A DNA stretch of 64,000 nucleotides, taken from the NCBI GenBank assembly GCA_030426665.1, contig JAUHYD010000015.1:1-64000 (forward strand), given 5' to 3'. The notes under the pieces were generated by a model. It worked only from the letters and a program-made list of their open reading frames with translations. It searched no databases and had not been told where the DNA came from. The first letter of the stretch is position 1, and every line of letters starts with the position of its first letter. The stretch is from Bacteroidia bacterium (GTDB lineage Bacteria > Bacteroidota > Bacteroidia > Chitinophagales > Chitinophagaceae). Below, piece by piece: positions 1 through 64,000 of this stretch. Both the position numbers and the translations under genes were made by a program.

Positions 1-160
1 GATAGAGGTAAATTGCCGAATGATACTATATATTTTGCAGCGCAGTGCAGGTGTTTTTTAGCCGATTTTTATACAGCCTTGACTTTTTGGTTCTTTTGCG
101 TCAAGGCAAAAGAATATATGAAAAAGCCATAATTCACTTTAAAATTAGCAATCGAATATC
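1..160 (+). repeat. Direct repeat copy 1 (about 160 bp)
   Basis: This copy is almost identical to 327-485, with a few substitutions and one 1-bp indel. It begins at the window edge, so it may extend further left. It contains two overlapping palindromes: an outer pair GCCTTGAC...GTCAAGGC and a 9-bp pair TTCTTTTGC...GCAAAAGAA. These share bases, so only one can form at a time. No convincing gene lies inside. Confidence 0.9.
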
Positions 161-326
161 TGTTCTTGACTGTTGATGTATATTGTATCATCCTTCCATC
201 AAGACTCCAACAAATAAGCAACACCCAAACCGGCCTTATAAAAATGGCGTTAAGAATAATGCCGAAATGAAGCGACCGCAAAATCTATGTACAGATATAT
301 TCAGTAGCCGCTAGTAAGCCCCTGTC

Positions 327-485
327 GATAGTGGTAAATTGCCGAATGATACTATATATTTTGCAGCGTAGTGCAGGTGTTTTTTAGCCTATTTTTATAC
401 AGCCTTGACTTTTTGGTTCTTTTGCGTCAAGGCAAAAGAACAAATGAAAAAGCCATAATTCACTTAAAGTTAGCAATCGAATATC
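327..485 (+). repeat. Direct repeat copy 2 (about 160 bp)
   Basis: Second copy of the repeat at 1-160, offset by 325-326 bp. The overlapping palindromes GCCTTGAC/GTCAAGGC and TTCTTTTGC/GCAAAAGAA are fully conserved, whereas a few flanking positions vary. That suggests either selection on the structure or recent duplication. Confidence 0.9.
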
Positions 486-960
486 CGCTAATCGTAGTCT
501 GCCGTAAGATGTGAGTTCGGCAAAGCCCTCGACGGACTATCTCACTGGGCCGTTCACGATTTTTTGGCGTGATTTTTGATGAGAATACTACAATAATCCA
601 AACCCTTTCAATATGTCAGTTGCCAAAACAAATCTATCCTCGCGACTACCACTTTTTCGTAACGCATTCTAAAGCAACTTTTGCCCAATCATGGTAAAAA
701 GTGCGCAATTTTTGCGCAATTTTTATTGTATAACTAATTTATTATCAATCTTTTAGATAAAAAATAGAATGCGTATGATAAGTGCGCAATTTTACAAAGT
801 CGATGTATTGATATGTATGGTGTTGTGAATATGCTTACAATTTATTAAGCGAGCCGGATAGCAGCAATAGTCAAAAATAGTAGTAGCCGACTATGGGTAA
901 CTGTTGGCAATTTGTATAACCATTTGTCTGTTGTGATTTATACTTTTTGCCTGCTGTATT
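486..960. other. Non-coding stretch with short repeats
   Basis: No supported gene. It holds three copies of GCGCAATTTT (about 703, 714 and 784) and a 10-bp inverted pair ACGCATTCTA/TAGAATGCGT at about 662-671 and 765-774. The 490-530 part shares a 12-base match (GCCGTAAGATGT) with the island repeat near 31250, in inverse orientation. It is otherwise AT-rich. Confidence 0.5.
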
Positions 961-974
961 TTCCGTTAACTTTG
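946..974 (+). promoter_or_regulatory. Bacteroidota-type promoter for the M16 protease gene
   Basis: TTTG at 946-949, a 17-nt spacer, then TAACTTTG at 967-974, matching the TTTG/TAnnTTTG consensus of Bacteroidota sigma-A. The start codon is 24 nt downstream. Confidence 0.55.
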
Positions 975-998
975 ACAACTTCAATATAGATAAATTAT

Positions 999-2252
999 AT
1001 GCTGCACTTTGATAGGTTTACGCTTGACAATGGTCTAAGGGTATTGGTACATACAGACAAAGCAACGCCGATGGTTGCCATAAATGTACTGTACGATGTA
1101 GGAGCAAGGGATGAGGATACCTCCCGCACGGGTTTTGCACACTTATTTGAGCATCTGATGTTTGGTGGTAGTTTAAATATACCGGAGTATGACGAGCCGC
1201 TGCAGATGGCAGGCGGTGAAAATAACGCCTATACGACCAACGATATTACCAATTACTATTTGCAACTACCGCTTCAGAATATAGAGACCGGCTTTTGGTT
1301 GGAAAGCGACCGGATGCTATCACTGGCATTTGGAGAGAAGAGCCTCGATGTACAGCGCAAGGTAGTATGCGAAGAGTTTAAGGAGCATTATCTGAACAAG
1401 CCGTATGGCGATGTTTGGCACGTACTGCGCAAGTTGGCATATACTACACATCCGTATCGCTGGCCTACTATCGGCAATTCGCTGAAAGAGATAGAAACGG
1501 CGCATCTGGATGACGTTAAGAATTTCTTTTTCAAGCATTACCGGCCGTCGAGTGCGGTATTGTGTGTAGCGGGCAACGTTACTAAAGAGCAGGTGGCTGC
1601 ATTGGCCGAAAAATGGTTTGGCGACATACCGGCAGGTGAGCAATATGTGCGTTCATTGCCGCAGGAGCCGAGGCAAACCGAAGCCAGAGTTTTGAGCATG
1701 GAAGCAGATGTGCCGCTCGATGCTATATATAAGGCATGGCATATCGGAGGTAGACTTACGCCCGACTACTATGCTGCCGACCTGATAACAGAAATATTGG
1801 GCAGTGGTTACTCCTCCCGTTTGTACAGAAGGCTGGTTAAGGAGGAGCAACTGTTTAGTCATATCAACTGTTATCATACCGGTAGTCTTGACCCCGGCTT
1901 GCTGGTAATAGAGGGGAAAGTAACGGCAGGTACCACAATAGAAGCTGCCAACGAAGCGATAGAGAAAGAGGTTGCTGAGTTCCTGGCGAAGGAGTTTTCC
2001 GATATCGAACTACAAAAGGCTAAGAACAAGATAGAATCAATGATAGCTTTTGAGGATATGAGTTTGCTTAATCGTGCCAACAACCTTGCTTTTTACGAAC
2101 TGTTGGGGGATGCCGGGCTGATAAACGAGGAGTGGGGCAAGTACAGTGCTGTTACGGTAGGGCAAATGCACAAAGCGGCACAAGAGATTTTCAGAGATGA
2201 AAACAGCAATACTTTGCTCTACCGTAAAAAGGCGGATGCAACTGTGGAATAG
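999..2252 (+). CDS. M16 family zinc metallopeptidase
   Basis: Predicted zinc endopeptidase of the M16 (pitrilysin/insulinase, processing-peptidase-like) family, 417 residues. The inverted zinc motif HxxEH is intact (H48, E51, H52), and the distal glutamate falls in the CEEF segment near residue 125. The length is that of a single M16 unit (two homologous halves), as in the half-size bacterial proteins that pair with a second subunit, often an inactive paralogue; no partner lies next to it here. There is no obvious signal peptide, so a cytoplasmic or non-classical location is likely. A promoter lies directly upstream. The next gene follows after 42 nt and may be co-transcribed. Family is certain, substrate is not known. 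Confidence 0.93.
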   Translation: MLHFDRFTLDNGLRVLVHTDKATPMVAINVLYDVGARDEDTSRTGFAHLFEHLMFGGSLNIPEYDEPLQMAGGENNAYTTNDITNYYLQLPLQNIETGFWLESDRMLSLAFGEKSLDVQRKVVCEEFKEHYLNKPYGDVWHVLRKLAYTTHPYRWPTIGNSLKEIETAHLDDVKNFFFKHYRPSSAVLCVAGNVTKEQVAALAEKWFGDIPAGEQYVRSLPQEPRQTEARVLSMEADVPLDAIYKAWHIGGRLTPDYYAADLITEILGSGYSSRLYRRLVKEEQLFSHINCYHTGSLDPGLLVIEGKVTAGTTIEAANEAIEKEVAEFLAKEFSDIELQKAKNKIESMIAFEDMSLLNRANNLAFYELLGDAGLINEEWGKYSAVTVGQMHKAAQEIFRDENSNTLLYRKKADATVE

Positions 2253-2294
2253 TATTAAAAATCAGTTAGTTATAATAATCGACTTAAAGTAGTA

Positions 2295-3260
2295 ATGGGT
2301 AAGTTTACAGAAACAGGTTTCGACAATAGAATTACGTCGCTCTTTGGTATCCGGTATCCTATCATTCAGGGTGGCATGATATGGGCCGCAGGTTGGCGAC
2401 TGGCATCTGCGGTGAGCAATGCCGGAGGATTGGGCATAATAGGGGCGGGTAGTATGTACCCGGAGGTGCTGCGAGAACACATAGAGAAATGTAAGCAGGC
2501 AACAGACAAGCCATTTGCGGTAAACCTGCCATTGCTTTATCCTTCAATAGAAGAACATATTGCTACAATCATTGAACTGAAGGTGCCGATAGTTTTTACC
2601 TCTGCCGGCAATCCTAAGAAGTGGACAGCTATGCTTAAGTCACATGGCATAATAGTTGTTCATGTAGTGTCCAGTGCTAAGTTTGCTCTTAAGTGTCAGG
2701 ATGCCGGCGTAGATGCTGTAGTGGCAGAAGGCTTTGAAGCCGGTGGGCATAACGGCAGAGAGGAAACAACCACCCTATGCCTTATCCCTTCGGTAAGGGC
2801 TGCTATCTCTATTCCATTGATAGCGGCAGGCGGTATTGCTACAGGCAGGGCTATGTTTGCCATGATGGCGTTAGGGGCCGAGGGAGTCCAGATGGGAAGT
2901 CGGTTTGTATGTACGCCGGAGGCTTCGAGCCATGAAGGTTTTAAGCAATCTGTTGTGGCTGCAAAGGAAGGAGATACAGTGCTTACACTCAAGCAGTTAA
3001 CGCCGGTCAGGCTTATTAGGAACAACTTTTATGAAGAGGTGGCGGCTGCTGAAAGTAGATGTGCTTCAACAGAGGAGTTGGGAACATTGCTTGGCCGTGG
3101 GCGGGCAAAGAAAGGGATGTTTGAGGGCAACCTCGAGGAGGGGGAATTGGAAATAGGGCAGGTCAGTAGTATATTATCGGATATACTGCCGGCGGCAGAA
3201 GTAGTAGCGCAGGTATGGCAGGAGTTTAAATCAGCAGCAGACACGCCGTTTACGCTATAA
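2295..3260 (+). CDS. Nitronate monooxygenase / FabK-like flavoprotein
   Basis: FMN-dependent TIM-barrel enzyme of the 2-nitropropane dioxygenase family, 321 residues. Seen in the sequence: the N-terminal PIIQGGM segment, a glycine-rich SNAGGLGIIGAG loop, the EGFEAGGHNG motif with the probable catalytic base H152, and a C-terminal phosphate-binding region (GGIATGRAMFAMMALGAEG). The family includes nitronate monooxygenases, which oxidise alkyl nitronates, and FabK enoyl-ACP reductases; motifs alone do not separate the two. It lies 42 nt after the M16 gene on the same strand. Confidence 0.88.
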   Translation: MGKFTETGFDNRITSLFGIRYPIIQGGMIWAAGWRLASAVSNAGGLGIIGAGSMYPEVLREHIEKCKQATDKPFAVNLPLLYPSIEEHIATIIELKVPIVFTSAGNPKKWTAMLKSHGIIVVHVVSSAKFALKCQDAGVDAVVAEGFEAGGHNGREETTTLCLIPSVRAAISIPLIAAGGIATGRAMFAMMALGAEGVQMGSRFVCTPEASSHEGFKQSVVAAKEGDTVLTLKQLTPVRLIRNNFYEEVAAAESRCASTEELGTLLGRGRAKKGMFEGNLEEGELEIGQVSSILSDILPAAEVVAQVWQEFKSAADTPFTL

Positions 3261-3387
3261 TTTATGTGTGGTTTCGCCAACGTTATTGCGAATAAAAGCG
3301 TCTATATTAAATACAGTATGGAACACAATATGTAACGGAGACAGAAATACATATATGTGTACAGTTGTTGTGTAAAATAATCTTTAG

Positions 3388-3415
3388 TTGCTTTTCATAG
3401 ATTGATATATATTTG
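3388..3415 (+). promoter_or_regulatory. Promoter for the large T9SS cargo gene
   Basis: TTG at 3388-3390, 17-nt spacer, TATATTTG at 3408-3415. The start codon lies 32 nt beyond, consistent with a short leader. Confidence 0.55.
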
Positions 3416-3447
3416 TAAAGCATTTTTATCCTTATTCGGTAAAATTT

Positions 3448-6120
3448 ATGAAAAAATTTTTAATCGTTTTTGCTTTTCTTATTACCTCTATCGGTGCGCA
3501 GGCACAATCGCCCATGTGGCTATTGCCGTCTGTTAATTTAGATGCCTGGTATCCTTTTTGTAGCGCAACAGATGTTTTAGACAGGACATTTACCGGGTAC
3601 GATTTATTGAGTGCCAACATTACGGCAACTACAGACCGCTTCGGTTTTGCGAATAAAGCGTACTCCTACAATGGAGTAAATAGTGAAATGCATTATTCTA
3701 CTACATTTCCTATTCCGATGTTTGGTATTGCAGACTTTACTTATTCATGCCATATCTATCCTACGGCTGCACAAGATGCTATTATTCTGTACAACGGTAA
3801 TCCGACGATTGATGGTTTGGGAATCATAATGAATGACGGTACATTCGGTGGTGGTCCCGGAAATCAGGTATCTATATTATTTGGTGGGGTTAATCAGTCG
3901 ATAGGCTTCCCTGTTACGCTTAATCAATGGCATCACTTACTACTAAGAAGAAATGGTAATAGCTACCTGCTGTATGTAGATGGTGTTCGTCAGGTCGTTT
4001 ATATTCCTGTAGGCCTGCCCGCAAGCGGATACAACCCACCTACTACGGTGTTTCAGCTAGGTTTGGACATTAGTAGCGGCACAAAACCATTTGCCGGGAA
4101 AATTGACGATATAGCGATTTACAGTCGTCAGGTGTCAGATGTGGAAACCAGCCAGCTTCAAGACTTTAATCCAAATATTGTTTTTGAAATAGCCTCCGCT
4201 CCGGATACGGCAACATGCGATAATGTAATTCATTTGGGTGGTGGGATTGATACTTTAACCTATCCGAACAAGACGGTCGATCCGGTATTAGGTTATAAGT
4301 ATACTTGGAATCCTTCGTCAGATACGACTACCACTTTTGATACTACATTTTTGTCTACACCGCAGCCGCCAATTAATATATCTTTGAAAATAGAAAGGAT
4401 GTATTCTTGCCCGACTACCAGAGCAGTATTGGCCACCCATGTTATACCGAGCATTAATATTGGCCCTGACCAAACCGTTTGTGATGGAGATTCGGTGACG
4501 TTGAATCCAACACCTTCACCCGGTTTTACCCACTTATGGAGTACCGGCGATACCACCGGGTCATTGCTGGTTCGCACAACCGGTATCTATTCAGTGACTG
4601 TTGATAGTATGACAATTACCGGTTCAGACACAACGCATTGTTACGCCAGCGATGAAGCGAATATCGTTGTATCTCCTACCACTTATGTTTCTCTTCGATC
4701 AGATACATTGCTTTGTCAGGGAGGAACAGTAACCTTAAGCTCTCTCGATACGCCTTATACTGCGCCGATATACGAATGGAGCGATGGGGTAACAACTACA
4801 CCTACTTTAGATGTTACTGCTACGGGTACCTACTGGCTTAAGGTTACCGATGGTGCGTGCTCGGCAACAGACACCGTAAATATTACCATTGTTTATGACA
4901 CGGTTACGGTAGTTACACCAGACACCGCAATTTGTCAGGGAGCAACAATTGTGGCTACTGCTACTTTTAGCCCGGACATTACTTATCAGTGGACACCTAC
5001 TTCCGGTATCCCTACGTCCGATATTGCTACGCCAACGATTACTGCAGACACTTCTGCCTATTATGTTGTTACGGCCAGCATATTATCCTGCAGGGCGAAA
5101 GACTCCTTCTTTTTGGATGTTCAGCCATATCCTTCAGTTAGCATAGGTGGCAATAGAAATGTATGTAAGTTTGACACGATACATATTACACCTACGGTAA
5201 CACCGCGTTGGTATACCGGGTATTCCTACAATTGGACGCCTCCTACTTTCCTCGACGATGGTACAGCTCCTAATGTGGTCTTTACTGCGGGTGATACAAC
5301 AAAACTGGTACTCACAGTAACAACTCCGGCCGGATGCTCCGGTTCTGATTCTGCCATCATTTACGTATATAACGGAAACTTTGCGTCTATGAACACAGAT
5401 ACTGCAATCTGCCCCGGCGATTCCGTTGTGTTGCAACCTCTTTCTACAGAGCCGGGGGTAACATATTATTCATGGAATCCACCTACTTACCTGAGTGATC
5501 CGTTGTCAGCAAATCCGGTAATTAAGCCTATCAACAATATTAATTATACAGGTATTGCGACCAGCCAGTATGGCTGTAAGGATACAGTAACTTATAGTAT
5601 CACTGTGTTTCCTGCGGCGGTTGTACATCTTGAGGATTCGGTGGTGTTATTTCCCGGTGATGTTTACGAAATTTCTCCATCGTCAAACTGTACTTATTAC
5701 TCATGGACCCCACACGTCGGGTTAAGTGATACTGGTATTTCTAATCCTATTGCGCGTCCGCCGGTAAGTACTAAATACATACTTACAGCAATGACGGAAG
5801 ATGGGTGTTATACTGTAGACTCTATCGGGGTTAGGGTAGAGGACGAGTCAGTAATTTCTGTTCCTAATGCGTTTATTCCCGGGTCGGCTTACAACGGCAA
5901 ATTGAAGGTGATTTTGAATGGTATTGCCAGACTCAGATACTTCAGAATTTATAATCGTTGGGGCGGGTTGGTTTTTGAAGGTAGAGACATAGATGAAGGA
6001 TGGGATGGAACGCTGAATGACGTGGTACAGCCGATGGGTGTTTATATATACGAAGCAGAAGCGGTTACCGAAAAGGGTAAGATTCTTCGGAAGCAAGGCA
6101 ACATTACGTTGCTCAATTAA
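3448..6120 (+). CDS. Secreted LamG/Ig-like repeat protein with CHU_C (gliding-motility type) sorting domain
   Basis: Large predicted cell-surface or secreted protein of 890 residues. It has an N-terminal signal peptide (ends near residue 20, AQA), then a LamG/concanavalin-like domain at about 35-240. Next come about six Ig/PKD-like repeats of 80-90 residues, each starting with a D-x-x-x-C-x-GD pattern and containing a Y-x-W-x-P core. The last ~85 residues form the gliding motility-associated C-terminal domain (IPNAF-like start, RIYNRWG, GWDG, PMGVYIY, GNITLL end), a type B T9SS secretion signal. The LamG domain suggests carbohydrate or adhesin binding, but the ligand is unknown. It is transcribed alone, with its own promoter and terminator. 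Confidence 0.92.
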   Translation: MKKFLIVFAFLITSIGAQAQSPMWLLPSVNLDAWYPFCSATDVLDRTFTGYDLLSANITATTDRFGFANKAYSYNGVNSEMHYSTTFPIPMFGIADFTYSCHIYPTAAQDAIILYNGNPTIDGLGIIMNDGTFGGGPGNQVSILFGGVNQSIGFPVTLNQWHHLLLRRNGNSYLLYVDGVRQVVYIPVGLPASGYNPPTTVFQLGLDISSGTKPFAGKIDDIAIYSRQVSDVETSQLQDFNPNIVFEIASAPDTATCDNVIHLGGGIDTLTYPNKTVDPVLGYKYTWNPSSDTTTTFDTTFLSTPQPPINISLKIERMYSCPTTRAVLATHVIPSINIGPDQTVCDGDSVTLNPTPSPGFTHLWSTGDTTGSLLVRTTGIYSVTVDSMTITGSDTTHCYASDEANIVVSPTTYVSLRSDTLLCQGGTVTLSSLDTPYTAPIYEWSDGVTTTPTLDVTATGTYWLKVTDGACSATDTVNITIVYDTVTVVTPDTAICQGATIVATATFSPDITYQWTPTSGIPTSDIATPTITADTSAYYVVTASILSCRAKDSFFLDVQPYPSVSIGGNRNVCKFDTIHITPTVTPRWYTGYSYNWTPPTFLDDGTAPNVVFTAGDTTKLVLTVTTPAGCSGSDSAIIYVYNGNFASMNTDTAICPGDSVVLQPLSTEPGVTYYSWNPPTYLSDPLSANPVIKPINNINYTGIATSQYGCKDTVTYSITVFPAAVVHLEDSVVLFPGDVYEISPSSNCTYYSWTPHVGLSDTGISNPIARPPVSTKYILTAMTEDGCYTVDSIGVRVEDESVISVPNAFIPGSAYNGKLKVILNGIARLRYFRIYNRWGGLVFEGRDIDEGWDGTLNDVVQPMGVYIYEAEAVTEKGKILRKQGNITLLN

Positions 6121-6144
6121 GCACCCCTGAAAAGCATTTCTAAG

Positions 6145-6174
6145 ACAGGGGTTTGGCAATTGTCAAACCCCTGT
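6145..6174. terminator. Hairpin terminator after the CHU_C protein gene
   Basis: Perfect 11-bp stem ACAGGGGTTTG/CAAACCCCTGT with an 8-nt loop, 25 nt after the stop codon. There is no long T-run, so the termination mechanism is inferred. Confidence 0.6.
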
Positions 6175-6464
6175 TGTTTGCAGTATTCCTAATAAGTCAT
6201 AAATACATTAAATAGGTTTAGGTAGAATTGTTCCGGCAGTCGTTATGCAGGTATGGGAAGTAAGTGTGGAGACCGGGTTTTGCGCCGGTTTTGAATATTG
6301 TGCACGTACGGCTTGATTATTAATAGTACGCCACTCGCTTTAATGACCAGACCAAAACGCCACAAGGCAATATAAGTGCGGAAGTTGAAGGTGAATCCTC
6401 ACTTGATTGTGCCGGCTTTGATTACCATTTTAGTCAGGGATGTTGACATGGCCGTCCAAAAAAA
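6175..6464. other. Intergenic stretch between convergent genes
   Basis: No open frame with coding character on either strand and no RNA gene recognised. It lies between the ends of two convergent genes. Confidence 0.4.
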
Positions 6465-6491
6465 TACTCCGGCCATTTACTGACCGGAGTA
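6455..6491 (-). terminator. Rho-independent terminator of the DUF5106/thioredoxin gene
   Basis: Read on the minus strand: stem TACTCCGG/CCGGAGTA (6465-6472 with 6484-6491) followed by a run of seven T. It sits 28 nt past the stop codon at 6520. Confidence 0.75.
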
Positions 6492-6519
6492 CGTTACTTT
6501 TGATTGAATGAAGTTACTG

Positions 6520-7974
6520 TTACTTCTTATTTTCCTTGTCTTTGGCTTTTTTCTTCTCAATCATATCAATTAAACCAGCGATGTTGGAGTGGTCTAAGCG
6601 CTTACCCTTAATGATTTTCTTGTCATCGAGCAAGTAGATTGTTGGCGTACTATATACGTCAAATGTATTGTGGTAGTTGCTCGTATGATCATTGTCCCAG
6701 GTATTTATCCATTCGCCCATGTTATACTTCTTAATGAAATCGGTAATCTGGTCTTTTTCTCCTTCAGTGGCAACTGTAAATATCGTCACACCCTTTTTCT
6801 TCAGCACTTCCTGATACAAAGAGTCGATAGACGGCATTTCGTGCTTACAATGACCACAGGTAGGGGAGTAGAACAACACAACTGTATACTTGCTTTTTAT
6901 TGTATGCAGGTCTTCTGCCTTGCCTGTTATGATGTTTTTCATTTTCAATTGGGGAGCGATGTTCCCGATAACATTAGGCGCGATTTTCTGAGCCCTGTCT
7001 ATATACTTACTTAGCTCATCATTCTTAAGCCAGAATGCATCGCCCTTCATGTAATAGTTCTCTACGAGGTACACAAACACTTCGTCCATACCCATTACTT
7101 TGCTATTCTCTACATAGCGTGTAAGCCACCAAAGCGTATAGTGGAACATGTCTTTCGTTCCTTTTGTTTTCGCCAACAAGTCATCGGCTTCTTTCTCAAT
7201 GCTATCGGTCCAAGGCAAAACTAACTTGCTGAAATATTCTTCAAGCCGCGCATCATATATCGGCGTATAAATCAGGCGATCGTCTCTGAAGTTAAACCCG
7301 TCCCAGAAATGAGATTTATAATAGCGGTAGTTAAATGTGGTGTCTTTTGTCTTACCGTCTTCCAGGTAGTGGTCACCCTCTGGAATCTTAGGTGTTTCGA
7401 TGGCTCTGAATATTGTTGATAGCAAAGTGTTGGGGTATTGTGCAATATAGTCGCGGCGATACTTGTTTAGCTTTTCAGATTCCGCAACTGCTATTTTTCT
7501 TACTGCGGCTGTGTCCGCTTTTGTCTTGGCTTTTTCAAGTTTCTTTTTAAGCTTGTCTTCACCAATGCTGTATTCTTTCAGGTAGTTTACATATTCGCCA
7601 AAGCGCTTGTTTTCAGGTGAGTTTTTGTATTGAATACCATCCGGGATTTTATCAATAGGTGCAACAATAGTAATGTCGTCGCCCGCGTTCATTAATACTT
7701 CAAAGTTGGTTTTCATGTCAGAGAGGTACAGAATGTATATACCGCCAACAAATTCAGAGCTGGTACTACTCATCACGGCTGTGCCATTTTTGTCAAAGTA
7801 GGCAGAGTCTGTTTTGAAGATAGTCGGGCGGTTTTTCCCATAATAATGTGCCAGAAATACCATCGAGTCCTTAACTCCCGGCATCTTTAAAACCAGATGG
7901 TAGCCATTTTTGGCAAACAACTGCGTTGCGAACGAGGTAAGTAGTAATGCAGTAATTAGTGAAATTCGCTTCAT
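6520..7974 (-). CDS. Periplasmic thioredoxin-like protein (DUF4369-DUF5106-TlpA type)
   Basis: Predicted exported thiol-disulfide protein, 484 residues. A signal peptide ends near residue 21. A DUF4369-like beta-rich domain follows at about 25-115, then a helical DUF5106-like middle part (about 120-340). The C-terminal AhpC/TSA-thioredoxin domain carries a C373-G-H-C376 active site and a later cis-proline segment (STPTIYLLD). Such proteins are common in Bacteroidota and are thought to handle oxidised or damaged envelope thiols; the exact substrate is unknown. It is monocistronic, with a -7 promoter element upstream and a clear terminator downstream. A second, lipoprotein relative lies at 19477-20631. 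Confidence 0.9.
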   Translation of the reverse strand: MKRISLITALLLTSFATQLFAKNGYHLVLKMPGVKDSMVFLAHYYGKNRPTIFKTDSAYFDKNGTAVMSSTSSEFVGGIYILYLSDMKTNFEVLMNAGDDITIVAPIDKIPDGIQYKNSPENKRFGEYVNYLKEYSIGEDKLKKKLEKAKTKADTAAVRKIAVAESEKLNKYRRDYIAQYPNTLLSTIFRAIETPKIPEGDHYLEDGKTKDTTFNYRYYKSHFWDGFNFRDDRLIYTPIYDARLEEYFSKLVLPWTDSIEKEADDLLAKTKGTKDMFHYTLWWLTRYVENSKVMGMDEVFVYLVENYYMKGDAFWLKNDELSKYIDRAQKIAPNVIGNIAPQLKMKNIITGKAEDLHTIKSKYTVVLFYSPTCGHCKHEMPSIDSLYQEVLKKKGVTIFTVATEGEKDQITDFIKKYNMGEWINTWDNDHTSNYHNTFDVYSTPTIYLLDDKKIIKGKRLDHSNIAGLIDMIEKKKAKDKENKK

Positions 7975-8045
7975 ACTCTTTTTGGTTTTTAGTTTGGTCC
8001 CGGTCCAGTCGGGAAATGCTAAATAAAATGGTTAATTCAAGAACT

Positions 8046-8053
8046 CAAAAATA
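8046..8053 (-). promoter_or_regulatory. -7 promoter element for the DUF5106 gene
   Basis: On the minus strand it reads TATTTTTG, matching TAnnTTTG, 72 nt upstream of the start codon. No clear -33 element was found. Confidence 0.35.
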
Positions 8054-8184
8054 GCCTTTATAGTTGTTAGAGTATCTAAAACTTTCACTCATGTATCTAA
8101 AATTCACAAAGTTTTATAATTTATCACGTTTATCTTGTTACAGATAAGTATGGTTCCGATAAACGCGAATTTACGTGTACTAAG

Positions 8185-8697
8185 CTATAGTTGGAGTGTA
8201 TATACCCAATACCTGAGACCGAATCGATTTGGAATTTCGTATCTCATGCAAAAGCCCAGGCTTTCATATAGTTTCCGGGCAGCCTCCATGATTTCTGATG
8301 TGTGCAACGCAATAGTGTGCTCTCCCATACCACGCGCGGCTTCAATGCACTGAATAGTCAGTTTACGGGCAATGCCATTTCGCATAAAATCAGGAGCAAC
8401 GCCAACCATTCTTAAATAGCTCCAATTTGCGGGGTATATATCCCATGGATTGCCACTAGGGACCAGAAACGCCATACCTACAATATCACTGTCATGAATA
8501 CACAAGAACGAGGCAGACTTCTTTATCAGGTCTTCCCACATAGCGTCGACGGAAACGGCATTTTGAAGGGTAGTGAGGTTTTCGGGGGTAAGGTGAGGAG
8601 CGTGACTGCCGTAAGCGTCTAGCGCCAGGAGCTTAAGCGCCGGTATGTCTGCCAATGTTGCTGCGCGATAATCGAAATTGTATAATTGTTTACTCAT
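8185..8697 (-). CDS. GNAT family N-acetyltransferase
   Basis: Predicted acetyl-CoA-dependent N-acyltransferase, 170 residues, the usual length of a single GNAT domain. The acetyl-CoA pyrophosphate-binding loop is visible as GVAPDFMRNGIARKL at about residues 108-122, followed by the beta-5 stretch (TIALHTSEIM) and the KLYESLGF helix typical of the fold. The acceptor cannot be read from sequence. It lies 4 nt downstream of the FMN reductase gene on the same strand and is very likely co-transcribed. Confidence 0.9.
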   Translation of the reverse strand: MSKQLYNFDYRAATLADIPALKLLALDAYGSHAPHLTPENLTTLQNAVSVDAMWEDLIKKSASFLCIHDSDIVGMAFLVPSGNPWDIYPANWSYLRMVGVAPDFMRNGIARKLTIQCIEAARGMGEHTIALHTSEIMEAARKLYESLGFCMRYEIPNRFGLRYWVYTLQL

Positions 8698-8701
8698 GGC
8701 A

Positions 8702-9250
8702 TTATATCGGTTCTATGGTTGTGGAACCGGCAACGATATTATTCAAGGCACTAAGTAATAGTAGTACCTCATTGCGGGTTTCCTCGTCGGTAATAACGCC
8801 TTCCTTACTGATTTTAGTTTGTGCAAATGGGATGATTAGTTGGGTTTCGTCGCGAATGTCTGCTTCTATTATCTTCAATGTTTCCATGAGTGCATTGTGT
8901 CCTTTTTGTCCAACGGATGAAGCCGTAATCAATGCTGTTGGCTTTTGGGAGAATTCATTGGACGAAACCACCCAGTCAATTGCGTTCTTGAGCGAACCGG
9001 GAACACCCATGGCATATTCCGGTGTGCAGATGATGATGGCGTCAGCTTTCCGTAGCATAGTCCGGAAAGATGCAACCGTTGCAGGTGGGGCATCTGTGTT
9101 CAGGTCAGGGTTGAAGTGCGGTAACTCAGATATGCTATTGAATATTTGTACGTTGAAGGTATCCTTGGTCAGCGATTGAATGGCGTGAATGAGATTCAGG
9201 TTGGTTGATTTTTCTCTGGTGCTGCCGGATATGGCGATAATGTTTTTCAT
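8702..9250 (-). CDS. NADPH-dependent FMN reductase family protein
   Basis: Flavodoxin-like NAD(P)H:FMN oxidoreductase, 182 residues. The FMN phosphate-binding loop is near the N-terminus (ISGSTREKSTNLNL), followed by the PEYAMGVPGSLKNAIDW motif typical of the SsuE/ChrR/azoreductase group. The frame stays open to 9445, but the start at 9250 is chosen because the protein begins with the canonical beta-strand there. The upstream extension has no family character and overlaps the divergent cyoE promoter region. Probable first gene of a two-gene unit with the GNAT enzyme. Confidence 0.9.
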   Translation of the reverse strand: MKNIIAISGSTREKSTNLNLIHAIQSLTKDTFNVQIFNSISELPHFNPDLNTDAPPATVASFRTMLRKADAIIICTPEYAMGVPGSLKNAIDWVVSSNEFSQKPTALITASSVGQKGHNALMETLKIIEADIRDETQLIIPFAQTKISKEGVITDEETRNEVLLLLSALNNIVAGSTTIEPI

Positions 9251-9383
9251 AGCGTTTGAAGTGAACTGACTCTTTTTCAAAAAAATAAAGGTATCAATAA
9301 TGGAGCAGACCGGATTTATTCCCCGGTAGGGGCTACTGTTAACACTATGTTGATATTTATCTGAAATAAAACGTGAATTGTCG

Positions 9384-9391
9384 TACTTTTG
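9384..9391 (+). promoter_or_regulatory. -7 promoter element of the cytochrome oxidase assembly operon
   Basis: TACTTTTG matches TAnnTTTG. It lies 36 nt before the ATG at 9427 and downstream of the alternative ATG at 9373, so it argues that cyoE starts at 9427. Confidence 0.5.
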
Positions 9392-9426
9392 CACCTGAAT
9401 TATTCCTGATTGCTTACATAGTATCG

Positions 9427-10344
9427 ATGTTGCAGCAAGAGACAATAGGAGCCAAAGAAAATATCAGCGTAATTGCACGCATTAAGGATTATAGCCAACT
9501 GCTGAAGCCAAACCTCAGCGGCATGGTGGTATTCAGCAGTGTAATCGGTTATCTGATGGCGCCGAATGTTGCGTTCAGATGGAATGATTTCGGCGTTTGG
9601 CAACAGATAATTACCCTCTTTATCGGTGGTATGATGGTTACCGGTGGTGCCAATACCATTAACCAGATATTAGAACGTGACAGTGACCGGCTGATGAAGC
9701 GTACAAAAATGCGCCCGTTGCCGGATGGCAGAATGGGAGATACCGAGGCATGGATTTTTGCCTGTGTGACCGGACTTCTCGGAGCTGCAATGCTGTCTTA
9801 TTTTTTCAATTTACAGGCCGGGATGTTGAGTTTGCTTTCTTTGTTGTTATATGCATTTGCATATACACCGATGAAGAAAGTACATCCGATTGCGGTATTT
9901 ATAGGCGCTATTCCGGGAGCTTTACCTCCATTGATTGGGTGGGTAGCTGCAACCGGCAGTATAGACGCAGGAGGGTTTGTATTGTTTTCTTTGCAGTTTT
10001 TCTGGCAGTTTCCGCATTTCTGGGCGATAGCATGGGTAGCGTTTGATGATTACAGCAATGCAGGAATACGCATGTTGCCGACAAAGGAAAGGGAAACACG
10101 CTTTACCGCGGTACAATGTATCATGTACAGTTTGGTGCTGATACCAATGGCAATGGTTCCGCTGGTGCTGGGCATGACCGGAATGATTGGTATGTGGGTC
10201 TGTGTGTTATGCGGCGTTATGTACCTGGGCGCTTCTATAGCGTTCTACATTAAGAATGATTACAAGTCTGCAAGGCGAGTTATGTTTGCATCTTTTATTT
10301 ATTTACCGGTAGTTTTATTGGCATTGATAATAGATAAGGGTTGA
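9427..10344 (+). CDS. cyoE: Protoheme IX farnesyltransferase (haem O synthase)
   Basis: UbiA-superfamily polytopic membrane enzyme that transfers a farnesyl group to protohaem to make haem O for haem-copper oxidases. About 305 residues. The first Asp-rich motif is clear (NQILERDSDRLMKRT followed by RPLP, residues about 80-98), and the second conserved segment (DDYSNAGIRMLP) is also present. About eight to nine hydrophobic helices can be read. It heads a run of oxidase genes (two subunit III, subunit IV, SCO, DUF420), which supports the role. Start at 9427 rather than 9373 because the -7 element lies between them. Also called ctaB in oxidase clusters. Confidence 0.93.
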   Translation: MLQQETIGAKENISVIARIKDYSQLLKPNLSGMVVFSSVIGYLMAPNVAFRWNDFGVWQQIITLFIGGMMVTGGANTINQILERDSDRLMKRTKMRPLPDGRMGDTEAWIFACVTGLLGAAMLSYFFNLQAGMLSLLSLLLYAFAYTPMKKVHPIAVFIGAIPGALPPLIGWVAATGSIDAGGFVLFSLQFFWQFPHFWAIAWVAFDDYSNAGIRMLPTKERETRFTAVQCIMYSLVLIPMAMVPLVLGMTGMIGMWVCVLCGVMYLGASIAFYIKNDYKSARRVMFASFIYLPVVLLALIIDKG

Positions 10345-10403
10345 TTTTAGGAATTGAGGCGGTGCCTTTGTATGGGGTGTTTTGTAAAACAGAGTAAAAC
10401 GAT

Positions 10404-11009
10404 ATGGCGGTAGGGACGTTAAGGAAAAAGATTCATCCACAGAAGTTTATGATGTGGGTAGCGATGGGGAGTATGGCGATGGCATTCGCCGGTCTTACCA
10501 GTGGGTATGTTGTTCGTCAGGCGCAGGGCAATTGGCGTTATTATGAGTTGCCGGCAATGTTTTGGTACTCGACTATTGCAATAGTAATAAGTAGTGTAAC
10601 AATGATTTTGGGGGTGAAGGCATTTAAAAACAGAGAAATGCCGAAGTTCAGAATATTGATATCTATTACGTTAATATTGGGTGTGTTGTTCGGGGTGTTG
10701 CAATATTGGGGTTTTTATGATTTGTACCACCAACTACAACAAGTGAGAATAAATGGAGAGACGCTGAATGAGTCGGCACCGGTACGTGTGGACGGAAACC
10801 CCAGTGAATCATTTTTATTTGTCATTGCAGGTTTGCACCTTGCGCATCTTTTTGGTGGGATTATTGCATTATTAATTGTATTTTTCCGCGCATTTAGAAC
10901 TCGGGTGAAGGTTTATAATGCAACAGGATTAGAGATTGCCGCCACTTATTGGCACTTTGTGGATATATTGTGGGTATATTTATTTGTATTTTTTCTGGCA
11001 AATCAATAA
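10404..11009 (+). CDS. ctaE: Cytochrome c oxidase subunit III, first copy
   Basis: Membrane protein of the haem-copper oxidase subunit III family, 201 residues, five predicted helices. The family signature is visible as a helix with LHLAHLFGG and a final helix with ATYWHFVDILWVYLF (histidine and aspartate conserved). It is the shorter of two adjacent subunit III genes, an arrangement usual in Bacteroidota caa3-type oxidase clusters. Subunits I and II are not in this window, so they are encoded elsewhere. Confidence 0.88.
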   Translation: MAVGTLRKKIHPQKFMMWVAMGSMAMAFAGLTSGYVVRQAQGNWRYYELPAMFWYSTIAIVISSVTMILGVKAFKNREMPKFRILISITLILGVLFGVLQYWGFYDLYHQLQQVRINGETLNESAPVRVDGNPSESFLFVIAGLHLAHLFGGIIALLIVFFRAFRTRVKVYNATGLEIAATYWHFVDILWVYLFVFFLANQ

Positions 11010-11062
11010 AATTGTTTCGAAATTCGCACCCGAATCACAACTAACACACTTTAAAACAGTTT

Positions 11063-11821
11063 ATGTCACAGTCAACAGTAGTTACTTCAGCACCTAAAGA
11101 GAATATCTGGGAAGGTGGTCGCTCACCCTACAACGTGAGTTATGGAAAAATGATGATGTGGTTTTTCCTATTGTCAGATGCCCTTACATTTGGTGCATTG
11201 CTGATTTCTTATGGTACCACCCGTTTTTTCAGCGCGGTATGGCCGGATGCCAATGAGGTATTTAAAGCGTTCCCTTTTGCGGGACATGCTTCTCTTCCTC
11301 TACTTTTCGTGAGTTTAATGACGTTCATACTCATCATGAGTTCGGTAACTATGGTGCTAGCTGTACATGCCGGTCATTACGGAGATAAAAAGAATGTAGC
11401 CAAATGGTTGGTATGGACCATTATAGGTGGTATTTGTTTCCTTGCGTGTCAGGCGTGGGAGTGGACGCACCTACACAGCGAGCTTCATGGCTTGTGGGGT
11501 ACCTTTACTGACCCTGCTACTCCTACGAGTAAATTTGCGCATTTCTTCGATCCACATGTTGCGGGTCACGTACTTGACACTCAGCCGATGATGGCAATGC
11601 AATCTACACACAACTTCTTCAATTACTTTTTCACTATAACCGGTTTCCATGGTGGTCACGTTACTTCCGGTGTTGTTTTCAACATCCTGTTGTTGGTAAA
11701 TACAGTTAATGGTGTTTATGAGCGTCGCGGACATTACGAAATGGTGGAAAAAATCGGTCTGTACTGGCACTTTGTAGATTTGGTATGGGTATTCGTATTT
11801 ACTTGCTTCTATCTGTTATAA
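11063..11821 (+). CDS. ctaE: Cytochrome c oxidase subunit III, second copy
   Basis: Second haem-copper oxidase subunit III protein, 252 residues, longer than its neighbour because of an extended loop before HNFFNYFFTITGFHGGHV. The terminal helix again shows YWHFVDLVWVFVF. It follows the first copy by 53 nt in the same operon. The two paralogues probably occupy the same or alternative subunit III positions; which one is present in the assembled enzyme cannot be told from sequence. Confidence 0.9.
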   Translation: MSQSTVVTSAPKENIWEGGRSPYNVSYGKMMMWFFLLSDALTFGALLISYGTTRFFSAVWPDANEVFKAFPFAGHASLPLLFVSLMTFILIMSSVTMVLAVHAGHYGDKKNVAKWLVWTIIGGICFLACQAWEWTHLHSELHGLWGTFTDPATPTSKFAHFFDPHVAGHVLDTQPMMAMQSTHNFFNYFFTITGFHGGHVTSGVVFNILLLVNTVNGVYERRGHYEMVEKIGLYWHFVDLVWVFVFTCFYLL

Positions 11822-11876
11822 TCGATACAATAACTGAAATTCACAACTAATTCATTATTCAAAATAACATTATCAA

Positions 11877-12326
11877 ATGTCAGCACATACTCATTCAAAT
11901 AGCATTCAGGACTTATACGAAGGCGATCAGTCGAAATTGTATTCCGGTGTATTAGCCCATCATAGCGATGTTAACTCTTCCGAAAGCAAGTCGCAGGTCA
12001 AAAAAATCTGGAAAGTATTCTGGATACTTTTAGTTATCACTGTTATAGAAGTAATAGTAGGTATGTTTTTTAGTCACTCGATGCCGAAAGGCCTTGTGAA
12101 CTTCTTTTTTCTGGCGCTCACAATATTGAAAGCCGGTTATATCGTTGCAATATTTATGCACCTTGGCGATGAGTTTAAAGGATTTATTGTGACGGTGTTA
12201 GTTCCTTTGGTGCTTTTCGTATGGTTTATTATTGCTTTCCTTGCTGATGGCTCTTCCTGGTTGCATATGAACAACGAATCACCTTCACGTGAGCAAATAG
12301 AAGCTGTTGCACCACATACAAAGTAA
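11877..12326 (+). CDS. ctaF: Cytochrome c oxidase subunit IV (prokaryotic type)
   Basis: Small membrane protein of 149 residues with a hydrophilic N-terminus of about 45 residues and three predicted helices. The helix-2 segment ending IVAIFMHLGDE is characteristic of the prokaryotic subunit IV (COX4_pro) family. It probably stabilises the oxidase. Its stop overlaps the start of the SCO gene by one base (TAATG), which suggests translational coupling. Confidence 0.85.
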   Translation: MSAHTHSNSIQDLYEGDQSKLYSGVLAHHSDVNSSESKSQVKKIWKVFWILLVITVIEVIVGMFFSHSMPKGLVNFFFLALTILKAGYIVAIFMHLGDEFKGFIVTVLVPLVLFVWFIIAFLADGSSWLHMNNESPSREQIEAVAPHTK

Positions 12327-13057
12327 TGAGTAAGAAATCAAATACCAGATTTATAATGGGATTAGCGGTAGCCTTTTTGCTGCCGCTTTCTTTTTTTCTG
12401 ATTGCGCGATTGTTGTCAAAGGACAGTATCAGACTGCCATCACGATATGGGGTGGAGCGGGTAGATAGTGTTATGGTAGATGGAAAGCTGCAAACTGATA
12501 CTGTATACCGGAAGGTTGCTGATCTGACATTGGTAAATCAGTTGGGGAAGACCGTCAGCATTAACAAGGACCTTGAGGGGCGAATAATGGTGATTGACTT
12601 TTTTTTCGTTTCGTGTCCGACCATTTGCCCAAAACTTACCGGCAATATTACCATGTTGCAAAAAGCCTTCAGGAGAGATACAAAGCGCGAGTATGGTTTA
12701 GACAAAGCTGTACAGTTTTTGTCGATTTCGGTTGATCCTGAGCATGATACTGTGGCCGCGTTGCGTGCATATGCCGACCGTTATAATGCTGACCATGACA
12801 GATGGTGGTTTCTGACGGGTGACAAACGCAGCATTTACAATTTTGCACGGAATGAGCTAAAGCTGGCAGTAGGAACCGGAGATGGTGGCGTTGAGGATTT
12901 TATTCATACCGAGAAACTGGTGCTAATTGACGCGGACCGACATATTCGTGGGTATTATGACGGACTGGATACTGTGCAGATAAAGAAGTGCGCCGATGAC
13001 ATAGTTTTGTTGACAATGGAAAAAGATAAGCCGGAACGTAACTCAGGCAACAGATAA
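12326..13057 (+). CDS. SCO1/SenC family copper chaperone
   Basis: Thioredoxin-fold protein anchored by an N-terminal helix (residues about 10-29), 243 residues. It carries the SCO copper site: C97-P-T-I-C101 and H194. The family delivers copper to the CuA centre of cytochrome c oxidase or maintains its cysteines reduced. It sits inside the oxidase operon, overlapping subunit IV by one base. All metal-binding residues are present, so it should be active. Confidence 0.93.
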   Translation: MSKKSNTRFIMGLAVAFLLPLSFFLIARLLSKDSIRLPSRYGVERVDSVMVDGKLQTDTVYRKVADLTLVNQLGKTVSINKDLEGRIMVIDFFFVSCPTICPKLTGNITMLQKAFRRDTKREYGLDKAVQFLSISVDPEHDTVAALRAYADRYNADHDRWWFLTGDKRSIYNFARNELKLAVGTGDGGVEDFIHTEKLVLIDADRHIRGYYDGLDTVQIKKCADDIVLLTMEKDKPERNSGNR

Positions 13058-13135
13058 CTTTTTGACATTTTTATTACTCGTATAATAAGTTGCGATAGTC
13101 GGTTACAGATAATTTACAATTAGATTTGCAGCAAT

Positions 13136-13675
13136 ATGCTGACACCTGTTTTAAAGAAGAACGATAAGAAAGCGCGACTACTGATTCTTACAGTATCGTT
13201 TGTGGTTTTTGCTGCTGTAGTACTATTACACAAAATAAAAATTGATGTCGATTTTGGTTTCGATGTTCATCTTTTTGCATTGGCAAATGCTATTATTAAT
13301 TCAGTGGTGACCGTCTTGCTGATACTTGCATTGGCGGCGGCAAAGAAGCGAAACTTTGAGGCGCATAAGAAAATGATGTTGGCGGCTATTATGTTGTCCG
13401 TTTTGTTTCTTGTTTCGTATATATGTCACCATATGTTTGCCGGAGATACAGCATTTGGTGGTAGTGGCGCTATGAAGAGTATTTATTATTTTATATTGCT
13501 TACTCATATTCCATTGGCGGCTATCATTCTTCCCTTTATTTTATTTACAGCATACAGAGGCCTTACCGGAGAGTATGCCAAACATAAAAAGCTTGCCAGA
13601 TACACGTGGCCGCTGTGGCTATATGTAAGTATAACAGGTGTGCTGGTATACGTCTTTATTTCCCCTTACTACTAG
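13136..13675 (+). CDS. DUF420 membrane protein of the oxidase cluster
   Basis: Integral membrane protein of 179 residues with about five helices, typical in length and composition of DUF420. The helix-2/3 region (FEAHKKMMLAA...) and YICHHMF carry the conserved histidines. The family is regularly encoded at the end of cytochrome oxidase operons beside SCO and is thought to help assembly, but no biochemical role is firmly established. It ends 1 nt before the convergent gene at 13677, with no room for a separate terminator. Confidence 0.85.
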   Translation: MLTPVLKKNDKKARLLILTVSFVVFAAVVLLHKIKIDVDFGFDVHLFALANAIINSVVTVLLILALAAAKKRNFEAHKKMMLAAIMLSVLFLVSYICHHMFAGDTAFGGSGAMKSIYYFILLTHIPLAAIILPFILFTAYRGLTGEYAKHKKLARYTWPLWLYVSITGVLVYVFISPYY

Positions 13676-13676
13676 G

Positions 13677-14129
13677 CTAATGTGTTTGTTCGATTGTATC
13701 GGACGTAGAATTGATATTTGCTGCAATGTCTTCAGCGAGTCTGTTTATTTCACTGTTATATTTTGCTAGTTCGTCATTATATGAATCTGTGTGTTCGGCA
13801 ATTTTCTTACAAAATACTTCGTATGATTTAATCCGTAGTTTGCAATAGCGGATGAATGCCCGGTTTCTTTTATGGTCTTTTGTCGATTGTTGCTTTTGGT
13901 CGAGTCCCTCCATAAGTGTAATGCATTCGTTCCAGTAGTATATTCCGCGGTTTTTCAGCTCCGCTATTACTTCTTCATCCGGTGTGCTTTTGGGCATTTT
14001 GAACACCTCTAAAGCCATTGATTCCAGCCATCTGAATCGTTGTATTTCGTCGACTTTTACCTGTGCAACTACTTCATTGAGTTTGCGGGAGACAGGCGGG
14101 ACAAGAGCATTAATCGTCATGTAAGACAA
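13677..14129 (-). CDS. Hypothetical protein, membrane-anchored helical
   Basis: Unrecognised protein, about 150 residues, mostly charged helices after a short hydrophobic N-terminus. Candidate starts are TTG at 14129 and ATG at 14120. Upstream in the same frame the sequence continues as a convincing hydrophobic helix (KYLITAINILVVSGLSYM) back to a TGA, but with no ATG, GTG or TTG before it. Either the helix is translated from an unusual start codon or it is a relic. The gene follows the rhomboid gene by 41 nt on the same strand, so a shared transcript is likely. Function unknown. Confidence 0.6.
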   Translation of the reverse strand: MSYMTINALVPPVSRKLNEVVAQVKVDEIQRFRWLESMALEVFKMPKSTPDEEVIAELKNRGIYYWNECITLMEGLDQKQQSTKDHKRNRAFIRYCKLRIKSYEVFCKKIAEHTDSYNDELAKYNSEINRLAEDIAANINSTSDTIEQTH

Positions 14130-14170
14130 GCCGGAGACGACTAATATGTTGATGGCGGTGATTAAATATT

Positions 14171-15208
14171 TTAGATGTCGGGTGTTTGTTTTTTTAGTTC
14201 AAATAAGCTGATAGCTCCGACGAGCAAACCTGTCGATAACCCACCTATATGGGCAGCATTGTCTATTCTGCCATCAATGCCGGACATCAATGCATAAGCA
14301 ACAAATATGAGTGAGCCGGCCAGAAGTGGTTTCTTGGCTGATTTGTCTACAAGGTTTGCCAGTAGTAAGATTATTAGTATTCCGTACAATCCCAGAATTG
14401 CACCGGACGCACCAACACTTATAACGTTGTCGAGCCAGATGAGACTTAACACACTTGCTCCAATGCCACTCAAAATATAAGCAAAAACAAACCGCACCTT
14501 GCCGATGCGTGGTTCTAAAAGCGCACCGATGTAGATGAGGATAATCATGTTTGTAAGCAGATGAGCAAAACCTATATGGACGAAGTTGCACGTGAATAAT
14601 CGCCACCATTCACCTCCTATAGTCGATTCCCGGGAGTTGCCACCCCATTGCACCAGGCTATTGTTATCTGGTGAGAGTCCACTAATACCGCTGAATAACA
14701 TCAGTAGAAACACCATAGTATTCAGTACTACAATAATTGGGGTTACAAAATACCCATCGACCGGCGCGAAAATTGCAGCGAAGCTGGAAAATCTGTTTTG
14801 TTTGGCGGGCAATTCTCCTGCCAGTAGGTCGAATGTATCTATTGTGTATTCCTTCTTGAGTATCTCATATCTTTCCGCTAATTGATCTTCTGTTCGCATT
14901 TTTGAGATAGACGAGAAAATCAGCAATGCCTGTTTGGTGTTTTTCTTATTCCTTCCCCAGTCGGTAAGGATAGAAGTATTAGATGTGCTCTCAATAATCA
15001 GTTCGTCTTCAATGAGCTTTATTTTGACTGTTTGAGTCATAGAAATTCCGTCGCTTTTTGTCTCAGCGATGATGCCACTATCGCTTAGGTACGTGATATC
15101 CCAATTCAGCACAGCCGCCGTTTCGGCGGCAACGACCATAAAGTACTTCGTAGGTGTATGAAGAAGTGTTTGTTTGAGAATATGCCGGGGGGTAAAACCT
15201 ATAGCCAT
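14171..15208 (-). CDS. Rhomboid family intramembrane serine protease
   Basis: Predicted intramembrane protease, 345 residues. The C-terminal ~190 residues form the six-helix rhomboid core, with the catalytic serine in G266-A-S268-G, the catalytic histidine H320 (NAAHIGG) and the HxxxN oxyanion residues H216/N220. The first ~150 residues are a soluble extension with alternating beta-strands and a charged helix (about 100-125). This may be a regulatory or substrate-capturing domain and is not part of a minimal rhomboid. All catalytic residues are intact. The natural substrate is unknown. Confidence 0.92.
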   Translation of the reverse strand: MAIGFTPRHILKQTLLHTPTKYFMVVAAETAAVLNWDITYLSDSGIIAETKSDGISMTQTVKIKLIEDELIIESTSNTSILTDWGRNKKNTKQALLIFSSISKMRTEDQLAERYEILKKEYTIDTFDLLAGELPAKQNRFSSFAAIFAPVDGYFVTPIIVVLNTMVFLLMLFSGISGLSPDNNSLVQWGGNSRESTIGGEWWRLFTCNFVHIGFAHLLTNMIILIYIGALLEPRIGKVRFVFAYILSGIGASVLSLIWLDNVISVGASGAILGLYGILIILLLANLVDKSAKKPLLAGSLIFVAYALMSGIDGRIDNAAHIGGLSTGLLVGAISLFELKKQTPDI

Positions 15209-15317
15209 TGGAGGGTGGGGTACGAGGTGTTGTTTTTTGTTTTATATAGTAAAAGTAGGAAAATGAAAAATAATACTTTATTAAAACAACGGAAAACAAA
15301 TTGACCTATCCCGACGA

Positions 15318-16829
15318 TTATCTGATTGAAATTGTTTTGAAGCTTTTTCCATCGCCCAAAATCGCTGTAGCGCTATTGGTTTGCAGTCTTTGTTTGAGAT
15401 TTAGTGTGTCGTTCAGGTTCTGTATGCCAAGTATCTTAATCGTGTCATTACGGTCATATGCAGGGAATGTCTTTGCGATGCCTGCGGCAGATGGCATGCT
15501 TAGGAAGTTGATTTTTACCGTTATGTCGTCAGGGTAGCCTATGTTATTAGTTACTACGAGTGGTATATGCTGTTCTTTGGCGCGCATAATCGCTTTTTTT
15601 GTTGCGCAATAAATACTCAGCTGATTTTTGTATTGGTCATAAGTTATTATTTGCAGGCATGCAGTAATGATATTTCCTGCAAGAGCCAAAGTGATAATAA
15701 TGCCAATAATTCCGGCACTTTTTCGTAGTCTGTTTTTGTGAGCAAGTAGCGCTTGGTTGAGTGAATAAGAGAGGAGCAAAGAGAAAGCAGGAATGACAAA
15801 TGCGCTAAACTTTGCTTCGCCAAGGGGGATTAATCCACCGAAATAAATGATAATCACTAAAATAGGCAATGCTGATGCGTAGGCTACCATCCATTGCAGG
15901 TTATTCATGTTCCGTTTTTTTATACGGATTATTGTTTCTGTAAGCGCAAATAAGAGAGCAGTGATGGCTAAGGCAGAAAAGATTATTTCAAAAACGAAAC
16001 CTGCCCCGATTTTTGCGAAGAATGACCATATTCTGTGAAGTATGGTTGACATAGGTGTGGTATCCGTAACCAGAAATCCACTCCAAAAACCGTACATGTT
16101 TCTGTCATTCAGCAGTTGCCTGACATCAACTAAGTAAAATATTAAGCAGCCCAACAGGGAAGAAGCCAGCGGTGCTAGCTGATACAGGTATGTTTTACTT
16201 TTATCTGTATTGGACCGAGGCGTTAGTAAAAGGCGAAGAGGTATAATAACATAGATAGGGGAAACGGCAATTGGGTATGTATAACTAAAAAAAGGAGCCA
16301 AAAGGAAACTGGTACACAATAGCACGTACCTGAGGTTATATTTGCTTCCGTCGGATTTCAGGTGCAACAAGCTATGAAGTTGATAAATAGCAACAACCGA
16401 CATTAGCAGCTCCATTTCGTAATGCTTTACCTGGTTCAGATAGTCGATAAACATAGGGTTGGCCGCGATGATCAAGACAAAGAGGCTATTAAAAGCGTTA
16501 TCCTTTAATACTCGGTCTTTTAGCGAGTATGCAAGTGTGACTGTTGCAATGCCAACCATGTAGGAAGGTAGCCTCAGTGAAAAATAACTGTAGTTAAATA
16601 GAGCAGAGAACCATTTTATAAGCTGCAAGTAAATGCGCGGAAACTGTTGGGTAAAGTCGAGTTGCCCCCACAGTTGATTCGCAGACTTAAATTTCAGATT
16701 ATAAATAAGGCACCACTCGTCTCTCCAGAATGGTCTTAATTCAAAAAATGCTGCCATTAAACCCCATGCAAGCAAGCATATTATGGCGATAATTGAAATC
16801 GTGTTTATTGATTTTTTAAGGGTATTCAC
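15318..16829 (-). CDS. GT39/ArnT-like membrane glycosyltransferase
   Basis: Polytopic membrane protein, 503 residues, with about 10-12 hydrophobic segments. The first large loop carries the acidic pair in RPFWRDEW (D37, E38), the usual catalytic feature of GT-C enzymes (ArnT, PMT, GT39) that use lipid-phosphate sugar donors. The C-terminal ~110 residues are a soluble, probably periplasmic tail. It may glycosylate envelope lipids or proteins; donor and acceptor are unknown. It stands alone between convergent and divergent neighbours. Confidence 0.75.
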   Translation of the reverse strand: MNTLKKSINTISIIAIICLLAWGLMAAFFELRPFWRDEWCLIYNLKFKSANQLWGQLDFTQQFPRIYLQLIKWFSALFNYSYFSLRLPSYMVGIATVTLAYSLKDRVLKDNAFNSLFVLIIAANPMFIDYLNQVKHYEMELLMSVVAIYQLHSLLHLKSDGSKYNLRYVLLCTSFLLAPFFSYTYPIAVSPIYVIIPLRLLLTPRSNTDKSKTYLYQLAPLASSLLGCLIFYLVDVRQLLNDRNMYGFWSGFLVTDTTPMSTILHRIWSFFAKIGAGFVFEIIFSALAITALLFALTETIIRIKKRNMNNLQWMVAYASALPILVIIIYFGGLIPLGEAKFSAFVIPAFSLLLSYSLNQALLAHKNRLRKSAGIIGIIITLALAGNIITACLQIITYDQYKNQLSIYCATKKAIMRAKEQHIPLVVTNNIGYPDDITVKINFLSMPSAAGIAKTFPAYDRNDTIKILGIQNLNDTLNLKQRLQTNSATAILGDGKSFKTISIR

Positions 16830-16949
16830 GTTTGGTGTTGGGTAGTGTTATTATTGCCGTGCAAAAATTATGCCCTAAATAGCGAATTGAATCCTTGATG
16901 TTCTTTTTTCATTTTATACTGCTGATAAATACTCAGGAGATTTATGTCA

Positions 16950-16957
16950 TACCTTTG
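16950..16957 (+). promoter_or_regulatory. -7 promoter element of hflX
   Basis: TACCTTTG fits TAnnTTTG and lies 34 nt upstream of the GTG start. No good -33 match was seen. Confidence 0.45.
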
Positions 16958-16991
16958 TGTTTAAATAATTTATACTTAACAAACGTACCAA

Positions 16992-18179
16992 GTGCTAGAT
17001 AAGAACAATAAAATAGAACAAGAACAAAAAGCCATACTGATAGGTTTGGTTTATAAAGAGCAGACAGAGGAAATGACGAAGGAGTACCTTTTAGAGTTGG
17101 CTTTTCTGGCTGAGACTGCAGGAGCCGTGTCGATAAAGACTTTTATTCAAAAATTACCCAAGCCGGATAGCAGAACATTTGTCGGCAAGGGTAAGCTCGA
17201 AGAAATAAAAACGTATGCAATTGCGAAGGGTGCGACGTTGCTGATATTTGACGATGAGCTTACGGGGTCCCAGATAGGCAACATAGCCGAAGCGACCGGT
17301 ATCCGTACTATAGATAGGAGTGACCTTATTCTGGACATATTTGCAAGTAGGGCAAAGACCGCCCAGGCAAAGGTGCAGGTAGAGCTGGCGCAGTATCAAT
17401 ATATTCTTCCTCGCCTGCGCGGTATGTGGAAACACCTGGAACGTCAGGGTGGAGGAATAGGTAGCAGAGGTCCGGGAGAAACAGAGATAGAAACGGATAG
17501 GCGTATAGTAAAGGACAAAATATCGCTATTGCGCAAACGCCTTGTAGAAATAGATAAGCAGGCTCATACTCAGCGCAAAGAGCGGGGGGAATACATACGG
17601 GTAGCTCTGGTAGGTTACACCAATGTTGGTAAGAGCACACTAATGAATATTATCAGCAAGGCAGAGGTATTTGCAGAAAACAAGCTATTTGCCACGCTCG
17701 ATACCACTACGCGAAAGGTAGTGTATGAGCAGACCCCGTTTCTACTTAGCGATACGGTAGGGTTCATACGCAAGTTGCCCCACCACTTAGTGGAGAGTTT
17801 TAAAAGTACACTTGACGAAGTGCGGGAAGCAGACTGCCTGTTGCATGTAGTTGATATATCCCATCCGGGATATGAAGACCAGATGGGTGTTGTGAATAAA
17901 ACACTTCAGGAGCTTAAAGCGTTTGACAAGCCGATACTTACAATTTTCAATAAGATGGATTTGTATGAGGAGACAGTCTTCGACCCGTGGTTAGAAGAAG
18001 ATGTGAAAAAGGAAATGCTCACCCAGTTAGAAGCTCGCTGGCAAACCGAAACCAACAATTCTGCCATCTTTGTATCGGCAACGGAGCGCAGAAATATTGA
18101 TGGGTTGCGGAACACAATTCTTAATCGTGTGAAAAAGCTATACGAAGAACGTTACCCTTATCTGACTAAGTTTTATTGA
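16992..18179 (+). CDS. hflX: GTPase HflX
   Basis: Ribosome-associated GTPase of the Obg-HflX superfamily, 395 residues. The HflX N-terminal domain (FVGKGKLEEI, IFDDELTGSQ) is followed by the family signature RGPGETEIETDRR (about residues 160-172). The G-domain shows G1 G208YTNVGKS215, G3 DTVGFIRKLPHHLVESFKSTL and G4 NKMD. In other bacteria HflX splits or rescues stalled ribosomes under heat or antibiotic stress. The start is GTG; no ATG fits the N-terminus. Confidence 0.97.
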   Translation: MLDKNNKIEQEQKAILIGLVYKEQTEEMTKEYLLELAFLAETAGAVSIKTFIQKLPKPDSRTFVGKGKLEEIKTYAIAKGATLLIFDDELTGSQIGNIAEATGIRTIDRSDLILDIFASRAKTAQAKVQVELAQYQYILPRLRGMWKHLERQGGGIGSRGPGETEIETDRRIVKDKISLLRKRLVEIDKQAHTQRKERGEYIRVALVGYTNVGKSTLMNIISKAEVFAENKLFATLDTTTRKVVYEQTPFLLSDTVGFIRKLPHHLVESFKSTLDEVREADCLLHVVDISHPGYEDQMGVVNKTLQELKAFDKPILTIFNKMDLYEETVFDPWLEEDVKKEMLTQLEARWQTETNNSAIFVSATERRNIDGLRNTILNRVKKLYEERYPYLTKFY

Positions 18180-18267
18180 TAGCTGATGTAGGAGTGCATC
18201 ATCGCAATCTCCTTCAAAATTGTGGATATCTTCTTTTTGAAATCGGAAACCGTATTTCATTTTCGTT

Positions 18268-18275
18268 TACTTTTG
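18268..18275 (+). promoter_or_regulatory. -7 promoter element of recA
   Basis: TACTTTTG fits TAnnTTTG, 33 nt before the recA start. No LexA-like inverted repeat was recognised near it. Confidence 0.45.
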
Positions 18276-18308
18276 ATGTATTAAATAATATTCAAAAAAG
18301 TAAGTAAA

Positions 18309-19301
18309 ATGGCAGACGAAAAATTAAAGGTTTTAAAACTTGCGCTCGACAAGATAGAGAAGGATTACGGCAAGGGCTCAGTAATGATGCTCGGAGAAAA
18401 GCGTAAAGAAAAGATTGATGTAATCAGCACCGGTTCTATTGGTTTGGATGTTGCGCTTGGTGTTGGTGGGTTACCGGTAGGTAGGGTAGTAGAGATATAC
18501 GGACCGGAGTCTTCGGGTAAAACCACGATTGCCATACATACTATTGCACAGGCGCAAAAGAAAGGTGGTATATGTGCCATTATAGATGCAGAACATGCTT
18601 TTGATGCGGGATATGCACGCAAATTGGGTGTAGATGTAGATAGTCTGATTATTTCACAACCGGATTATGGTGAGCAGGGGCTGGAAATAGCTGATAGATT
18701 AATATCCTCAGGAGCGGTAGATGTTGTTGTAATTGACTCTGTAGCTGCACTGGTTCCGAAAGGTGAGCTTGAAGGCGAAATGGGTGAGAGCAAAATGGGC
18801 TTGCAGGCAAGGCTGATGAGTCAGGCATTGAGAAAGCTTACTGCTACCATATCCCGTACAGGTTGTTGCTGTATATTCATTAACCAGCTTCGTGAAAAAA
18901 TTGGCGTGATGTTCGGTAATCCGGAAACGACTACCGGAGGTAACGCGCTTAAGTTTTATGCGTCTGTTCGTTTAGATATTCGTAGAATCAGCCAGATTAA
19001 GGATGGCGATCATGCAAGTGGAAACAGAACGCGTGTAAAGGTGGTTAAAAACAAGGTTGCACCTCCATTCCGTCAGGTAGAGTTTGATATAATTTTCGGA
19101 GAGGGTATCAGTAAGATTGGTGAAATTATTGACATGGGAGTTGATTTGAATATACTGCAGAAGAGCGGGTCCTGGTTTAGCTACGGTGAAAGCAAAATTG
19201 GCCAGGGAAGAGATGCAGTGAAGCAGTTTTTGAGGGATAATCCTGAGGCGGCTGATGAAATAGAAGCTAAGATCAGGACTGCGTTGCAAGTAGTGGAATA
19301 G
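18309..19301 (+). CDS. recA: Recombinase RecA
   Basis: DNA-dependent ATPase for homologous recombination and SOS induction, 330 residues, a little shorter than the ~350 usual in proteobacteria because the acidic C-terminal tail is short. Walker A is G65PESSGKTT73, Walker B is [10 protein letters not shown], and loops L1/L2 are visible ([46 protein letters not shown] in part). No intein or frameshift. It has its own promoter element and a strong terminator, so it appears monocistronic. Confidence 0.99.
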
Positions 19302-19331
19302 GATTAATTGGTATGGTTTTTGTATTTGAAG

Positions 19332-19364
19332 ATAGCGTTGTACTCTTTGCAACGCTATTTTTTT
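19332..19364 (+). terminator. Rho-independent terminator of recA
   Basis: Stem ATAGCGTTG/CAACGCTAT (19332-19340 with 19350-19358) followed directly by a run of T, 30 nt after the recA stop. Confidence 0.85.
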
Positions 19365-19476
19365 GCCATATTGTCGTACGGTTCGGTGCTTTTTGCGCTA
19401 AAACTTTAGGCATTTGTTGACATTTGACTTACTAAATTTGGCGATTGGAGTTAATTGTGTATTTAAACCACCCCGG

Positions 19477-20631
19477 ATGAAGGCAAAGTATTTACTTTTT
19501 TATCTTATAGTAGTGACGGGGATTGCCGCGTGTAGCAGCAAGAGCCGAAAGTTTAACATTCTTGGGAGTATAGAAGGGATGCCGCCACAGACTGTGATTT
19601 TAGAACAGCTCGGCGCAAATGATGTCGTGTCGGTAGTGGATACGGTACAAACTAATGAAGATGGGAAATTTGAGCTGTCAGGAGATGCCCCGGAACCCGG
19701 ATTATACAGACTTCATTTTAAGGACAATAAATTTATATTGCTTTCTATAGATAAGGGAAATATCAAGGTCGTAGGCAAGTGGAATTCGTTGGAAAACTAT
19801 ACAATTTATGGCTCTCCGGGTTCTGAACATCTCAAGCAGTTTCTCGCGGTTTTCAGGGAGCGGGTAAGAGACTTTAATACAATGAACATAGTGCTGGATA
19901 CACTTCGTTCAAGAGGAGAGGATAGCTTGCTGGCACTAGCCCAGAAAAATTATCAGGAGATGAATCAGGAGTTCACGCAGATAATTGAAAATTACGCTGA
20001 CACTGTGCCTTTTCAACCAAATGCAATATTTGCGGCGAGAATACTTAATTCGAATAGCGAGATGGTATTCCTAAGTTCGTTTGCCCAGAGTCTGGACAGG
20101 AGATTTCCGGGTACCAAGTTGACCAGAGAGTTTGCTGACTATTTCTCGAAAATGAGTCTTAAGTCAAGAGGGGCGTCTCAGGTTCAACCTCAGTTTGTAG
20201 AGGCCGGATCTATGGCACCGGAATTGACACTGCCTGCCGCTGATGGAACTATGATTTCATTATCATCGCTCAGAGGTAAATATGTATTGCTTGACTTTTG
20301 GGCATCGTGGTGTGGCCCGTGCAGAGCCGAGAACCCTAATGTGGTTGCTGCCTACAATAAATACAAAGACCATAATTTTACGGTTTACGGCGTATCTCTG
20401 GATAACGATAAAGAGAAGTGGGAGCGTGCAATAGCAGAAGACGGACTCACCTGGACTCACGTTAGTGACCTGAAGGGGTGGTCTTCGGTAGGAGCTGTTA
20501 TTTACTCCATTAAATCTATTCCCAGTAATGTATTGATAAACCCTGACGGGATAGTGGTTGCGAAAAATCTGAGAGGTGCGCAACTGGATGATATGCTGGC
20601 TCAGGTAATGGACGTAGATACGGAGAAATAG
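19477..20631 (+). CDS. Lipoprotein thioredoxin-like protein (TlpA/DUF4369 type)
   Basis: Predicted envelope thiol-disulfide oxidoreductase, 384 residues from the ATG at 19477. The frame is open back to 19414, but the lipoprotein signal (hydrophobic stretch ending IAAC) fixes the start. A DUF4369-like beta domain occupies about 25-110, a helical linker about 115-240. The C-terminal thioredoxin domain contains W-C279-G-P-C282 (FWASWCGPCRAE) and the cis-proline SIPSN. The CGPC site suggests a reductase of the TlpA/ResA kind, for example for c-type cytochromes, but this is inference. It ends 17 nt from the convergent radical SAM gene. Confidence 0.92.
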   Translation: MKAKYLLFYLIVVTGIAACSSKSRKFNILGSIEGMPPQTVILEQLGANDVVSVVDTVQTNEDGKFELSGDAPEPGLYRLHFKDNKFILLSIDKGNIKVVGKWNSLENYTIYGSPGSEHLKQFLAVFRERVRDFNTMNIVLDTLRSRGEDSLLALAQKNYQEMNQEFTQIIENYADTVPFQPNAIFAARILNSNSEMVFLSSFAQSLDRRFPGTKLTREFADYFSKMSLKSRGASQVQPQFVEAGSMAPELTLPAADGTMISLSSLRGKYVLLDFWASWCGPCRAENPNVVAAYNKYKDHNFTVYGVSLDNDKEKWERAIAEDGLTWTHVSDLKGWSSVGAVIYSIKSIPSNVLINPDGIVVAKNLRGAQLDDMLAQVMDVDTEK

Positions 20632-20648
20632 TAAGTTCGTGTTTTGAG

Positions 20649-22847
20649 TTATAATATCAGCAGACCTACTTTAAACAAAGTATTTATTGGTTTGTTCGAG
20701 ATAAACAGCTCAAAGTCCTCAAACCCTTCAGATTCATACATATCTTTCATGTCTTGCAACGTCAATGGCTTTAGGTTATTGACCGAGAATTTCTCAAGTG
20801 TTGTCGCAAGCCAGTTGCCCTGAACGTCGCTAAGCTTAATGGTATGGGTAGTTTGTTTGGTATAAAATGTCAGGCTGCACATTTCCCATTGATTGCCTTT
20901 ATGCGACTTGGTGTAAATACTCGTCTCGGGTTTGTTACCGATCCAGATAACTTTTGCACTCATTTTTTCAGCTGCATATTCAGGTTCTTTCAGCGTATCT
21001 GAAATGAAGTTGGCAGGGATAGTTGTCTTCGGAACTTTGAAGTCAAACCACTTATGCAACGGGAAGTCGAGACACATCCCATGCATATAGTTGTGCAACG
21101 ACTTCTTGAGGCCGTGTGCAAACAGCTCATGATCCGCTCCTGTGGGGTCCGTATGAGGTATGTCATTGTTGGCAAACGTTCCCGTTTCGGAGGTCTTTTT
21201 CTCGACTTTGTAAAGTTCCGGCTCCAATCCTACGGGGCTATGTGCGGTCATTGTAAACAGGTGCCAGAATGCAGATTGCATGACCCCGGCTGCGAACATT
21301 TGTCGAACCATTTCCAAAGAGTCGATAGTTTCTTGCACGGTCTGTGTAGGGAAACCATACATGAGATAGGCATGCACCATTATGCCTGCATCGCTGAAGT
21401 TTTTATTTACTCTCGCTACCTGAGCAACGGTTATCCCTTTTTGTATCAATTGTAACAATCGGTCGGAGGCAACTTCCAGGCCGCCCGAAACGGCAACGCA
21501 CCCGGAGGCTTTGAGCAGCAGACATAAGTCTCTTGTAAAGCTTTTTTCGAATCTGATATTTGCCCACCAGGTCACGGCCAGCTTTCGGCGGATTATTTCT
21601 ATTGCCAGCGCACGCATCAATGCCGGCGGCGCTGCCTCGTCAACGAAGTGGAATCCGCTGTCTCCCGTTTGGGCAATGAGTTCTTCCATCCGGTCACAAA
21701 GTACTGACGCTGTTAATGGGTCATAACGCTGGATATAGTCGAGTGAAGTGTCGCAAAAAGTACACTTTCCCCAATAGCATCCATGAGCCATGGTGAGTTT
21801 GTTCCATCGGCCATCGCTCCACATACTATGCATGGGGTTGGCAACTTCGATTGCGGATATGTATTTGTCTAACGGTAATCCTGTGTAATCCGGTGTGCCG
21901 ACCTGTCCTTGTTTATAGTCGCCACAGTTTTGGTTGTTTATGTAAGTGACTTTGCCGTCTCTCAAAATAAATGTTCGTTTCAGTTCGTCTTCGCCAATTG
22001 TGCCTTCTACATATTTTATCAGACATTCTATCGGGGCTTCCCCATCATCTAAAGTGACAAAGTCTACAAATTCAAATACTCTGGGGTCTGATAGCGACCG
22101 GAGTTCTGTATTTGCAAACCCTCCGCCCATAGCGACTTTGATGGTAGGATGGTGTTTTTTCAGCCACTGGCCACACCGTAGTCCTGCATATAAATTGCCG
22201 GGAAATGGAATAGAAAGTGCAACAATATCCGGTTTGTATTTTGTGATGTTCCCGGAAAGCGTTTTTATAAGTAAATTGTCAACATAGGTTTGCGGCTGTT
22301 GCAACGCGTGGTACAGCTCATCAAATGAATTGGCGCTCCTTCCCAATTTTTCGGCATATCTGCTGAATCCGAAATGACTGTCAACACATTCTTTTATCAG
22401 GTCTGATAAATCTTCGAGGTATAGCGTAGCCAGGTGTTTTGCGTAATCCTGAATACCCATGTTGCCAAAGGCTTGTTTCATCTCTTCTATCTGTGCAAAA
22501 CGGGATGCTTCCGGAAGAAAGTTTCGGCGACAAATGTAGTGTGCCAATGTAGGGTTTTTGCCCTGAAGAAACTCGACGACTGGGTCTATTGAGTTTATAT
22601 AGTCGCTTTTTAGTGCAATGATGCGGCGCGTGTTTTCGTTGTTGGGTATTTCTCTTGTTTCTATTTCTTGAAAAAGTTGCTCCAGTCCTGACCCGGAGAA
22701 CAGTGAAAGCGTAACCTCGATACCCAAATCGGCCTGACAAGCATCGATACCTTTTGTGTTTAGAAACCCTTTTAGGTATGCAGTTGCCGGGTAGGGGGTA
22801 TTGAGCTGAGTAAACGGAGGTGTAGTAAGAAATACGCGTGCGTTCAA
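20649..22847 (-). CDS. B12-binding domain radical SAM protein
   Basis: Large radical SAM enzyme, 732 residues. The N-terminal ~320 residues resemble a B12-binding fold in part (IVALSIPFPGNLYAGLRCGQWL...VAMGGGFANTEL). The radical SAM core begins at the iron-sulfur motif C357-x4-C362-x2-C365 (GCYWGKCTFCD), with four rather than the usual three residues between the first two cysteines. Later segments (WWANIRFEKSF; SGGLEVASDRLL; HAYLMYGFPTQT) fit the SAM barrel. There is no DxHxxG motif for base-off cobalamin, so actual B12 binding is uncertain. Reaction unknown; it resembles hopanoid or tetrapyrrole-type radical SAM enzymes. Confidence 0.88.
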   Translation of the reverse strand: MNARVFLTTPPFTQLNTPYPATAYLKGFLNTKGIDACQADLGIEVTLSLFSGSGLEQLFQEIETREIPNNENTRRIIALKSDYINSIDPVVEFLQGKNPTLAHYICRRNFLPEASRFAQIEEMKQAFGNMGIQDYAKHLATLYLEDLSDLIKECVDSHFGFSRYAEKLGRSANSFDELYHALQQPQTYVDNLLIKTLSGNITKYKPDIVALSIPFPGNLYAGLRCGQWLKKHHPTIKVAMGGGFANTELRSLSDPRVFEFVDFVTLDDGEAPIECLIKYVEGTIGEDELKRTFILRDGKVTYINNQNCGDYKQGQVGTPDYTGLPLDKYISAIEVANPMHSMWSDGRWNKLTMAHGCYWGKCTFCDTSLDYIQRYDPLTASVLCDRMEELIAQTGDSGFHFVDEAAPPALMRALAIEIIRRKLAVTWWANIRFEKSFTRDLCLLLKASGCVAVSGGLEVASDRLLQLIQKGITVAQVARVNKNFSDAGIMVHAYLMYGFPTQTVQETIDSLEMVRQMFAAGVMQSAFWHLFTMTAHSPVGLEPELYKVEKKTSETGTFANNDIPHTDPTGADHELFAHGLKKSLHNYMHGMCLDFPLHKWFDFKVPKTTIPANFISDTLKEPEYAAEKMSAKVIWIGNKPETSIYTKSHKGNQWEMCSLTFYTKQTTHTIKLSDVQGNWLATTLEKFSVNNLKPLTLQDMKDMYESEGFEDFELFISNKPINTLFKVGLLIL

Positions 22848-22865
22848 TTCATTGTCCTTTAGCTA

Positions 22866-22873
22866 CAAATGTA
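22866..22873 (-). promoter_or_regulatory. -7 promoter element of the radical SAM gene
   Basis: On the minus strand it reads TACATTTG (TAnnTTTG), 18 nt upstream of the start codon. No -33 element at normal spacing. Confidence 0.4.
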
Positions 22874-23075
22874 ATTGAAAAGGTTTGGATAAGCTGTAAC
22901 AAACAACCTGGGGGGGATACTTGATGTTACGAATATTCAACAATGGGTTCATAGCCTTAATGGCAAGTTTGTGCTCGTAAGGTTTGTCTGGTTTTTATTA
23001 ATGAGTATTGCCCCGGTCAAACGCCTGTAGCAATCCGATTTCGTGAAGCGTACTTTTTGATTGTTTTAACCGAAT

Positions 23076-23576
23076 TTAATTCGAAGATCTCGGGCGCATT
23101 TTAGAATCTGCATCCAGCATTCTGAAAATCACACCATCCAGAACTACATAGATGCATATCCCATCAAATGCAAGTACATCCGTCATTTTGTATGTTTTTC
23201 CGTTTTTAGATTTAGTAATTGATGAAATTGTAATTTCATATACGCTATCTACTCTGATACCCAGATTTCTCTTGCTGAGATCGAAGTTGTCTTTCGCATA
23301 GTTTTCGGAGTTTTTCTTTGTTACCGAAAACTTAGGTTCATACAAAGTGCTTTTATACATCCGAATACTGTCTGAGGTAAAACATACCTTTTGCTTTGAG
23401 TATCGTTTTATCTCTTCCTCTTCTAGTCCATAAATTGTTGAATATTCATGGCTAAATGCTCGCCAGCACTTCATCAGGGATTTAACTACATCAGTTGAAT
23501 CAGTAGTCTGTGCGAAGCAGGTTTTGGAAAATGGCATAACCATTAATATTGCCAAAACGGATAAGTGTCTTTTCAT
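23076..23576 (-). CDS. Hypothetical exported protein
   Basis: Unrecognised protein of 166 residues with a signal peptide (cleavage after CFAQ, residue ~23). The mature part has charged helices followed by beta-strands (VDSVYEITISSI; KTYKMTDVLAFDGICIYVVLDG). It starts 2 nt after the lysozyme gene stops, so the two are almost certainly co-transcribed. It could be a partner or inhibitor of that enzyme, but nothing in the sequence proves it. Confidence 0.7.
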   Translation of the reverse strand: MKRHLSVLAILMVMPFSKTCFAQTTDSTDVVKSLMKCWRAFSHEYSTIYGLEEEEIKRYSKQKVCFTSDSIRMYKSTLYEPKFSVTKKNSENYAKDNFDLSKRNLGIRVDSVYEITISSITKSKNGKTYKMTDVLAFDGICIYVVLDGVIFRMLDADSKMRPRSSN

Positions 23577-23578
23577 TG

Positions 23579-24742
23579 TTATCTATTTTTATAAATACGT
23601 ATTTTCCTTTCGGGTTGATAATTTGCTTCATTCCTCACTTTCATTTCGTCTTTCCGTCTGTTTATTAACCCCTTCATCACACCGGGTGCCTTTGAATGCA
23701 CAAATCTCATCCAGTCCTTGCGCAATTGTTCGAAATCGGCTTCGGTGTTTATGTCGTTAACAATACTGGTCGCTTTGGAAAAACCTCCCAGATTGTAGGC
23801 GAGCATTGTCAATGCATCGAATTCTTTTTGCGTCAGCGGTACGTTGATATACTTTTTTACCTGATTTTCATACGTCGGGACTTTCTGTCTCATCAGCCGC
23901 TCTGCCTCATCCCAGGTAACACCTTTTTCCCACTTGTTGCCTTCACTATACGGGACAAAAAAGCCAAAACCAATGGTTAGTCCCCCGTCGCCGAGCGCAT
24001 AAAGTTCGGGTGAAAATCCTTCCAGCTTCTCCAGTAGGCTATATCCTTCATCAGAAAGGTGCATCTCCTCTACAGGCATTTTTTTCTCTTCGAAAACCAC
24101 AACAACCACGGTGTCCATTTTGTCTATGGGAGCAATTTCGATGGCTAATGGCACGACCTCGACGAGTAGTACTTCATCGATTGATTTTATTTCTACCTCA
24201 GGAAGGTCCGGCATTGTTAGCGTTTCCATCTTACTGAAAACTATCTTTTCGATTTTAAATGGAGTAATGGTATGGAATCCCACTGCCGGAATGTATGGTT
24301 TTAAATCAGGCAAGATCGGCATGGCTACCTCGTCCATTTTCGCGATGGCCACCTTCTTAATGTCAAATCCGGCAAGTGCATGCGGCGCCAGTGAGACTAC
24401 GATATCCGGCTCCAGTTTCAGGCGGGGCATGGGCGGTAATTCTACATTAATCGCAAAAGGAGCAATGTTGTTTTTGATTTTCATTCTTGTAGCCGGAAGT
24501 TTGGCCACAGGGCGGATACTGATTGCTTCGGTGACGTGAACGCGAACGGTTATGGTAACATATGCGCCACTGTCAGAGACATTTATGGCCTCAACATTAT
24601 TTCCCGGGTTATTGCTGATAATCTCAGAAACTGTTTGAATATCAGTATCAGCTGCCTTTATTGAGTCAACGATAGCTTTTTTTCGCGTTTGACCAAATAA
24701 AACAACGGGGAACAAAATTAACAGCAAAAGCAATCGCATCAT
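23579..24742 (-). CDS. Secreted GH24 (T4-type) lysozyme with repeat-containing N-terminal region
   Basis: Predicted peptidoglycan muramidase, 387 residues. A signal peptide ends near residue 18 (LFGQ). The C-terminal ~155 residues are a phage T4-type lysozyme domain with catalytic E241 (KLEGF), D252 (GDGG) and T256 (TIGFG). Between them lie ~210 residues of valine/proline-rich sequence with an internal repeat: residues about 126-146 and 162-182 share an F-x-I-x-K-hydrophobic-x-x-x-K-M-hydrophobic-MP-x-LP pattern. The prophage-type enzyme carries its own export signal and is not near other phage genes, so it is likely a domesticated envelope or predatory enzyme. Co-transcribed with the downstream exported protein. 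Confidence 0.85.
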   Translation of the reverse strand: MMRLLLLLILFPVVLFGQTRKKAIVDSIKAADTDIQTVSEIISNNPGNNVEAINVSDSGAYVTITVRVHVTEAISIRPVAKLPATRMKIKNNIAPFAINVELPPMPRLKLEPDIVVSLAPHALAGFDIKKVAIAKMDEVAMPILPDLKPYIPAVGFHTITPFKIEKIVFSKMETLTMPDLPEVEIKSIDEVLLVEVVPLAIEIAPIDKMDTVVVVVFEEKKMPVEEMHLSDEGYSLLEKLEGFSPELYALGDGGLTIGFGFFVPYSEGNKWEKGVTWDEAERLMRQKVPTYENQVKKYINVPLTQKEFDALTMLAYNLGGFSKATSIVNDINTEADFEQLRKDWMRFVHSKAPGVMKGLINRRKDEMKVRNEANYQPERKIRIYKNR

Positions 24743-25203
24743 ATGAAACTAAATAGCGATTTAAGTGATGGTAAAAACTGAAAATTAATAAAATATTTAC
24801 TTAAGGTACAATTTCCTTTCCCTCACAATGAATTGTGCTTTCAACATTCGGATTGTATGACGGATAATCAACATTTCGCGGAGTGCCATATTTTCTCAAA
24901 AAGATAACCCCTGTTAATTCCACTTATGGTTTTACCGCTGCCAAATGTGTAAGCGTACGGTGGGGGGACGTTCCTTGTCGGAACCTTAATTGAATGGGTA
25001 GGGCGTTGACGAACACGGGCATCGGTCATTGACCGACAATCAGGTACGCCTTAGGGATACCTACGGCAAATATGAGGTAGTGTTATGCTCATAAGGTGGG
25101 AAAAAACCGAAAGAGAAATATTCCTCATCGCTCTATGGCGTGCTTGATTGCGGCTCGTCTCTGTGGGTTAGTAGTATATTCAGAGGTGGCATACTTATGC
25201 CGG
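24743..25203. other. Intergenic stretch with one island repeat
   Basis: No supported gene. The 25021-25070 part is a copy of the GTCGG/CCGAC palindromic repeat found also near 27850, 31210 and 35720. The remainder has no recognisable element. Confidence 0.45.
25021..25070 (+). repeat. Dispersed palindromic repeat, family C copy 1
   Basis: Contains a CGGTC...GACCG hairpin followed by a segment ending CCTACGGCAAA, the same layout as the copies at 27829-27910, 31184-31269 and 35691-35750 (inverted). This copy is the most diverged of the four. Confidence 0.55.
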
Positions 25204-26592
25204 TCAGTGGGCAATGACTATTTGTTTCGACACAGACGCGTCCCCGTTCGTTACTATTACGAAATAAGTGCCTGCGCCCAAATCTTGTGTGTTTATTGTT
25301 GTATTAGTGGTTGTTATTGATTTATTGATCATTTCTTTTCCGGTAATGTCAGTAATTGATATCTGCAATAGTTCACGGTTGCCGGAAATACGAATAGTTA
25401 GTTCGCCGTCTGCCGGATTAGGGCCAATGATAAGCAGGTTTTTCAATGCGGGTTCCCGGATTTTCGTGGTTAACTTATTGATTAATGTGTTCATTAGTAT
25501 ACGGGCTTCGTAGTATGCGATACAGTCTTGATTGATAAGCACAGCGACGCTAATGCTGTCTGTCGGGTAATATAGCATTGAAGCGGAATAGCCAAAGTAA
25601 TTGCCTCCATGACCATAATAGGTACGTCCGCCAGAGTTAAAGCGCATAGCTCCTCTGCCATACCCATTGAAAAAGCTGCCGCTGACAGGTGTGAAGCTAA
25701 GCATCTCTGAAAGGGAAGCTGCAGAAAGAATGTTTCCTGAGTACAGATTATACGCCCAGGTTGCCAGGTCCGCGGGGTCTGAAAAATAGCCTCCGGCTGC
25801 TTCGGCAGAACTCCAAAGCGCTTCGTGCGGGGTGGCAAATGCATCTGATGCAAGAGCGGGGTCAAGGGTTGGTGTGGTCCAGTTATGAGGTATAGGGTTA
25901 GGGTATGGTTCGATTATCTCCATATAGGTGTTACTCAAACCGTTTGGCGTTAGTAAATCAGTCCGAAGGACACGATGCAGGGAGTCGCTCATTTTTGCTT
26001 CAATAATCATACCGAGCAGGCTGTAATTGGCGTTGCAGTACTTGAACGGGCTTCCGGGAACTCCGGCGGGCGGGTCTACGAAGGCGACTAATGCGTCAGG
26101 GAAATACCAGAAAGCTGTCAGGTCGGCAATCATAGCGGCTTGCCATGTGGGGTTGGTAAAGTCGCCCATGCCGGAAGTGTGGCTAAGCAGTTGCTCCACG
26201 GTTATTGCCGGATTTACGTTTGTCATGGGAGGGAGTAAGTCGCCAAGGGTATCGCTCAATGACAACATCCCGGCGTCTATCAGGTTGAATATCTCGGCTG
26301 CAATGAAAGTTTTGGTGATACTGCCAATGCTCAGGATCATAGTAGTATCAATTGGTACGCTTCCGTAAGTAACACCGGTTACCCCTTTCCACACGCCCTT
26401 ACCTGGTATAAATGCAGCCGCTGATATACCCTTCACATTATATGCCGTGCACATACTGTCAATAGAATGTTGAAGTGTGTTGGCGAGCGCGGTATCAATA
26501 CCGGTCTGAGCCTGGGTTGTCAGTGTGTTTTGGCAGAAAATAAAAACAAAGACGGCTATCTTTTTGTACGGGAGGCTCTTACAGATTTGCAT
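25204..26592 (-). CDS. Secreted serine hydrolase (class C beta-lactamase fold) with T9SS type A tail
   Basis: Exported penicillin-binding-protein-like hydrolase, 462 residues. A signal peptide ends near residue 29. The catalytic domain has S91-I-T-K94 (nucleophile and general base), Y187-C-N189 and an HGG motif replacing KTG near residue 337. Probable activity is D-Ala-D-Ala peptidase, esterase or amidase; true beta-lactamase activity is not implied. The last ~75 residues form a T9SS type A sorting domain (starts with GPNPADGELTI, ends with a short beta-strand SKQIVIAH), so it should cross the outer membrane. It has a -7 promoter element upstream. Confidence 0.92.
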   Translation of the reverse strand: MQICKSLPYKKIAVFVFIFCQNTLTTQAQTGIDTALANTLQHSIDSMCTAYNVKGISAAAFIPGKGVWKGVTGVTYGSVPIDTTMILSIGSITKTFIAAEIFNLIDAGMLSLSDTLGDLLPPMTNVNPAITVEQLLSHTSGMGDFTNPTWQAAMIADLTAFWYFPDALVAFVDPPAGVPGSPFKYCNANYSLLGMIIEAKMSDSLHRVLRTDLLTPNGLSNTYMEIIEPYPNPIPHNWTTPTLDPALASDAFATPHEALWSSAEAAGGYFSDPADLATWAYNLYSGNILSAASLSEMLSFTPVSGSFFNGYGRGAMRFNSGGRTYYGHGGNYFGYSASMLYYPTDSISVAVLINQDCIAYYEARILMNTLINKLTTKIREPALKNLLIIGPNPADGELTIRISGNRELLQISITDITGKEMINKSITTTNTTINTQDLGAGTYFVIVTNGDASVSKQIVIAH

Positions 26593-26616
26593 GCAGATGG
26601 ATTTTTATGACTCATC

Positions 26617-26624
26617 CAAAGGTA
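26617..26624 (-). promoter_or_regulatory. -7 promoter element of the serine hydrolase gene
   Basis: On the minus strand it reads TACCTTTG (TAnnTTTG), 24 nt upstream of the start. A TTTG lies 25 nt further upstream, slightly beyond normal -33 spacing. Confidence 0.45.
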
Positions 26625-26745
26625 CCTTCCGGTTATGTATCGGACTTGTCAAATCCTGCGAACTTTTGCACTAAATCACACCATTAAGGGGATATTAATT
26701 ATAAATAAGTTTTCGAATTTTATTTCTATTGCTAAAATACCGACT

Positions 26746-27654
26746 ATGTACGCTGCAGCAAGTTCTAAAACCTACCAGATGCTCAATACCGGACCCGTAT
26801 ACCGCGATAAACCGGACCTTGCTCTTAATGTTATAGACTTCTCACTTTATAAACAGCTCCATACTCGTTTTTCATCACGCAGTTTCTCTATTAAGTATGT
26901 TGAAAGAGGTGCTGAGCGGTATACCCTCAACGGCAGAAACTATGTAATTGAAAACGGCCGATACCTGCTTACCAACGCATATACAAGCGGGGAAGTAGTA
27001 ATAGACAGTAGTCAGTTTGTAAAAGGAGTATGTATTGAGTTGTCGCCCGGCATTATTGCGGAAGTACTTGCAACATTCAATGACCCCGGAGCGCCATATC
27101 CCCAAAGCGACTTTTTCGAATTTCTTACTACTGCCAATTTTTTTGAGCATGATTATGACGCTGCGAAAACAAATCTCGGAACCTATATCCGACGGTCGCT
27201 GGGGAATAATTCCGGTGCGCATTGGAACGATAATCTGTTCATCGAGCAGTTTTTTTATGGACTGGCCGAAAATATAGTCATAGATCAGGCTGAAATACAC
27301 AGGTACTTACAGTCGTTTGACTCCATAAAGATGAGCACACGTCGAGATTTACTGGGGCGGTTATTAAAAGGAAAAGAAATGATGGACGACAACTTTGCCG
27401 ATAAAATGAGCGTCGCCGATATTGCCAGAGTCGCACATATGTCTGAGTATTATTTTCTAAGATTGTTTGCTAAAACATTCAATTGCTCACCACACCGCTA
27501 CCTTGTAGAAAAGCGGCTGCAAAAGGCAAGCGACTTGCTGCTACGTGATTGTGACTCTGTTGCAGAAATCGCTTATAAATGTGGCTTTACAGATATCCAC
27601 GCTTTCAGTAAGTCCTACAAGAAAAGATTTGGGAAAAGCCCGTCCAAAGTATAA
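26746..27654 (+). CDS. AraC family transcriptional regulator
   Basis: DNA-binding regulator, about 302 residues from the ATG at 26746. The frame is open back to 26635, but that part overlaps the divergent promoter region and has no family character. The C-terminal ~100 residues contain both helix-turn-helix units (MSVADIARVAHMSEYYFLRLF and the second ending in the AraC signature, SVAEIAYKCGFTD...FSKSYKKRFGKSPSK). The N-terminal ~200 residues are a cupin-like sensing domain. It is divergent from the serine hydrolase gene, which is a plausible target. Effector unknown. Confidence 0.92.
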   Translation: MYAAASSKTYQMLNTGPVYRDKPDLALNVIDFSLYKQLHTRFSSRSFSIKYVERGAERYTLNGRNYVIENGRYLLTNAYTSGEVVIDSSQFVKGVCIELSPGIIAEVLATFNDPGAPYPQSDFFEFLTTANFFEHDYDAAKTNLGTYIRRSLGNNSGAHWNDNLFIEQFFYGLAENIVIDQAEIHRYLQSFDSIKMSTRRDLLGRLLKGKEMMDDNFADKMSVADIARVAHMSEYYFLRLFAKTFNCSPHRYLVEKRLQKASDLLLRDCDSVAEIAYKCGFTDIHAFSKSYKKRFGKSPSKV

Positions 27655-27781
27655 TATCAACACCAATTTGGCATGGGTCTTTTCCATCCCTATCTATCGT
27701 AATACAAGTCTGGTGAAGTTACTGGCATGCTTCGTTGCTCAATACCCAGAATGTGAGGACAACTACACAAACGTCTGATAC

Positions 27782-27822
27782 GCAGTGCCAGTGTATCTGA
27801 GTTGCAAACTTGGACGAGTGGC
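27782..27822 (+). repeat. Dispersed repeat family B, partial copy
   Basis: Joins GCCAGTGTAT directly to a CTGAGTTGCAAACTTGG palindrome and GACGAGTGG. The same two blocks are ~90 bp apart in the full copies at 28681 and 32824, so this looks like an internal-deletion derivative. Confidence 0.65.
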
Positions 27823-27828
27823 TTGGTG

Positions 27829-27910
27829 CCCATTAGCGAGTATTTGCACATTCGTCGGACAGAAACCGACTACAGGTTATGGGGTAGGAACTCCATACGG
27901 CAAAAGTGGT
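27829..27910 (+). repeat. Dispersed palindromic repeat, family C copy 2
   Basis: Carries TTAGCGAGTA, then the hairpin GTCGG-ACAGAAA-CCGAC, then GGTAGGAACTCCATACGGCAAA. It matches 31184-31269 closely. In the other copies the last block forms a GCCGTA/TACGGC hairpin, here partly degraded. Confidence 0.8.
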
Positions 27911-27951
27911 TAAATTGCAGTCGGGCTGCTATACCAAACGACAGTATGTTT
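27908..27951 (+). repeat. Dispersed repeat family D, copy 1 (promoter-like end)
   Basis: Starts TTAAATTGCAGTCGGGC and ends ACCAAACGACAGTATGTTTG. A related ~45-bp block lies at 33508-33553. The end contains TATGTTTG (27945-27952), a good -7 match 45 nt upstream of the next gene, so this repeat may supply a promoter. Confidence 0.6.
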
Positions 27952-27996
27952 GACTATGGAAATCGGGAATATCATTTTTATTAGAAAGTACACCGT

Positions 27997-28659
27997 ATGC
28001 GAAATTACATCATCTTAATATTGTGTATTGCTTGTTCCTGTAAAAATGCTGGGCGGAATAGGTTTGCCAATACTGAAAAGTGGTTCGACAGCAGTAACTA
28101 TTTAATTAAAAAGACCTACTCGGCCGACAATGTTATTGAGAGGATGCAGTTTTACAATAAAGATTCGACGCCGACCGCAGCCGATATTACATATTACCCA
28201 AATGGAAACATCAGAATATGGAAATGGTATACCGGGTGTAAGCCAATGTGTGGTGTTTACTATGACTCTTCAGGGAACTTTGATACGCTTAACGGTAGGG
28301 CTTTTATTGACGCAATAGCTTCTAAAGACGGTTATTTCATAGTAAGAACGATTAAGCCACCAAATTTAGAGGCTATTGCAGTTCTTTTCGTTCGGGACAA
28401 AAAAATAAAAGTTGACAGCTTGTTATATAAAATTTCATATAATGACTCTGTTGGGTATTTTTATTTTGGTAAGTATGGCGAATTGACTTTCGAAAAAGAC
28501 AACAAGTATACACTAGAATATTACATTTTTGATTCCGCGTTAAATGTTGTCTCTAGCAGCAACTATGAAATGGAATTTTCTAAAGACTACTATACATTCA
28601 ACAAATGTCCAACTATAAGCAAGGGCAAGATATCATTTAAAGTTGGCGAAAGAGAATAA
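27997..28659 (+). CDS. Hypothetical lipoprotein with MORN-like repeats
   Basis: Unrecognised protein of 220 residues with a lipoprotein signal (hydrophobic stretch, lipobox cysteine near residue 13-15, ACSC). The N-terminal half contains short beta-hairpin units (ERMQFYNKDSTPT; ITYYPNGNIRIWKWY; GVYYDSSGNFDTLNG) like the MORN or toxin-antitoxin-like antidote repeats common in Bacteroidota surface lipoproteins. It is flanked on both sides by dispersed repeats (27782-27951 and 28681-28893). Function unknown. Confidence 0.8.
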   Translation: MRNYIILILCIACSCKNAGRNRFANTEKWFDSSNYLIKKTYSADNVIERMQFYNKDSTPTAADITYYPNGNIRIWKWYTGCKPMCGVYYDSSGNFDTLNGRAFIDAIASKDGYFIVRTIKPPNLEAIAVLFVRDKKIKVDSLLYKISYNDSVGYFYFGKYGELTFEKDNKYTLEYYIFDSALNVVSSSNYEMEFSKDYYTFNKCPTISKGKISFKVGERE

Positions 28660-29218
28660 TACGATATTTGATTGCTCCTTTGGTCCATGATAATGTCAGC
28701 GTCACGCTGACGCCACGAGTTTCAGAATTGCGAACGAGCTGCCTAACTACGGCAAAATGGGGTATGATTTGTCGCAAGATTGACGCTTGCCAGTGTATGG
28801 ACGAAGCGTGGCGCATTGACCAGAGGGTCAACATTTTACTAGCGTTAAAAACGCCGTGCCAAAGCATCCGAGTTGCAAACTCGGACGAGTGGGTACATTT
28901 TCCTTTCCCGGCATTACAAACTGTACTTCAATCATTCGGACTATTTGATGGTTTGTCAGCATTTTACTTAGGCCTCAAAAGCCTGAAAACGAAAACATGT
29001 AAAAGGTATAAACTTCGATATAATTATAGTGAAGCGCATGACCTATTGAGCATATCCCTGATGCCTATTAAATAGTTCGTATTTGTGGTGTGTTTTCGAC
29101 TAACTTGTTTATCGAATTAGCTAACTATGACAAAATGAGCGGTGTAAGCCAACCTTTTCGGGTGTTGATATGTCTTTTTGTTGAGGAGTAATTTCTAACT
29201 TTTAAAAACACACCTATT
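28660..29218. other. Intergenic stretch dominated by a repeat
   Basis: 28681-28893 is a dispersed repeat. The remaining ~325 bp has no gene or RNA that I can recognise. Open frames here read through the repeat and are not credible. Confidence 0.5.
28681..28893 (+). repeat. Dispersed repeat family B, full copy 1 (about 213 bp)
   Basis: Very similar to 32824-33066. Three internal palindromes are visible: GTCAGCG-TCA-CGCTGAC, GCGTT-AAA-AACGC and CCGAGT-TGCAA-ACTCGG. Both full copies lie directly 3-prime of a small lipoprotein gene on the same strand. No transposase is encoded. Confidence 0.85.
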
Positions 29219-30982
29219 ATGAAAAAAGTTGCCTTAGTACTGATATGCCTTATGGCGAGCATATTTGTTAATGCCGAAACTACTGTTACGGGTCTTTGGA
29301 GTTCTCAACATTGGACCGTAGCCGGTTCGCCATATAAAGTATTCAGTAATCTTCAAATTCATGGAGGAGATACCTTGCTCATTGACCCCGGCGTTGAGGT
29401 GGTATTTTACGGAGATTATAACATACAGGTCATGGGCAGTTTTATAGCTATCGGGCTTCCTGAAAAAAGAATACAGTTCCGTATTAATGACACAACAGGG
29501 TGGTATGACCCAATCAGCGTATACGGTGGGTGGGATGGTATAGAAGTTAGCACATATTCCGGACCCTCGGTATCTGATACATGCGTAATGGAATACTGCG
29601 ATATCTCCGATATGAAAGGGTATGGCGTTTTAGTGTACAACGATGCGCGATTTGCCAATTGTCGTTTTTTTCATAATCATATAGCTTTTAAGCATACACC
29701 AAGCGTAATGGATAGTGCTTCTATGCTGGAGTTAGATGCCTGCGAAATATTTGGAAATTTCGGGCGCATGGTGACTGTTAGCCAATGGGGAGAGGAGTAT
29801 ATACATGACTGTAAAATATATGACAATAGTAGCGCTTATTGCGAAATGTATTTTATGGATACAAAAGTGCTTTTTGAGAACAATGAAGTTTACTCGAATC
29901 ACGCTGACGATGGTGCTATTATGATATTTGACTACCGGGCAACTGATACAGTAGATGTAATTGGCCGTATAACGGGAAATAGCATTCATCATAATAATAC
30001 GAATTCGGTTGGGCCGCTTTATTTTCAGCAAGGTGGGTATTTTGACATCACTCACAATATTATTTGCAATAACTCTCAGAATATTGCTTCATCTACATGT
30101 CCGTTTGTACAAGGTGGTGGTGCTTTAAGGTTTGCTAGCGGAAAGTATAATATCAGCAATAACATTATTGCTAACAACTTAGCGATTTTACAAGGAGGTG
30201 GTATTCAGATAAACGGCTCTATTGCTAATGTTTGTAATAATTTGTTTATTAATAATGTCGCCGAATATGGCGCTGCTATAAAAATGGTGGAGTCTTCTAG
30301 AATTTCATTTATAAAAATTAAAAACAATATATTTAAAAATAATATAGAGACTAATACAGGTTATCCAACCGATCGTTCAATTGTAGGATATGCTTCCGGT
30401 TCTCTCGCAATAACCAACAATTGGATAGATGGCACTTACCGCGAACGGGTGGATGTAAGTAGTCCGGTAATTGGAGATACAACCACTAATATTATAGGTA
30501 CAGACCCAATGCTTACCGCTCCCACAACTACTGCCAGTTTCACGGAAGATGCGACGACCGCCGACTTTACCACACTTGAATCATCGCCCTGCTTTAATGC
30601 CGGGACGTTGATGGGGTTGATATCAGACTCTACCGATTTTGCAGGAAATATTCGCTTGCGGGCAGATACTATTGACATTGGTCCGTACGAAATACAAGTA
30701 GGAAGTATTGGCGTATTGAAATCATCTGAACTCAATTCCGGTACTGCATCGTTGGTAAAAGTCTGGCCTAACCCGACATCAACCGGCTCTGTTTTTATAG
30801 AAACTGAGCAGATGGGTGCACAAATCTATCTTATTGATATTTCCGGTCGGTTGCTGTACCGTCAGGTTGCAAATTCTAAACTCACTTCAGTGAATGTTAG
30901 TTCTTTTGCTGCAGGTACTTATTTTATGGTACTGAAAATGCCTGATGGGGCCCAATATGCCGAAAAGGTAGTTGTCAGATAG
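29219..30982 (+). CDS. Secreted right-handed beta-helix protein with T9SS type A tail
   Basis: Exported protein of 587 residues. A signal peptide ends near residue 20 (VNAE). From about residue 30 to 430 it has repeated short beta-coils rich in N, I and G (NNEVYSNHAD, GNSIHHNNTN, NIICNNSQN, NIIANNLA), the pattern of a parallel beta-helix as in pectate-lyase-like and polymorphic outer-membrane proteins. The last ~75 residues are a type A T9SS sorting domain (VWPNPTSTG start, AEKVVVR end). No catalytic residues can be assigned; it may bind or cleave a polysaccharide, or be purely adhesive. Confidence 0.9.
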   Translation: MKKVALVLICLMASIFVNAETTVTGLWSSQHWTVAGSPYKVFSNLQIHGGDTLLIDPGVEVVFYGDYNIQVMGSFIAIGLPEKRIQFRINDTTGWYDPISVYGGWDGIEVSTYSGPSVSDTCVMEYCDISDMKGYGVLVYNDARFANCRFFHNHIAFKHTPSVMDSASMLELDACEIFGNFGRMVTVSQWGEEYIHDCKIYDNSSAYCEMYFMDTKVLFENNEVYSNHADDGAIMIFDYRATDTVDVIGRITGNSIHHNNTNSVGPLYFQQGGYFDITHNIICNNSQNIASSTCPFVQGGGALRFASGKYNISNNIIANNLAILQGGGIQINGSIANVCNNLFINNVAEYGAAIKMVESSRISFIKIKNNIFKNNIETNTGYPTDRSIVGYASGSLAITNNWIDGTYRERVDVSSPVIGDTTTNIIGTDPMLTAPTTTASFTEDATTADFTTLESSPCFNAGTLMGLISDSTDFAGNIRLRADTIDIGPYEIQVGSIGVLKSSELNSGTASLVKVWPNPTSTGSVFIETEQMGAQIYLIDISGRLLYRQVANSKLTSVNVSSFAAGTYFMVLKMPDGAQYAEKVVVR

Positions 30983-31306
30983 TGATTGCAAAGGTTCATT
31001 TGTGGTAAGTCTTTTCCTTGAATAGCATAGATAATCTATGGGCAATTTTGGTATCGGTTTCTGAGAGACGTAACATATGAAAGCAAACAGCCGCACGCCC
31101 CAACAAGAACCGGAATTTAAGACAAGGCAGAAGAATATGTATCTTGGTTGTACCAAAACAGACATTTTGAATGAAAAGGGTTGACGCCTAATAGCGAGTA
31201 ATTGCTCATTCGTCGGACAGAAACCGACTATCGGCTATGCCGTAGGAACATCTTACGGCAAACGTGGAAGCGGAATTTGTTAAATTGCAAACCATGAGAA
31301 GTTTTC
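30983..31306. other. Intergenic stretch with one island repeat
   Basis: 31184-31269 is a family C repeat followed by GTTAAATTGCA, the first block of family D. Nothing else recognised. Confidence 0.45.
31184..31269 (+). repeat. Dispersed palindromic repeat, family C copy 3
   Basis: Best-preserved copy: AATAGCGAGTA, hairpin GTCGG-ACAGAAA-CCGAC, then hairpin GCCGTA-GGAACATCT-TACGGC and AAACGTGG. The start of family D (TTAAATTGCA) follows within ~15 nt, the same C-D order as at 27829-27951. Confidence 0.8.
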
Positions 31307-31639
31307 ATGAGAGATAGGAAATGTATATTATTGGATATTATTCACTTTGATGGGGAGATGGAGGAGTTGCAGTCTGAATTGTCTTTGTACACTTGGGATT
31401 CTGACGAAATGGTTATATTGTATAAGAAGGACGTGAGGTATGCAATAGCTTTATTTGAGGATGGTATAATCGATAGTCTTCTTATAGAAAGTTGGGCCAA
31501 TGCCTTAGAGTGTAGGGATGATGTGTCATTTGAAAGTGCTAAGGTTCAGGAAGCAATCAACCAACTAGCTAACCCGATATTGTTTGGTGAGATAACTTTG
31601 GCAAGGACCGAAGAAGTTAGGACGGCACTTTTGGGTTGA
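31307..31639 (+). CDS. Hypothetical small acidic protein
   Basis: Unrecognised soluble protein of 110 residues, without signal peptide or membrane helix, acidic overall. Predicted mixed beta/helix with a repeated hydrophobic pattern (KCILLDIIHFDGEMEEL; VRYAIALFEDGIIDSLLIESWANAL). It stands alone between a dispersed repeat and a transposase remnant. The size and acidity resemble immunity proteins or small island proteins, but no specific family can be named. Confidence 0.6.
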   Translation: MRDRKCILLDIIHFDGEMEELQSELSLYTWDSDEMVILYKKDVRYAIALFEDGIIDSLLIESWANALECRDDVSFESAKVQEAINQLANPILFGEITLARTEEVRTALLG

Positions 31640-31695
31640 TGCTGTTTTTTCGCTTAATCGACCAATGTTCGCGATGGAATATAAATGCAATACAC

Positions 31696-32015
31696 ATGAA
31701 AATACTTTTCTCGATTATTGGGTGTGTTTTTTATACGGTTTCATTTTCACAGCGGCTTCCAGTTGAGTTGAAACGAAATTGGGTAGCAGGCAGAACTATG
31801 AGAAGTACAATAGTAATAATACCAACTATCAGTTTTGGCGTCAGGATAACCATCCATTGATACTCAATGAAAACGGCAGATATGGCAAAGCTCTCGAGTA
31901 TATTCACCAAAACCCGACAACAGCTGGCTTGGTGGACGATTTGCTATCGTACCCATGGAGCAGCGCAAAGGACTATGCAGGCGGGACAGGCTTGATACCT
32001 ATTGTTATATTGTAG
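31696..32015 (+). pseudogene. Chimeric remnant: truncated signal peptide plus C-terminus of a REP-associated (Y1/IS200-like) transposase
   Basis: Two broken parts in different frames. From 31696 an ATG opens a typical signal peptide (MKILFSIIGCVFYTVSFSQ) that soon runs into unrelated sequence. From about 31780 another frame encodes the C-terminal ~75 residues of a REP-associated tyrosine transposase: NYEKYNSNNTNYQFWRQDNH, then YIHQNPTTAGLV and YPWSSAKDYAGG. The N-terminal HUH (His-x-His) region is absent, so it cannot be active. Two REP-like hairpins follow directly, as expected for a relic of a RAYT-REP unit that landed in, or was recombined with, an exported-protein gene. Confidence 0.8.
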
Positions 32016-32022
32016 TATATTA

Positions 32023-32074
32023 CGCAAGTCAAAAAAGACTTGCATTAGGTTAGACACAAGTCAAAAAGACTTGC
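32023..32074 (+). repeat. Two REP-like hairpins after the transposase remnant
   Basis: First: GCAAGTC-AAAAAA-GACTTGC (32024-32043). Second: CAAGTC-AAAAA-GACTTG (32057-32073). Tandem short palindromes next to a Y1 transposase gene are the usual layout of REP elements mobilised by RAYT proteins. Confidence 0.8.
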
Positions 32075-32162
32075 GCCAAATAGGTGAATGAGAATAATTT
32101 GAAAACTGAGGGAAATTAATTACAGATATTATCTTAGGGGTAAAAAGAATGCTGAAAACACA

Positions 32163-32768
32163 ATGAAAAAGATAGCCATCTTATTTATCCTTGTATTTGT
32201 TACAAGCTGTAAAAATCAGCGCCCGGGGCCAATTGCCGTCAGTTCGTCCAATGCTAACCAAGCATTGGATGCAACTATTATGAATGAACTGACGAAGTAT
32301 AAGGAACCAACTGACATGCATAAGTTGCTTGCATCAATCGTGGGAATGTGGAATACCGAAGAAACAAACTGGATGGATGAAAAAACGCCACCTCAAAAAA
32401 GCACTGGTACCAGCGAATACAAAATGATATTAGGCGGTCGTTATCTTCAGTACACGCACAAAAGCATTTTAGGCGGCGTTCCTTTTGAAGGAATGGGAGT
32501 CATTGGTTATGATAAAAACAAAAAGGTTTTTGTAAGTAGTTGGCAGGATAATTGGGGAACATCCATATTATATTATGAAGGTTCAATAGATAGCGCTACC
32601 AATACCATTATATTTCTGGGGCAATATGATGATCCCATTTATGGTAAAGCTTATTTCAGAAAAAAAATAATAATGATTGACGACAGGCACATGGAGGAAG
32701 AAATGTATATTACAGTGAAAGGAAGTAAAGAAAGTAAGAATTTTGAAATGAAACTGACAAGGCAATAA
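32163..32768 (+). CDS. DUF1579 family lipoprotein
   Basis: Predicted envelope lipoprotein of 201 residues, lipobox cysteine near residue 16 (FVTSC). The body (about 55-200) is a DUF1579 beta-barrel: an opening LLASIVGMWN, then GTSEYKMILGGRYLQ, GMGVIGYDKNKKVFVSSWQDNWGT and EEEMYITV. The family is widespread and of unknown function, sometimes annotated as a putative ligand-binding barrel. It lies after the REP-like hairpins and before a family B repeat. Confidence 0.88.
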   Translation: MKKIAILFILVFVTSCKNQRPGPIAVSSSNANQALDATIMNELTKYKEPTDMHKLLASIVGMWNTEETNWMDEKTPPQKSTGTSEYKMILGGRYLQYTHKSILGGVPFEGMGVIGYDKNKKVFVSSWQDNWGTSILYYEGSIDSATNTIIFLGQYDDPIYGKAYFRKKIIMIDDRHMEEEMYITVKGSKESKNFEMKLTRQ

Positions 32769-32823
32769 TAAGGATACTTCATCAATTGTCGTTGTTCCTC
32801 CGACCTGTCATAAGGGGCTAACC

Positions 32824-33066
32824 TGGTCCTTGATAATGTCAGCGTCAAGCAGACGACACGAGTTTCAGACTTGCGAACGAGCTGTCTTATTATACGGCAA
32901 GCATGGCAATATCCTGCCGCCCAAAATGGGGGGTATGATTTGTCGCAAGAGTGACGCTTGCCAGTGTATCGACAAGGCGAGACACCTCGACCAGTATGGG
33001 TGGACATTTTACTGGCGTTAAAAACGCCGTGCCAAAGCATCCGAGTTGCAAACTCGGACGAGTGGG
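32824..33066 (+). repeat. Dispersed repeat family B, full copy 2 (about 243 bp)
   Basis: Matches 28681-28893 over its full length, apart from a ~30-bp insertion near 32898-32928 and scattered changes. The 3-prime block from GCGTTAAAAACGC through CCGAGTTGCAAACTCGG to GACGAGTGGG is identical in both copies over more than 45 bp. The first palindrome is degraded here. Confidence 0.85.
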
Positions 33067-33156
33067 GGACTTGCATAATGGGGCCAAATGGGGACTATGC
33101 TTTTCTTACATAATTACTTGCGCCAGACGCGGGAAAACAACAAAGATTTATTAATT

Positions 33157-33462
33157 TCACGTAAATTCTTCTTCATCTAATAAATGTAGCAGGGCAAAAA
33201 CAGGAGATGTTATATGTGTAATTCCGAATTTCCTTAATGCTGTTGGATTACTTTTATATAAACCAGTGTCAGCTTTGTAAGCATCAATTCCAGTCAAAAT
33301 TTTTTCAAAAGGTATTCGAGCATCCTTGCTGTTTTCACGACCAACGAAAATAGAGTTTTCAGTTTCTCGGATATACACAAATGATTTATAGCCTTCAACT
33401 TTAGCCACTGTTCTGTCTTTAAAGCGTTGGAGTATTTTTCCTAAAAGTATTTTTGAATCCAT
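33157..33462 (-). CDS. Hypothetical small protein
   Basis: Soluble protein of 101 residues on the opposite strand to its neighbours, no export signal. It has a lysine-rich N-terminus, a beta-rich centre (VEGYKSFVYIRETENSIFVGRE) and a C-terminal helix ending HITSPVFALLHLLDEEEF. The PFEKILTGIDAYK...LRKFGITHITSPVFALL pattern looks like a conserved domain, possibly one associated with defence or nucleic-acid proteins, but I cannot name it. AT-rich, within the repeat-punctuated island. Confidence 0.6.
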   Translation of the reverse strand: MDSKILLGKILQRFKDRTVAKVEGYKSFVYIRETENSIFVGRENSKDARIPFEKILTGIDAYKADTGLYKSNPTALRKFGITHITSPVFALLHLLDEEEFT

Positions 33463-33507
33463 CTTTTATTGTTTTCGACTTCCTTTCCTTTTCCTCGCTA
33501 CGCGTAG

Positions 33508-33553
33508 TTTAAACTACAGTCGGGCGATTACACCAAACAACAATTTATTTGAT
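33508..33553 (+). repeat. Dispersed repeat family D, copy 2
   Basis: Resembles 27908-27951: TTAAACTACAGTCGGGCGAT then ACACCAAACAACAATTTATTTGA. About 80 percent alike by eye. Confidence 0.55.
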
Positions 33554-33591
33554 GCTGTCAGCGAAAATATTGAAATACAATTTCTGAACAA

Positions 33592-33631
33592 AAAATATGT
33601 ACAACTTGTTAAGTTAAAATATGTATATTTG
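33592..33631 (+). promoter_or_regulatory. Promoter with structured candidate operator for the XRE/ImmA gene pair
   Basis: AAAATATGTA occurs at 33592-33601 and again at 33616-33625. Exactly between them lies the inverted repeat AACTT-GTT-AAGTT (33603-33615). The second direct repeat overlaps the -7 element TATATTTG (33624-33631), and the inverted repeat covers a possible -33 TTG. A repressor bound here would block the promoter; the XRE protein encoded downstream is the natural candidate. Confidence 0.5.
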
Positions 33632-33640
33632 CTGAATTAA

Positions 33641-33672
33641 AAATCCCCGTGTGGGGCGGGGATGATTTTTTA
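33641..33672 (+). terminator. Leader hairpin (attenuator-like) just after the promoter
   Basis: AAAAATCCCC...GGGGAT then ATTTTTT, starting about 10 nt after the -7 element and ending ~20 nt before the next start codon. It could be an early terminator or attenuator, a 5-prime stability hairpin, or a terminator of upstream transcription. Confidence 0.5.
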
Positions 33673-33691
33673 ACTATTTAAATAGTCGATT

Positions 33692-34318
33692 ATGATGACA
33701 AATGTACAATTCCTTTTTGACATGGGCAAGCTTTTAAAAAGACCGACGCCTGACCAAAGTCAATTTGAAACAGAAAATTATGAATTATTGAAGTCATTAC
33801 CCGAGTCTGTGTATACAGCATTTGAAATGACAAGAAACGAAATGAAGGATAAAGATCCTTTGTCTATGAACTTTCTTTGGTTTGCAAATAGTATGAATGG
33901 AAATGTATTGGCAGTGATTGGCAAGTCACACCGTCAATTTATCAGACCAACTGGAAGAAAGAATTATAGCCTGATGCTTAAGCCTAATTATGAATGTTAT
34001 ATCAAAAAGCTAGCTGAAAATACGCTATTGCCATCTTACAATCATACTAATACGTCAGCGGCAATGTGTGAGCAATTCGCCATGCCTGAACAATCACCGT
34101 TGCCAGTAATATTTATAGGCTACACGTTGAGTAAAACAAATGATAAGGTTACCGGGTGCTATGCGGTATGTATAAAGGGCAAGGAAAGGCTGTGGGTGTC
34201 TGACCTTTCATCTTTATACCCACCTGCAAGTGGCAACAATTTCATCTTACCTAATACACCAATAATGACTCACCCAGAAGTCGAGGTGAAAGTAAGAGTA
34301 AAGAAAAAAGCACAATAA
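33692..34318 (+). CDS. Hypothetical protein paired with an XRE-ImmA regulator
   Basis: Unrecognised soluble protein, 208 residues. No signal, no clear catalytic motif. Mixed helix and beta: an N-terminal helical part (ENYELLKSLPESVYTAFEMTRNEMK), a central strand-rich part (GNVLAVIGKSHRQFI; SPLPVIFIGYTLS; TGCYAVCIKGKERLWVSDLSS) and a basic end (KVRVKKKAQ). It lies 45 nt upstream of the XRE-ImmA/IrrE gene under a promoter with a candidate operator. It may be the toxin, effector or protease substrate of that regulator, in the manner of known ImmA/ImmR and toxin-antitoxin pairs; this is inference. Confidence 0.7.
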   Translation: MMTNVQFLFDMGKLLKRPTPDQSQFETENYELLKSLPESVYTAFEMTRNEMKDKDPLSMNFLWFANSMNGNVLAVIGKSHRQFIRPTGRKNYSLMLKPNYECYIKKLAENTLLPSYNHTNTSAAMCEQFAMPEQSPLPVIFIGYTLSKTNDKVTGCYAVCIKGKERLWVSDLSSLYPPASGNNFILPNTPIMTHPEVEVKVRVKKKAQ

Positions 34319-34363
34319 TTTGAATAGGCAACCCCACTGCCTGTTCTTTAAAACACAACAAAT

Positions 34364-35683
34364 ATGACTATAGTTAACAGCAGCATGTTGGTACTCGCCC
34401 GAGAGTCAAGAGGAAAGACGCAGCAAGAGATAGTAGCTATGGTTCCAAACCTCAATCAGGGCAATTATTCAAAAATGGAGAAAGGGTTACTAAATGTGCC
34501 CGATGAAACAATGCTAAACATCGCGAAATGTCTAGATTATCCCGTTTCCTTTTTCTACAAAAAAGGCGTTCACACTCCGATATCAAGCTTCTACTATCGA
34601 AAAAGAGTAAGTATGCCGAAAAAAAGTCTATCGTTGCTTGAGGCAAAACTGGACGTCATTAGATTATGTGTAGATGAACTACTAGATTCAGTTGAAGTGC
34701 CTGAATTTAAGATACCGCATTTCGAAATTACCGACAATTTTACAGCGACAGAAGTGGCGATTCGGCTTAGAGAGTTTTTGAAAATCCCGAAAGGTCCAAT
34801 AAAAAACTTGATTAGGATTTTAGAAGCGGCAGGTATAATTGTTTATTTCGTAAATTTAAATATTGAAAAATTTGACGGGATTACTCTTATGACGGATATG
34901 GGTCAGCCAATCATTTTTATTAATGCTTCATTGCCCAATGATAGAAAAAAATTTACCATTGCTCACGAGCTCATACACTTAGTTTCACATATTCCATTTA
35001 GCCCACTCGACAGCATTCGAGATGTTGAGGCCGAGGCTAATGAAGGTGCGGCAGAATTCTTGATGCCTTATTTAGAGTGTAGAAATGATTTACAGGGTTT
35101 AAGGTATTCACAGCTTTCAATAATGAAGAGTTATTGGGGTGTTTCAAAAGCTATGGTCTTATTTAGAGCTAAGGAAATAAAAGCAATATCGCCAGGTAAG
35201 TGCACAAATTTATATATTGAACTAAGCAGAAATGGCGAAAGGAAGAAAGAAAATGGATACGTTGACTTGGAAGAACCGACTTTGTTTAATTTGGTTATAC
35301 ACACGTACGAGAACGAACTCGGGTATGCTCTCGAAGATATATTAGAAGTGTTGTCCTTGAGCCCCGCAGATTATTTTGAGTATTTCAGTCAATCAAAACA
35401 TAAAGTACAAGTAAGAATAAAACAAGTCATTGAATTTAACCCAAATAAAAGCAACAATACGATGAAAAAAAACCAACATGTTGTACCCAATAATGGCTCC
35501 TGGGCTGTAAAAGGAGAGGGTAATAGCAAAAAAACTGTAGTTACAGGAACGCAGTCTGAGGCTATTGAGATTGCAAGGAATATTGCCAAAAACCAAGGGA
35601 GCGAATTATTTATACACAATCGCAAAGGGCAAATACGAGAAAGAAATACGTACGGGGATGACCCTTATCCGCCTAAGGGATAA
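34364..35683 (+). CDS. XRE helix-turn-helix / ImmA-IrrE metallopeptidase with fused DUF2188 domain
   Basis: Regulator-protease of 439 residues with three parts. Residues 1-65 are an XRE helix-turn-helix (QQEIVAMVPNLNQGNYSKMEKG). Residues ~140-300 are an ImmA/IrrE zinc peptidase with H201-E-L-I-H205 and a downstream glutamate segment (EAEANEGAAEFL). Residues ~367-439 form a DUF2188 domain (QHVVPNNGSWAVKGEG, IAKNQGSELFIH, DPYPPKG). In ImmA systems the peptidase cleaves a partner repressor. DUF2188 proteins are usually separate small genes, and M367 (35462) sits exactly where such a gene would start, so this looks like a gene fusion; internal translation is possible. Zinc ligands appear intact. 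Confidence 0.88.
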   Translation: MTIVNSSMLVLARESRGKTQQEIVAMVPNLNQGNYSKMEKGLLNVPDETMLNIAKCLDYPVSFFYKKGVHTPISSFYYRKRVSMPKKSLSLLEAKLDVIRLCVDELLDSVEVPEFKIPHFEITDNFTATEVAIRLREFLKIPKGPIKNLIRILEAAGIIVYFVNLNIEKFDGITLMTDMGQPIIFINASLPNDRKKFTIAHELIHLVSHIPFSPLDSIRDVEAEANEGAAEFLMPYLECRNDLQGLRYSQLSIMKSYWGVSKAMVLFRAKEIKAISPGKCTNLYIELSRNGERKKENGYVDLEEPTLFNLVIHTYENELGYALEDILEVLSLSPADYFEYFSQSKHKVQVRIKQVIEFNPNKSNNTMKKNQHVVPNNGSWAVKGEGNSKKTVVTGTQSEAIEIARNIAKNQGSELFIHNRKGQIRERNTYGDDPYPPKG

Positions 35684-35690
35684 GCAGTTG

Positions 35691-35750
35691 TTTGCCGTAG
35701 GTTTACCTACGTGCAACTTCGGTAGTCGGTTTCTGACCGACGACCAATGT
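35691..35750 (-). repeat. Dispersed palindromic repeat, family C copy 4 (inverted)
   Basis: On the minus strand it reads GTCGG-TCAGAAA-CCGAC followed by a segment ending CCTACGGCAA, the same layout as 31184-31269. It marks the right edge of the repeat-rich island, between the XRE gene and the ROK gene. Confidence 0.7.
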
Positions 35751-35758
35751 AATGCAAT

Positions 35759-36703
35759 CTACCACACCAACGCACTTGCCCCAAGCACTGCTGCATCGGC
35801 GTCGGGTAGGGCAGAGGGTAGGATGGATATTTTGTTTTTGTAGATACTCAGCAGATTGGCTTCCATGTGTTGCTGTATATATGGGAGCAGAATATCGCTT
35901 GCCTGTGCCAGTCCGCCAAAGAAAATAATAGCTTGTGGCGTGGTGATGGCCACCATATCAGCAAGTGTCTGTCCGAGTATCTTTCCGGTATATTCAAATA
36001 GTTGTAGTGCAAAGGCATCGCCGTTTAGAGCTGCTTGGTGTATGAGCCGGGCAGTTATGTCTTCCGGAGCAGTGTTGCGGAGTAGCGTGTTATCGGTGCG
36101 CTGTTGCAGCCACTCCCGGGCGGTTGTTACTATGCCCGTTGCGGAGCAGTAAGCTTCTAGGCAGCCGTTGCGTCCGCAGCCGCAGGGTCTGCCGTCTCGT
36201 ACCGCTATCACATGCCCTAGCTCCCCGGCAAAACCGTCGTGTCCGTATATGAGTTTACCATTAGCTACAAAGCCACTACCTACTCCTGTGCCCAGCGTTA
36301 CGAGTATAAAGTCGTTCATGCCCTTGGCTGCGCCATATATCATTTCTCCTGTAGCTGCTGCATTGGCATCATTGGTGAGGGTGCAGGGTAGCAGTAGTGC
36401 ATCACTTATCAGTCTGGCGAGGGGTATTACTCCTTTCCAGGGCAGGTTGGGAGCAAAGGCTATTTCTCCGGTATAGAAGTTGCCATTGGGTGCGCCCACG
36501 CCTATGCCTTGCACATTGCCATAGCCAGTTTCAGATAATATGGGGTGTAGCTGCTCTTTCAGCGCAGCTATATAGTCGTGTATGGTGGCGTGTCCGGTGG
36601 TGGGTAGTCTGCCTCGTGTCAGTATTTCGCCACGGCGGTTTACCAGTCCGTATATAGTATTTGTACCGCCGATATCAATTCCCAGCGCCAGGGTTTGCGT
36701 CAT
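35759..36703 (-). CDS. ROK family sugar kinase (glucokinase-like)
   Basis: ATP-dependent sugar kinase, 314 residues, the usual ROK length. Phosphate-1 motif GIDIGGTNTIYGLV is at residues 8-21, phosphate-2 region VTLGTGVGSGFV, and the ROK zinc cluster GRPCGCGRNGCLEAYCS is complete. Likely substrates are glucose, fructose or N-acetyl-hexosamines; the motifs do not decide. The start overlaps the end of the FucP-type transporter gene by 29 nt, so the pair is translationally coupled: sugar uptake, then phosphorylation. Confidence 0.93.
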   Translation of the reverse strand: MTQTLALGIDIGGTNTIYGLVNRRGEILTRGRLPTTGHATIHDYIAALKEQLHPILSETGYGNVQGIGVGAPNGNFYTGEIAFAPNLPWKGVIPLARLISDALLLPCTLTNDANAAATGEMIYGAAKGMNDFILVTLGTGVGSGFVANGKLIYGHDGFAGELGHVIAVRDGRPCGCGRNGCLEAYCSATGIVTTAREWLQQRTDNTLLRNTAPEDITARLIHQAALNGDAFALQLFEYTGKILGQTLADMVAITTPQAIIFFGGLAQASDILLPYIQQHMEANLLSIYKNKISILPSALPDADAAVLGASALVW

Positions 36704-38105
36704 AGTCTATGCCTTGTTTTTGGAGTATACGTCTTGTGGCAAAACCATACCACGCCAGATAAGCAAACCCTACTACCGGTACCCAATAGGAGGCGTGTAT
36801 GCCTAGGGAGCCATCTGCCAGTTTGCCTTGCAGCGGTGGAATAATTGCTCCGCCTAATATCATCATTATCAGTAGCGAAGAGCCCTGATTGGTGTATTTG
36901 CCGAGTCCCGCAATAGCCAGGTTGAAAATGCAGGGCCACATCACACTGCAAAACAATCCACCGCTAATGAACGAGAACAACGCCACATCGCCGGAGGTAA
37001 ATATACCCGCCACCATAAACGCCATAGCCGCTATACCAAACAGCAGTAGTGTCCGGGATGGTTTCTCCTGTCCGGCGTACTTAACAGCTATAAACAGCAC
37101 GATCCATACCATGTAGATATACAAGTCACTTACATCAGCACCTCGCAATGAGTTGAAAAACAGTATGATAGCAAATACCGCAAATGGTACTACCACCGAT
37201 AGAAGTGCTTTGAGCGTCTGACTGATTTTAAAACTGTTGAGCGAGCTGGTCATACGGCCTATCATCAGGCTGCCCCAGTAGAGTGATATGTATTTATCTA
37301 CCTGTGTATGGTCTATGCCCTTTATGTCTTTGAGTTCCAGCAGCGCTCCGAGGTTGCTGCCAATAGTTACTTCTGTGCCTACGTAGATGAAGATGGCCAG
37401 CATTCCCAGGGTTAGTTGCGGATAACGGAATACACCATTGCCTTTTTCTATCTTTTCATCGTTTTGTATCACCGGCATTTTGACCATAGCAATCAGCAAT
37501 GCCAAACCTAAGAGCACTATTGCCAAACCCACATAGGGTGTTTTCAGGTTTTCGAGGCCCAGCGTTTGTTCTTTGCCGGGGCTTACAATTCCATAGAGCG
37601 CATACGCAAGTAGCACAGGGCCAATGGTAGTGCCGAGGGAGTTGATGCCTCCCGCAAAGTTTAAACGAGAGGAACCATTGGCAGGGTCGCCGAGGTTGAT
37701 AACGAATGGGTTAGCTACTATCTGTAACAGTGCAAATCCAAGTCCGATAATAAATAGTCCGCTTAGGAACAATCCGTACGATGCGCCATTAACTGCAGGT
37801 ATAAACAACAGCGCACCGAGGGCCGAAACGATAAGCCCGATAATCAATCCGTTCTTATATCCGATTTTGTTGAGCGGGTCGCCAAACATACTTGAGAGGA
37901 TGAAATAGATAAGTGAACCTACAAAGTAGGCGACATAAAAGGCGAAGTCCACCAGCTGCGACTGGAACTGGCTCAGCTCAAAGTTCTTCTTGAACATTGG
38001 TATGAGTACGCCATTGGAGGCGGCTACAAAACCCCAGAAGAAAAAGGTAAAAACAATAACTACAAATGCGGTGGTATAGGACGAACGCTGCGGACTATCG
38101 CTCAT
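36675..38105 (-). CDS. FucP/GluP-type sugar MFS transporter
   Basis: Major facilitator superfamily sugar:proton symporter, 476 residues, 12 predicted helices. Features of the fucose/glucose-galactose group are present: an early NGVLIPMFKKNFELSQFQ loop, LQIVANPFVINLGDP in helix 4-5, and SLLIMMILGGAIIPPLQG in the C-terminal half. It is first in a two-gene unit with the ROK kinase, which supports import of an unphosphorylated hexose. Substrate is not settled. Confidence 0.93.
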   Translation of the reverse strand: MSDSPQRSSYTTAFVVIVFTFFFWGFVAASNGVLIPMFKKNFELSQFQSQLVDFAFYVAYFVGSLIYFILSSMFGDPLNKIGYKNGLIIGLIVSALGALLFIPAVNGASYGLFLSGLFIIGLGFALLQIVANPFVINLGDPANGSSRLNFAGGINSLGTTIGPVLLAYALYGIVSPGKEQTLGLENLKTPYVGLAIVLLGLALLIAMVKMPVIQNDEKIEKGNGVFRYPQLTLGMLAIFIYVGTEVTIGSNLGALLELKDIKGIDHTQVDKYISLYWGSLMIGRMTSSLNSFKISQTLKALLSVVVPFAVFAIILFFNSLRGADVSDLYIYMVWIVLFIAVKYAGQEKPSRTLLLFGIAAMAFMVAGIFTSGDVALFSFISGGLFCSVMWPCIFNLAIAGLGKYTNQGSSLLIMMILGGAIIPPLQGKLADGSLGIHASYWVPVVGFAYLAWYGFATRRILQKQGIDYDANPGAGN

Positions 38106-38245
38106 ATCAGTATAATTTCATGGTAAGATAGGGTAAAAGTCAGGAATGAGAAAGAAATAGGATGTTGATTATCTCAATGCCTGACGTTGTTCGCATACCG
38201 ATGCCCGTAAAAGTAAATATTGATTCCGCAAACTAACTGTGCACT

Positions 38246-38641
38246 TTAATGGTCTCCTTCGGTTACCGCCAGCGTGATGGTGTCTGCAATTTGCTCCTTG
38301 ATCCGGAAACCTGTACCTCCCTTAACCCTTTGGAGCACATAATGGTCATATCCTTTTGAATAGAAGTAATACTGGCCGTTCTGTAGGTTGTTGAATGTGG
38401 CGTAGGGCGTGCTATCTACTACGTTGCACACTGCGGAGTCATCATAAATGCCGTCAGTCGGTATATCGGTTGCTCCGTATTTTACATATACCACCATGCT
38501 GTCCAACAGGTTAGATTTTGTATGGTGTTGCGGCAGAATAGTCATAGATGCTTTTCCACCTTTGCCGGGAAGCGGGGTAAAGTCATCGTGTTCGCAACTG
38601 ATCAGCGAGATAGTAAATATGAGTAGTAGAATGCGTTTCAT
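38246..38641 (-). CDS. Hypothetical small lipoprotein
   Basis: Predicted lipoprotein of 131 residues; signal MKRILLLIFTISLIS then lipobox C16. The mature part is a short beta-sandwich-like domain (KASMTILPQHH; SMVVYVKYGATDIP; GQYYFYSKGYDHYV), resembling the small carboxypeptidase-regulatory or transthyretin-like lipoproteins of Bacteroidota, though no family is certain. A good promoter lies upstream and the gene appears monocistronic. Confidence 0.75.
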   Translation of the reverse strand: MKRILLLIFTISLISCEHDDFTPLPGKGGKASMTILPQHHTKSNLLDSMVVYVKYGATDIPTDGIYDDSAVCNVVDSTPYATFNNLQNGQYYFYSKGYDHYVLQRVKGGTGFRIKEQIADTITLAVTEGDH

Positions 38642-38673
38642 AGTTAGTAGTTTATGGTAGCCTGTCAGTTAGT

Positions 38674-38700
38674 CAAATATAATAAAATTTTAGTCGTCAA
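38674..38700 (-). promoter_or_regulatory. Promoter of the small lipoprotein gene
   Basis: On the minus strand: TTG (38700-38698), 16-nt spacer, TATATTTG (38681-38674), 32 nt before the start codon. Confidence 0.5.
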
Positions 38701-38748
38701 CATTCCGGAATCAGCAATGAGTCGGGTGATAGAAGTGTTAACTTCAGT

Positions 38749-39795
38749 TTATTGAGTCGGCTCTGCAAATATCGGATTGGTCAGGAAAGTACTATCGGTA
38801 AGTGTCTCTAAAAAGCTGATTATGTCTTTCTTATCCTGATCAGACATTGCAATGCCACCTATCAGCATTGGGTCTGTAGTAGGGGATACGCTAATACCTG
38901 TGCGGTAGTGCTCCAATACAGCATCCAGCGAAAAGAACCGACCATCATGCATGTAGGGTCTTGTTACGGCTACATTGCGTAGGGACGGGACTTTGAACTT
39001 ATATCTGTCTTCGGGTCTTCTGGTGATGTGAGCGCGTCCGCTGTCATTAACAGCGTTGGGAGTAAGTCCGTTGTTCCGGAAAGAGTAGTCAGAGAATAGT
39101 TGTCCCTTGTGGCATGATTCGCAATGCTGCTTAAACAAATCCATTCCGCGATACTCTGCGTCGGTCAGTTTTGTATTGGGGTCGTTGCGTACATATCGGT
39201 CGTATTTGGAGTCGTCCGAAACCATTGCTGCCATAAACTGCGCTAAAGCCCTGAGCATGCGTTGTGTATTCACGGTTTCATCACCAAATACTTTCTTAAA
39301 ACGAGTCCGGTAGTCCGGGTCAGCGTTTAACCTGTCTATTACCTCCGGCAGTGTCATGTCCATTTCTACATGGTTCTCAATGGGGGCAATTGGTTGGTTT
39401 TCGAGGTGGTTGACACCTCCATCCCAAAAGAATGAGGTTCTCCATGCCGCATTGGCTATGTCGGGAGAATTGCGTGTGCCTAACAATCCGTGAATGCCGT
39501 GGCTTACATCGTGGTCAAGATGTGCGAATGATGCAAACTGCTGATGGCAGCTGCCACATGAAATGGTGTTGTCTCTCGATAGTCTGGTATCGTAAAATAT
39601 CTTTCTGCCAAGTGAGAAACCTTCCGACGAAAGTGGATTGTTTTCGAATGTGTATACCGGTTGTGGCCAGCCGGGTGGTACTTTGAAGTCCACCTGAACA
39701 TAGGTGGCCGGATCAATCGTATCTTTCTTACAACCAACAAGCCATATTAAAGACATTAATGTAATGGCTATGCTTGCGGACAACAACTTTTTCAT
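38749..39795 (-). CDS. Di-haem cytochrome c peroxidase (CcpA/MauG family)
   Basis: Periplasmic lipoprotein peroxidase, 348 residues, lipobox C22. Two c-type haem sites are present: C80-G-S-C83-H84 (peroxidatic, N-terminal) and C225-E-S-C228-H229 (electron transfer). The ALAQFMAAMVS helix and a late M in the RPYMHDGRF segment fit the family. The usual reaction is H2O2 reduction with electrons from a c-type cytochrome; MauG-like oxidation of another substrate cannot be excluded. No accessory gene adjoins it. Confidence 0.95.
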   Translation of the reverse strand: MKKLLSASIAITLMSLIWLVGCKKDTIDPATYVQVDFKVPPGWPQPVYTFENNPLSSEGFSLGRKIFYDTRLSRDNTISCGSCHQQFASFAHLDHDVSHGIHGLLGTRNSPDIANAAWRTSFFWDGGVNHLENQPIAPIENHVEMDMTLPEVIDRLNADPDYRTRFKKVFGDETVNTQRMLRALAQFMAAMVSDDSKYDRYVRNDPNTKLTDAEYRGMDLFKQHCESCHKGQLFSDYSFRNNGLTPNAVNDSGRAHITRRPEDRYKFKVPSLRNVAVTRPYMHDGRFFSLDAVLEHYRTGISVSPTTDPMLIGGIAMSDQDKKDIISFLETLTDSTFLTNPIFAEPTQ

Positions 39796-39892
39796 TTGTA
39801 CCTATCAGACAGTCTTGAGCAGATCCGGTAAATATTGTCGGTTGTCTGCCGATTAAAAATTTAAGTAGAAGTTATAGTTGGTTGGTTTTTTG

Positions 39893-40315
39893 TTATTTAA
39901 CTTGTTCTGCGGCTGTAGCCGGTGCTGTCGCATTTTTGCAAAGTTGCTCTACCTTCCCAAATGCATTCTGTACGGCATTCAGCTGCTTCATAATAGACAC
40001 TCGCTGCTCTGCTCGTACCACAAATGCATTAAGTTTGTCCGTTTCTTTTTCCAATACTTTCATTGCCGCTTTTACGTCATCCTTGTCATACTGCTGTGGA
40101 TAATGACTCAGGGTAACTAATTTACAACTGGCAAGTAGTTGATGAGAACCGGTCTTAACAGGTTCCATGTCGCCATCAACTGCGGGGTCGTACATCTTAT
40201 TCAGCTGAATTTCATACTTGTGCATTTCCGGCCAATTTTCAAACCTTGTTTGTGCTATGGTAGTCGTTGCAGTAAGCATCACGACAAACAGAAATAGAAT
40301 CAAATGTTTTTTCAT
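39893..40315 (-). CDS. Hypothetical exported helical protein
   Basis: Protein of 140 residues with a signal peptide (ends near residue 21, TTTIAQ). The mature part is helical and charged (EIQLNKMYDPAVDGDMEPV; KDDVKAAMKVLEKETDKLNAFVVRAEQRVSIMKQL), like small periplasmic helical-bundle proteins. Function unknown. Confidence 0.7.
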   Translation of the reverse strand: MKKHLILFLFVVMLTATTTIAQTRFENWPEMHKYEIQLNKMYDPAVDGDMEPVKTGSHQLLASCKLVTLSHYPQQYDKDDVKAAMKVLEKETDKLNAFVVRAEQRVSIMKQLNAVQNAFGKVEQLCKNATAPATAAEQVK

Positions 40316-40627
40316 AAATCTATGTTTGCGATTGTGTATTCTCTGATATATGTACCGTCAAACTTGCTTGACAATGTCAGCGGCAGGTAGAGAACGTTCT
40401 CAAAAAGAGATTTAAAATTACGAACAATTTTGATGCTATCGGCAAGGAATTTGTTAAAATGAGCTAGTTCCGCTGTTGGTGTAATTCGGTCACTTTGTGT
40501 ATCGTTCGATAATTGCGATGAATATATCTGCTTTTTAGAAGGTGCAGAACATTTGTTTTGTATTTTTGAACGCAAACAAAAATATAGGTTTTCAGAGGGC
40601 TGTGTCCTTACAATATAGGTTGTATAT
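40316..40627. other. Divergent intergenic region upstream of leuS
   Basis: No supported gene. TATTTTTG at 40561-40568 matches the -7 consensus and could serve leuS, leaving a ~55-nt leader. A minus-strand open frame crosses this region and the leuS start but lacks coding character. Confidence 0.4.
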
Positions 40628-43573
40628 ATGGAATATAATTTTACTGAGATAGAAAAAAAATGGAAACAATATTGGGCCGACAATAAGGTCTATAAGGTAG
40701 CCAACGGTAGTGAAAAGCCAAAGTGTTATGTCCTGGATATGTTTCCGTATCCGAGTGGTGCGGGACTGCATGTGGGACATCCACTTGGCTACATAGCTTC
40801 CGATATATATTCAAGATACAAACGCCTTAAGGGGTATAATGTGTTGCATCCCATGGGGTTTGACGCATTCGGTCTGCCGGCAGAACAGTATGCCATAGAG
40901 ACAGGTCAGCATCCGGCAAAGACAACGGAAGATAACATCAAACGATATAAGGAGCAATTGGACAATATCGGATTTTGCTATGACTGGAGCAGAGAGGTAA
41001 GAACTTCTGATCCGAAATATTACAAGTGGACCCAATGGATATTTCTGCAGCTGTTTGAAAGTTGGTATGACAGAAGTAGCCAAAAGGCAAGACCAATAAG
41101 TGACCTAATTAGCATCTTTGATGCCTCCGGAAATGGAGAACATACCAGTCCCGGCGATGAGCATTTGAGTTTCAATGCAGCTGAATGGCAGCAAATGTCG
41201 TCAAAAGAACAAAGATCGGTTTTAATGACATATCGTATTGCTTATCAAGGTTATGCAGATGTTTGGTGGTGTGAAGCTTTAGGTACTGTCCTGGCAAATG
41301 ACGAGGTGGTAAACGGAGTGTCTGAGCGTGGTGGTCATCCGGTTGAGCGTAAGCGGATGCGCCAATGGTTTTTGAGAATTACGGAATATGCTGAGCGGCT
41401 GTTGAGTGGTCTCGAAGGTTTAGATTGGACGGATGCCATGAAGGAGATGCAGCGCAACTGGATTGGGAAGAGTAGTGGGGCTGTGGTGAAGTTTGGCCTG
41501 TCCAAACAACCCACCTCCCTCTCCTTCGGAGAGGGGCGGGGAGAGGCCTCCATTTCCGTATTCACAACCCGCCCGGACACGATATTTGGTGTTGACTTTA
41601 TGGTGTTAGCTCCGGAACATGAGTTGGTGGATAGCATAACAACAAAAGAACAAGCAGCTAAAATAGAGGAATACAAAAGATATGTAAAAAGCAGGTCTGA
41701 GCGTGAACGGATAAGTGAAGTAAAGCAAGTAACCGGATGCTTTACAGGTAGTTATGTTGTTCATCCATTTACCGGTAAAGAGATCCCGGTATGGATATCA
41801 GAATATGTGTTGGCAGGTTATGGAACGGGTGCCATAATGGCTGTTCCTGCCGGTGATGAAAGGGATAATGCTTTCGCCAAGCATTTTAATATACCTATTA
41901 CCAATATATTTGGCGACCGGTATACGGGAGAGAGCGCCTACAGTGAAAAAGCAGGAACGATAGAGAATAGCGAGTTTCTGTCGGGCATGAAAGTCGCTGA
42001 GGCGATAGAGACGGCAATTGAGGTATTAGAGGAAAAAGGTATAGGAGTACGCAAAGTAAATTATCGTTTGCGTGATGCCGGGTTTAGTCGGCAGCGTTAT
42101 TGGGGAGAACCCTTTCCAATAACTTATGTGGATGAAGTGGCTTATGGGGTTGGAGAAGACGGGTTGCCGGTTGAACTACCGTATGTAGATAGCTATAAGC
42201 CTGGACCCGAGGGGCAAGGGCCGCTTGCCAATATTACTGATTGGGTTAAAATAAAGTTAGATAACACCACACAAGATGTTGACTCGACCTCACCCTCCCC
42301 TTGGGGGAGGGCCGGGGAGGGGCTCCGTGAAACCAACACGATGCCGGGTTACGCAGGAAGTAGTTGGTATTTTCTGCGATACATGGATCCGGGCAATGAC
42401 AATGAGTTTGCTTCAAGGGCAGCGACCGACTACTGGCAACAGGTAGACCTATATGTGGGTGGTACAGAACACGCTGTGGGGCACTTGCTGTATGCTCGTA
42501 TGTGGACAAAGGTGTTGCACGATTTAGGGCATATTGGTTTTGATGAGCCGTTTAAGAAATTGTTGAATCAAGGAATGATACAGGGGAAATCCTATTTCTT
42601 TAAAACTGTTAAGCCCTTAGAAGGAGTGGCGGAAAGCAATAGCAGCTCTTTTATTATTTCAAGTAATAAGAAAAGAGTAGCGTATGAGCAGTTTGCAACG
42701 GAAAAGGCATTTACCGAAAATACATCTTTGAGGCTTAGGTATGGGCAGGAGTATGTCGATACAAACGGGCGGCTTACTTATGATAGTTACCAAAGATACA
42801 TTGGTGAACATGGTGCGCTGCCATTTGAAATACTTTGGGACAAAGAGGGGGGGCAGCAGTTCGTTCAGCTGAAAGAGGAAGTTGAGAAGATGTCCAAGTC
42901 AAAATACAATGTGGTTAATCCTGATGATATTGTCGCTCAGTATGGTGCCGATACGTTCCGGATGTATGAGATGTTTCTCGGTCCTATAGACGTGAGTAAG
43001 CCATGGGATACAAAGGGTATTGAAGGCGTGCATCGTTTTCTGAAGAAGCTTTGGCGATTGTATAGTGATGAAAGTCAAGGAATTGTATTGGTTGACGATG
43101 TGGCAACTGAAGATGAATTGCGGATTGTTCATAAGACGATAAAGAAGATAGGTGAGGATATAGAGCGTTTTTCGTTTAATACGTCCGTAAGCCAGTTAAT
43201 GATTTGTGTGAATGAATTGAGTTCATTGGGTTGCCATAAGCGTGCTGTGTTGGAGCCGTTGGTAATTTTGTTGTCGCCATTTGCACCGCATATTGCTGAG
43301 GAGATATGGCAGGGGTGCCTGAAGCAGGAAGGTTCGGTATTAGATGCGGCATTTCCGGAATACAATGAAGCATACCTAACGGAGAGCAGTATCAAGTACC
43401 CGGTAGCAATCAATGGCAAGAGAAGGGTAGATATGGACTTTGCTGCCGATGCTACTAAGGACGTAATTGAGACGGCAGTGCTTGCCGATGCAACGGTTCA
43501 GAAATGGATGGATGGCAAGCCGATGAGAAAGTTCATTTTTGTGTCGGGTAAAATGATAAATGTTGTAGTGTAA
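40628..43573 (+). CDS. leuS: Leucyl-tRNA synthetase
   Basis: Class Ia synthetase charging tRNA-Leu, 981 residues, long for a bacterial LeuS (~860-930). HIGH is H48VGH51 and KMSKS is K754MSKS758. The CP1 editing domain (FTTRPDTIFG; GTGAIMAVPAGDERD) is complete. Part of the extra length comes from two in-frame insertions of a GC-rich palindromic repeat: one near residue 296-308 just before the editing domain, one near 555-567 just before RETNTMPGYAGSSWYF. Both lie in expected surface loops and the rest of the protein is intact, so it should work. Essential core gene; transcribed alone with a strong terminator. Confidence 0.98.
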   Translation: MEYNFTEIEKKWKQYWADNKVYKVANGSEKPKCYVLDMFPYPSGAGLHVGHPLGYIASDIYSRYKRLKGYNVLHPMGFDAFGLPAEQYAIETGQHPAKTTEDNIKRYKEQLDNIGFCYDWSREVRTSDPKYYKWTQWIFLQLFESWYDRSSQKARPISDLISIFDASGNGEHTSPGDEHLSFNAAEWQQMSSKEQRSVLMTYRIAYQGYADVWWCEALGTVLANDEVVNGVSERGGHPVERKRMRQWFLRITEYAERLLSGLEGLDWTDAMKEMQRNWIGKSSGAVVKFGLSKQPTSLSFGEGRGEASISVFTTRPDTIFGVDFMVLAPEHELVDSITTKEQAAKIEEYKRYVKSRSERERISEVKQVTGCFTGSYVVHPFTGKEIPVWISEYVLAGYGTGAIMAVPAGDERDNAFAKHFNIPITNIFGDRYTGESAYSEKAGTIENSEFLSGMKVAEAIETAIEVLEEKGIGVRKVNYRLRDAGFSRQRYWGEPFPITYVDEVAYGVGEDGLPVELPYVDSYKPGPEGQGPLANITDWVKIKLDNTTQDVDSTSPSPWGRAGEGLRETNTMPGYAGSSWYFLRYMDPGNDNEFASRAATDYWQQVDLYVGGTEHAVGHLLYARMWTKVLHDLGHIGFDEPFKKLLNQGMIQGKSYFFKTVKPLEGVAESNSSSFIISSNKKRVAYEQFATEKAFTENTSLRLRYGQEYVDTNGRLTYDSYQRYIGEHGALPFEILWDKEGGQQFVQLKEEVEKMSKSKYNVVNPDDIVAQYGADTFRMYEMFLGPIDVSKPWDTKGIEGVHRFLKKLWRLYSDESQGIVLVDDVATEDELRIVHKTIKKIGEDIERFSFNTSVSQLMICVNELSSLGCHKRAVLEPLVILLSPFAPHIAEEIWQGCLKQEGSVLDAAFPEYNEAYLTESSIKYPVAINGKRRVDMDFAADATKDVIETAVLADATVQKWMDGKPMRKFIFVSGKMINVVV
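41510..41552 (+). repeat. GC-rich palindromic repeat inside leuS, copy 1
   Basis: CCCTCTCC-TTC-GGAGAGGG (41517-41535) followed by a GCGGGGAGAGGC tail, embedded in frame in leuS and read as PTSLSFGEGRGEA. Base composition differs sharply from the surrounding gene. Confidence 0.85.
42288..42331 (+). repeat. GC-rich palindromic repeat inside leuS, copy 2
   Basis: CCCTCCCC-TTG-GGGGAGGG (42293-42311) followed by a CCGGGGAGGGGCTC tail, in frame in leuS and read as TSPSPWGRAGEGL. It is the same element as copy 1 but read in a different frame relative to the palindrome. Confidence 0.85.
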
Positions 43574-43581
43574 TTACTTAT

Positions 43582-43617
43582 AAAGATAGCAGCCGGCATG
43601 TGCCGGCTGCTATCTTT
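43582..43617. terminator. Bidirectional terminator between leuS and the bifunctional nuclease gene
   Basis: Perfect 17-bp stem AAAGATAGCAGCCGGCA/TGCCGGCTGCTATCTTT with a 2-nt loop, centred between two convergent genes. A/T ends on both sides allow termination in either direction. Confidence 0.85.
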
Positions 43618-43633
43618 CGTGTTCTATGTGTAA

Positions 43634-44239
43634 TTATTTCTTTTTTCTGCTATTTATCTCATCTCTAATGTTGATAGCCCGCACATAATCCTCTTGTTCA
43701 AGGACACTTTGCAAGAGCGCATTCAGTTCGTCCAAGGTCATTTTTTTCATGCTTTGGTCATCAGAACCTGACCCACCACTCACAGGTACATTTTTCGACT
43801 GAGCCGGAGAAGCGGCATCTGTTCCATCGCCTTCAAGGAATAAACCTGCCGTTTCTAATATGTTCTCGTAAGTATATATTTTGCAATTTGCTCTAACTGC
43901 AAGTGCCAAAGCATCAGAAGTACGTGAGTCAATTTCTATCTCTTCTCCATCGCTGTTGCAAACAAGTTTGGCAAAGAACACTCCTTCTTCCAGTTTGTAA
44001 ATAAGGACTTCTGTAAGCTCAATGGCGTAAATATCCATAAAGTTTGCGAACAGGTCGTGTGTGAGCGGTCTGCTGGGTTGCATCTTTTCAAGCGCAACTG
44101 CTATTGCCTGCGCTTCGTACCCGCCAATAACGATTGGCAATCGACGTAATCCGTTTACTTCGCCAAGTACTACAGCATAGGAATGGGTCTGGGTGATACT
44201 GTGAGATAATGCTACGATTTCAAGTTCTACCTTATTCAT
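43634..44239 (-). CDS. Bifunctional nuclease family protein with UVR motif
   Basis: BFN/DUF151 protein, 201 residues. The N-terminal ~135 residues are the bifunctional nuclease domain (LPIVIGGYEAQAIAVALE, DSRTSDALALAVR). A linker follows, then a UvrB/UvrC-type coiled pair at about 165-201 (LNALLQSVLEQEDYVRAINI). BFN proteins were named for RNase/DNase activity in plants; the bacterial role is unclear. BFN-UVR fusions are common in Bacteroidota. The gene is 82 nt downstream of parC on the same strand. Confidence 0.92.
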   Translation of the reverse strand: MNKVELEIVALSHSITQTHSYAVVLGEVNGLRRLPIVIGGYEAQAIAVALEKMQPSRPLTHDLFANFMDIYAIELTEVLIYKLEEGVFFAKLVCNSDGEEIEIDSRTSDALALAVRANCKIYTYENILETAGLFLEGDGTDAASPAQSKNVPVSGGSGSDDQSMKKMTLDELNALLQSVLEQEDYVRAINIRDEINSRKKK

Positions 44240-44321
44240 TGATTTATATACGCTTACAAAGGCTTTTTTTACGGTTGTAAATTATCCTGTGAAGATAATG
44301 AAATTTTAAAAATTATTTCTA

Positions 44322-46838
44322 TCAGAAGAGCGTTGGTGCTTCTCTTTTAGAGGCGTCGTCTCCGGCTTCCGGGAGCAGCGTTATGTCTTTCATATCGTTA
44401 CCAGCCAAAAAGCTTCCAATAGTTCTCCATCCGGTGATATCCACAGTCTCGTGCAGTGAAATTATTTCTTCTTTAAGTTCTGATTTCTTTTTGCCGGTTC
44501 GTACAATTACGGACGGTTCTTGTTGAAGTGTTACCAGCTCCAGATAATTCCCTTCTGCCTCTTTAATGAACGTGTATCTGCTTCTAAGTGTTTGACTTTC
44601 AATGATAAATCGTTTTACATTGAACTGTTTGTTCTTTGCATCGAAGTAGATTGCTGTTACTACTTTCTCCGGTTGGAACTTTTCGATCAAGACTAGCGTA
44701 TCCGCATCATATCGGTTGGTAATATCTGAGTTAGTCACCTCGTAAGTGCCATCTTTGTAGAAAGCAATTATCCGATCCTGTTCGTCAAATCTGCCCAGCA
44801 ATGTGCCGTGCCCATCTTGGTTAAGTCTGCCGACACTATCGTCGTACCACACCTGAGGCGCAGACAGAGTAGCCCTTCCTTTCTCCTTGAATTTAATACT
44901 TCTTACCGGGTACTTTGTTACCTGGTTGCCCATTGCGGATCTGCTCTTGATTTCCAGCTCCTCGAAGTAGTAGTCAAAAACTTTTACACGCGCTTTGCAA
45001 CCAGAAGAGAGGGTGATGGTAATTACCTCTGCCTCTCCGTTGGGGTTGGAAGAGAAATACAACACCTTGCTACCTGCATTGCCTCGAGTCAGGTCATATT
45101 CCTTGTCGCGGGTTACGGATGTGACATTAAATCGCTTCGCATAGGTGATGCCCGTTTTCCCGTCCATGTATATCATGTTGTATGTGGTACGGTCATCACT
45201 TTTCTGGAATACTGCAATGTGGTTGATGTCTTTGCCTATAAAAGTTTTGTCGGCGACTTTAGTAACCATCATCGTTCCGTTTTTGCGGAAAGCAATGATG
45301 TTATCGATATCGGAGCACTCGAAGGCGAATTCATCCTTCTTGAGTCCGGTCCCGATGAAGCCCTCTTTGTAGTTGGCATACAGCTTGGTGTTCGCTATTG
45401 CTACCGATGTTGCCTGAATAGTCTCAAAAGGACGAATTTCTGTTTTTCGCTCTCTGCCTTTGCCGTATTTTTTCAGCAGGTTTTCGTAGTAGTTAATTGC
45501 ATAGTCATTGAGGTGTGCAATGTTGTGCTTTACCTCCTCAATAGCCGCCTCAACACCCTTGATATGTTCATCGGCTTTAAAGGCATCGAACTTACTGATT
45601 CTCTTTATCTTAATTTCTGTCAGACGTATGATATCTTCTTGAGTAACGGTTCTTCTGAGCAGCTTTTTAAATGGATTTAATCCGTCATCAATTGCTTTAA
45701 GTACACCTTCCCAGGTAGTTTGTTCCTCGATATCCCTGTATATTCTATTTTCAATGAATATCTTTTCAAGGGACGAGTAATGCCAATCATTTTCCAGCTC
45801 ACCAAGCTTGATTTCCAGTTCTCTCAGCAGTAGCCCCTTCGTATGTTGGACAGAATGTTTCAGCAGGTCAGACGCACCAACGAAGTGTGGTTTGTCGTCC
45901 ATAATGATACATGCGTTGGGAGAGATGCTGATTTCACAATCGGTGAAGGCATACAGCGCATCGATAGTCTGATTGGTAGAAACGCCCGGTGCCAGTTGCA
46001 CAATCAGCTCCACGTCCTTTGCCGTATTGTCGGTGACGCTTTTTATTTTTATTTTACCTGAGTCATTGGCTTTCAGGATACTATCCACCATGTGAGATGT
46101 AGTTATTCCATAAGGAACATCTCTGATAGCAATTGATTTCTTATCTACTTCTTCTATTCTGGATCTGACTCTTACTTTTCCTCCTCTGGCACCATCGTTG
46201 TAGTTGCTTATGTCTATCATGCCGCCCGTCTGGAAGTCGGGGAACAATTCAAACTTCCTGCCTTTAAGGTGTTTGATGGCGCTTTCTATAATTTCACAGA
46301 AGTTGTGCGGTAGTATTTTGGTGCTCAGTCCCACGGCAATACCCTCGGTACCTTGTGCCAATAGCAAGGGGAACTTCATAGGTAGCGTTAGCGGTTCATT
46401 TTTTCGACCGTCATAGCTGAGCTTCCATTCCGTTGTTTTTGCATTGAAGGCAACTTCGAGTGCAAATTTCGACAGGCGTGCCTCTATATAACGTGCCGCA
46501 GCAGCACTATCACCTGTACGAACATCGCCCCAGTTTCCCTGCGTTTCTATCATCAGGTCTTTCTGACCCAGACCAACAATAGCATCACCGATAGAGGCAT
46601 CGCCATGCGGGTGATACTGCATTGATTGCCCGATGATGTTAGCAACTTTATTGAATCGGCCATCGTCCATTTCCTTCATTGCATGAAGGATACGGCGTTG
46701 CACCGGTTTAACGCCGTCCTCTATAGCCGGTACCGCTCGTTCTAGTATTACATAACTGGCATAGTCCAAAAACCAGTTCTGATACATTTCACTAATAAGT
46801 GTAGAGCCTTTCTCGGCAAACATATCCTGATCTTCCAT
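44322..46838 (-). CDS. parC: DNA topoisomerase IV subunit A (ParC)
   Basis: Type IIA topoisomerase breakage-reunion subunit, 838 residues. The winged-helix/tower region carries the catalytic tyrosine Y117 (SAAAARYIEARLS) and the conserved DGVKPVQRRILHAM and QYHPHGDASIGDA segments. The C-terminal domain shows about five beta-pinwheel blades but no clear GyrA box (QRRGGxG), which supports ParC over GyrA. Together with ParE it decatenates chromosomes. The parE gene is not adjacent; the upstream neighbour is divergent. TACTTTTG about 97 nt upstream may be the -7 element. Confidence 0.93.
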   Translation of the reverse strand: MEDQDMFAEKGSTLISEMYQNWFLDYASYVILERAVPAIEDGVKPVQRRILHAMKEMDDGRFNKVANIIGQSMQYHPHGDASIGDAIVGLGQKDLMIETQGNWGDVRTGDSAAAARYIEARLSKFALEVAFNAKTTEWKLSYDGRKNEPLTLPMKFPLLLAQGTEGIAVGLSTKILPHNFCEIIESAIKHLKGRKFELFPDFQTGGMIDISNYNDGARGGKVRVRSRIEEVDKKSIAIRDVPYGITTSHMVDSILKANDSGKIKIKSVTDNTAKDVELIVQLAPGVSTNQTIDALYAFTDCEISISPNACIIMDDKPHFVGASDLLKHSVQHTKGLLLRELEIKLGELENDWHYSSLEKIFIENRIYRDIEEQTTWEGVLKAIDDGLNPFKKLLRRTVTQEDIIRLTEIKIKRISKFDAFKADEHIKGVEAAIEEVKHNIAHLNDYAINYYENLLKKYGKGRERKTEIRPFETIQATSVAIANTKLYANYKEGFIGTGLKKDEFAFECSDIDNIIAFRKNGTMMVTKVADKTFIGKDINHIAVFQKSDDRTTYNMIYMDGKTGITYAKRFNVTSVTRDKEYDLTRGNAGSKVLYFSSNPNGEAEVITITLSSGCKARVKVFDYYFEELEIKSRSAMGNQVTKYPVRSIKFKEKGRATLSAPQVWYDDSVGRLNQDGHGTLLGRFDEQDRIIAFYKDGTYEVTNSDITNRYDADTLVLIEKFQPEKVVTAIYFDAKNKQFNVKRFIIESQTLRSRYTFIKEAEGNYLELVTLQQEPSVIVRTGKKKSELKEEIISLHETVDITGWRTIGSFLAGNDMKDITLLPEAGDDASKREAPTLF

Positions 46839-46934
46839 GTATTTTGCTTGTTTTATTCTTTTTGCCTGTGTCTGCTACAGCTGATTAATAATTGCCTTGC
46901 AAGTAGCGACAGGCAGGGGCATAACGAACCAAAA

Positions 46935-46942
46935 CAAAAGTA
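46935..46942 (-). promoter_or_regulatory. -7 promoter element of parC
   Basis: On the minus strand it reads TACTTTTG (TAnnTTTG), 97 nt upstream of the parC start. No clear -33 partner. Confidence 0.35.
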
Positions 46943-47062
46943 TCTATTGTGACTGAATGATTAAAAAGTATTTATCCACGTGTGTGTATGTTGGGATATC
47001 GGTGGGTTCTGAAGTGAGGAGCATGTTTTGTGAGTGAGTGTTTATTAGTATGACTGATATCT

Positions 47063-47070
47063 TAACTTTG
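47063..47070 (+). promoter_or_regulatory. -7 promoter element of the uracil-DNA glycosylase gene
   Basis: TAACTTTG (TAnnTTTG) ends only 4 nt before the ATG, so transcription from it would start at or very near the start codon. This suggests a leaderless mRNA. Confidence 0.45.
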
Positions 47071-47074
47071 TTTT

Positions 47075-47668
47075 ATGGAGTCGCTGTTGTCGTCGATCAG
47101 AAAGTGCAATGTCTGTCAATCCCATCTGCCATATTCCTGTCGTCCTATTGTGCAGGCAAGTGAATTGTCCCGGATAGTTATCATAGGTCAGGCACCTGGC
47201 GAAAAAGTGCAGCAATCGGGCGTACCGTGGGACGACCGGAGTGGACAAGAGTTGAGAAGGTGGCTTGGTGTGACAGATGACCAGTTTTATTATGCCGAAC
47301 TGTTTGCATTGGTGCCTATGGGATTTTGCTATCCCGGTAGGGGTAAGTCGGGCGATGCACCACCACGACCGGAATGTGCTCCGCTCTGGCACGATAAAAT
47401 ACTGGCCGGTATGCCTGGTGTGAAGTTGATAATTCTGATAGGTATGTATGCACAGCAATACTATTTAAGAGACAGGTCTTATAAAACGCTGACGGAGAAT
47501 GTACGCGCATACAAAGATTTTTTGCCCGATTACCTGCCATTGGTGCACCCATCTCCGAGAAACAGAATATGGCAGAAGAAAAACAGTTGGTTTGAAACGG
47601 ATGTTGTGCCAATGATTCAGGAGATAGTCTGGCAGATAATTGGGAATAATACTTTGCTTATGGTTTAA
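47075..47668 (+). CDS. Uracil-DNA glycosylase family protein
   Basis: Base-excision-repair enzyme of the uracil-DNA glycosylase superfamily (COG1573 type), 197 residues. N-terminal C11-x2-C14 and a later cysteine (C22) recall the iron-sulfur-binding families 4/5, but the full four-cysteine set is not obvious. The active-site loop is GQAPGEK (38-44), followed by GVPWDDRSGQELRRWLG and the FALVPMGFCYPG and HPSPRN segments. It probably removes uracil or a related base from DNA; substrate range unknown. Monocistronic. Confidence 0.9.
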   Translation: MESLLSSIRKCNVCQSHLPYSCRPIVQASELSRIVIIGQAPGEKVQQSGVPWDDRSGQELRRWLGVTDDQFYYAELFALVPMGFCYPGRGKSGDAPPRPECAPLWHDKILAGMPGVKLIILIGMYAQQYYLRDRSYKTLTENVRAYKDFLPDYLPLVHPSPRNRIWQKKNSWFETDVVPMIQEIVWQIIGNNTLLMV

Positions 47669-47860
47669 TGTCAGTAAAACATCGACTAACAGAATTTGGT
47701 ATTCAGATATTTTCTTGTTGCCAAATAGGCACAAAGTCTCGGTGACACATGTAATTAGTTGTAGTTGCCCAAATTATAAAAAAAGAATCATTAATTTCGA
47801 ACCACAATTTAATATAATAAGGTTTCACATAAAAAATAATACGACAGATTACTAAAATAA

Positions 47861-47883
47861 TAGCTGTTTTTCTGAAACAGCTA
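47861..47883. other. Palindrome upstream of the restriction-modification genes
   Basis: Perfect 9-bp inverted repeat TAGCTGTTT-TTCTG-AAACAGCTA, 28 nt before the first ATG of the methyltransferase gene. It could be an operator, a 5-prime leader hairpin or a terminator of upstream transcription; no T-run follows. Confidence 0.5.
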
Positions 47884-47911
47884 GAATATCATAAGCTAAT
47901 TAATTTTGAGA

Positions 47912-50206
47912 ATGACAAAGGAGGGAAAAGGGTACAAAATGACTAAAAAAAATGTTGCGGGAGAAGAAGAGCCAAAAGTGAATACAAAAAAAAATGGATC
48001 GGAAAGTGAAAAACTAAATTTTGTTTCCCTTTTTTCTGGCGCTGGCGGGTTAGATATAGGTTTTAAGGAATTGGGGTTTGATTGCATTTTTGCTTCTGAC
48101 ATTATGCCGCAAGCTGAAGCAACCTTTAATTACAATTTTCCGTTAACACCGTTCATAAGAAAAGACATAAGGTTGTTATCAAGTGAGGAGATATCTGGGT
48201 TGGTTGGAAATAAGCGTATAAATGTAATTATCGGAGGCCCCCCTTGTCAGGGGTTTTCAAATATGGGAAATAAAAACTCTGCTGACCCACGCAACTATTT
48301 ATTTGAGAGTTACGTAAAGATTGTCGATAAGATAAAACCTCAATGTTTCTTATTTGAAAATGTGAAAGGTTTATTGACAATGTTTGAAGGGAGGTTTTTT
48401 GAAAAAGTGATTAATTCATTTTTGAAAATAGGCTACAATCTTTCTTATTCACTGATTGATACCTCGAAATATGGGGTTCCTCAAAAACGAGAAAGGATTA
48501 TTATTTTTGGTACTAGCATAAATCGACAGTTTAAATTTCCTAAACCTGATAATAAGGGTATCGGAATTCTTAAATCTTATTTGAATGTAGGTCAAGCAAT
48601 TGATGATCTCGTACTGAATCGCGATAATGTTCCAAATCACCTTGTTCTGAACCATAGCGAAATTGTCGTAAAAAGATATAAGCTGATACCCGAAGGAGGC
48701 AAATTGCCCAAGCCAGAATTTCTACCGATTGAAATACGAAGAAAAAACTTTGGTAATACTTATACAAGACTTCACAGAAACGAAGTTTCATCTACAATCG
48801 TTCCTGGAAACAACGCACTCCCTGTACACCCTGTTTTAGATAGAAGTTTAACTCCGAGAGAAGCCGCACGGATTCAGACATTTCCCGATAGTTTTATATT
48901 TCAAGGAGACAGGCGTTCTCAATGTATCTTGGTTGGGAATGCTGTGCCTCCGCTACTTTCTGCAAAACTGGCTCAGTGTGTTTTAGACTTTATTAATGAA
49001 AGAAGTTACTCGGGGCTTGTTCCTGATGGCGAAGTTTTCACTGGGACTGAATTTTTAAGTAATAAGCCAAAAAAATTAAGGAAAAACGGAAGAGCTACTT
49101 TGAAATTTGCAGATTTGTTTTGCGGGGTTGGTGGATTCACACAGGGCTTAGAAGCCGCGGGGCTTGAATGCAAACTTGGCGTGGATTTTGATGAACACGC
49201 AGTAGATGCATATCGAAAAAATCATCATTCTCATGAATGCTTACGGCTAGACTTAAGTGATGAAAAAATACAACAGTCAGTTGCGGATAGATTAAAAAGG
49301 GAAAAGGTTGATTTAGTTGTTGGAGGACCTCCGTGTCAGGGTTTTTCTATATTTGGAAAAAGGAGATTTGTAAATACTCAGAATCATGACTTGAAGAACG
49401 ACAAAAGAAATGATTTAGTTTTTGCTTTTGCAAACATCGTTATTAAAGCAGAACCCAATTGGTTTATAATGGAGAACGTCCCTGGAATCCTTTCTGCTCA
49501 CAACGGTCTATACGTAGATGAAATTAGAAAATTCTTTACAAAACACAATTACAGAACAGAAGTTAAAGTAATTAATGCCGCTGATTATGGTGCGCCACAA
49601 TTGAGAAAGCGATTTATTTTGTTTGGAACAAAGACGGACCTAATAATTCCATTCCCCAAACCAAAATATTTTGAGAATCCGGAATCATGGCAATTGCCAT
49701 ATAGAACGGTTGGTGAAGTGCTGACAGATTTAGCGAGTAAATCAACTCTTGATAGTGTTAAAAACCATATTGCTCCCAAACATTCAAAGATTATTGTTGA
49801 GCGTTTTTCTTACATCAAGGAAGGCGAAAAGTTGGATATAGAATCCTTACCGGAATATTTGAAAATCGGAACTAAAACGGGTAAGCCTATATCTAATTAC
49901 AGTCATGTTTTCAAAAGGCTTCATCGAGAGAAACCTTCAAGCACAATTGTGCCAGGGCATAACGCATTTCCAGTTCATCCGATACTAAATCGGACTTTAA
50001 CTGTGAGAGAAGCAGCTCGAATACAAACGTTTCCTGATAGTTATGAATTTGTTGGGCCAATAATTAACCAATGCTTGCAAGTTGGCAATGCTTTTCCCTG
50101 TATTGTGGCACAAACATTTGGTGAGCGGTTAAGAACGGTTATTAATAAAGAATGGGGTATTGAAAACACGACCAATTTAGCTAAGTATTCAATGTTAGAA
50201 AAATAA
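47912..50206 (+). CDS. Tandem-domain C5-cytosine DNA methyltransferase
   Basis: DNA (cytosine-5) methyltransferase with two complete catalytic domains, ~764 residues. Domain 1 (about 36-350) has FSGAGGLDIG, GGPPCQGFSNMG with catalytic Cys near residue 112, ENVKGLL, and the target-recognition region before HPVLDRSLTPREAARIQTF. Domain 2 (about 385-745) repeats them: FCGVGGFTQG, GGPPCQGFSIFG with catalytic Cys near 475, ENVPGIL and RTLTVREAARIQTF. Two domains would suit a non-palindromic site, one strand each. ATG 47912 is chosen; TTG 47906 is also possible, and ATG 47939, preceded by AGGAGGG at 47919-47925, is another. The genes are AT-rich relative to neighbours, suggesting transfer. The nuclease gene follows by 6 nt. 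Confidence 0.92.
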   Translation: MTKEGKGYKMTKKNVAGEEEPKVNTKKNGSESEKLNFVSLFSGAGGLDIGFKELGFDCIFASDIMPQAEATFNYNFPLTPFIRKDIRLLSSEEISGLVGNKRINVIIGGPPCQGFSNMGNKNSADPRNYLFESYVKIVDKIKPQCFLFENVKGLLTMFEGRFFEKVINSFLKIGYNLSYSLIDTSKYGVPQKRERIIIFGTSINRQFKFPKPDNKGIGILKSYLNVGQAIDDLVLNRDNVPNHLVLNHSEIVVKRYKLIPEGGKLPKPEFLPIEIRRKNFGNTYTRLHRNEVSSTIVPGNNALPVHPVLDRSLTPREAARIQTFPDSFIFQGDRRSQCILVGNAVPPLLSAKLAQCVLDFINERSYSGLVPDGEVFTGTEFLSNKPKKLRKNGRATLKFADLFCGVGGFTQGLEAAGLECKLGVDFDEHAVDAYRKNHHSHECLRLDLSDEKIQQSVADRLKREKVDLVVGGPPCQGFSIFGKRRFVNTQNHDLKNDKRNDLVFAFANIVIKAEPNWFIMENVPGILSAHNGLYVDEIRKFFTKHNYRTEVKVINAADYGAPQLRKRFILFGTKTDLIIPFPKPKYFENPESWQLPYRTVGEVLTDLASKSTLDSVKNHIAPKHSKIIVERFSYIKEGEKLDIESLPEYLKIGTKTGKPISNYSHVFKRLHREKPSSTIVPGHNAFPVHPILNRTLTVREAARIQTFPDSYEFVGPIINQCLQVGNAFPCIVAQTFGERLRTVINKEWGIENTTNLAKYSMLEK

Positions 50207-50212
50207 AATAAC

Positions 50213-51469
50213 ATGTCAATTAATCATCATCTTTTAGCAAAAACTACAACTGATTCAATTTTAGCCAATTTTAAGTCAAATCAATGGAGTTGTTGTGAAA
50301 ACATTGGAACTGATTTTTATAGAGTTGGAACAGATAGTACTTTCCCCTCTCCGGATGCTGCATTCTATGATAGTGCAAAAAAACTACTTGTTTCATTTGA
50401 GTTTAAGCCTCCTACGGAAACGAAGAGAGGGATTTTGACTGGATTGGGACAAACCATCGCCTATCTCAATTCGTGCAGTCTATCCTATTTAATTGTTCCA
50501 AGTAAATTGGAAGGCTTTGAGATGGGAGAGTATATGGCTGATTTGTTTAAGTCTCAAATTGAAGAGAATTTACCGATTGGATTAATTGTTTATGAGAACG
50601 ATAATCCGCAAAATGTTTCTTTAATTCACAATGTAAATAAATTAGTTAAAGAGAAAGAATACAGCTCGACAGGGACGGGGCGGTTTTGGGCGAAACATTT
50701 GGATATGCCAATTCCATTGTTTCATCTGATTTTGCATTGCTTCTATCTCAAAAAGACGAATCAAATTGACATCGATGCATTTGCCTATTGCTGGGAGAGG
50801 TATCTCGTGCCTAGGAAAGTTCTTAGAGCGTTAAAACCAAATATTGTTAGTGACTTGCAGGGCGAGCCTATTAAGACGCTATCCGGTATTAAAAATATAC
50901 TCTTTCTTGAAAAGAGAATTCTTTCAATTAACAAATTATCTGGTAAAGATAAAATCGACCAGATTAAACGCCTAAAACAAGATGTAAAAATAGGGTATGT
51001 AGGTGATAATTATTACAACTCAGTGAAGAAAAATTTTGTTACTTTTTTGAAGCATATAGGTGTAATAGATAACGTTGGTTCCCTGACGGATATTGGATTC
51101 AAGATATACCACTTGGGTTTAGTTAATGGACCCAGAAGTAAAATTTTCTTCGATTATTTTACACAAATAGTATTACTCATAGGTCACCATCTAGAATTGA
51201 TTTTCGATTTAGATATAATGTTTAACAAGTATAGGGGAGAGAAAACAGTTTCAGAAATTCGAAGTATTATGTTAAGCGAGTATGAAGCAAAAGGGATGAT
51301 TAAGAGAAACCCAAATAGACAAGTTGGAGAGAATAGTTCGGTAAGTTTTTTGAAGTACGAATTCATATTATGGAATTCGCTTGAACTGACTACCAAGACC
51401 GCAGGGAAGCCTGAATTGTCGTTTAATTGGAAGAAGATAACCGAAGTTTGCTCACTTCCATATCTGTAA
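50213..51469 (+). CDS. Candidate type II restriction endonuclease (PD-(D/E)XK)
   Basis: Protein of 418 residues encoded 6 nt after the tandem methyltransferase. An N-terminal nuclease motif is visible: P47-D48, then E63-F-K65 (SPDAAFYDSAKKLLVSFEFK), followed by a GLGQTIAYL helix (Q80), as in the PD-(D/E)XK superfamily. The middle and C-terminal parts, about 150-418, are mixed helix/beta with no recognised domain and may provide DNA recognition. Position, composition and motif together make it the cognate restriction enzyme; the recognition site cannot be read. There is no frameshift, so the system could be active. Confidence 0.78.
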   Translation: MSINHHLLAKTTTDSILANFKSNQWSCCENIGTDFYRVGTDSTFPSPDAAFYDSAKKLLVSFEFKPPTETKRGILTGLGQTIAYLNSCSLSYLIVPSKLEGFEMGEYMADLFKSQIEENLPIGLIVYENDNPQNVSLIHNVNKLVKEKEYSSTGTGRFWAKHLDMPIPLFHLILHCFYLKKTNQIDIDAFAYCWERYLVPRKVLRALKPNIVSDLQGEPIKTLSGIKNILFLEKRILSINKLSGKDKIDQIKRLKQDVKIGYVGDNYYNSVKKNFVTFLKHIGVIDNVGSLTDIGFKIYHLGLVNGPRSKIFFDYFTQIVLLIGHHLELIFDLDIMFNKYRGEKTVSEIRSIMLSEYEAKGMIKRNPNRQVGENSSVSFLKYEFILWNSLELTTKTAGKPELSFNWKKITEVCSLPYL

Positions 51470-51634
51470 ATTCCGCTATTAACAATAATGAGTTTGTAAC
51501 TCAGTGATTTGCTATTACTTAATGGTGTAAGTGTTTGTGCTTTACGTGTTTAGCAATAATATTTGTATGATTTCTTTGGGGGGTATTATTAAATGCATAT
51601 ATTAGGGAAGCGTTGGCGTAAATAACATTTGTGT

Positions 51635-52762
51635 ATGAATGAATTAAAAGTAATCAGACAATACCTGCATCAGCATCCTGAAGTTTCTCAGGAAGAGGCA
51701 AATACTCAAAGTTATTTGTTGGTACTTTTTGCAAGGCTGAATATAGACAGGGTAGAGAAAGTGGCAAAGACCGGAATTTTGCTCACTTTCAAAAGTTTGA
51801 AAAAGGGTAAAAATGTTTTGTTTCGTGGCGACATAGACGGTTTGCCGATAGAAGAGACGAATGACCTCCCTTATCGCTCTCAGAAGAAGGGCGTGTCCCA
51901 TAAATGCGGCCATGACGGACATACGACTATATTGTATGGGCTTGCAAAGAAATACTCTGAACGACGACCCGAGTCGGGTGATGTGTATTTGCTGTTTCAG
52001 CCGGCAGAGGAAAATGGATGGGGAGCAAGAGCAGTGGTAGAGAGTGGTGTGCTGAAGGATTTGCCGATAGATATGGTGTTTGCGCTGCATAACCTTCCGG
52101 GTTATCAGATGCACACCGTCGTTTCCAGGGAAGGGAGTTTTTCATCAAGTGTTATCAGTCTGGCTGCCAACTTCAAAGGATATACGGCACATGCAGCAGA
52201 ACCATGGAACGGAAAGAACCCTGCCAATGCGATGAGCATGTATCTGTCTGCTGCATTAGAGTTTAACTATGAGAATAAAGAATTGCATGAGTACATAACA
52301 GTGACTCCGGTATATGCCAATATGGGAAGCAAGTCTTACGGTATTTCTGCAGGAGAGGGTACTGTACATTTGACTATCAGGGCTGATATCCCGGAAAGGA
52401 TGAAGGCGGCATTGCGTAAGATTGAAAATCTGGCCAAAGCAGCAGCAACAGAGGAAGGTCTTGAATTGACGTTGGAACATATAGAACCGTTCGATGCCAA
52501 CATGAACGCCCCCGAAGCCGTGTCTCTCATCCGGCAGAGTGCCGAGACGCTGGGGCTCGAGTATATAGATAGAGAAGAGCCCTTCCGATGGGGGGAGGAC
52601 TTTGGTTTGTTTACCGGACTGTACCCGGGTGCCATGTTTGGCGTGGGTGCAGGTGTTGACTGTAAACCATTGCATCACCCGGCTTATGATTTTCCGGATG
52701 CAATCACTTCGACAGGAGTAAATATGTTTTTAACGATACAAAAGAAGGCACAGCAACTATGA
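51635..52762 (+). CDS. M20 family amidohydrolase / aminoacylase
   Basis: Zinc-dependent hydrolase of the M20D (aminoacylase/IAA-amino-acid hydrolase) group, about 375 residues. Metal and catalytic segments are present: FRGDIDGLPIEE, HKCGHDGHTTILYG and a PAEENGWGARAV loop, plus a dimerisation lid domain around 165-280. It removes acyl groups from amino acids or dipeptides. The start ATG 51635 is preferred to TTG 51629. Its stop overlaps the start of the racemase-like gene by 4 nt (ATGA), so the pair is translationally coupled and may process the same amino-acid substrate. Confidence 0.9.
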   Translation: MNELKVIRQYLHQHPEVSQEEANTQSYLLVLFARLNIDRVEKVAKTGILLTFKSLKKGKNVLFRGDIDGLPIEETNDLPYRSQKKGVSHKCGHDGHTTILYGLAKKYSERRPESGDVYLLFQPAEENGWGARAVVESGVLKDLPIDMVFALHNLPGYQMHTVVSREGSFSSSVISLAANFKGYTAHAAEPWNGKNPANAMSMYLSAALEFNYENKELHEYITVTPVYANMGSKSYGISAGEGTVHLTIRADIPERMKAALRKIENLAKAAATEEGLELTLEHIEPFDANMNAPEAVSLIRQSAETLGLEYIDREEPFRWGEDFGLFTGLYPGAMFGVGAGVDCKPLHHPAYDFPDAITSTGVNMFLTIQKKAQQL

Positions 52763-53937
52763 TTATGTCGTCTTCTGTCATTACCCTCAGCGAATCTGCG
52801 ATGAGGCGTAACTGGCAGTTCATGAAATCTTATTTTGGGGAAGAAATTAATATAAGTGCAGTAGTAAAAGGTAATGCCTACGGGCATGGTATCGCTGAGT
52901 ATGTACCACTTTTGGAAGGGTGTGGAGTGAATCACTTTTCGGTCTACAGTTCGGGAGAAGCCTATGAAGTGCACAGGGTAGCCGACCCTGACAATAGCAC
53001 GATTATGATTATGGGGGCAATGGGTGCGCCTGACATAGTCTGGGCCGTGGAGGAGGGGGTGGAGTTTTTTGTATTCGACATGCATCGCTTAACAGCTGCA
53101 ATAGCCGCCGCGGTAATGTGCGGAAAAAAAGCAATCATTCATATAGAGGCGGAGACAGGCATGTACAGGACAGGATTTGATGACAAGCAGATTCCTGCAC
53201 TTATTAAGGTAATGAAAGAAAACGCCGACCATATAGTATTCAAAGGCTTGTGTATGCATTTTGCCGGTGCCGAGAGTATCAGCAATCATTTGCGTCTGAA
53301 GCAGCAACAGTCGGCCTTTAAAAAAATACATAAGCGGTTTATAGCAGCGTCCATGGAGCCGGAATATGTTCACACATGCTGTTCTGCTGCTGCAATTAGG
53401 TTTCCGGAAATGCGATACAATATGTTACGTATCGGAATATTGCAGTATGGTTTCTGGCCAAGCCAGGAAATTATGGTAGAGTATATTAATAAGAAGCAAA
53501 AGGGAGCCCCCTCCATATTGCGACCAGATTCTTTGGAGCGGGTTATTCGTTGGGAGAGCACCATTATGAGTGTTAAGAGTGTACCGGCTGGTGCGTTTGT
53601 CGGATATGGGTATAGCTATCTGGCACAGCATGATATGCAAATTGCAATTGTGCCTGTTGGTTATGGATATGGTTTTAGTCGAAGTCTGAGCAATACCGGT
53701 TATCTTTTAATTCACGGATATAGGGTGCCTGTGATTGGTATCGTAAATATGAACTGCCTTGCGGTAGACATTAGTAAAGTAGACGGCGTGGCCATTGGTG
53801 ACGAGGTAGTGTTGATTGGTCAACAAGGCGATATGGAAATTTCAGTAGCCTCCTTTGGCGAGATGACTAACCTACTAAACTATGAGTTACTTACAAGACT
53901 GCCGTCGCACATTCCAAGGATGGTTGAACGGGTTTAG
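52759..53937 (+). CDS. Divergent alanine racemase family protein
   Basis: Fold-type III PLP enzyme of the alanine racemase family, 392 residues. The PLP lysine is K37 (VVKGNAYGHG) and the catalytic tyrosine region is VGYGYSYLAQHD. Two usually invariant segments differ: GYGYGF (about 301-306) replaces the usual GYADGY, and M331-N332 replaces M-D. These residues shape the active site, so the substrate may be an amino acid other than alanine, or activity may be altered. A canonical racemase is present as the murF-alr fusion at 57630-60137, so this is a second copy. It overlaps the M20 gene by 4 nt. Confidence 0.85.
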   Translation: MIMSSSVITLSESAMRRNWQFMKSYFGEEINISAVVKGNAYGHGIAEYVPLLEGCGVNHFSVYSSGEAYEVHRVADPDNSTIMIMGAMGAPDIVWAVEEGVEFFVFDMHRLTAAIAAAVMCGKKAIIHIEAETGMYRTGFDDKQIPALIKVMKENADHIVFKGLCMHFAGAESISNHLRLKQQQSAFKKIHKRFIAASMEPEYVHTCCSAAAIRFPEMRYNMLRIGILQYGFWPSQEIMVEYINKKQKGAPSILRPDSLERVIRWESTIMSVKSVPAGAFVGYGYSYLAQHDMQIAIVPVGYGYGFSRSLSNTGYLLIHGYRVPVIGIVNMNCLAVDISKVDGVAIGDEVVLIGQQGDMEISVASFGEMTNLLNYELLTRLPSHIPRMVERV

Positions 53938-54020
53938 TGTATAATAGATGGTGCGCATTCAGCGCAACTTTAACGATTGCCTATCATTCTTAACGATTAA
54001 CTTAGTAGAAATTAAAAAGA

Positions 54021-54734
54021 ATGGAAGATCGTGCTCCTTATCTGACATTTGCGTCTGCAGCCGATGCTGAGTCTGTCGCCGAACGGCTAAAAGCTGCCTC
54101 AATAGAAGTTGAGATAGTGAAGAAGTTAGCCCGCCTTGACGAGGCTATTATAGGTACAGATTATTCTGATCGGTACGAAGTATATATCCCGGCAGCAGAT
54201 TACACAAAGGCAAACGGAATTGTTTATGATAAACATGGCGTGTCGCCGGAATCCATTGATACCAGCCACCCGCTGCTGAAAATGAGTAATGCCGAATTAA
54301 TAGAAATTGTAAAAAATCCGGACGAGTGGGGACCTGATAATTATGGCATTGCCTTAGGGGTGCTGAAAACCCGTGGCGTAGTATTAAGTGATGAAGAATT
54401 GGAGGCAATGGAAAAGGAGAAAATAAGTAGCCTGCTACAAAAGAAAAGCGTTGACATTTGGTTGATTTTGCTTGGCTATCTTTCTGCCGTTGCGCCGTTG
54501 CTCCAGTACTTAGTAAGCACCGCTAATCAACGAGCTGCATTAGCCTGGTATATTTCTCCTGTTTTCGGAATTGTGCTGTGTGTGGCAATAATAAAATCAA
54601 AGACAACTTTGCCGGACGGGAGACGCGTTGCAATGTACGATGCCCGTGCAAACATGCATGCAAAAATAATTGTGGTTCTGTCGTTGGTATTTTGGGCAAT
54701 AAACACGCTGCTGCACTTTTCGGGTAAAGTATGA
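54021..54734 (+). CDS. DUF2007-like membrane protein
   Basis: Protein of 237 residues. The N-terminal ~75 residues resemble the DUF2007 (putative signal-transducing) fold: YLTFASAADAESVAERLKAASIEVEIV...YEVYIPAADYTKAN. The middle is a charged helix; the C-terminal part has three predicted membrane helices. It may link a cytoplasmic sensing domain to the membrane. It follows the racemase gene by 83 nt on the same strand; co-transcription is possible. Confidence 0.75.
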   Translation: MEDRAPYLTFASAADAESVAERLKAASIEVEIVKKLARLDEAIIGTDYSDRYEVYIPAADYTKANGIVYDKHGVSPESIDTSHPLLKMSNAELIEIVKNPDEWGPDNYGIALGVLKTRGVVLSDEELEAMEKEKISSLLQKKSVDIWLILLGYLSAVAPLLQYLVSTANQRAALAWYISPVFGIVLCVAIIKSKTTLPDGRRVAMYDARANMHAKIIVVLSLVFWAINTLLHFSGKV

Positions 54735-55458
54735 CGTCAGCTCAGAGCAATTTGATTGTTTTGAACAGGCGCGTTTTACATAGCTTATCGTTTCATTAAC
54801 ATAAGATGTCTTACCTTTATGCATGAAATGAAGGCGGTACAAAGTAAAGGTTGAAGCATTGAATTAAAGGCAGCCAAAGCATTTGTTTTTGTTTCTTTTT
54901 TGCCCTTACACACCCTTCGTCTAGGTCGTAGTTTTAATTAGCACACTTTAAGCGTAAATTATGCTAAAGCATTTCTTAACTAAAACATGTGCATATGATA
55001 CCAACAATAAGCAGGCCGGAATATCACTATTTTAATTTTTGCGTTAGTGTGCATTCGCGATTCGCCGTTTCGGGCAATGTCGCAAATAGGATGTTCGCAT
55101 TTTAGAAAAATCTTCGACCTGAAAGCGATTGAGTTTGGGTCTTCAGGAAAATCTTTTCGACAATCACCTTTGGTGGATAGGGTAGTTGCCTATTTGTGAG
55201 GTAATGCGTTTTTTATTGTGTTCGGCATCAGGTATTTCCGATGCCGAGAGGAAGGCAAGGCAATTCTGTCGATGCCGGTTGGTTGTATACAAACCATAAA
55301 CGCTCTTTTGATTCTTAACATTCATCTAAAATATTAGTTATGAAAAATCCAATTTTAGTTTGCAGATCGCCCCCGAATAATGAATTGTCCGAATACGGCC
55401 GGATTGAACTTTGGCTGTAGGTCCAGACACTCCGACACTCAAACAAAAACCAACTCAC
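54735..55458. other. Long intergenic stretch
   Basis: About 720 bp without a supported gene. It contains an 8-bp hairpin TCGGCATC/GATGCCGA at 55222-55247 and a 26-codon open frame starting near 55340 with no features to support it. No RNA family recognised. A long leader or small RNA for the downstream stress cluster is possible. Confidence 0.4.
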
Positions 55459-55884
55459 ATGAAAAACACAGTAATAGTATTTGTAGCATTAGCATTGGCA
55501 ATTGCGTGGAGTACCACGACAAGTTGTAATAACCAGAATAATCGAGTAGAAGATACTCAGGCGGCGGTAGAAGAATCGAAAGAGGCTTACCTCGATGAAC
55601 TGGAAGCCTATAAGGCAGAAACAGCCGAAGTGATGGAAGAAAACAACCGGACAATTAAGGAGTTGAAGGAAGAATTGAAGAAGCAAAAGCAAGAAACCAA
55701 GGAAGAGTACGATAGGCAAATCACGGAAATGGAAATGAAGAATGAAGAGCTGAAGACGAAATTGAGATCATATAAAGGTGGGGGAAAAGAGAAGTGGCAA
55801 AATTTCAAGGAGGAGTTTAATCATGACTTGCATGAACTAGGTGATGCTCTGAAAGGTTTTTCGAAGAAAGAAAAAGAGAACTAA
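55459..55884 (+). CDS. Hypothetical coiled-coil lipoprotein
   Basis: Small lipoprotein, about 141 residues from ATG 55459. The frame is open back to 55411, but the signal sequence fixes the start. The hydrophobic signal is followed by a lipobox cysteine (TTTSC). From about residue 35 to 115 the sequence is strongly charged with heptad character (NRTIKELKEELKKQKQETK...), a predicted long coiled coil. First of four compact envelope-type genes; likely a structural or stress protein. Function unknown. Confidence 0.75.
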   Translation: MKNTVIVFVALALAIAWSTTTSCNNQNNRVEDTQAAVEESKEAYLDELEAYKAETAEVMEENNRTIKELKEELKKQKQETKEEYDRQITEMEMKNEELKTKLRSYKGGGKEKWQNFKEEFNHDLHELGDALKGFSKKEKEN

Positions 55885-55938
55885 TCCGTACTGAGTATTG
55901 TACGTAAAATGTCTTTGTCTCACTTTAAAAAATCAGGT

Positions 55939-56577
55939 ATGAAAAAGTTGTTAGTAGTATTAGGAGTAGTTATGTTGTTCAATATTGATGGAGTTGCACA
56001 GGTTATATATCATGATACCAGAAGGGATGTAGCGTTTGGGGTTAAAGCAGGGGTAAATGTTGCCAACGTGTGGGACGAGTCAGGGACGGATTTTCGGGCA
56101 AGCCGTAAATTAGGATTTGTGGGTGGTGGTTTTTTAAGTATCCCGATTAGTAAATTGATTGGTTTACAACCTGAGTTGATATTGTCGCAGAAGGGATTTA
56201 AGGGTTCGGGAAGCTTGCTTGGTTCCACGTACACTTTTTCAAGAACAACAACATACATAGATATTCCGCTACTTGTTCAATTTAAACCGCTTGAGGTGTT
56301 AACACTTGTAGCAGGACCACAATACTCTTATCTCGTCAGACAGCACGACAAATATACTTCGGCAGCCGTAAGCGTAGAGCAGGAGCAGGCTTTTAAGAGT
56401 GTTGAAATTAGAAAGAACACATTTGGCTTGCTTGCCGGAGCAGACATAATATTGTCAAAATTTGTGGTTTCAGGAAGAGCAGGTTGGGGAGTGCAAAGTA
56501 ATGCCAGTGATGGCAGATATTCCACTCCCAGGTACAAAAATCGCTGGCTCCAGCTTACGGTCGGCTTACAATTGTAG
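55939..56577 (+). CDS. Outer-membrane beta-barrel protein (porin family, PorT-like)
   Basis: Predicted small outer-membrane barrel, about 212 residues from ATG 55939 (the frame is open to 55909). A signal peptide ends near residue 22 (VAQ). Alternating beta-strands follow: VAFGVKAGVNVANV, KLGFVGGGFLSIPIS, LIGLQPELILSQKG, YIDIPLLVQFKP, ending WLQLTVGLQL with the terminal aromatic/aliphatic pattern of barrel proteins. It resembles the 8-stranded PorT/OmpX-like family. Located between a lipoprotein and a second barrel gene. Confidence 0.85.
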   Translation: MKKLLVVLGVVMLFNIDGVAQVIYHDTRRDVAFGVKAGVNVANVWDESGTDFRASRKLGFVGGGFLSIPISKLIGLQPELILSQKGFKGSGSLLGSTYTFSRTTTYIDIPLLVQFKPLEVLTLVAGPQYSYLVRQHDKYTSAAVSVEQEQAFKSVEIRKNTFGLLAGADIILSKFVVSGRAGWGVQSNASDGRYSTPRYKNRWLQLTVGLQL

Positions 56578-56619
56578 AAGAAATGCAAATAATAAGTTCA
56601 CCACATAAAATACACACAA

Positions 56620-57186
56620 ATGAAAACAACAAAAGCAATAGCAGTAATAGCCTTAATGTCTTTATGTACAAACGTTTCGGCTCAGGATATACAGTACGGT
56701 GAGCAATACGGACACACGCTTAATGCGGGGATTGGGCTGGGGTATTATGGTTATCTACCCGGCGGATCACCATCTATTCATTTTAATTATGAGTTCGACG
56801 TGATGCAGAACTTTACAGTTGCACCATTTATCACTGCAATGACTTACCGCGATTATCGCACGTTACATGGCTTTACGCACCCCGACCAGCGTTATTATTA
56901 TCGGGAGACTATTATACCAATAGGGGCAAAAGCGTCTTATTATTTTGATGACATGTTAAACGCAAGTTCAAAATGGGATTTTTATATGGCTGCGTCACTA
57001 GGTTTTGTATTGCAGAAAACCGTATGGCAGGCCGGATATACGGGGGATAGAAATGTGAGCAGAAAATCAGATGGTCTTTACCTGGATGGACATATAGGCG
57101 CAGAGTATCACCTTACTCCCAAAACCGGCTTGCAATTGGACTTGTCATCGGGCATTTCCACATTTTGTGTAGCAATACACTTGTAG
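56620..57186 (+). CDS. Outer-membrane beta-barrel-like protein
   Basis: Second probable barrel protein, 188 residues. A signal peptide ends near residue 21 (VSAQ), then alternating strands (YGHTLNAGIGLGYYGYL; SIHFNYEFDVMQNFTVAPFI; WDFYMAASLGFVLQ; KTGLQLDLSSGISTFCVAIHL). It follows the previous barrel gene by ~42 nt and precedes the YtxH gene by ~50 nt, suggesting one transcript. Function unknown. Confidence 0.8.
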   Translation: MKTTKAIAVIALMSLCTNVSAQDIQYGEQYGHTLNAGIGLGYYGYLPGGSPSIHFNYEFDVMQNFTVAPFITAMTYRDYRTLHGFTHPDQRYYYRETIIPIGAKASYYFDDMLNASSKWDFYMAASLGFVLQKTVWQAGYTGDRNVSRKSDGLYLDGHIGAEYHLTPKTGLQLDLSSGISTFCVAIHL

Positions 57187-57237
57187 ATGAAGAATCAGGT
57201 AAACAATTTTATTTTTTAATTTTTAAATATAGATATA

Positions 57238-57507
57238 ATGGACAAAGGAAAAGTAGTATTAGGAATTATGGCAGGAGCTTTAGCCGGAGCGGCAATCGGA
57301 ATGTTATATGCGCCGCATAAAGGTTCTAAGACACGGAAGAAAATTTTCAAGAAAGGAAATGATACGGTAGATGAACTTAAGAACAAGTATGATCACCTGC
57401 TGGACAGCATGACGGACAAATTGCGATTGGCAAAAGAAGATATGAAGAACCATTTGCACAGCAGGGGAAAGGATGCCGTAAATGAGCTCACAAATAAGAT
57501 TGGATAA
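57238..57507 (+). CDS. YtxH domain protein
   Basis: Small protein of 89 residues with a glycine-rich membrane-inserting N-terminus (GIMAGALAGAAIGMLYAPHKGSKTRKK in part), the signature of the YtxH/gas-vesicle-like family, followed by a helical charged tail. Members are general-stress proteins in Firmicutes and common in Bacteroidota; molecular role unknown. Last gene of the envelope cluster, with a strong hairpin after it. Confidence 0.92.
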   Translation: MDKGKVVLGIMAGALAGAAIGMLYAPHKGSKTRKKIFKKGNDTVDELKNKYDHLLDSMTDKLRLAKEDMKNHLHSRGKDAVNELTNKIG

Positions 57508-57573
57508 CACTTATGAATATCCGGTGACGGCTATTTTATTATAGAATAGGGTAGTCAGTTTATAAATTTATTG

Positions 57574-57614
57574 AATTGTCCCCGTGCGAGCTAAATGCTT
57601 GCACGGGGACAATT
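57574..57614. terminator. Bidirectional terminator between YtxH and murF-alr genes
   Basis: Long inverted repeat AATTGTCCCCGTGC-GAGC with GCTT-GCACGGGGACAATT, 5-nt loop, about 18 paired bases. It sits between convergent genes and can serve both. Confidence 0.8.
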
Positions 57615-57629
57615 TGTTTCTGGGCTTTG

Positions 57630-60137
57630 TTAATTCTCGTTGATGTAGATGCGCTTTACTCTTTGTGATATCCCCGTCAGAATTTCGTAGGGTATAGTAT
57701 CAGCCCATTTTGCGAGTTGTGTAACGGGAACGTTTGGGCCGAATACTTCGGCTTCGTCGCCTTCAGATAGGTTTTCGATTCCTGTCACATCAACCATACA
57801 CATATCCATACATATTGCTCCTACCGTATAAGCTCTTTGGCCATTAATCACTACATAGGCTTTGCCGCGTCCCATTGCTCTCGGGTAACCGTCGGCATAA
57901 CCAATAGATAGCGTAGCGATTTTCATGGGTTGTGCAGCAAATGTTATGTTGCCATAACCGATATTATCTCCGGCAGATATATGGTGGATTTGAGCGATGC
58001 TCGTTTTTAAAGTGCTTATCGGTTCCAATTGCTCCTGTGTTTCCTTGCATGAGTCAATTCCGTGCAGTCCAAGCCCTAGTCGAACCATTTCGTACTGCAT
58101 TTTTTTGTGTCTCACAATAGCTGCCGAATTGCATAAGTGTCTGAGCGGTTGATAATTCAGTTGTTTAATTATTTTTTCGCTCAGTAGCTCAAAGGAGCTT
58201 GCTTGTTTTTGGGTAAAGGAGTCATGAGCAGGGTTGTCGCTGGCTGCCAGGTGACTGAATATACTTGCAATTTTTATTTCAGGTCGTGAATTCAGCACGT
58301 TCGACAGAAGTGTAATATCCTTATCTCCAAAGCCAAGGCGGTGCATTCCTGTGTCTAACTTAATATGTATAGGGTAGTCTGCCACCTGAAAAGCAAAGGC
58401 TATACTAATAAAGGAGTATAACGAGCGAAAGTTGTAAACTTCAGGTTCCAGTTTCCAGGCTATCATTCTATCAAACGAACTTTCGTCGGGGCTCATTACC
58501 ATTATTGGCAATTTGATGCCTGCTTTTCGCAGGGCTATCCCTTCGTCTGTATAGGCTACCGCCAGATAGTCCACTCCTGAATACTCGAGGGTGTTAGCTA
58601 TCTCATAACTGCCACTTCCGTAAGCAAAAGCCTTTACCATTGCCATTGTTTTTACCCCGGGCTTAAGTTCTGCGCGAAACACGTCCAGGTTTTTTTTCAA
58701 TGCGGACAGGTCAATGGACATGACTGTTTGGTGAACTTTTTGTTCGAGCAGTACGCTGATTTTTTCAAAAGCAAATGCCCTTGCTCCCTTTAGCAGTATT
58801 GCTTCTTTATCGAACGTCAGCATATGAAAGTTCTTCAGAAATTGCTCCGTAGATTTAAAGAAGATGCTTCTGAGTTTCTTGTGTTTTCGGAACGCTTCTT
58901 TGTTTTTATACAAGGCCGGACCTATTCCTATGAAACGTTGAATATTTCTGCGATAAACCGCGCCAGCAACCTCGTCGTACAAGTCCAGATCACGTTTGCC
59001 GGGCTGCATAATGTCGGACATTATTACTGTATGCAGGCTGTGTTGTTTTTGCTGGTCAAGGAAATTCAGCGCGATTTGCAGCGATGTCAGGTCGGAATTG
59101 TAGGTGTCATTAATAATAGTGCAATCATTGATGCCATGCCTCAGTTCCATTCGCATGGATACCGGCTGAAGTAATAGCATCCCGGCTTTAATGTCTTTGT
59201 TGCTCATTCCGAGCAGCAGTAGAATGCACCAACTCTGTATAGCATTTTCTACTGATGCGCCATCAGAAAAAGGAATAGTGATGCTTTGTTCTTTCCCTTT
59301 GTATTGTCCGGCAATAATAGTTTTGCCGTCAACGGATTGAATATCTCTTATTCGCAGGTCAGCGTCATGTTTTTGCGACCAGGTGAATAGTTCCAGTTTA
59401 TTGTCGGGGTTGCCACCTCTCACCTGATGTGCGTATTGCACAATGCATTCTTTTAGCTCAGAGTGATCCAGACAATAAACAAGTTGCTGCACATTTTTGA
59501 ACAGAATGAGCTTTTCATTAATTTTTTGTCTGGAATTCAGGAATCCTTCGCTATGTGCGTCTCCGATGTTTGTAAAAAGTCCTATTGTCGGCTGAATTAT
59601 TCGTTCAAGATTTTCCATTTCGCCGGGCTGCGAAATGCCGGCCTCAAAAATGCCTAATTGGTGATTCTCATTTATCATCCATGCCGATAATGGGACGCCG
59701 ATTTGAGAATTGTAGCTTTTGGGGTTGCGAACAATGTGATATTTTCCCGACAAAAGCTGCGATAGCCATTCTTTAATAATTGTTTTTCCATTGCTGCCGG
59801 TTATGCCAATTATCGGAATGTTGAACTGTTTCCGATGTGCGGTTGCTATTTGCTGAAGGGCAACAAGGGTGTCTTTTACCTGAATTATGTTCGTGCCGTT
59901 AAGGTTTGTTGAATCTATATTCCGGTCGGTAAGGAAGTTGGTGACGCCTTTTTTTCTTGCATCAGCTATAAAGTTATGCCCGTCCCTTAGTTTAGTGGTC
60001 AGTGCCACAAACAGTGTTTGGTCCGGTTGGTCTATATTTCTGGAATCAATAGATATGTTACCGATTGCTGAAGATTTGTCGGTGGACATAATCCAGTTGC
60101 CGTTGCACCATTTGCTAATCTGCTCTATACTATTCAT
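57630..60137 (-). CDS. Bifunctional MurF ligase / alanine racemase
   Basis: Fusion of two peptidoglycan enzymes, about 835 residues. The N-terminal ~450 residues are MurF (adds D-Ala-D-Ala to UDP-MurNAc-tripeptide): the ATP loop GITGSNGKT is near residue 110 and the Mur ligase C-domain follows. The C-terminal ~370 residues are alanine racemase: PLP lysine in MVKAFAYGSG, and GYADGYPR and AICMDMCMVDVT are canonical. The fusion links D-Ala supply to its use and is usual in this phylum. ATG 60137 is chosen; the frame is open to 60170. A TATATTTG element lies 11 nt upstream. Confidence 0.95.
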   Translation of the reverse strand: MNSIEQISKWCNGNWIMSTDKSSAIGNISIDSRNIDQPDQTLFVALTTKLRDGHNFIADARKKGVTNFLTDRNIDSTNLNGTNIIQVKDTLVALQQIATAHRKQFNIPIIGITGSNGKTIIKEWLSQLLSGKYHIVRNPKSYNSQIGVPLSAWMINENHQLGIFEAGISQPGEMENLERIIQPTIGLFTNIGDAHSEGFLNSRQKINEKLILFKNVQQLVYCLDHSELKECIVQYAHQVRGGNPDNKLELFTWSQKHDADLRIRDIQSVDGKTIIAGQYKGKEQSITIPFSDGASVENAIQSWCILLLLGMSNKDIKAGMLLLQPVSMRMELRHGINDCTIINDTYNSDLTSLQIALNFLDQQKQHSLHTVIMSDIMQPGKRDLDLYDEVAGAVYRRNIQRFIGIGPALYKNKEAFRKHKKLRSIFFKSTEQFLKNFHMLTFDKEAILLKGARAFAFEKISVLLEQKVHQTVMSIDLSALKKNLDVFRAELKPGVKTMAMVKAFAYGSGSYEIANTLEYSGVDYLAVAYTDEGIALRKAGIKLPIMVMSPDESSFDRMIAWKLEPEVYNFRSLYSFISIAFAFQVADYPIHIKLDTGMHRLGFGDKDITLLSNVLNSRPEIKIASIFSHLAASDNPAHDSFTQKQASSFELLSEKIIKQLNYQPLRHLCNSAAIVRHKKMQYEMVRLGLGLHGIDSCKETQEQLEPISTLKTSIAQIHHISAGDNIGYGNITFAAQPMKIATLSIGYADGYPRAMGRGKAYVVINGQRAYTVGAICMDMCMVDVTGIENLSEGDEAEVFGPNVPVTQLAKWADTIPYEILTGISQRVKRIYINEN

Positions 60138-60492
60138 GGGATAGGAGCAAATATATGTACATCGTTGCATAAAATGGTGAAGCTACTTTCACTGAATCTT
60201 CGTTATATAAACCATATTTTTATGTAGCTAATGTTCTCGGATAGCATATGGTACATTGGATAGGGCATAGTGGAGTCCGGCGCAGTCAGTTTGTGAATTT
60301 GTTAATAAATAAGTGAGATAAATTATTGCTTACCAGCTAATTTTGTTGTGTTGGGTATTATAATTTTTTTAATTTCTTAAAATTAGATTATTAACCCAAC
60401 TAAAATAATATTTACTAATGTCTTGTATAGAAGGAATAAATGGCTTAATTTGCTGTCATAAATTTTATACTGATTTATAAATAAAACTAAAG
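60138..60492. other. Divergent intergenic region between murF-alr and porP
   Basis: AT-rich, no gene. The minus-strand element TATATTTG (60155-60148) lies 11 nt before the murF start, which implies a very short leader. No matching pair was found for porP. Confidence 0.4.
60148..60155 (-). promoter_or_regulatory. -7 promoter element of murF-alr
   Basis: Reads TATATTTG on the minus strand, ending 10 nt before the ATG at 60137, so the transcript would have only about 5 leader bases. Confidence 0.45.
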
Positions 60493-61551
60493 ATGAAGAA
60501 ATTATTACTTGGTATTAGTGTTGCGATGTTGTTTTCAGGTGGTCTGAAAGCACAGGATATACACTTTACCCAATATTTCACATCGCCGCTCACGCTGAAT
60601 CCGGCAATGACGGGTTTAGTGTCTGACGATATTCGCTTTTCGGGAAATTACCGCTCACAATGGGCATCGGTATCTCCTAACCCATATGTAACTGCTACGA
60701 TGTCTTTTGATATGGCGACACTTAAAGGGAAACTTCCGGAGGGTGATGCTTTGGGTATCGGTTTTTTGGGGTTGTATGACAAATCCGGGTCTGGTGGGTT
60801 GACAAACACCACGGTGGGGTTGTCCATGAGTTATCATAAAGCGTTCGGACGTGACAGGCAGCAACACTTGTCGTTTGGGATGCAGGGTATGTTGGTACAA
60901 AAGAACATTAATTTTACTAAGCTGACTTTTGAAGACCAGTACGATCCTAATAGTGGTACGTTGATGTATGGTACGAAAGAGTACTTTAATAATGCGGATC
61001 TTACTTATCCTGATTTCAACCTCGGAGCAATGTACTCAGGTAAGGTAGCCGATTATGCAACTTTTTACTTAGGTTATTCTTATTATCACCTTACGCAACC
61101 AGTAGAAAGCTTTATCAGCAACACAGCCGGTGCCGATAACGAACACAAGATACACCCACGTCATACAGCATATATCGGAGGTTCATTTGATATGAATCCT
61201 AATACTGTTTTGTATGCAAGTGGATTGTATCAGTCTCAGGCTGGTGCTCAGGAGTTTGTGTTAGGTGCTGCGGTGGGTTTTGTATTGAATCCCGGTCACG
61301 ATTTGGAATATCAGAAAAACACAACATTTTATCTTGGTGGCTGGTACAGATATCAGGATGCACTTGCTCCGTATATAGGGCTTGAGTGGTCAAAAATGCG
61401 TCTTGGTGTTAGCTATGATGTAAACATCTCCAGCCTTACTCCTGCAACAAGAAGTGTTGGTGCTTACGAAGTATCACTTATTTACTTCGGTCGTATCAAC
61501 AAGCGTGAGCGTAACCCCAACTACAGTTGGTCTTGTCCTAAGATTTATTAA
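60493..61551 (+). CDS. PorP/SprF family type IX secretion-associated membrane protein
   Basis: Outer-membrane protein of 352 residues. A signal peptide ends near residue 20 (LKAQ) and is followed by DIHFTQYFTSPLTLNPAMTG, the diagnostic start of PorP/SprF. The rest alternates short strands of an outer-membrane barrel. In T9SS, SprF/PorP-family proteins support secretion of surface adhesins with a C-terminal type B (CHU_C) domain, such as the protein at 3448-6120. No partner T9SS gene (porK-N) is adjacent. Confidence 0.93.
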   Translation: MKKLLLGISVAMLFSGGLKAQDIHFTQYFTSPLTLNPAMTGLVSDDIRFSGNYRSQWASVSPNPYVTATMSFDMATLKGKLPEGDALGIGFLGLYDKSGSGGLTNTTVGLSMSYHKAFGRDRQQHLSFGMQGMLVQKNINFTKLTFEDQYDPNSGTLMYGTKEYFNNADLTYPDFNLGAMYSGKVADYATFYLGYSYYHLTQPVESFISNTAGADNEHKIHPRHTAYIGGSFDMNPNTVLYASGLYQSQAGAQEFVLGAAVGFVLNPGHDLEYQKNTTFYLGGWYRYQDALAPYIGLEWSKMRLGVSYDVNISSLTPATRSVGAYEVSLIYFGRINKRERNPNYSWSCPKIY

Positions 61552-61577
61552 TGAAAGTGCTTTTTATAAATTATTAA

Positions 61578-61604
61578 AGCGAGCCAACCGGCTCGCTTTT
61601 TTTT
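61578..61604 (+). terminator. Rho-independent terminator of porP
   Basis: Stem AGCGAGCC/GGCTCGCT, 4-nt loop, followed by eight T, 26 nt after the porP stop. Confidence 0.9.
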
Positions 61605-61671
61605 GTAGATAAAATGTTTCTTAGTCATGCTCGACGCTTTTCTTTGCGTCTTGTACGGGTAGGCTACTGCA

Positions 61672-62949
61672 TTAAGAAACGGCCTTCTTAGTTACTTTTA
61701 TCAGTTCGTCTATCTCAGAAGGGTTGTTGTATATATGGGTGGAGATACGGAGCGAATCAAGACCATTTTCGGGGACAATACGAATACGGATTTTCGCTTC
61801 TCCACATAATTTGTTGAAATCCCGATAGTTCATTCCCTTTATCTTGAAGCCGGTTACTCCGGCTCTTGAGCGCTCCTCAGTAGGGGTCAGCATTTGAATC
61901 CGACTGCCGCAAGCGAGCAGGTTATCCTGGGTGTATTTGCCGAGATATTTTATCCGACGGTAAACATTCTCAGGGCCGATGGCTTCCATGAAGTCAACCG
62001 CAGCAGCTACACCTCTGTAAAGTCCGTTTGACTGCGTGCCTGCATAGTATCTATGTCCTCCTTCGGCATACTTGCCAATGCTAACCGGGTCGGTCATGAT
62101 GTCCCAATCTTCGTCGCCGCTGCCGGCACCAACAGTATAGGGAGTCAATATTTCCTGAAATTCTTTTCTGACATAGAGGAAGCCGGTCCCGTTTGGCCCT
62201 AAGAGCCATTTGTGTCCGCAGCTGGCATAGGTGTCGCACCCCATATCATGCAGGTCCAGATGTATCATGCCCGGGCCATGTGCGCCATCTATTAGCGAGA
62301 ATATTCCCTTGCTTCTTGCTAAAGTACATATTTCCTTAACCGGCAAAACCTGTCCCTGAGTACAAGGTATATGGGGCGTTGCAATAACTTTTGTTTTGGG
62401 TGTAATGAGGTCTGAAATTCGATTCAACGTTTCGGCCGCAGTAGCTGCGGGTGTATATTTTTTTACGACTATACCGTGGAGTTTTTGTCGGTTCATCCAG
62501 GGCATTGAGTTGCCTGAGTGTTCATGAGTAGTAAGGATGACTTCGTCGCCCTTGCTTAACGGAACACCCCAGCATGCGATATTGATGCCATCTGTTACAT
62601 TGTGTGTGAGCGCAATTTCTTTTTCATCGGCACCCACGAAACCTGCCAATTTTTCTACGGTCTTTTCCCATTTGCCATATTGCCCATCGGTGTCATTTTC
62701 CATAAGGCCCGCCTTTACCGCCTCGATTACAGGGTAGGGCGACGGTCCAAATGTGCCGTTGTTTAGATAGATTCGTTTGTGTGTAAGAGGAAACATTAAT
62801 CTTATGCTGCGCCAGTACTCTTCATCATCTTCCGCAACATCGCCTGTAGCCTTTATCTGTGCAGATGCAGCCATAGCCTGCATTTCTGCAATTGTCATGG
62901 CGGCGACAGCAGCAGCGGATTTGAAAAAAAATCTTCGGGATAAATTCAT
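61672..62949 (-). CDS. Class V aminotransferase family enzyme with Tat signal
   Basis: Fold-type I PLP enzyme, 425 residues, class V aminotransferase/isopenicillin-N epimerase-like group. PLP lysine is in CGHKWLLGPNGTGFLYV; other markers are YLNNGTFGPSP near the N-terminus and the DGAHGPG aspartate/histidine. The N-terminus SRRFFFKSAAAVAAMTIAEM is a twin-arginine signal, so it is exported folded, with its cofactor. Likely reactions are desulfuration, epimerisation or transamination of a periplasmic amino acid or peptide; the substrate is not known. Confidence 0.9.
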   Translation of the reverse strand: MNLSRRFFFKSAAAVAAMTIAEMQAMAASAQIKATGDVAEDDEEYWRSIRLMFPLTHKRIYLNNGTFGPSPYPVIEAVKAGLMENDTDGQYGKWEKTVEKLAGFVGADEKEIALTHNVTDGINIACWGVPLSKGDEVILTTHEHSGNSMPWMNRQKLHGIVVKKYTPAATAAETLNRISDLITPKTKVIATPHIPCTQGQVLPVKEICTLARSKGIFSLIDGAHGPGMIHLDLHDMGCDTYASCGHKWLLGPNGTGFLYVRKEFQEILTPYTVGAGSGDEDWDIMTDPVSIGKYAEGGHRYYAGTQSNGLYRGVAAAVDFMEAIGPENVYRRIKYLGKYTQDNLLACGSRIQMLTPTEERSRAGVTGFKIKGMNYRDFNKLCGEAKIRIRIVPENGLDSLRISTHIYNNPSEIDELIKVTKKAVS

Positions 62950-63294
62950 AAAATGGGAATTGAGAATTGGAAGTTAAAAATGTAATATACAAAAAAGACA
63001 ACGTTTTTCAGTTATTGTTCATTTTTATTTAAATTAAATTAAAATTAATTATAACAGGATTATTTGGTTTTGATTTATGTTTAATTGTTAATTGTTAAAA
63101 ATGTATCGTTAAATAGTGTATTTGATTGTTGGTAAAGAAATTCGGTTGAGTTCCCAGCCGTTTTTGCCGTAATAATAAAGAATTATGAGGGTAACATCTT
63201 AATGTATTCGAAGAATTGATGCTATTAAATAGGTAATTATTTTTGGACGGCAATGATGCATAAATTCAGTCCAAATCTTCATTAATTTGCAACC
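62950..63294. other. AT-rich divergent intergenic region
   Basis: No gene or RNA recognised. It separates the aminotransferase and ligA starts. Confidence 0.4.
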
Positions 63295-64000
63295 ATGTAC
63301 ACAAAGGAGGAAGAAAAAGCTTTTTATGAGCTGGCAAAACAATATTTGAATAAAGAAGTCGACGATTTGGCTGGTTCGGTAGACGAGTTGCGTAATGTCT
63401 TGAATTATGCCGATTGGAAGTACTATGTACAGAGTGAGCCGGTGCTTGCAGATGCGGAGTACGATAGTCTTTTTAAAAAGCTGGTACATATAGAGGAGCA
63501 GCACCCTGAAATTATTACCCCTGATTCGCCGACTCAACGCGTGGCTAAAGGGTTGAGTGAGCGGTTTCCTGCTGTTAGTCATTTGGTGCCAATGCTTAGT
63601 CTTGACAATACATACAATGCTGAAGACCTCACTGATTGGGACCGGAAATGTCGGGAGCTGGCAGGTACAGATGAGATAGAATATTGTGTTGAGCCCAAAT
63701 ATGACGGTGCCAGTATTTCTCTGATATACGACGATGATATGATGGTGCGTGGTGCAACACGGGGTGACGGCGTGATGGGAGAAGACGTAACTATAAATGC
63801 ACGGCAGATTCGATCGATACCTTTGTCGGCGAAACTGCATTCATTTGGTATCAAACAAATGGAGATTAGAGGCGAAGTAGTAATTGACAAGGTGTTTTTT
63901 GAAAAATATAATGAGCAGCGAATAGCAGAGGGTTTACCCCCGCTGGCTAACCCGAGAAATGCGGCATCGGGAACAATGAGAATATTAGACCCTTCAGAAA
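63295..64000 (+). CDS. ligA: NAD-dependent DNA ligase LigA (5-prime part, cut by window end)
   Basis: The first ~235 residues of the NAD+-dependent ligase that seals nicks in replication and repair. The Ia domain is present at the start (YYVQSEPVLADAEYDSLFKKL), then DSPTQRV, the adenylation motif with the catalytic lysine (EPKYDGASISL), GDGVMGEDVT, and EIRGEV (motif III). The normal protein is ~670-700 residues, so two-thirds lie beyond the window. The start ATG 63295 gives the canonical N-terminus. No defect visible. Confidence 0.97.
   Translation, partial: MYTKEEEKAFYELAKQYLNKEVDDLAGSVDELRNVLNYADWKYYVQSEPVLADAEYDSLFKKLVHIEEQHPEIITPDSPTQRVAKGLSERFPAVSHLVPMLSLDNTYNAEDLTDWDRKCRELAGTDEIEYCVEPKYDGASISLIYDDDMMVRGATRGDGVMGEDVTINARQIRSIPLSAKLHSFGIKQMEIRGEVVIDKVFFEKYNEQRIAEGLPPLANPRNAASGTMRILDPSE

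Follow-up and report, generated by a model that had tools for sequence, protein, structure and literature searches.

What is encoded by a pair of adjacent genes in which a repressor-like domain, a metallopeptidase and a DUF2188 domain share one protein, and the gene in front of it specifies a protein that resembles no catalogued family? A sequence-only reading of this locus had proposed a possible defence or stress switch on a mobile module, composed of an XRE-ImmA/IrrE-DUF2188 fusion protein and an orphan partner. In the window, i.e. the whole 64-kb stretch of DNA that was analysed, the locus comprises two intact open reading frames (ORFs) on one strand, separated by 45 nt (Table 1), and the G+C content of the cassette is 0.37-0.41 versus 0.525 in the adjoining ROK-like gene. 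The locus is probably a RosmerTA-type toxin-antitoxin module, in which the 208-aa protein would be a toxin of an uncatalogued family and the 439-aa protein an antitoxin of the RmrA type.

Table 1. Coordinates of the features assigned to the putative toxin-antitoxin locus and the data on which the assignments are based.
Feature	Position	Strand	Basis and remarks
Presumed promoter/operator	33592..33639	+	-7-like box TATATTTG at 33624-33631; palindrome AACTT-GTT-AAGTT at 33603-33615
GC-rich stem-loop 11 nt past the -7 box, followed by a T-run	33643..33663	+	Terminator-like site, fold, box comparison
Putative toxin (208 aa), uncatalogued family upstream of RmrA	33692..34318	+	ORF, family profile; AlphaFold pLDDT 87, pTM 0.78
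Putative RmrA-type antitoxin/autorepressor (439 aa), XRE-ImmA/IrrE-DUF2188	34364..35683	+	Pfam, PADLOC, PHROGs, alignment, AlphaFold
XRE helix-turn-helix domain, approx. residues 8-66	34385..34561	+	Sub-threshold HTH_3, profile versus solved HTH proteins, AlphaFold
ImmA/IrrE (M78) zinc-peptidase domain, residues 154-269	34823..35170	+	Pfam, alignment; HELIH at 34964-34978
Disordered linker, residues 345-366; other RmrA proteins stop here	35396..35461	+	pLDDT, alignment
DUF2188 domain, residues 367-439; internal ATG corresponds to the start of stand-alone DUF2188 genes	35462..35680	+	Pfam, PADLOC, PHROGs, alignment

The proposed combination of an XRE domain, an intact HELIH peptidase and a C-terminal DUF2188 domain in a single protein was confirmed by the concordant results of Pfam, PADLOC, PHROGs and sequence alignment. 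The Pfam search yielded matches to DUF2188 (PF09954; 3.2e-25, residues 371-430, 88.5 versus a gathering score of 22 bits) and to Peptidase_M78 (1.5e-15); HTH_3 scored below its cut-off (15.8 versus 23 bits). The XRE part is backed by the PADLOC RmrA models, which span residues 4-344 (best 2.5e-47), by phrog_2439 (6e-69) and by a profile match (A1) to structurally solved HTH proteins, and residues 367-439 matched PADLOC PDC-S16 (2.9e-35) and phrog_3220 (1.8e-31). The HELIH motif occupies residues 201-205, and H201, E202, H205 and E222 hardly vary among 33 aligned rows, so that the protein contains both the HExxH motif and the downstream Glu that define M78 peptidases, E222 presumably being the third ligand. 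The AlphaFold model of the full-length protein (pLDDT 86.6, pTM 0.75) shows DUF2188 folded separately beyond a linker with pLDDT values below 50 at residues 345-367. Related RmrA proteins terminate at this stretch in the alignment, and M367 (35462) corresponds to the first residue of two DUF2188 proteins that are encoded on their own and are 53-55% identical, in agreement with the earlier placing of this residue at the exact domain boundary. The nearest solved folds were those of PprI/IrrE (8sln, 3dte), including one PprI structure with bound ssDNA. Judged by its sequence, the 439-aa protein is RmrA-like, as in RosmerTA.

The view that the 208-aa protein belongs to no known family holds for catalogued families, but the protein does have a large number of relatives. 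No Pfam, PADLOC, NCBIfam or PHROGs family matched it above chance, and as a lone query it retrieved, its own entry excepted, no relatives in phages, plasmids, viral contigs and 395 Bacteroidota genomes; a 34% match over 56 aa in one of 60 relatives (G017) contained three stops and no open frame and was discarded as spurious. A family surfaced only via the RmrA partner. Relatives of the XRE-ImmA part were gathered from the best 80 bacterial-genome loci and the best 80 viral-contig loci as well as from plasmids and Bacteroidota genomes; of these 192 loci, eight with RmrA on the minus strand were dropped, and 23 of the remaining 184 were without an upstream ORF by the distance rule. A single family was located directly upstream of RmrA in 105 of the 161 loci with an upstream ORF (duplicates counted), and it held this position in 43 of the 80 bacterial-genome loci and 53 of the 80 viral loci. 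ORFs of less than 150 aa were excluded from the family set, as were those of more than 330 aa in the profile search. A profile of 81 members that did not include the window sequence assigned 60.7 bits to the 208-aa protein (E 5e-16 per 100,000 sequences), the best of 2000 shuffled copies scoring 7.7 bits. According to this profile, the 208-aa protein is a member of a large uncatalogued family and no orphan.

The members of this family span several phyla and viral contigs, and the family is missing from the PADLOC-DB 2.0, Pfam and NCBIfam sets searched. None of the PADLOC RmrT models matched any of 67 family members (set A3, 67 of 69 eligible members with L056 and L062 omitted, five further members from genomes or plasmids being ineligible), and no model of Pfam, PADLOC or NCBIfam matched more than one of these 67. 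Profile-profile comparison revealed no link of the family to the RmrT groups, which were mutually unrelated too. Conserved positions include K105 (69/74), K106 (63/74), T119 (72/73) and W168 (67/74), and the family is characterised by a basic, disordered C-terminal tail (approx. residues 180-208, low pLDDT) with conserved P195 and K204.

All 112 ORFs matched by the family model in the RmrA-chosen locus set were linked to RmrA. Since a locus set chosen in this way cannot test the reverse pairing, searches starting from the toxin were performed. A toxin-only search with a proteobacterial sub-alignment detected RmrA directly downstream in 14 of 14 viral loci (nine of the contigs had already been met via RmrA and five were new), and two sets of 395 and 296 Bacteroidota genomes, searched with toxin profiles, yielded the identical five positives, each with an adjoining RmrA gene. 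A widespread occurrence of the 208-aa family apart from XRE-ImmA genes, which had been named beforehand as an observation that would speak against the proposal, was thus not seen in these searches. The pair was absent from 34 further genomes belonging to this genus, in which the sole toxin match was spurious. The toxin and RmrA genes are tightly coupled, with many overlaps of 4 nt, and partners outside the family were often catalogued RmrT proteins (7/9 scanned). When pairing with this toxin family was mapped on a quickly built tree of 159 different RmrA proteins, 7 changes were required versus a shuffled mean of 52.1, with none of 500 shuffles as low; the duplicates L001, L003, L064 and L113-L117 had been taken out of this tree and of the per-collection counts. 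The RmrA proteins with RmrT-matching partners occupy another part of the tree. These sequence comparisons indicate that the toxin family and its RmrA form a coherent branch and that the toxin gene is no random neighbour. The family found for the supposed orphan and the fixed pairing are the strongest parts of the case.

The fixed pairing also bears on the reading of the 439-aa protein as a plain transcriptional regulator belonging to a mobile element and accompanied by a functionally unrelated gene. This reading is in line with the label 'transcriptional regulator' of phrog_2439 and with the regulation of the element ICEBs1 by ImmR/ImmA (PMC2701414). It is nevertheless very improbable in view of the conservation of the pair in several phyla and viral contigs in one gene order, and inspection by eye of the listed ORFs of the 64-kb window revealed no recognisable integrase or conjugation gene. 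The upstream repeats (32780-33160) that had been taken as signs of a mobile module are genuine, with 15 matching places across the host genome (query counted). They say little on mobility because they are scattered throughout this genome; a mobile module is better supported by the patchy occurrence of the pair and by its numerous homologues in viruses and on plasmids.

By analogy, we infer toxicity of the 208-aa protein, which is likely to be the toxin of the pair. The possible defence switch proposed earlier fits the RmrA-like regulator and the RosmerTA layout, but has to be revised with respect to the partner. No convincing sequence match to the PDB was obtained for the toxin profile, and a structural search of the 208-aa model in BFVD returned nothing under E 0.001. 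The listed PDB matches of the model were mostly restriction enzymes and weak, none reaching Z 8, below which lies the stated background: NaeI (Z 7.6 and 6.9), DpnI (5.5), EcoRV (5.2) and SwaI (5.0) headed the list together with HincII, BcnI and NlaIV, and the Foldseek list contained EcoRV, BglI, PvuII and NucC at E 0.067 or worse. The core of PD-(D/E)XK nucleases has the layout alpha-beta-beta-beta-alpha-beta, which the element order in the model resembles. The recurrence of distinct restriction enzymes and this element order would fit an active PD-(D/E)XK nuclease that acts as a restriction-like suicide enzyme, but the (D/E)-x-K motif is absent: an acidic residue two positions before K105 occurs in none of the 74 members, and no column is more than 64% acidic. 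With the catalytic acids missing in the 74 members, an active nuclease is quite unlikely.

A restriction-endonuclease-like toxin core without catalytic acids might instead arrest growth by gripping DNA or the replication clamp, as part of an antiviral toxin-antitoxin branch in which the RmrA trigger would be read by DUF2188 as a portable sensor; this scenario is given a low probability. The clamp comes into consideration because RipA of Streptococcus pneumoniae acts on DnaN, to which RipA suppressors map (PMC12795458, in part). Some family members contain clamp-binding-like peptides (QLGLF, QLSLF, QLSLW). Scoring with the consensus of the clamp-binding motif detected the strict motif in 5 of 74 family members (shuffles: mean 0.33, maximum 3, kinship ignored) versus 1 of 159 RmrA proteins. 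The 208-aa protein of the window contains no canonical clamp motif; QFAMP and an N-terminal QFLFD are present. An N-terminal 'LF' motif, chosen post hoc, was found in 8 of 19 members of the Bacteroidota group (shuffled mean 4.1; 14 of 500 shuffles as high) and in 4 of the 55 remaining members (shuffled mean 3.7). A non-catalytic role of the toxin on DNA or the clamp is speculation.

Comparison with known systems is relevant to the assignment of the two roles. In 2009, Makarova et al. reported Xre-COG2856 fusions in operons of the toxin-antitoxin type and predicted COG2856 as the toxin (protease) of such pairs (PMC2701414). In RosmerTA, an antitoxin that has an ImmA domain, and often HTH as well, is combined with toxins of various kinds in phage defence, the gene order at the ImmA node being toxin-first in 58% (PMC10440598). 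The COG2856 prediction is in favour of swapped or different roles, i.e. of an XRE-ImmA-DUF2188 effector protease with the 208-aa protein as substrate or inhibitor, and the disordered basic tail seen in the model, with its conserved P195 and K204, might serve for cleavage or docking. In contrast, the ImmA-type protein was identified experimentally as the antitoxin in the RosmerTA system of Gordonia phage Kita (PMC10440598, in part) and in the RipAB pair of the Rosmer family from S. pneumoniae, for which toxicity of RipA and antagonism by RipB were shown (PMC12795458, in part). Moreover, the place of the partner is taken in related loci by PIN-like proteins (by eye) and by catalogued RmrTs, and swapped roles are accordingly considered improbable. 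The NetFlax authors found the roles of toxin and antitoxin hard to assign for a lineage off the ImmA zone (PMC10440598, in part). Both self-regulation and cleavage of the partner had been regarded as plausible earlier; the former is retained in the form of autorepression, and the combination of antitoxin and autorepressor is preferred over a protease acting mainly on the partner.

The locus shares with RosmerTA (RmrT/RmrA) the two-gene operon, the antitoxin with XRE and ImmA zinc-peptidase domains, the frequent toxin-first order and a partner of approx. 200 aa. It differs in that its toxin family matches no PADLOC RmrT, its RmrA lies in a separate part of the tree and the antitoxin carries DUF2188. 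The ImmA/M78 antitoxin with HTH and the adjacent partner of RosmerTA are present and a catalogued RmrT is lacking; the pair is filed as RosmerTA-type, and not as catalogued RosmerTA, because the partner matches no RmrT profile, membership in which is a criterion of the catalogue, published RmrTs being described as different toxins. In RipAB (Spr1630/Spr1629) an XRE-ImmA antitoxin likewise opposes a toxin, but the antitoxin of the window reached only 75.9 bits on NCBIfam NF052239 (spr1629), which has a cut-off of 335 bits, and no clear link to the toxin family of the window was seen for the RmrT group with antitoxins that rank near the top in spr1629 score (L182, L184). Like IrrE/PprI, which provide its best solved folds, and like ImmA (COG2856), the 439-aa protein is a HExxH-containing M78 peptidase. 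The repressor DdrO or ImmR is a protein separate from the IrrE/PprI or ImmA peptidase, whereas the locus of the window unites repressor, peptidase and DUF2188 in one chain and contains an additional partner gene. For ImmR and ImmA, this separation is described in PMC2701414 (in part). RES-Xre (PMC12457610, in part) is a different system.

If the locus is a toxin-antitoxin module of the RosmerTA type, the XRE domain would repress the shared promoter in the resting state and the RmrA body would neutralise the 208-aa toxin. Phage replication or damage to DNA could be the trigger and might be perceived as ssDNA, by analogy with the PprI-ssDNA structure; a trigger of this kind is plausible because the nearest folds are PprI, in one case bound to ssDNA, and IrrE. 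The triggered zinc peptidase would then cut the XRE part, either its own or that of the dimer partner, whereupon repression and neutralisation would cease together and the toxin would arrest growth. The DUF2188 domain, tethered by the disordered linker, would probably tune sensing or activation.

The presumed control region contains two elements that may contribute to this regulation. The palindrome could be the XRE operator, with a length short enough for chance occurrence, and the -7-like box, for which the Bacteroidota consensus is TAnnTTTG, is followed by a stem-loop. In the Bacteroidota members of the family, such stem-loops start approx. 6-12 nt past a TAnnTTTG box, near the presumed 5' end of the mRNA. 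Of the 17 boxes in front of family genes, 9 reached a hairpin score of at least 16, versus 8 of the 190 remaining boxes of these loci (Fisher 3e-7), and a score of at least 20 was reached by 6 of 17 versus 0 of 190 (Fisher 1e-7), the scoring having been picked after the leaders were seen and L042 and L043 being close relatives. The signal rests on this comparison with other -7 boxes because the per-locus shuffle test was weak (p<=0.05 in 8 of 19 loci of the Bacteroidota group and 8 of 57 of the rest; p 0.07 in the window). The leader hairpin may represent an attenuator or a structure that protects the 5' end of the mRNA. The loop TTGGCG/TTGACG was rejected as a general signal, as it followed a -7 box in 2 of 198 Bacteroidota genomes, neither time in front of a toxin-antitoxin gene recognisable by eye.

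DUF2188 is usually encoded by a separate gene, as had been claimed, and among 159 distinct RmrA proteins its fusion to RmrA was confined to the one of the window; at the other loci examined it is a free-standing small protein. The full-length domain of the window is 53-55% identical to the products of genes adjoining Hymenobacter RmrA operons. Two Hymenobacter loci (L028, identical with L064, and L071) have a stand-alone DUF2188 gene downstream of an operon of this kind, and on a Methylocaldum plasmid such a gene is located downstream of a catalogued pair of RmrT and RmrA. On a viral contig (L169/L217), a divergent DUF2188 gene lies upstream of the toxin gene at a distance of approx. 15 nt. 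Separate DUF2188 genes beside RmrA operons are positioned 16 to approx. 300 nt downstream or in divergent orientation, and the domain is present near homologues of the 439-aa protein elsewhere, the lack of which had been put forward as a sign of a sequencing artefact. DUF2188 was near RmrA in 3 of 160 loci (L064, L071 and L169; best 80 genome and best 80 viral loci). Chance adjacency is unlikely because DUF2188 is sparse, with nine occurrences in eight genomes among 60 host relatives, from which this density was taken. Conversely, 14 stand-alone DUF2188 loci included one with RmrA nearby (L016, divergent) and one with a marginal match (L027). Accordingly, the link between DUF2188 and RmrA is recurrent, not general.

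The rarity of the fusion and the separate DUF2188 genes elsewhere would also be expected if the fusion were accidental, caused by loss of a stop codon or a sequencing error, with DUF2188 normally starting from M367 and the module consisting of the toxin and a plain RmrA. The A-rich junction and an ATG exactly at the start of the stand-alone proteins point in the same direction. However, the frame is open across the entire linker, the DUF2188 domain is intact and a disordered linker suits a tolerated fusion, and an accidental origin is regarded as somewhat unlikely. The meaning of the fusion, which is read from one sequence, belongs with function to the weakest parts of the case. No PDB sequence match was obtained for DUF2188, no literature on PDC-S16 was found, and the DUF2188 literature that was found is unrelated by title. 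In the RosmerTA-type module, DUF2188 may act as an accessory sensor or regulator.

If this assignment is correct, RosmerTA-like systems hold another large toxin family that is missing from PADLOC-DB 2.0, Pfam and NCBIfam, and such loci would be missed or half-annotated by these profile sets. Moreover, DUF2188, a widespread small domain without known function, would gain a testable place beside an ImmA antitoxin. The same parts are fused in the window and encoded by separate genes in Hymenobacter and a viral contig, and the fused form would make the contribution of DUF2188 to an ImmA antitoxin answerable by one truncation. The other neighbours of DUF2188 genes, as labelled by eye, comprised an AAA-ATPase-like gene, a type I restriction-like gene and small MSFE..FINCPFD genes.

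The operon formed by the putative toxin gene and the downstream rmrA-like gene, which encodes an XRE-ImmA/IrrE protein and putative antitoxin, is preceded in the window by a REP-like repeat that matches 15 places across the host genome, the query included, with matches mostly of about 40-70 nt. This repeat is possibly linked to a transposase-like fragment that was recognized by eye and gave no match in a Pfam search. Upstream of the toxin genes, a TAnnTTTG box is followed at a fixed short spacing by a stem-loop, both in the window and in the leaders of loci L011, L012, L034, L037, L041, L042, L043 and L132. In the stems of L012, L041 and L042/L043, the loop TTGGCG or TTGACG is closed by CTG-CAG or CTA-TAG.

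Coordinates of the features in the window and in locus L044
Feature	Sequence	Position
Transposase-like fragment	window	31779-32015
REP-like repeat	window	32780-33160
Leader stem-loop	window	33643-33663
Toxin gene, first ORF	L044	2370-2711
Toxin gene, second ORF	L044	2638-2994

The DUF2188 domain, fused to RmrA in the window, is encoded by a free-standing gene at five loci from the genus of the host (L206, L207, L209, L210 and L211), four of which (L207, L209-L211) carry an adjoining gene whose product begins with MSFE..FINCPFD; both such genes tested lacked a Pfam match.

A window-related operon on the Hymenobacter plasmid NZ_CP053905.1 (L028) is flanked by the BREX gene brxL and a nucleotidyltransferase/SAVED block and apparently lies within a defence island. 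By the distance rule, an upstream toxin ORF is absent for XRE-ImmA proteins from the window's branch of the RmrA tree at L031, L061, L063, L065 and L067. At L031, located on an Acinetobacter seifertii plasmid, the XRE-ImmA gene is followed downstream by a CBASS-like block (nucleotidyltransferase, ThiF, Mov34 and SAVED). In the Cytophagales MAG locus L044, the toxin gene consists of two overlapping ORFs and is frameshifted or decayed, and the neighbouring rmrA gene is intact.
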